Part shown: positions 1 to 10,680 of the stretch, one piece after another
How positions within the stretch are numbered: position 1 is the first letter of the stretch
Layout of the letters: each line of letters begins with the position of its first letter
Assembly: GCF_000208925.1 (NCBI RefSeq)
Contig: NW_001915078.1
Span: forward strand, 16,618-27,297
DNA: 10,680 nucleotides
Origin: Entamoeba histolytica HM-1:IMSS
Taxonomy: Eukaryota > Evosea > Mastigamoebida > Endamoebidae
Direction of reading: 5' to 3'
The notes under the pieces: model-generated
What the model was told of the DNA's origin: nothing
The model's database searches: none
Seen by the model: only the letters and a program-made list of their open reading frames with translations
Made by a program: the position numbers and the translations under genes

Positions 1-387
1 ACAGTGAAAGATGACAACGGAAAGAATTTCTGTGGTAGTGAAGATGAAACAGTTGTTGAAGAGAGAAACTTGAAGATATCAGATATTATGTGCCTTCAAA
101 TGGATTTGAAGAAAATAATAGATGAGTTCAAGATACTAGTTAACGGGAATGATTTATCATTAGGTATCGATCCATTATATTGTTTCAAATGTATAGTTGA
201 AGGTAATATAGAAACAATAGAAGAGATAGAAAAAGAAATTAAAGCATTCAAAAAGAGAAACATTCTCTTTATTAATGCATTGAAAGAATTAAAGAAAAGA
301 AGAGAAAGAGAAGATCGAATCGATAAACTAGAGAAGAAGAAACAAGAAGAGACAAAACCAGAGAGGAGAAAAACTAGACCTCTCTAG
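1..387 (+). CDS. Accessory protein A, copy 1 (5' end uncertain or outside the window)
   Basis: I do not recognise a family. The frame is open from the left edge to TAG at 385-387, about 127 residues from a GTG at 4. It has a KISD motif near residues 24-27, a helical middle and a strongly basic, coiled-coil-like tail rich in K, R and E. The gene at 1041-1394 is its diverged paralog: both have KISD(I/L), a similar helical middle and an RxxERE...LEKK tail. Where the paralog has its ATG, this copy reads TTC, and the only other in-frame ATG is at 88. So the true start is upstream of the window, non-AUG, or the copy is damaged. An ATG at 11 is in another frame and soon stops. It faces the minus-strand gene at 526-828 and is followed by repeated TTTAATTTAATT, a plausible eukaryotic 3'-end signal. 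Confidence 0.6.
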   Translation, partial: TVKDDNGKNFCGSEDETVVEERNLKISDIMCLQMDLKKIIDEFKILVNGNDLSLGIDPLYCFKCIVEGNIETIEEIEKEIKAFKKRNILFINALKELKKRREREDRIDKLEKKKQEETKPERRKTRPL

Positions 388-525
388 TTTAATTTAATTT
401 AATTAATTTTAAAATTTTGTTATTTATTTTTTGTTATTCAAAATTTTAAAAAAGAAAATAATTTGTTATTTAAACAATAAGCAATAAGCAATAATAAAAT
501 AATAATAAAAAGGAATAAAAAGCAT
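388..525. other. AT-rich convergent intergenic region with a promoter-like 15-mer
   Basis: This spacer lies between the 3' ends of two convergent genes. It holds TAATT-type motifs (388-415) fitting 3'-end processing in AT-rich protists, a direct repeat of CAATAAG at 475-494 (two full units and most of a third), and at 462-476 the 15-mer TTTGTTATTTAAACA. That 15-mer is identical to the promoter-like sequence on the minus strand before the genes starting at 828 and 1752. Here it points rightward, with only an 11-codon frame (from 535) after it, so what it drives, if anything, is unknown. Confidence 0.5.
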
Positions 526-828
526 TCAATTAAGATGTCTTACATCGAGAATATAAATGCGATGTAAAATATAAGTCAACAACGAAACAAGTCGTTGACT
601 ATTAAGTAGCATAGCATTTAAATCAATTATAATAAAGTTCAACATATCGAACATTTTCTTTGTGTACTTCATGTTATAACGATGGAACCAAATATGGAAC
701 CAATATACCAAAGAGTACAAAAATGTTCGATTAAACTCGGATATTTCCGAGTCAAGGAATTGTTGAACTATAAAGCCTATTTCCTTTATTAAAGAGGATA
801 ATAATGGCTTTTTGACTCTAGGAGGCAT
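526..828 (-). CDS. Accessory protein B, copy 1 (small helical protein)
   Basis: A 100-residue protein of unknown family, rich in L, I, F and Y, predicted by eye to be mostly helical; hydrophobic residues are spread out and not in one clear membrane span. From residue 8, PLLSS(L/I)(I/V)x(E/D)I, then (F/L)L(D/E)S(E/D) and a long helical stretch, it aligns without large gaps to the product of 1477-1752, so the two are paralogs. The ATG at 828 sits 23 nt downstream of TATTTAAAC (852-860, minus strand), exactly the spacing seen in the second copy when that copy starts at 1752. It converges on accessory gene A copy 1. No function can be assigned. Confidence 0.65.
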   Translation of the reverse strand: MPPRVKKPLLSSLIKEIGFIVQQFLDSEISEFNRTFLYSLVYWFHIWFHRYNMKYTKKMFDMLNFIIIDLNAMLLNSQRLVSLLTYILHRIYILDVRHLN

Positions 829-1040
829 TGAATGCTATCTATATTATTGCTGTTTAAATAACAAATTAAATGGCTGATATGAGGTAGTATATGAGGTTAT
901 AAATGACTTTTAAACTATAATTAATAATAAAAATATAATATAATAAAAAAAGAAAATGTCTGTTTTGTCTCTCCATCTGTCTGAATGCCTGTTACATCTT
1001 AATATTTAAACCAGTGAAGAGGGATATCAAACATAACAAC
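829..1040. promoter_or_regulatory. Divergent promoter region between modules 1 and 2
   Basis: Noncoding spacer between divergent start codons. Minus strand: TATTTAAAC at 852-860, inside the 15-mer TTTGTTATTTAAACA (851-865), 23 nt before the ATG at 828. Plus strand: TATTTAAAC at 1003-1011, 29 nt before the ATG at 1041. Between them, 875-897 holds a tandem CCTCATA pair on the minus strand (12 nt start to start) that recurs inverted at 1891-1913. The TATA-like boxes are seen directly; promoter activity is inferred from position. Confidence 0.55.
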
Positions 1041-1394
1041 ATGTGCGACTCCCCCGAAGAAAGAAGTATGCAGCAGAGACTGAGCAAGGTCAAAATATCT
1101 GATTTAATTGATTACTTCAGAGGTATTGACGACTTGAAATATCTCTGTTCCGATTTTTTGGATTGCTTTGATAAAGAACAGAAAACTCCTTGTAATCTGC
1201 CCAAATATGATCTGTTGATGGAGAAAGAAGCAGAACTCGTGAAAGAAATTCACGATACGGCGAAAGAGATGATAGAAAATTATGCTGAAATCATCTTGTC
1301 ATATGAAGAAAGAGCTGCAGAAAGAGAAAGAAAGGAGCAGATAGAAATAATAAAGAGACTGGAAAAGAAACCTAAACTTCCCAAAGTCGATTAA
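1041..1394 (+). CDS. Accessory protein A, copy 2 (coiled-coil, basic tail)
   Basis: A 117-residue protein of unknown family. The frame is open from a GTG at 1014, but I choose the ATG at 1041: it is the first ATG, and a TATTTAAAC box lies 29 nt before it, matching the spacing at the 4999 gene. KISDL is near residues 18-22, a Cys/Asp-rich helical middle follows, and the last third is a charged helix with EERAAERERKE and a final LEKKPKLPK-type basic end. It is the paralog of the frame at 1-387. It converges on the minus-strand gene 1477-1752, keeping the A-to-B layout of module 1. The role could be host interaction or nucleic-acid binding by the basic tail, but nothing in the sequence decides this. 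Confidence 0.7.
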   Translation: MCDSPEERSMQQRLSKVKISDLIDYFRGIDDLKYLCSDFLDCFDKEQKTPCNLPKYDLLMEKEAELVKEIHDTAKEMIENYAEIILSYEERAAERERKEQIEIIKRLEKKPKLPKVD

Positions 1395-1476
1395 AATTAA
1401 ATTAATTAAATTCTTTTTAATATTATTTTGTTTATTAAATAAAAAATAAATAAAATAAAAAATAGTAAATTAACGA

Positions 1477-1752
1477 TTATTCCAAATCATTAACGAAATG
1501 GAAGTTTTCAAGTAACTCTAATAAACCTCCTAGTTTATTAAAACGTTTATCCTTAGTGCAAGAATCGACGAAACCTGTAAGGTAATAAAATAAAACATCA
1601 CTATAATTATAGTGTGTCTCCTCAAACCTCCTCATAAAATAGAGGATAGAATAGATTAGACATTTAGTGTCCAAATCCAAACTATCACTCTCGAGGAGAC
1701 CTTTACAGGTTTCGTCGATGTCTTGCACAATTGAAGACAAGAGGGGGAACAT
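1477..1752 (-). CDS. Accessory protein B, copy 2 (small helical protein)
   Basis: A 91-residue protein, unknown family, paralog of 526-828 through PLLSS, the following (V/I)x(E/D)I and an LxSxS segment, then a helical body with FMRRFEE and LGGLLELLENF. The frame is open to 1821, but that longer start adds a Phe/Tyr-rich piece which overlaps the 15-mer TTTGTTATTTAAACA (minus strand, 1775-1789). With the ATG at 1752 the TATTTAAAC box (1776-1784) is 23 nt upstream, identical to copy 1, and both proteins then begin near PLLSS. I therefore prefer 1752. The longer form, which would give a hydrophobic N-terminus, cannot be fully excluded. Confidence 0.65.
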   Translation of the reverse strand: MFPLLSSIVQDIDETCKGLLESDSLDLDTKCLIYSILYFMRRFEETHYNYSDVLFYYLTGFVDSCTKDKRFNKLGGLLELLENFHFVNDLE

Positions 1753-2036
1753 CGAATAAAATAAAAAGTACCTTTGTTTAAATAACAAATAAAACGTGTA
1801 AACAACACAACAAACAGACACTCAAAGAGGAATTTCTAAATTAATTGAATTATATTTTTATTAATCTTTATAGTTTAAAAATCATTTTCTGCCTCATACA
1901 TTACCTCATATCAAAAACAATCCGGAAAAGATAACGAAAAGAGATAAATTAACCAACCAAATAAACAGACAATGAATAAACAACACGTAGACATTTAAAT
2001 AAAAAGGTCCAACAAATCATTTGATAACATCGAACA
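1753..2036. promoter_or_regulatory. Divergent promoter region between module 2 and Rep
   Basis: Noncoding spacer of 284 nt. Minus strand: TATTTAAAC at 1776-1784, 23 nt before the ATG at 1752. Plus strand: a weaker TATA-like CATTTAAAT at 1992-2000, 36 nt before the Rep ATG. In between are the tandem CCTCATA pair (1891-1913; inverted copy at 875-897) and the 15-mer GAAAAGAGATAAATT (1936-1950), which recurs at 4944-4958 before the 4999 gene. Rep or host-factor binding is possible but inferred. Confidence 0.5.
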
Positions 2037-2717
2037 ATGAGTAGCTTACTCGATAGATACTATTCCTTTAATGCAATGCATGGCTTCCTCACATTGAACT
2101 TCGATGCTAACCATCCATCTCTCTCCACTCCAATATTAAAGCAGATGGTGGAAAATTGGTGCTCCACGAAAACAAATAAGGCTGAAATAGAATACTTGGC
2201 CGTAAGTAATACCAAGGGAAAGAATGCTCATGCTCATGTATTCTTTAAATTAAACGAAAGAGCAAAAGTTCATAAAAAACCAGTTGCTAAAATAAATAAT
2301 ATAGAATACAAATTAGTATTCACCCCAGTCACGGAACATAAGAAATTTGATGGATCATTTCAAGCAATAATAAAATATCTGAAGAATCAAAACAAAAAAC
2401 ACGGAGCAGAATCTACTTTTGACGAAATTGGCAAAGAAGAAGCAATAAAAGGAAAAGTGGGAAATAACCTAGTGGAACAAGCACTATCATTGGAAAATTT
2501 GAAAGAGGCGGAAGGATTATTGAGACAGGCAAGCATGACCTGGTATTTAAATAATGTAAAAAAATTTAGAGAAATATGGAGAGAGCAACACAGCAATAAG
2601 CAGCCGAACAGAATTAACATAAAACTTAGACCCTGGAAAGAAGACAATATCCTTGTAAAAAATGCCAGAGCTTGGCTCCAGGGGGTTAGGTTAAAATGTC
2701 GAAGCAAAAAAGAGTGA
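2037..2717 (+). CDS. rep: Rep, HUH endonuclease part
   Basis: A 226-residue replication initiator of the CRESS-DNA type, expected to nick the origin and join DNA ends through a tyrosine. Motif I is GFLTLNFD (residues 16-23). Motif II is NAHAHVFFKL (63-72), with His65 and His67 as the metal-binding HxH pair. Motif III is IKYLKNQNKK (112-121) with Tyr114 as the likely nucleophile. The usual YxxK is not exact: position +3 is Asn, with Lys at +2 and +4. The C-terminal 100 residues are a helical linker. CRESS Reps normally continue into an SF3 helicase in one chain; here the frame ends at TGA 2715-2717 and the helicase follows in the -1 frame with a 22-nt overlap. The chosen start is the first ATG, 36 nt after a TATA-like box. 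Confidence 0.85.
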   Translation: MSSLLDRYYSFNAMHGFLTLNFDANHPSLSTPILKQMVENWCSTKTNKAEIEYLAVSNTKGKNAHAHVFFKLNERAKVHKKPVAKINNIEYKLVFTPVTEHKKFDGSFQAIIKYLKNQNKKHGAESTFDEIGKEEAIKGKVGNNLVEQALSLENLKEAEGLLRQASMTWYLNNVKKFREIWREQHSNKQPNRINIKLRPWKEDNILVKNARAWLQGVRLKCRSKKE

Positions 2718-3361
2718 AGACACTAGTTCTTCTTGGAGAAACCAGAATAGGGAAGACAGAGTTCGTAAATGATCTTCTCAAGGGGCTAAAAGTAGATGAA
2801 TTTAGAGGACATTTTATGTTCGATGGTCATGACGAATATAAGAACTATGATATTCGTCTGTTCGACGATGCCAATTTAAAAGAGGTAGAATGGTTCGAAT
2901 TCAAAGCTTTAATATCAACGAGGGGTGAGACGATTACCATGAATATAAAATATGATCACATAAATGTAACCAGTCTTCCCACTATAATAGTAATGAATAC
3001 TAAAAACTGGGATCTAATGAAGAAAATAGCTAAAGAGCATAATGATTTAGATTGGCTCGAAAAAAATACGGCTGTTCTTTACTCAAAGGAGCCCCTCTTT
3101 GAAAGACCAAAAGAAATTAGAAGAACCATAGAAGAACTAAAGAAACAATATGGTGATTTGGATCCAGCCATATTGGAGATGTTTGATGAAGAAGACATCC
3201 AACCAGATCAAGAAGAAGGAAGTGAAGATAGCTCCTCAGAATTCCAATTACAAGAACCACTTCCAGCTATAATTAATCCAGAAATAACCTTGAGATTGCC
3301 AGATGATGACTTTATTCCAGAACCAGAAAAAAAGACTCAGAGTGCCATCAATAGAAGATGA
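2696..3361 (+). CDS. Rep, SF3 helicase part
   Basis: A 221-residue SF3 ATPase that should unwind DNA during replication with the HUH protein. Walker A is GETRIGKT (14-21), the GxTRxGKT form seen in geminivirus- and genomovirus-like Reps. Walker B is IRLFDD (53-58). A KY pair follows near residues 85-86. Motif C is PTIIVMN (95-101) with sensor Asn101. The last 60 residues are acidic and proline-rich. A TAG in this frame at 2687-2689 means any fusion to HUH must form between 2690 and 2717. The ATG at 2696 would instead allow a separate protein by reinitiation. The tail may continue in another frame (see 3327-3410). The family assignment is firm; how it is expressed is not known. Confidence 0.85.
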   Translation: MSKQKRVKTLVLLGETRIGKTEFVNDLLKGLKVDEFRGHFMFDGHDEYKNYDIRLFDDANLKEVEWFEFKALISTRGETITMNIKYDHINVTSLPTIIVMNTKNWDLMKKIAKEHNDLDWLEKNTAVLYSKEPLFERPKEIRRTIEELKKQYGDLDPAILEMFDEEDIQPDQEEGSEDSSSEFQLQEPLPAIINPEITLRLPDDDFIPEPEKKTQSAINRR

Positions 3362-3410
3362 TGAAGAACTTGCATCAAGATGGCCTCGTTATGGAGATGA
3401 AATTAATTAA
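3327..3410 (+). other. Possible +1-frame C-terminal extension of the helicase
   Basis: The helicase frame reaches TGA at 3359-3361 soon after a run of seven A (3327-3333) followed by G. From that run the +1 frame stays open for about 25 codons to TAA 3408-3410, keeps the same acidic character (IEDDEEL) and ends WPRYGDEIN. Its stop sits in AATTAACT plus T-rich sequence, the same gene-end context as the membrane-protein gene at 6826. This suggests one extra A (sequencing error or real length change) or a +1 frameshift. Chance openness over 25 codons cannot be excluded. Confidence 0.4.
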
Positions 3411-3420
3411 CTAATTTTTG
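3403..3420 (+). terminator. Gene-end/gene-start junction motif TTAATTAACT plus T-run
   Basis: TTAATTAACTAATTTTTGG lies between the helicase and the acidic frame. Equivalent TAATTAACT followed by T-rich sequence occurs at 6820-6832 (minus strand) and 7911-7926, each time joining the end of one gene to the start of the next. TAATT plus a T-tract resembles the 3'-end signals reported for Entamoeba. The same stretch could also serve as the next promoter. Confidence 0.4.
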
Positions 3421-3447
3421 GTTTATCTTTTATTTTTTATTTTTAAA

Positions 3448-3954
3448 ATGAGCTATTGGTATAGACCAAATGTGTTAAAAAGAAAATGGGGAAGTTATGG
3501 AAGTATTCATAACAACCAGTATTATAATGATTACAACGATAGTACATTCTTTAATGAAGTAAATACTACTTATGATCCAGATGATGGAGAAGATGAATAT
3601 TTTGAAGAAGATGATGTAGATTTACATCCAAATAGTTATGAAGCTAATAATTATTTTGATCCAGACAATGAATCAGAAAGAGTAAATAAACCAGACTTGA
3701 TTAATGAAGAATTTAGTAAAACAGAAGAATCAATATTTGATGATCCAGATTATGAAGAATATAATAAAGAAATGAATGTTAATGAAGACCCAATTGAAGA
3801 AAACGAGGAAGAAGAAAATGAATTACCTCTAAAAACAATAGTTGATCCAGAAAATCCAAATACTATTTATACATATGATAATAATACAATTGAATTGTTA
3901 AAGGATATGAAAATAAATATTAACAATAAAAAAGAAATAATAAAAGCATTGTAA
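3448..3954 (+). CDS. Acidic protein, N-terminal part, with KRKWGSYGSI motif
   Basis: 168 residues from ATG 3448, with no recognised family. It starts with a short basic, aromatic segment containing KRKWGSYGSI (11-20), then becomes very acidic and low in complexity (D, E, N, Y), and ends in a K/I/N-rich segment. A longer frame from TTG 3418 has no support. The GSYGSI motif at nearly the same position in the 496-residue minus-strand product suggests a shared sorting, processing or capsid-binding signal. It ends at TAA 3952-3954, after which the same frame remains open through 4932 with no other stop. It may therefore be half of a protein of about 494 residues, or a truncated protein in its own right. 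Confidence 0.65.
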   Translation: MSYWYRPNVLKRKWGSYGSIHNNQYYNDYNDSTFFNEVNTTYDPDDGEDEYFEEDDVDLHPNSYEANNYFDPDNESERVNKPDLINEEFSKTEESIFDDPDYEEYNKEMNVNEDPIEENEEEENELPLKTIVDPENPNTIYTYDNNTIELLKDMKININNKKEIIKAL

Positions 3955-4932
3955 AATATACAAGATGACATTAGACAAAACAATTATGAGAATTTAAAAA
4001 ATGCAATAAAAGAAGAAGGAGTAGATAATACAATCCCTGTAATAGAAGAAAGAGGAGATGATATAATAGTACAGAATATAGATTATGATGAAATAAAAGA
4101 TAAACCAATGGAAGAAGAAATAGAAATACATAAAGATGAAAAAGAACCAGATAGAAATATTATACCACCTAGACCACCAAGAGAGAATAGACATTCCATT
4201 AAACAATGGATAGATAAAAATAGAGATAATTCCAAAAGAAAACATCATTTAGAAGATACTAATGAATATCAAGAAAAGAGAGATTTTGAACGAGGAATAT
4301 ATTTAGAAGAATTACAACAATTCTTACCAATAGAAGAGAAAGAAGAAAGAGAAGAAGCAATAAATGAAACAAAAATAGAAATTCCACAAAATGAAGCATT
4401 GAACGAAAAAGAAGAAGTTCAAAATGATGAAACAATGAATAATTCATTACCAAATGAAAAAATGCAAGAAAAAAGAGAAGAGAAAGAAGAAAAAAGAATT
4501 AAAAAACCAGTTATTGTTAAGAAAGAACGAAAACTCAAAGAAGTTAAGAAGATTGATTCTAAATTTAATTATAAAGAACTCTTCGGTGACGTTAAAAACA
4601 GAAAACATGAAGTTGATGAATTGGAAAAAAGATATAGATTACTTGCTAAAGACATATCACTCAATTATAAACCAACACAAAAGAAAGAAGAAAATGATTC
4701 CAAAAATATTCTACCAGAAGAAATTAAACCAATAATAGAACAAGAAGAAGAAGATTTAAGAGTTGAAGACATTCCAAAAGAGTTAACAATAAAAGATCAA
4801 CAAAAATATTGGAATAACTTTAAACATAATGACGAAAACGTTGATGTAAATGAAGGAGAAGAAGAAATAGAACAAGGTATAGAAGAAGTAGAAGAACCAG
4901 AAATAGAATATGAGTACGAGTATGAGTTCTAG
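3955..4932 (+). CDS. Charged coiled-coil-like protein, in-frame continuation after TAA
   Basis: The frame of the preceding gene resumes directly after TAA 3952-3954. The first in-frame ATG is at 4108, giving 274 residues; the 51 codons 3955-4107 are open but have no ATG. Composition is dominated by E and K, with a proline patch (IIPPRPPRENR, near residues 18-28 from 4108), long stretches of E/K alternation and a C-terminal EYEYEYEF. Tandem stops TAG TAA end it (4930-4935). No catalytic domain is seen. It could be a scaffold, tegument-like or disordered virion protein. It may be one gene with 3448-3954 (readthrough, point mutation or sequencing error) or a separately initiated protein; I favour a single ancestral gene. 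Confidence 0.6.
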   Translation, partial: NIQDDIRQNNYENLKNAIKEEGVDNTIPVIEERGDDIIVQNIDYDEIKDKPMEEEIEIHKDEKEPDRNIIPPRPPRENRHSIKQWIDKNRDNSKRKHHLEDTNEYQEKRDFERGIYLEELQQFLPIEEKEEREEAINETKIEIPQNEALNEKEEVQNDETMNNSLPNEKMQEKREEKEEKRIKKPVIVKKERKLKEVKKIDSKFNYKELFGDVKNRKHEVDELEKRYRLLAKDISLNYKPTQKKEENDSKNILPEEIKPIIEQEEEDLRVEDIPKELTIKDQQKYWNNFKHNDENVDVNEGEEEIEQGIEEVEEPEIEYEYEYEF

Positions 4933-4943
4933 TAATGTACTCT

Positions 4944-4970
4944 GAAAAGAGATAAATTGAGTATTTAAAC
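4944..4970 (+). promoter_or_regulatory. Promoter of the 4999 gene (GTATTTAAAC and upstream 15-mer)
   Basis: GTATTTAAAC at 4961-4970 lies 28 nt before ATG 4999 and exactly fits the E. histolytica TATA-like consensus GTATTTAAA(G/C). A GAACT follows in TTTTGAACTG before the start, recalling the GAAC element of the same host. Upstream, GAAAAGAGATAAATT (4944-4958) is identical to 1936-1950 before Rep. The match is direct; activity is inferred. Confidence 0.55.
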
Positions 4971-4998
4971 TATTTATTTTGAACTGTTTAATCATACC

Positions 4999-5322
4999 AT
5001 GACTACAAGCATTAAAGACATCATTGCTGATTTCGCCTTAGGAAAATACAAAGAAATGGGCGATGAAGAACTGATAGAAACAATGAATAAGTTAATGTAC
5101 ATAATCGATGATGAGACATCCACAGAAGAAAAAGTGGCATTAAAAAAGCCATACTGGTCTCTCGTCTATAGAATAGCCAATAAGAAAGGCTTAATGTGGA
5201 ATAAGCCACAGATTAAAAAAGTAAAGACACCAGAAGTACCAAAGAAAGAATACAAAACTAAATTTGTATTAAAAGATAAAAAGAAAGAAGAAGAAACTAA
5301 ACCAAAGAAAGAAGATAATTGA
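4999..5322 (+). CDS. Small protein with helical N-terminus and lysine-rich tail
   Basis: 107 residues, family not recognised. Residues 1-70 look helical and contain GDEELIETMNKLMYII and a conserved-looking ALKKPYWSLVYRIANKKG segment. From about residue 74 the chain becomes a K/E/P-rich disordered tail. The basic tail and early-style promoter suggest a nucleic-acid or chromatin-binding role, but this is a guess. The TGA at 5320-5322 directly abuts the stop of the convergent minus-strand gene (5323-5325), so the two transcripts must overlap at their 3' ends unless they terminate inside each other's coding region. Confidence 0.65.
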   Translation: MTTSIKDIIADFALGKYKEMGDEELIETMNKLMYIIDDETSTEEKVALKKPYWSLVYRIANKKGLMWNKPQIKKVKTPEVPKKEYKTKFVLKDKKKEEETKPKKEDN

Positions 5323-6813
5323 TTATTTATTATAAAATTTAATTTTTCCATTTATTGTTTTAAAATGATTAATTTTATCATCATCAGGTGATACTCTAAG
5401 TAATACCTTTTCATAATCAGCACGTTTATCACTTATTCCCCATTGTTTTAATTGTTTATAAACATTCTTCATTACTTCAAATCTATCTTGTCCGCTTTGT
5501 ACTTTATTAAAATGAGGTTGTTTATATAAATATTGATGTAATCCTCTTCTTTCAAAATCAGATGGTTTAAAGATAGTACCTTTATTATCACTTCTATTTG
5601 TTCTTGCACCAATATGAATTTTATGATAATAATCATCAGAAGAATGTGTACTAATAGCTTCTGGTACTGGAATATATTGCAAACTTTCATATCTTCTCAT
5701 AACATTTGGTTCAAATGCAACATCTTCAATTCTCTTCCATAATTCAGGTGGTAATACACTTCTAATATATTGTTGACTAAAATTCAATTGGTCTAAATCA
5801 TCATCCATTAATTTATGTTGATTAGTCAAATCATTTAATTTATCAACAACAATATCACTAATCGGTTTAATAGCATCCAAATACTTTTGTATAGCCAAAG
5901 GAGCAAGAACACCAGACATTTGATCTACAATTGATGAATCTAAACATTTTTCCCCTTCTGGTGTTGTTTTAAAACAATTTCCATTAACACGAATAACTTT
6001 TCCTTTATACAAAACGGGTAATGTCAAATTTATATCCTCAGGATGAGTAAGATAATACAAAGCTAATTCTTTCTCTCCAAAAATAGTAGAAATATATTTA
6101 TCAACAATTTCAGGTCTATTCTGAATTGCCATCTTAATTAATTCAAGTGCAGTATTCTTCTCAAATAAATCTCCTTGTTTGTATCTCTTTTCCAAATATT
6201 TATATAAATTGTTTCCTTTTATTGCCTCATTAAACTCTTTGAATTCTTTAATATTAAAAATGGAAGAAACACCAAAAGCTTTTGCAATATCAGTAAAATA
6301 TCTCGAACCATATTTTTTATATCCATCAACAATCCCTCGAATCAATGAAACATCTAAACGAGCAGATGGATCAAAAAGACTCTTACCATCTGTCATTTCC
6401 CAAAATTTATCTTTTATAAAATCTTTAATAATTGTTACTGGTTTCTTCTCTTCAATAAAATTATCAACTACATCAATAACACCTTTTACTTTACTTTGTA
6501 AATCTTCAGAATCAATTACTTTCTTTACATTTGGTAAAGATGGAATATACTTCTTTATTTTTTCTTTATCAAATATTTTCCCACCATCATACTTAGAAGT
6601 ACTAAATGGTTTATATTTTGAACTATCAACTCTCCTAGAATTATCAAAAGGACGAATACTTAGTGGATTAGTTCTGTTAGAAATACTAAAAGGATGATAT
6701 TTCTGTTGATTACTTCTTCGTATTCCATCATAATTAAATCGTATAGATCCATATGAACCATATCTTCTTTTATGAAGATTTAATCGTTGTTTTCTCTTCT
6801 TAACCAAACACAT
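5323..6813 (-). CDS. 496-residue putative virion protein with KRRYGSYGSI motif
   Basis: I do not recognise a family. The N-terminus is strongly basic (MCLVKKRKQR), then KRRYGSYGSI (15-24), matching KRKWGSYGSI of the 3448 product. Residues 38-72 carry short repeats: KYHPFS, SIRPFD, KYKPFS. From about residue 85 the protein is mostly helical with few low-complexity parts; two Cys in NCFKTTPEGEKCLD might pair. The C-terminal third holds PPELWKRIED and a long soluble segment. There is no Walker motif, protease triad or evident membrane span. The start is the first ATG, 6 nt after a T-rich tract. It follows the membrane-protein gene on the same strand with 12 nt between them. A minor capsid or internal virion role is the best guess from context. 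Confidence 0.7.
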   Translation of the reverse strand: MCLVKKRKQRLNLHKRRYGSYGSIRFNYDGIRRSNQQKYHPFSISNRTNPLSIRPFDNSRRVDSSKYKPFSTSKYDGGKIFDKEKIKKYIPSLPNVKKVIDSEDLQSKVKGVIDVVDNFIEEKKPVTIIKDFIKDKFWEMTDGKSLFDPSARLDVSLIRGIVDGYKKYGSRYFTDIAKAFGVSSIFNIKEFKEFNEAIKGNNLYKYLEKRYKQGDLFEKNTALELIKMAIQNRPEIVDKYISTIFGEKELALYYLTHPEDINLTLPVLYKGKVIRVNGNCFKTTPEGEKCLDSSIVDQMSGVLAPLAIQKYLDAIKPISDIVVDKLNDLTNQHKLMDDDLDQLNFSQQYIRSVLPPELWKRIEDVAFEPNVMRRYESLQYIPVPEAISTHSSDDYYHKIHIGARTNRSDNKGTIFKPSDFERRGLHQYLYKQPHFNKVQSGQDRFEVMKNVYKQLKQWGISDKRADYEKVLLRVSPDDDKINHFKTINGKIKFYNK

Positions 6814-6819
6814 TAAAAT

Positions 6820-6832
6820 AAAAAGTTAATTA
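6820..6832 (-). promoter_or_regulatory. Junction motif TAATTAACTTTTT before the 496-residue gene
   Basis: On the minus strand TAATTAACTTTTT spans the stop codon of the membrane-protein gene and lies just before the next ATG (6813). It matches the junctions at 3403-3420 and 7911-7926, suggesting a common gene-end plus gene-start signal in the right-hand, virion-gene half. Confidence 0.4.
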
Positions 6833-7050
6833 GGAATTAAAGTTTTTACTACTTCTAATACTTCTTCTACTGCATTCATAACATTCCCCTGTCTTCTACT
6901 TTCAAAAAATGCAAAGAAACAACTAGCTATTAATAATATACATGATAATAGAAGCATGACTATTTTACGGATAATATTCCATGTACTTTCTTTAAACACT
7001 TCTTCTGTACATTTAGACGAGTGATTAGAATCACTGGAGTCTGCACTCAT
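6826..7050 (-). CDS. Small single-span membrane protein
   Basis: 74 residues: a Ser/Asp-rich hydrophilic N-terminus (1-25), a hydrophobic span at about 29-49 (IVMLLLSCILLIASCFFAFF), a short basic stop (ESRR, 50-53), then a C-terminal amphipathic helix (VMNAVEEVLEVVKTLIP). No family is recognised; it could be a viroporin, a virion membrane anchor or a membrane-perturbing entry or exit factor. The ATG at 7048-7050 is 3 nt from the divergent ATG of the capsid-like gene at 7054. Its upstream region, inside that gene, has AATATAAAGA (7071-7080) and ATGAACTG (7064-7071) on the minus strand, like a TATA box and GAAC element. Confidence 0.65.
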   Translation of the reverse strand: MSADSSDSNHSSKCTEEVFKESTWNIIRKIVMLLLSCILLIASCFFAFFESRRQGNVMNAVEEVLEVVKTLIPN

Positions 7051-7053
7051 ATT

Positions 7054-7914
7054 ATGAATTATTCAGTTCATCTTTATATTCAAATGATCCGTTCTAGAAA
7101 TAACTGTCCTAATAATACACATGAAGTAGAATTTGTATTTAATACCCCTATTGAAATTATATTAAATAGAGGAATGGGTGTATATACAACTTCTCTTTTT
7201 AATTTACTCTTCAATAATACTAATTATAAATCATTCTGTAATTGTTTTAAAAGAGTTAAAATATTTAAAGCATTGATTAGTCTCTCAATAGGAGAAATAA
7301 ATGTAGAAGAAATAGGATTAAATTTTCCTATTGTTAGTACTACATGGTTTCAGACATATATTCGTTCCAATATTGATCAAGACACTGCTGATGACAAAGA
7401 TATAAATAAAGTAATTAATATGATTAATTCAAGTACTCATTTACAACAACAAGTCTATTATCCAGGTGGAGCATTTCAAATTAATAGTATTATTAAAGCT
7501 ATGACATTACAAGAACAAAACTATTATGGACCTACTAGAGTAGAAGGATATTGGAAATATGATTCACCTGAACTTCAACCATTTACAAATGAAAATGTAA
7601 GTATTCCTTTTTATCCATGGTACTTCATAGGAGTAGAAACACCAAATAACAATGATAATAAAAGTATTAAATTCAATTGTCAATGGTATATCACTGTTCA
7701 TTTTGATAGATATATTTGCACTCCAATAGAAGAAGAACAAACAATGAATTTACTTGATTTAAATGTCAATTTAACTAATGAAGAAATCAAACAAAGAGAA
7801 ACACTCACATATCAAGCAGAAAACAATTCAGCATATGAAAAAGTAACTATAGCATTTCCAGAAAAAGAAGAATCTACATTTATTTTAATTATAAAAGATA
7901 AACAAATATATTAA
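7054..7914 (+). CDS. Second capsid-like (jelly-roll) protein, paralog of the main capsid
   Basis: 286 residues from ATG 7054 (ATG 7084 is an alternative; a GTG at 7021 would overlap the divergent gene). It aligns with the main capsid along the jelly-roll: KRVKIFKALISLSI (66-79) with the capsid's FKIDGV region; NFPIVSTTW (90-98) with its TFPNVITAW; YYPG (135-138) with YYPG, then LQE exactly 17 residues later in both, followed by Y-x-PT-x-V; and FNCQWYITVHFD (207-218) with its FNLTWSWVVSL strand. It lacks the arginine arm and the long C-terminal region. This points to an ancient capsid duplication, with this copy perhaps a minor, vertex or penton-like subunit. Homology is judged by eye. Confidence 0.65.
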   Translation: MNYSVHLYIQMIRSRNNCPNNTHEVEFVFNTPIEIILNRGMGVYTTSLFNLLFNNTNYKSFCNCFKRVKIFKALISLSIGEINVEEIGLNFPIVSTTWFQTYIRSNIDQDTADDKDINKVINMINSSTHLQQQVYYPGGAFQINSIIKAMTLQEQNYYGPTRVEGYWKYDSPELQPFTNENVSIPFYPWYFIGVETPNNNDNKSIKFNCQWYITVHFDRYICTPIEEEQTMNLLDLNVNLTNEEIKQRETLTYQAENNSAYEKVTIAFPEKEESTFILIIKDKQIY

Positions 7915-7926
7915 TTAACTCATTTT
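7911..7926 (+). promoter_or_regulatory. Junction motif TTAATTAACTCATTTTT
   Basis: The stop of the capsid-like gene (TAA 7912-7914) lies inside TTAATTAACT, followed by a T-run and then, 8 nt on, the ATG of the spike-like gene. It matches the 3403-3420 and 6820-6832 junctions. Confidence 0.4.
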
Positions 7927-7934
7927 TATCATTC

Positions 7935-8717
7935 ATGTCTATCATTAACAAGACAACAAAACAAGAAACTTTAATAAGAAAAGATGAAATAAATAAAAAT
8001 ACATTCAAAGTAACAGTAAATACAGATGATGTAACTATCGAAACAACTACAAATGGAATAACAACATTCACCAGTGAAAATTACATTGACCGTATTCAAT
8101 TAATCACTCAAGTACCTGAACCAAAAATACAAACAAAAGCAGTTACTATTACTGAAAATGGTTCATACACTATCAGTCCAGATGATAACCTTGATGCACT
8201 TGATCATGTCTATGTCACTGTAAATGTACCACAATATAAAATAGATTCTATAAAAATAAAGCAAAACGGTACTTATACATTAGCAACAGTAGCACCAGAA
8301 ATAATAAATATTACAGAAGATAACACTAATATTGCAGATTTAATACCAGCAGATGGAAAATTACATAAAGTCATAAATAATAGTACAGAAGAATACATTA
8401 AAATTTATACTACCAAAACAAACAACGAACAATACATATCATTTAAACGTGGAGTTATTGATGACCTCGAAATAACAGAAATAGAAAGTGATGTTGTAAC
8501 TTATTTGCAACAAAATACTCCTCGATATATATTAAAATTGTCTGTAAATTATATAAGTGAAGCGAAGATCGAATTTTGTGAAGGAACAACAGTAGAAAAC
8601 ACAATGGTATTATTTGATTATCAATCATATTATGCTAAATCACAACAGGCATCATCAGCATCTTCGTTAATAACAATACAACATAAAATAATTTCAGAAA
8701 ACTTCCCAATAAAATAA
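7935..8717 (+). CDS. Spike/fibre-like protein with a phage-tail-type beta repeat
   Basis: 260 residues, rich in T, N, I and V, with a beta-strand pattern throughout and no signal peptide. Residues 69-98 carry AVTITENGSYTISPDD followed by LDHVYVTVNV, a repeat type I know from tail, baseplate and receptor-binding proteins of phages of gut Firmicutes and from their surface proteins. A shorter second copy, IKIKQNGTYTL, is at about 106-116. The C-terminal half is less familiar and has a Ser/Ala linker near the end (SQQASSASS). Its place between the capsid paralog and the capsid suggests a virion surface protein for attachment. The repeat implies gene exchange with, or a shared niche with, gut bacteria and phages. 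Start: the only early ATG, 8 nt after a junction motif. Confidence 0.65.
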   Translation: MSIINKTTKQETLIRKDEINKNTFKVTVNTDDVTIETTTNGITTFTSENYIDRIQLITQVPEPKIQTKAVTITENGSYTISPDDNLDALDHVYVTVNVPQYKIDSIKIKQNGTYTLATVAPEIINITEDNTNIADLIPADGKLHKVINNSTEEYIKIYTTKTNNEQYISFKRGVIDDLEITEIESDVVTYLQQNTPRYILKLSVNYISEAKIEFCEGTTVENTMVLFDYQSYYAKSQQASSASSLITIQHKIISENFPIK

Positions 8718-8731
8718 TTAAATTAATTTAA
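8718..8731. terminator. Palindromic bidirectional gene end TTAAATTAATTTAA
   Basis: A perfect 14-nt palindrome directly follows the spike-gene stop (TAA 8715-8717) and contains the capsid-gene stop (8728-8730, minus strand). It presents TTAATTT-type sequence on both strands, so it could act as a 3'-end signal for both convergent genes. Confidence 0.45.
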
Positions 8732-10251
8732 GCACTAATAAGTTTTTGGTTATCATTTGAAAACAATCCAGTAACAAATGTTTTACTAACAAGTACAACC
8801 GGATTCAATACTCCATTTCCTACTGTACCAGCAGCAACTGGTAATGCACCTGAAGCAATAGTAACTGCCGTATCTTCAACTGTTCCACTATAAGCATATA
8901 AAAGAGATCCAATTACATCAGTTGATGCACCAGTAGTAGTTTTAACATTAATTTTAACTTCTGAATTAGCACCAATAGAACTATCAGGTAAGTTAATTCC
9001 ATAAATATCAAATTCATTACTTGCAATAACATAAGTATCAGCATCAGTTGAAATAGTAACAGTATGTGCATTAGTATTAGCATTACCAAATAAATAAGCA
9101 GATATATTATATCCTTTTACTCCAGCACCAAGAGTACCAGCAGTAGCAAATACAACTAAACGTACTCTCATAACACTTGAACTACCTCCATTAATAGTTA
9201 AAGCTTGATTACTTTGAGATGGTTGTTCTATACTAAATTGATCAAAATTCAAATCCATAGCATTAACTTGTGAAATTCCTGCATTATAAAATACATTATT
9301 CAAATACATCTTAAATGAATCAACTGTCCATGTATTAGATGAACTTGATAGTTGTCCACCTGTTGTTTGTACCATTGAAGTATAAATTGGATTATCTGTA
9401 GTAACAACTCCTCCATTGTTAGTTGTAGTCATACTAACAGGAATCATTGCATTATTTGTACCTGATGCAACTGTTCCAGCATTAGTATTAGCATAACCAA
9501 GTGAATTAGCAGCAGGTGTTGGAATAACATCAAGTGTACTTTTTCTCAATCCTCTAAGTGAAACAACCCATGACCATGTTAAATTAAATACAAGTGTTTG
9601 ACATGTAGCTGTTTGATTTCCTAAAAGAACAGAAAGTAAGAAATCAGGATTCCATGCTGCATATAAAGTAGATTCAGTTAATACTTCAGCAGTCTTTACT
9701 GTTGGAAGATAAATACTCTTCTCCTGTAATGAAGATGCAACAAGTCTTCTTGTAATACCCCATCTAGCTCCTGGATAATATGCTCTACTTACTGCACTTG
9801 AATATGAACTTACTTGATAAGGACCTGGTACTATTGGTACATTACTTAATACACCTTGTCCTTCTTGTGTTACTTGACTTGCTACTGCTTTATCTATACC
9901 ATTTCTATCCCATGCAGTGATAACATTAGGAAATGTCATTGCAGCTTGACCAAATGTATTGTAAACAATTTCAGCTGACACTGACACTCCATCTATTTTA
10001 AATTGATCATACATTCCAGCATAATATTGGAAGAATTCCGTGCCGCAAAGCAATTTAGTAACATTCCTTACAGTTGTAGCACCATTAGTATTTGCTGGAA
10101 TAGCTAATTGTACTGTTTCAGTAGCATTCAACACTACTTGAGTTGAATCTCTTTGTTGAAAAGCAGCTTTTAAATTCCCAGCCATAGTACTTCTTAAATT
10201 TCTTCTAGTTGAAGTTGGTCTAGTAGCCGTGGCTCTTCTTGTACGTCTCAT
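8728..10251 (-). CDS. cap: Major capsid protein (CRESS-type jelly roll with long C-terminal extension)
   Basis: 507 residues. The first 20 carry eight Arg (MRRTRRATAT...RR), the usual genome-binding arm. A jelly-roll follows at about 35-240 with landmarks YDQFKIDGV (81-89), ITAWDRNG (111-118), RAYYPGARW (156-164) and FNLTWSWVVSL (222-232); the first two are typical of circo-like and other CRESS virus capsids. Residues 241-507 are a separate beta-rich region, high in S, T, G, N and A, perhaps a protruding domain, which makes the protein longer than most CRESS capsids. It looks richer in GC than its neighbours. TATTTAAAC (10285-10293, minus strand) lies 33 nt before the ATG. It converges on the spike gene with 10 nt between the two stop codons. 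Confidence 0.85.
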   Translation of the reverse strand: MRRTRRATATRPTSTRRNLRSTMAGNLKAAFQQRDSTQVVLNATETVQLAIPANTNGATTVRNVTKLLCGTEFFQYYAGMYDQFKIDGVSVSAEIVYNTFGQAAMTFPNVITAWDRNGIDKAVASQVTQEGQGVLSNVPIVPGPYQVSSYSSAVSRAYYPGARWGITRRLVASSLQEKSIYLPTVKTAEVLTESTLYAAWNPDFLLSVLLGNQTATCQTLVFNLTWSWVVSLRGLRKSTLDVIPTPAANSLGYANTNAGTVASGTNNAMIPVSMTTTNNGGVVTTDNPIYTSMVQTTGGQLSSSSNTWTVDSFKMYLNNVFYNAGISQVNAMDLNFDQFSIEQPSQSNQALTINGGSSSVMRVRLVVFATAGTLGAGVKGYNISAYLFGNANTNAHTVTISTDADTYVIASNEFDIYGINLPDSSIGANSEVKINVKTTTGASTDVIGSLLYAYSGTVEDTAVTIASGALPVAAGTVGNGVLNPVVLVSKTFVTGLFSNDNQKLISA

Positions 10252-10556
10252 TTATTTCAATAACTCAGTTGAATCTAAATTGGAGTTTAAATAGCTGAAG
10301 CTAGCATGATACATAATATATGATGGATAATGATATCCTGTATTAAAATGATGTATAAACCCGTAAGAAATTAAATAATCGTTTTAGTCGTAATCATAAT
10401 GTGAAGAGGATCACAGTAACACAGTGGATGGGATAACTGAACCTGATTATGATTAAAAAAGATTTTTAATGCTAAAAGGGTCGTAAACTCCCATTATCAA
10501 TACATCTATTATCATTAATCCTTCATCATTAATTTGTGACATGCAGCTGACGTGGC
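10252..10556. other. Noncoding region between capsid gene and telomere-like hairpin
   Basis: About 305 nt with no credible gene. It holds the capsid promoter box, a small imperfect dyad GGATAATGATATCC (about 10324-10337), a direct repeat ATCATTAAT at 10511-10519 and 10525-10533 (14 nt apart), and a locally GC-rich stretch at 10538-10557 containing CAGCTGACGTGGCA directly beside the hairpin. By analogy with parvovirus ends, this last part could hold Rep-binding or packaging signals; that is inference. Confidence 0.5.
10285..10293 (-). promoter_or_regulatory. TATTTAAAC box before the capsid gene
   Basis: On the minus strand TATTTAAAC lies 33 nt before the capsid ATG, like the boxes before 828, 1041, 1752 and 4999. 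A TTGAAATAA segment next to the ATG may be near the transcription start. Confidence 0.5.
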
Positions 10557-10680
10557 ATTTTGTATAATAATTATTGTACCACAATATTATACTAACCACA
10601 ATCGTGCGTAGCACGATATTGCCCCTTCGGGGCAATTGTGGTTAGTATAATATTGTGGTACAATAATTATTATACAAAAT
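10557..10680. repeat. T/Y-shaped terminal palindrome (parvovirus-like telomere)
   Basis: The arms 10557-10602 and 10635-10680 are perfect reverse complements over 46 nt. Between them are two hairpins: ATCGTGC-GTA-GCACGAT (10601-10617, 7-bp stem, 3-nt loop) and ATTGCCCC-TTC-GGGGCAAT (10618-10636, 8-bp stem, 3-nt loop). The fold is a long stem capped by two arms, the A-B-B'-C-C'-A' plan of parvovirus terminal repeats. The stem contains TAATATTGT (10648-10656), seven of nine bases like the geminivirus nick site TAATATTAC. The window ends on the last base of the palindrome, as expected for a genome end. A contig broken at an origin cruciform of a circular genome is the alternative. Confidence 0.85.

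What the first reader, a model, noticed from the sequence alone, without database searches (positions are those of the whole stretch)
10557..10680. Parvovirus-style T-shaped telomere on a genome with a CRESS-type Rep
A perfect 46-bp stem enclosing two separate 7-8-bp GC-containing hairpins is the architecture of parvovirus ends, where it primes rolling-hairpin replication. The Rep and capsid here are of the CRESS type, whose genomes are normally circular with a simple nonanucleotide stem-loop. If the end is real, this lineage replaced circular replication with hairpin telomeres while keeping a CRESS-type Rep.
Basis: partly seen in the sequence, partly recalled or inferred. Interest (0 to 1): 0.95.

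Follow-up and report, generated by a model that had tools for sequence, protein, structure and literature searches.

The report
Hairpin-ended virus-like element in Entamoeba
The genome of the amoeba Entamoeba histolytica carries several 10-11 kb virus-like elements whose replication protein is of the kind used by small circular viruses, but some of whose ends are T-shaped hairpins found in both orientations, a hallmark of linear parvovirus genomes.

Summary
The palindrome is real: 44-46-bp stem, two inner hairpins, no mismatch, far beyond chance. The window is not a free viral genome. It is one end of a contig of the Entamoeba histolytica genome, and this copy's Rep frame is split (endogenous, decayed). 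The contig end is not the element's end: homologous copies continue outward. In two other copies (C69, C123) BOTH ends carry such a T-shaped palindrome. The 124-nt core of C123's left end is the exact reverse complement of C123-right, C69-left and C69-right: flip and flop in one genome. The loops (GTA, TTC) are kept between the window type and the C69/C123 type while arm pairs change on both sides. Rep is CRESS-type by motifs and by a relative's predicted fold; the capsid is a jelly roll plus projecting domain. No nonanucleotide stem-loop origin was found. Best reading: integrated copies of a linear, hairpin-telomered Entamoeba virus lineage with a CRESS-type Rep, copied by a rolling-hairpin-like process (inferred). 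Caveats: a shared terminus lies outside the palindrome; several ends have simple, degenerate, other or no hairpins; no free molecule was seen; misassembly or cruciform inversion could also flip palindromes.

The parts
10557..10600 (.). left strand of the main stem of the capsid-side terminal palindrome
10601..10617 (.). inner hairpin 1 (7 bp, loop GTA)
   Evidence: loop kept and two pairs changed on both sides in C69/C123
10618..10636 (.). inner hairpin 2 (8 bp, loop TTC)
   Evidence: loop kept, one pair changed on both sides in C69/C123; broken in C189
10637..10680 (.). right strand of the main stem; the contig ends here, not the element
   Evidence: copies C189, C123, C48 continue outward
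10579..10658 (.). TTGTGG/CCACAA at 10579, 10596, 10636 and 10653 (two pairs, 17 nt apart within each), candidate Rep-binding repeats (inferred)
   Evidence: 4 of the 6 occurrences in the window lie in the palindrome
10540..10556 (.). inner continuation of the palindrome arm (the outer partner is missing because the contig ends)
   Evidence: partner sequence seen in C189
2037..2717 (+). Rep, HUH endonuclease part (frame is split from the helicase part in this copy)
   Evidence: relatives; fold of relative P0002
2696..3361 (+). Rep, SF3 helicase part
   Evidence: Walker A/B residues invariant in A1, a set of relatives
8728..10251 (-). capsid protein, jelly roll plus projecting domain (507 aa)
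5323..6813 (-). element gene of unknown function (496 aa)
7021..7914 (+). element gene, also present in C189
7935..8717 (+). element gene, also present in C189
1..1821 (.). variable left-end genes; the left terminus itself is not in the window

Best explanation
The palindrome is the capsid-side telomere of an endogenous copy of a linear, roughly 10.3-11.2-kb Entamoeba virus or virus-like element. When single-stranded, each end folds into a T; its 3' end primes copying; the CRESS-type Rep binds repeats in the stem, nicks near the stem base and resolves the end, which inverts the inner arms (flip/flop). Shown: the T shape, its presence at both ends of two sister copies, both orientations, paired changes, a CRESS-type Rep, the integrated state. 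Inferred: self-priming, Rep binding, nicking and resolution, packaging of a linear genome. Copies then joined host DNA, with retroelement-type 3' ends directly against the element's terminus at 5 of 7 readable ends.
Against: The palindrome is not the last sequence: a terminus of some 24-33 bp shared by those 7 ends lies outside it; remnants C142 and C239 and second-subfamily C88 have no hit to it. Of 7 right ends looked at, 3 are intact T (C174, C123, C69), 1 degenerate T (C189), 1 simple hairpin (C48), 1 a different hairpin (C142), 1 no hairpin found (C239); of 6 left ends, 2 T (C123, C69), 1 half/simple (C11), 2 none (C189; C48 is a head-to-head junction), 1 unreadable (C174). In C189 two arm pairs and two stem pairs of the window's fold are broken. 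Only two sequence types carry the paired changes. Flip/flop could come from recombination between the arms or from the assembler. No relative in the viral contigs or phage records searched (the tools say records near the window's genome may be left out), so no free genome was seen.
Confidence: 0.6

Rival explanations
1. A transposon-like element with terminal inverted repeats: the shared outer sequence is the true end, and the palindromes are subterminal sites for HUH-type transposition (as in Helitron or IS91-type ends, recalled). It never exists as a linear hairpin-ended genome; the inner arms flip by cruciform recombination in the chromosome.
For: Shared 24-mer outside the palindrome at 7 ends; Rep matches on 15 contigs; several ends with simple or missing hairpins.
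Against: Elements keep full-length capsid frames (5 copies). Inversion of the whole 124-nt core with its asymmetric 16-nt unit, with the same core at left and right ends, is what telomere transfer gives. I know of no reason why transposition would need the two-arm T design.
Confidence: 0.22
2. A circular CRESS virus with one long palindromic origin, integrated by cutting at that origin.
For: Rep and capsid folds are CRESS-like; known Entamoeba CRESS viruses are circular (PMC7493932, passages).
Against: Both ends of C69 and C123 carry a complete palindrome rather than halves; no nonanucleotide stem-loop in the window; size 10.3-11.2 kb.
Confidence: 0.08
3. Assembly or fold-back artefact at a contig end.
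For: The palindrome stops exactly at the contig end of C174; C69 also ends just outside its right palindrome.
Against: C189 and C123 carry such palindromes inside contigs with DNA on both sides; inner arms are separate hairpins, not a fold-back; loops conserved with paired changes. The arm orientation alone could still be an assembly choice.
Confidence: 0.06
4. An endogenous member of Parvoviridae.
For: T-shaped ends; some structural likeness to AAV Rep68 and B19 NS1 helicase.
Against: No parvovirus family among the Pfam matches; HUH domain aligns to geminivirus/redondovirus Reps; 10-11 kb instead of 4-6 kb; none of the capsid's 50 listed matches is a parvovirus capsid.
Confidence: 0.03

Closest known systems
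Parvoviridae, e.g. adeno-associated virus inverted terminal repeats (T shape, flip/flop and stem repeats recalled; 4-6-kb linear ssDNA from the listed abstract of PMC6537627)
   Same: T-shaped palindromic ends, flip and flop, repeated motif in the stem, HUH plus SF3 replication protein
   Different: Rep endonuclease domain is nearest CRESS Reps and the capsid nearest RNA-virus and circovirus capsids; 10-11 kb; shared terminal sequence outside the palindrome; amoeba host
Entamoeba CRESS viruses (Naryaviridae and relatives, PMC7493932, passages) and Redondoviridae (PMC12981564, passages)
   Same: Amoeba host, Rep of the same general kind, endogenous copies (for the former)
   Different: Those are circular (small by recall); here repeated copies with fixed, palindromic ends
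Endogenous virus-related genes of E. histolytica (14 listed in Table 1 of PMC3198968, passages)
   Same: Probably the same loci in part (inference, not compared)
   Different: The passages read do not describe termini or whole elements in Entamoeba
Parvovirus-like repeat with a 5' palindromic hairpin in acorn worm (PMC3198968, passages)
   Same: Endogenous repeated element with a palindromic hairpin end
   Different: Encodes parvovirus NS1 and VP1 domains
Eh_ERE1 (PMC2657916, passages): 7.16 kb with 2.2-kb inverted repeats; Ed_ERE1 flanked by inverted SINEs
   Same: AT-rich Entamoeba element flanked by inverted repeats or retroelements
   Different: One 369-aa gene; no Rep, capsid or hairpin in the passages read; sequence not compared

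Membership tests
Parvoviridae | palindromic hairpin telomeres at both ends | tested here: met
   C69 and C123 both ends; not at every copy (C48, C11, C189-left, C142, C239 differ)
Parvoviridae | flip/flop inversion of a terminal hairpin | tested here: met
   C123-left is the reverse complement of three other ends; assembly caveat
Parvoviridae | NS1-type Rep (Parvo_NS1 domain) | tested here: inconclusive
   no such Pfam match (5 families match any of 19 Reps, none of them parvovirus); structure ranks CRESS Reps first
Parvoviridae | linear genome of 4-6 kb | tested here: not met
   end-to-end spans 10,478 (C123) and 10,301 (C189) in integrated copies
Parvoviridae | free linear ssDNA genome in virions | not testable with these tools
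   only integrated copies available
CRESS-DNA viruses (Cressdnaviricota) | HUH plus SF3 Rep of CRESS type | tested here: met
CRESS-DNA viruses (Cressdnaviricota) | nonanucleotide in a stem-loop origin | tested here: not met
   NANTATTAC (motif recalled) only twice in the window, both inside the 7935-8717 frame without a stable stem-loop (z -0.69 and 0.78); an unusual origin, or one outside the window, is not excluded
CRESS-DNA viruses (Cressdnaviricota) | circular genome | tested here: inconclusive
   integrated copies have fixed ends but the free form was not seen
CRESS-DNA viruses (Cressdnaviricota) | jelly-roll capsid | tested here: met
   Foldseek: norovirus, tombus-, sobemo-, noda- and circovirus capsids, E 3.5e-6 to about 1e-4; model pLDDT 64, pTM 0.42
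Naryaviridae and other named Entamoeba CRESS families | Rep phylogeny inside the family | not tested
   no family sequences were fetched

The most novel reading that the evidence does not exclude
A protist virus lineage with a CRESS-type Rep that gave up the circular genome for T-shaped hairpin telomeres and rolling-hairpin replication, independently of parvoviruses or as a relic of how they arose, with genomes (10-11 kb) about twice parvovirus size.
Probability: 0.5. Interest if true: 0.92.

Novelty: new variant of a known kind. Interest (0 to 1): 0.8.

Why it matters
Parvoviruses are proposed to descend from CRESS-DNA viruses (PMC6668415, passages); the passages I saw name no intermediate for the step from circle to hairpin-ended line. 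A CRESS-type Rep sitting between flip/flop T-shaped telomeres in an amoeba would be either a second invention of rolling-hairpin replication or a window on that step, and it is testable in a culturable organism. The copies also suggest exchange of telomeres between elements and a possible role of retroelements in capturing linear viral ends.

Tried and rejected
Contig-end fold-back artefact: rejected as the whole story because C189 and C123 hold such palindromes internally. The outer 24-mer as a pre-existing target site: unlikely, as it occurs exactly only at 7 element ends; there is one further 3-mismatch site, and the reversed control pattern gives 1. Identity of the element with ERE1: not compared by sequence; the gene described differs. 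Exogenous relatives: none in viral contigs or phage records; both tools warn that records near the window's genome may be left out. PDB sequence searches with Rep and capsid: 0, 0, 1 (E 0.084, unrelated) and 0 matches. Host by 18S: the search did not complete; the host was named from protein identity instead. Parvovirus HUH domains do not appear among the 50 rows, which does not exclude likeness. The flank repeat of unknown name and segment B were not resolved. Ends of four of the five second-subfamily copies, and of C335 and C348, were not read. The longest search listings showed 20 of 617 and 20 of 1,534 papers.

Full report
What is there. The palindrome at 10557-10680 is exactly as described: 46-nt perfectly complementary arms, folding as a 44-bp stem with two hairpins of 7 and 8 bp and 3-nt loops GTA and TTC, z -20.75, 0 of 200 shuffles as stable. 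TTGTGG or its complement occurs six times in the window, four of them in the palindrome, in two pairs 17 nt apart.

Where it is. The window is C174:16618-27297 of a 16.95-Mb genome in 392 contigs; C174 ends at the palindrome. Proteins named by their sources as E. histolytica match this genome at 99.8-100% (P0001, P0015, P0025, P0028), so the host is taken to be E. histolytica; an 18S check did not complete. The first frame of the window runs off its left edge, and what lies just left reads N in the held assembly, so this copy's left end could not be read.

A family of elements. Rep matches lie on 15 contigs (23 matches), capsid matches on 12 (13 matches). Five full-length capsid frames are 91.6-96.5% alike. 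Reps fall in at least two types (C11, C48 and window against C189, C123, C69; 47-49% between types, 74-82% within the second over 403-416 aa) and a distant subfamily (C72, C82, C86, C88, C49; Rep 22-26%, capsid 39-40%). The window's Rep is split over two overlapping frames, so this copy is decayed; copies with open frames exist.

The ends. Read outward, the right ends of C123, C69 and C189 and the left ends of C69 and C123 hold long palindromes with two inner arms (C189's second arm is broken). The cores (124 nt) of C69-left, C69-right and C123-right are identical, and C123-left is their exact reverse complement, including one extra 16-nt unit on one side of the stem. Because the core agrees with its own reverse complement at only 82 of 124 positions, this is a true difference in orientation: the flip and flop of a parvovirus-type telomere. 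By loop order the window is flip and the C189, C123 and C69 right ends are flop. Against the C69/C123 type, the window keeps both loops, and 3 of 15 arm pairs plus 2 nearby stem pairs differ on both sides with pairing kept. The six rows amount to few independent types. The C189 row breaks two arm pairs, has a gap at a third and breaks those two stem pairs; and on the window's full stem the C69/C123 rows pair at only 42-47 of 59 positions (4-9 of them gaps) because the stem repeats differ in number, although each folds well by itself.

Ends that do not fit. C48-right is a plain hairpin, C11-left a reduced one, C189-left has none, C48-left is a head-to-head junction of two left ends, C142-right has an unrelated long hairpin at the same place, and in C239 no hairpin was found. 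Outside the palindrome, the 7 readable ends of C11, C48, C69 (left), C123 and C189 share a terminus ending in the 24-mer GTTATAAACCATTTATATTTAAAG, found exactly nowhere else in the genome; C142, C239 and C88 have no hit to it. At 5 of these 7 ends (C69-left, both of C123, both of C189) a sequence begins at the next base whose first 41 nt occur also at 12 other genomic places, each match starting exactly there; at C123-left it continues into a frame I read as the C-terminal part of a LINE reverse transcriptase (my reading, no family match run). At the other two (C48-right, C11-left) a shared 0.7-kb segment follows. So retroelement-type 3' ends abut the element's end; priming of reverse transcription from a linear viral 3' end would explain this (inference), as would a retroelement that targets the element's end.

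Second subfamily. C88, the only one of five whose ends were read, has 2-kb inverted repeats (98.5%), each with a perfect 54-bp palindrome without inner arms, and a deoxynucleoside kinase gene.

Literature. Of Liu 2011 (PMC3198968), Kinsella 2020 (PMC7493932), Lorenzi 2008 (PMC2657916), Kazlauskas 2019 (PMC6668415) and a redondovirus Rep paper (PMC12981564) I saw abstracts or passages only. None of the passages describes hairpin-ended CRESS-type elements in Entamoeba, and none of the rows shown by the searches does so by title or start of abstract; some of these listings were a small part of the papers found, and the library lacks most subscription papers and preprints.

Verdict. An ordinary contig-end artefact is excluded as the whole explanation. 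The best reading is an integrated, hairpin-telomered, linear virus-like lineage with a CRESS-type Rep. The replication mode, the free genome and the meaning of the outer 24-33 bp remain open.

Noticed in passing
C123, C189, C69 and their outer flanks (L030, L048, L049, L050, L007): Retroelement-type 3' ends abut the element terminus at the same base in 5 of 7 readable ends; possible capture of linear viral ends by reverse transcription.
   Followed up: partly
L071:2421-3149 (C88): Second-subfamily element carries a deoxynucleoside kinase gene (Pfam dNK, E 5.4e-10, above cut-off), unexpected beside a CRESS-type Rep.
   Followed up: partly
L071, L072 (C88): Two-kb inverted repeats, 98.5% alike, each with a perfect 54-bp palindrome without inner arms.
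   Followed up: partly
L047 (C48:1-1500): Head-to-head junction of two left ends with divergent ORF1 copies, as a dimer replication intermediate might leave (read by eye).
   Followed up: no
L041:1896-2011 (C142): At the capsid-side end of a remnant an unrelated long hairpin (28-bp perfect inner stem) stands in place of the T-shaped one: perhaps telomere exchange.
   Followed up: partly
window 875-955 and 1833-1913; ORFs 4-387, 526-828, 1014-1394, 1477-1821: Inverted repeat (81 nt, 80%) and gene pairs near the left end that look related by eye; ORF1 is very variable with a conserved tail.
   Followed up: no
C11 (L008:4839-4864): A second copy of the telomere stem motif lies about 150 bp inside the end, perhaps an old half-telomere.
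   Followed up: no
L007:746-2010 (C189:13745-15009): Two frames next to the C189 element that look to me like another virus-like remnant; no convincing Pfam match.
   Followed up: partly
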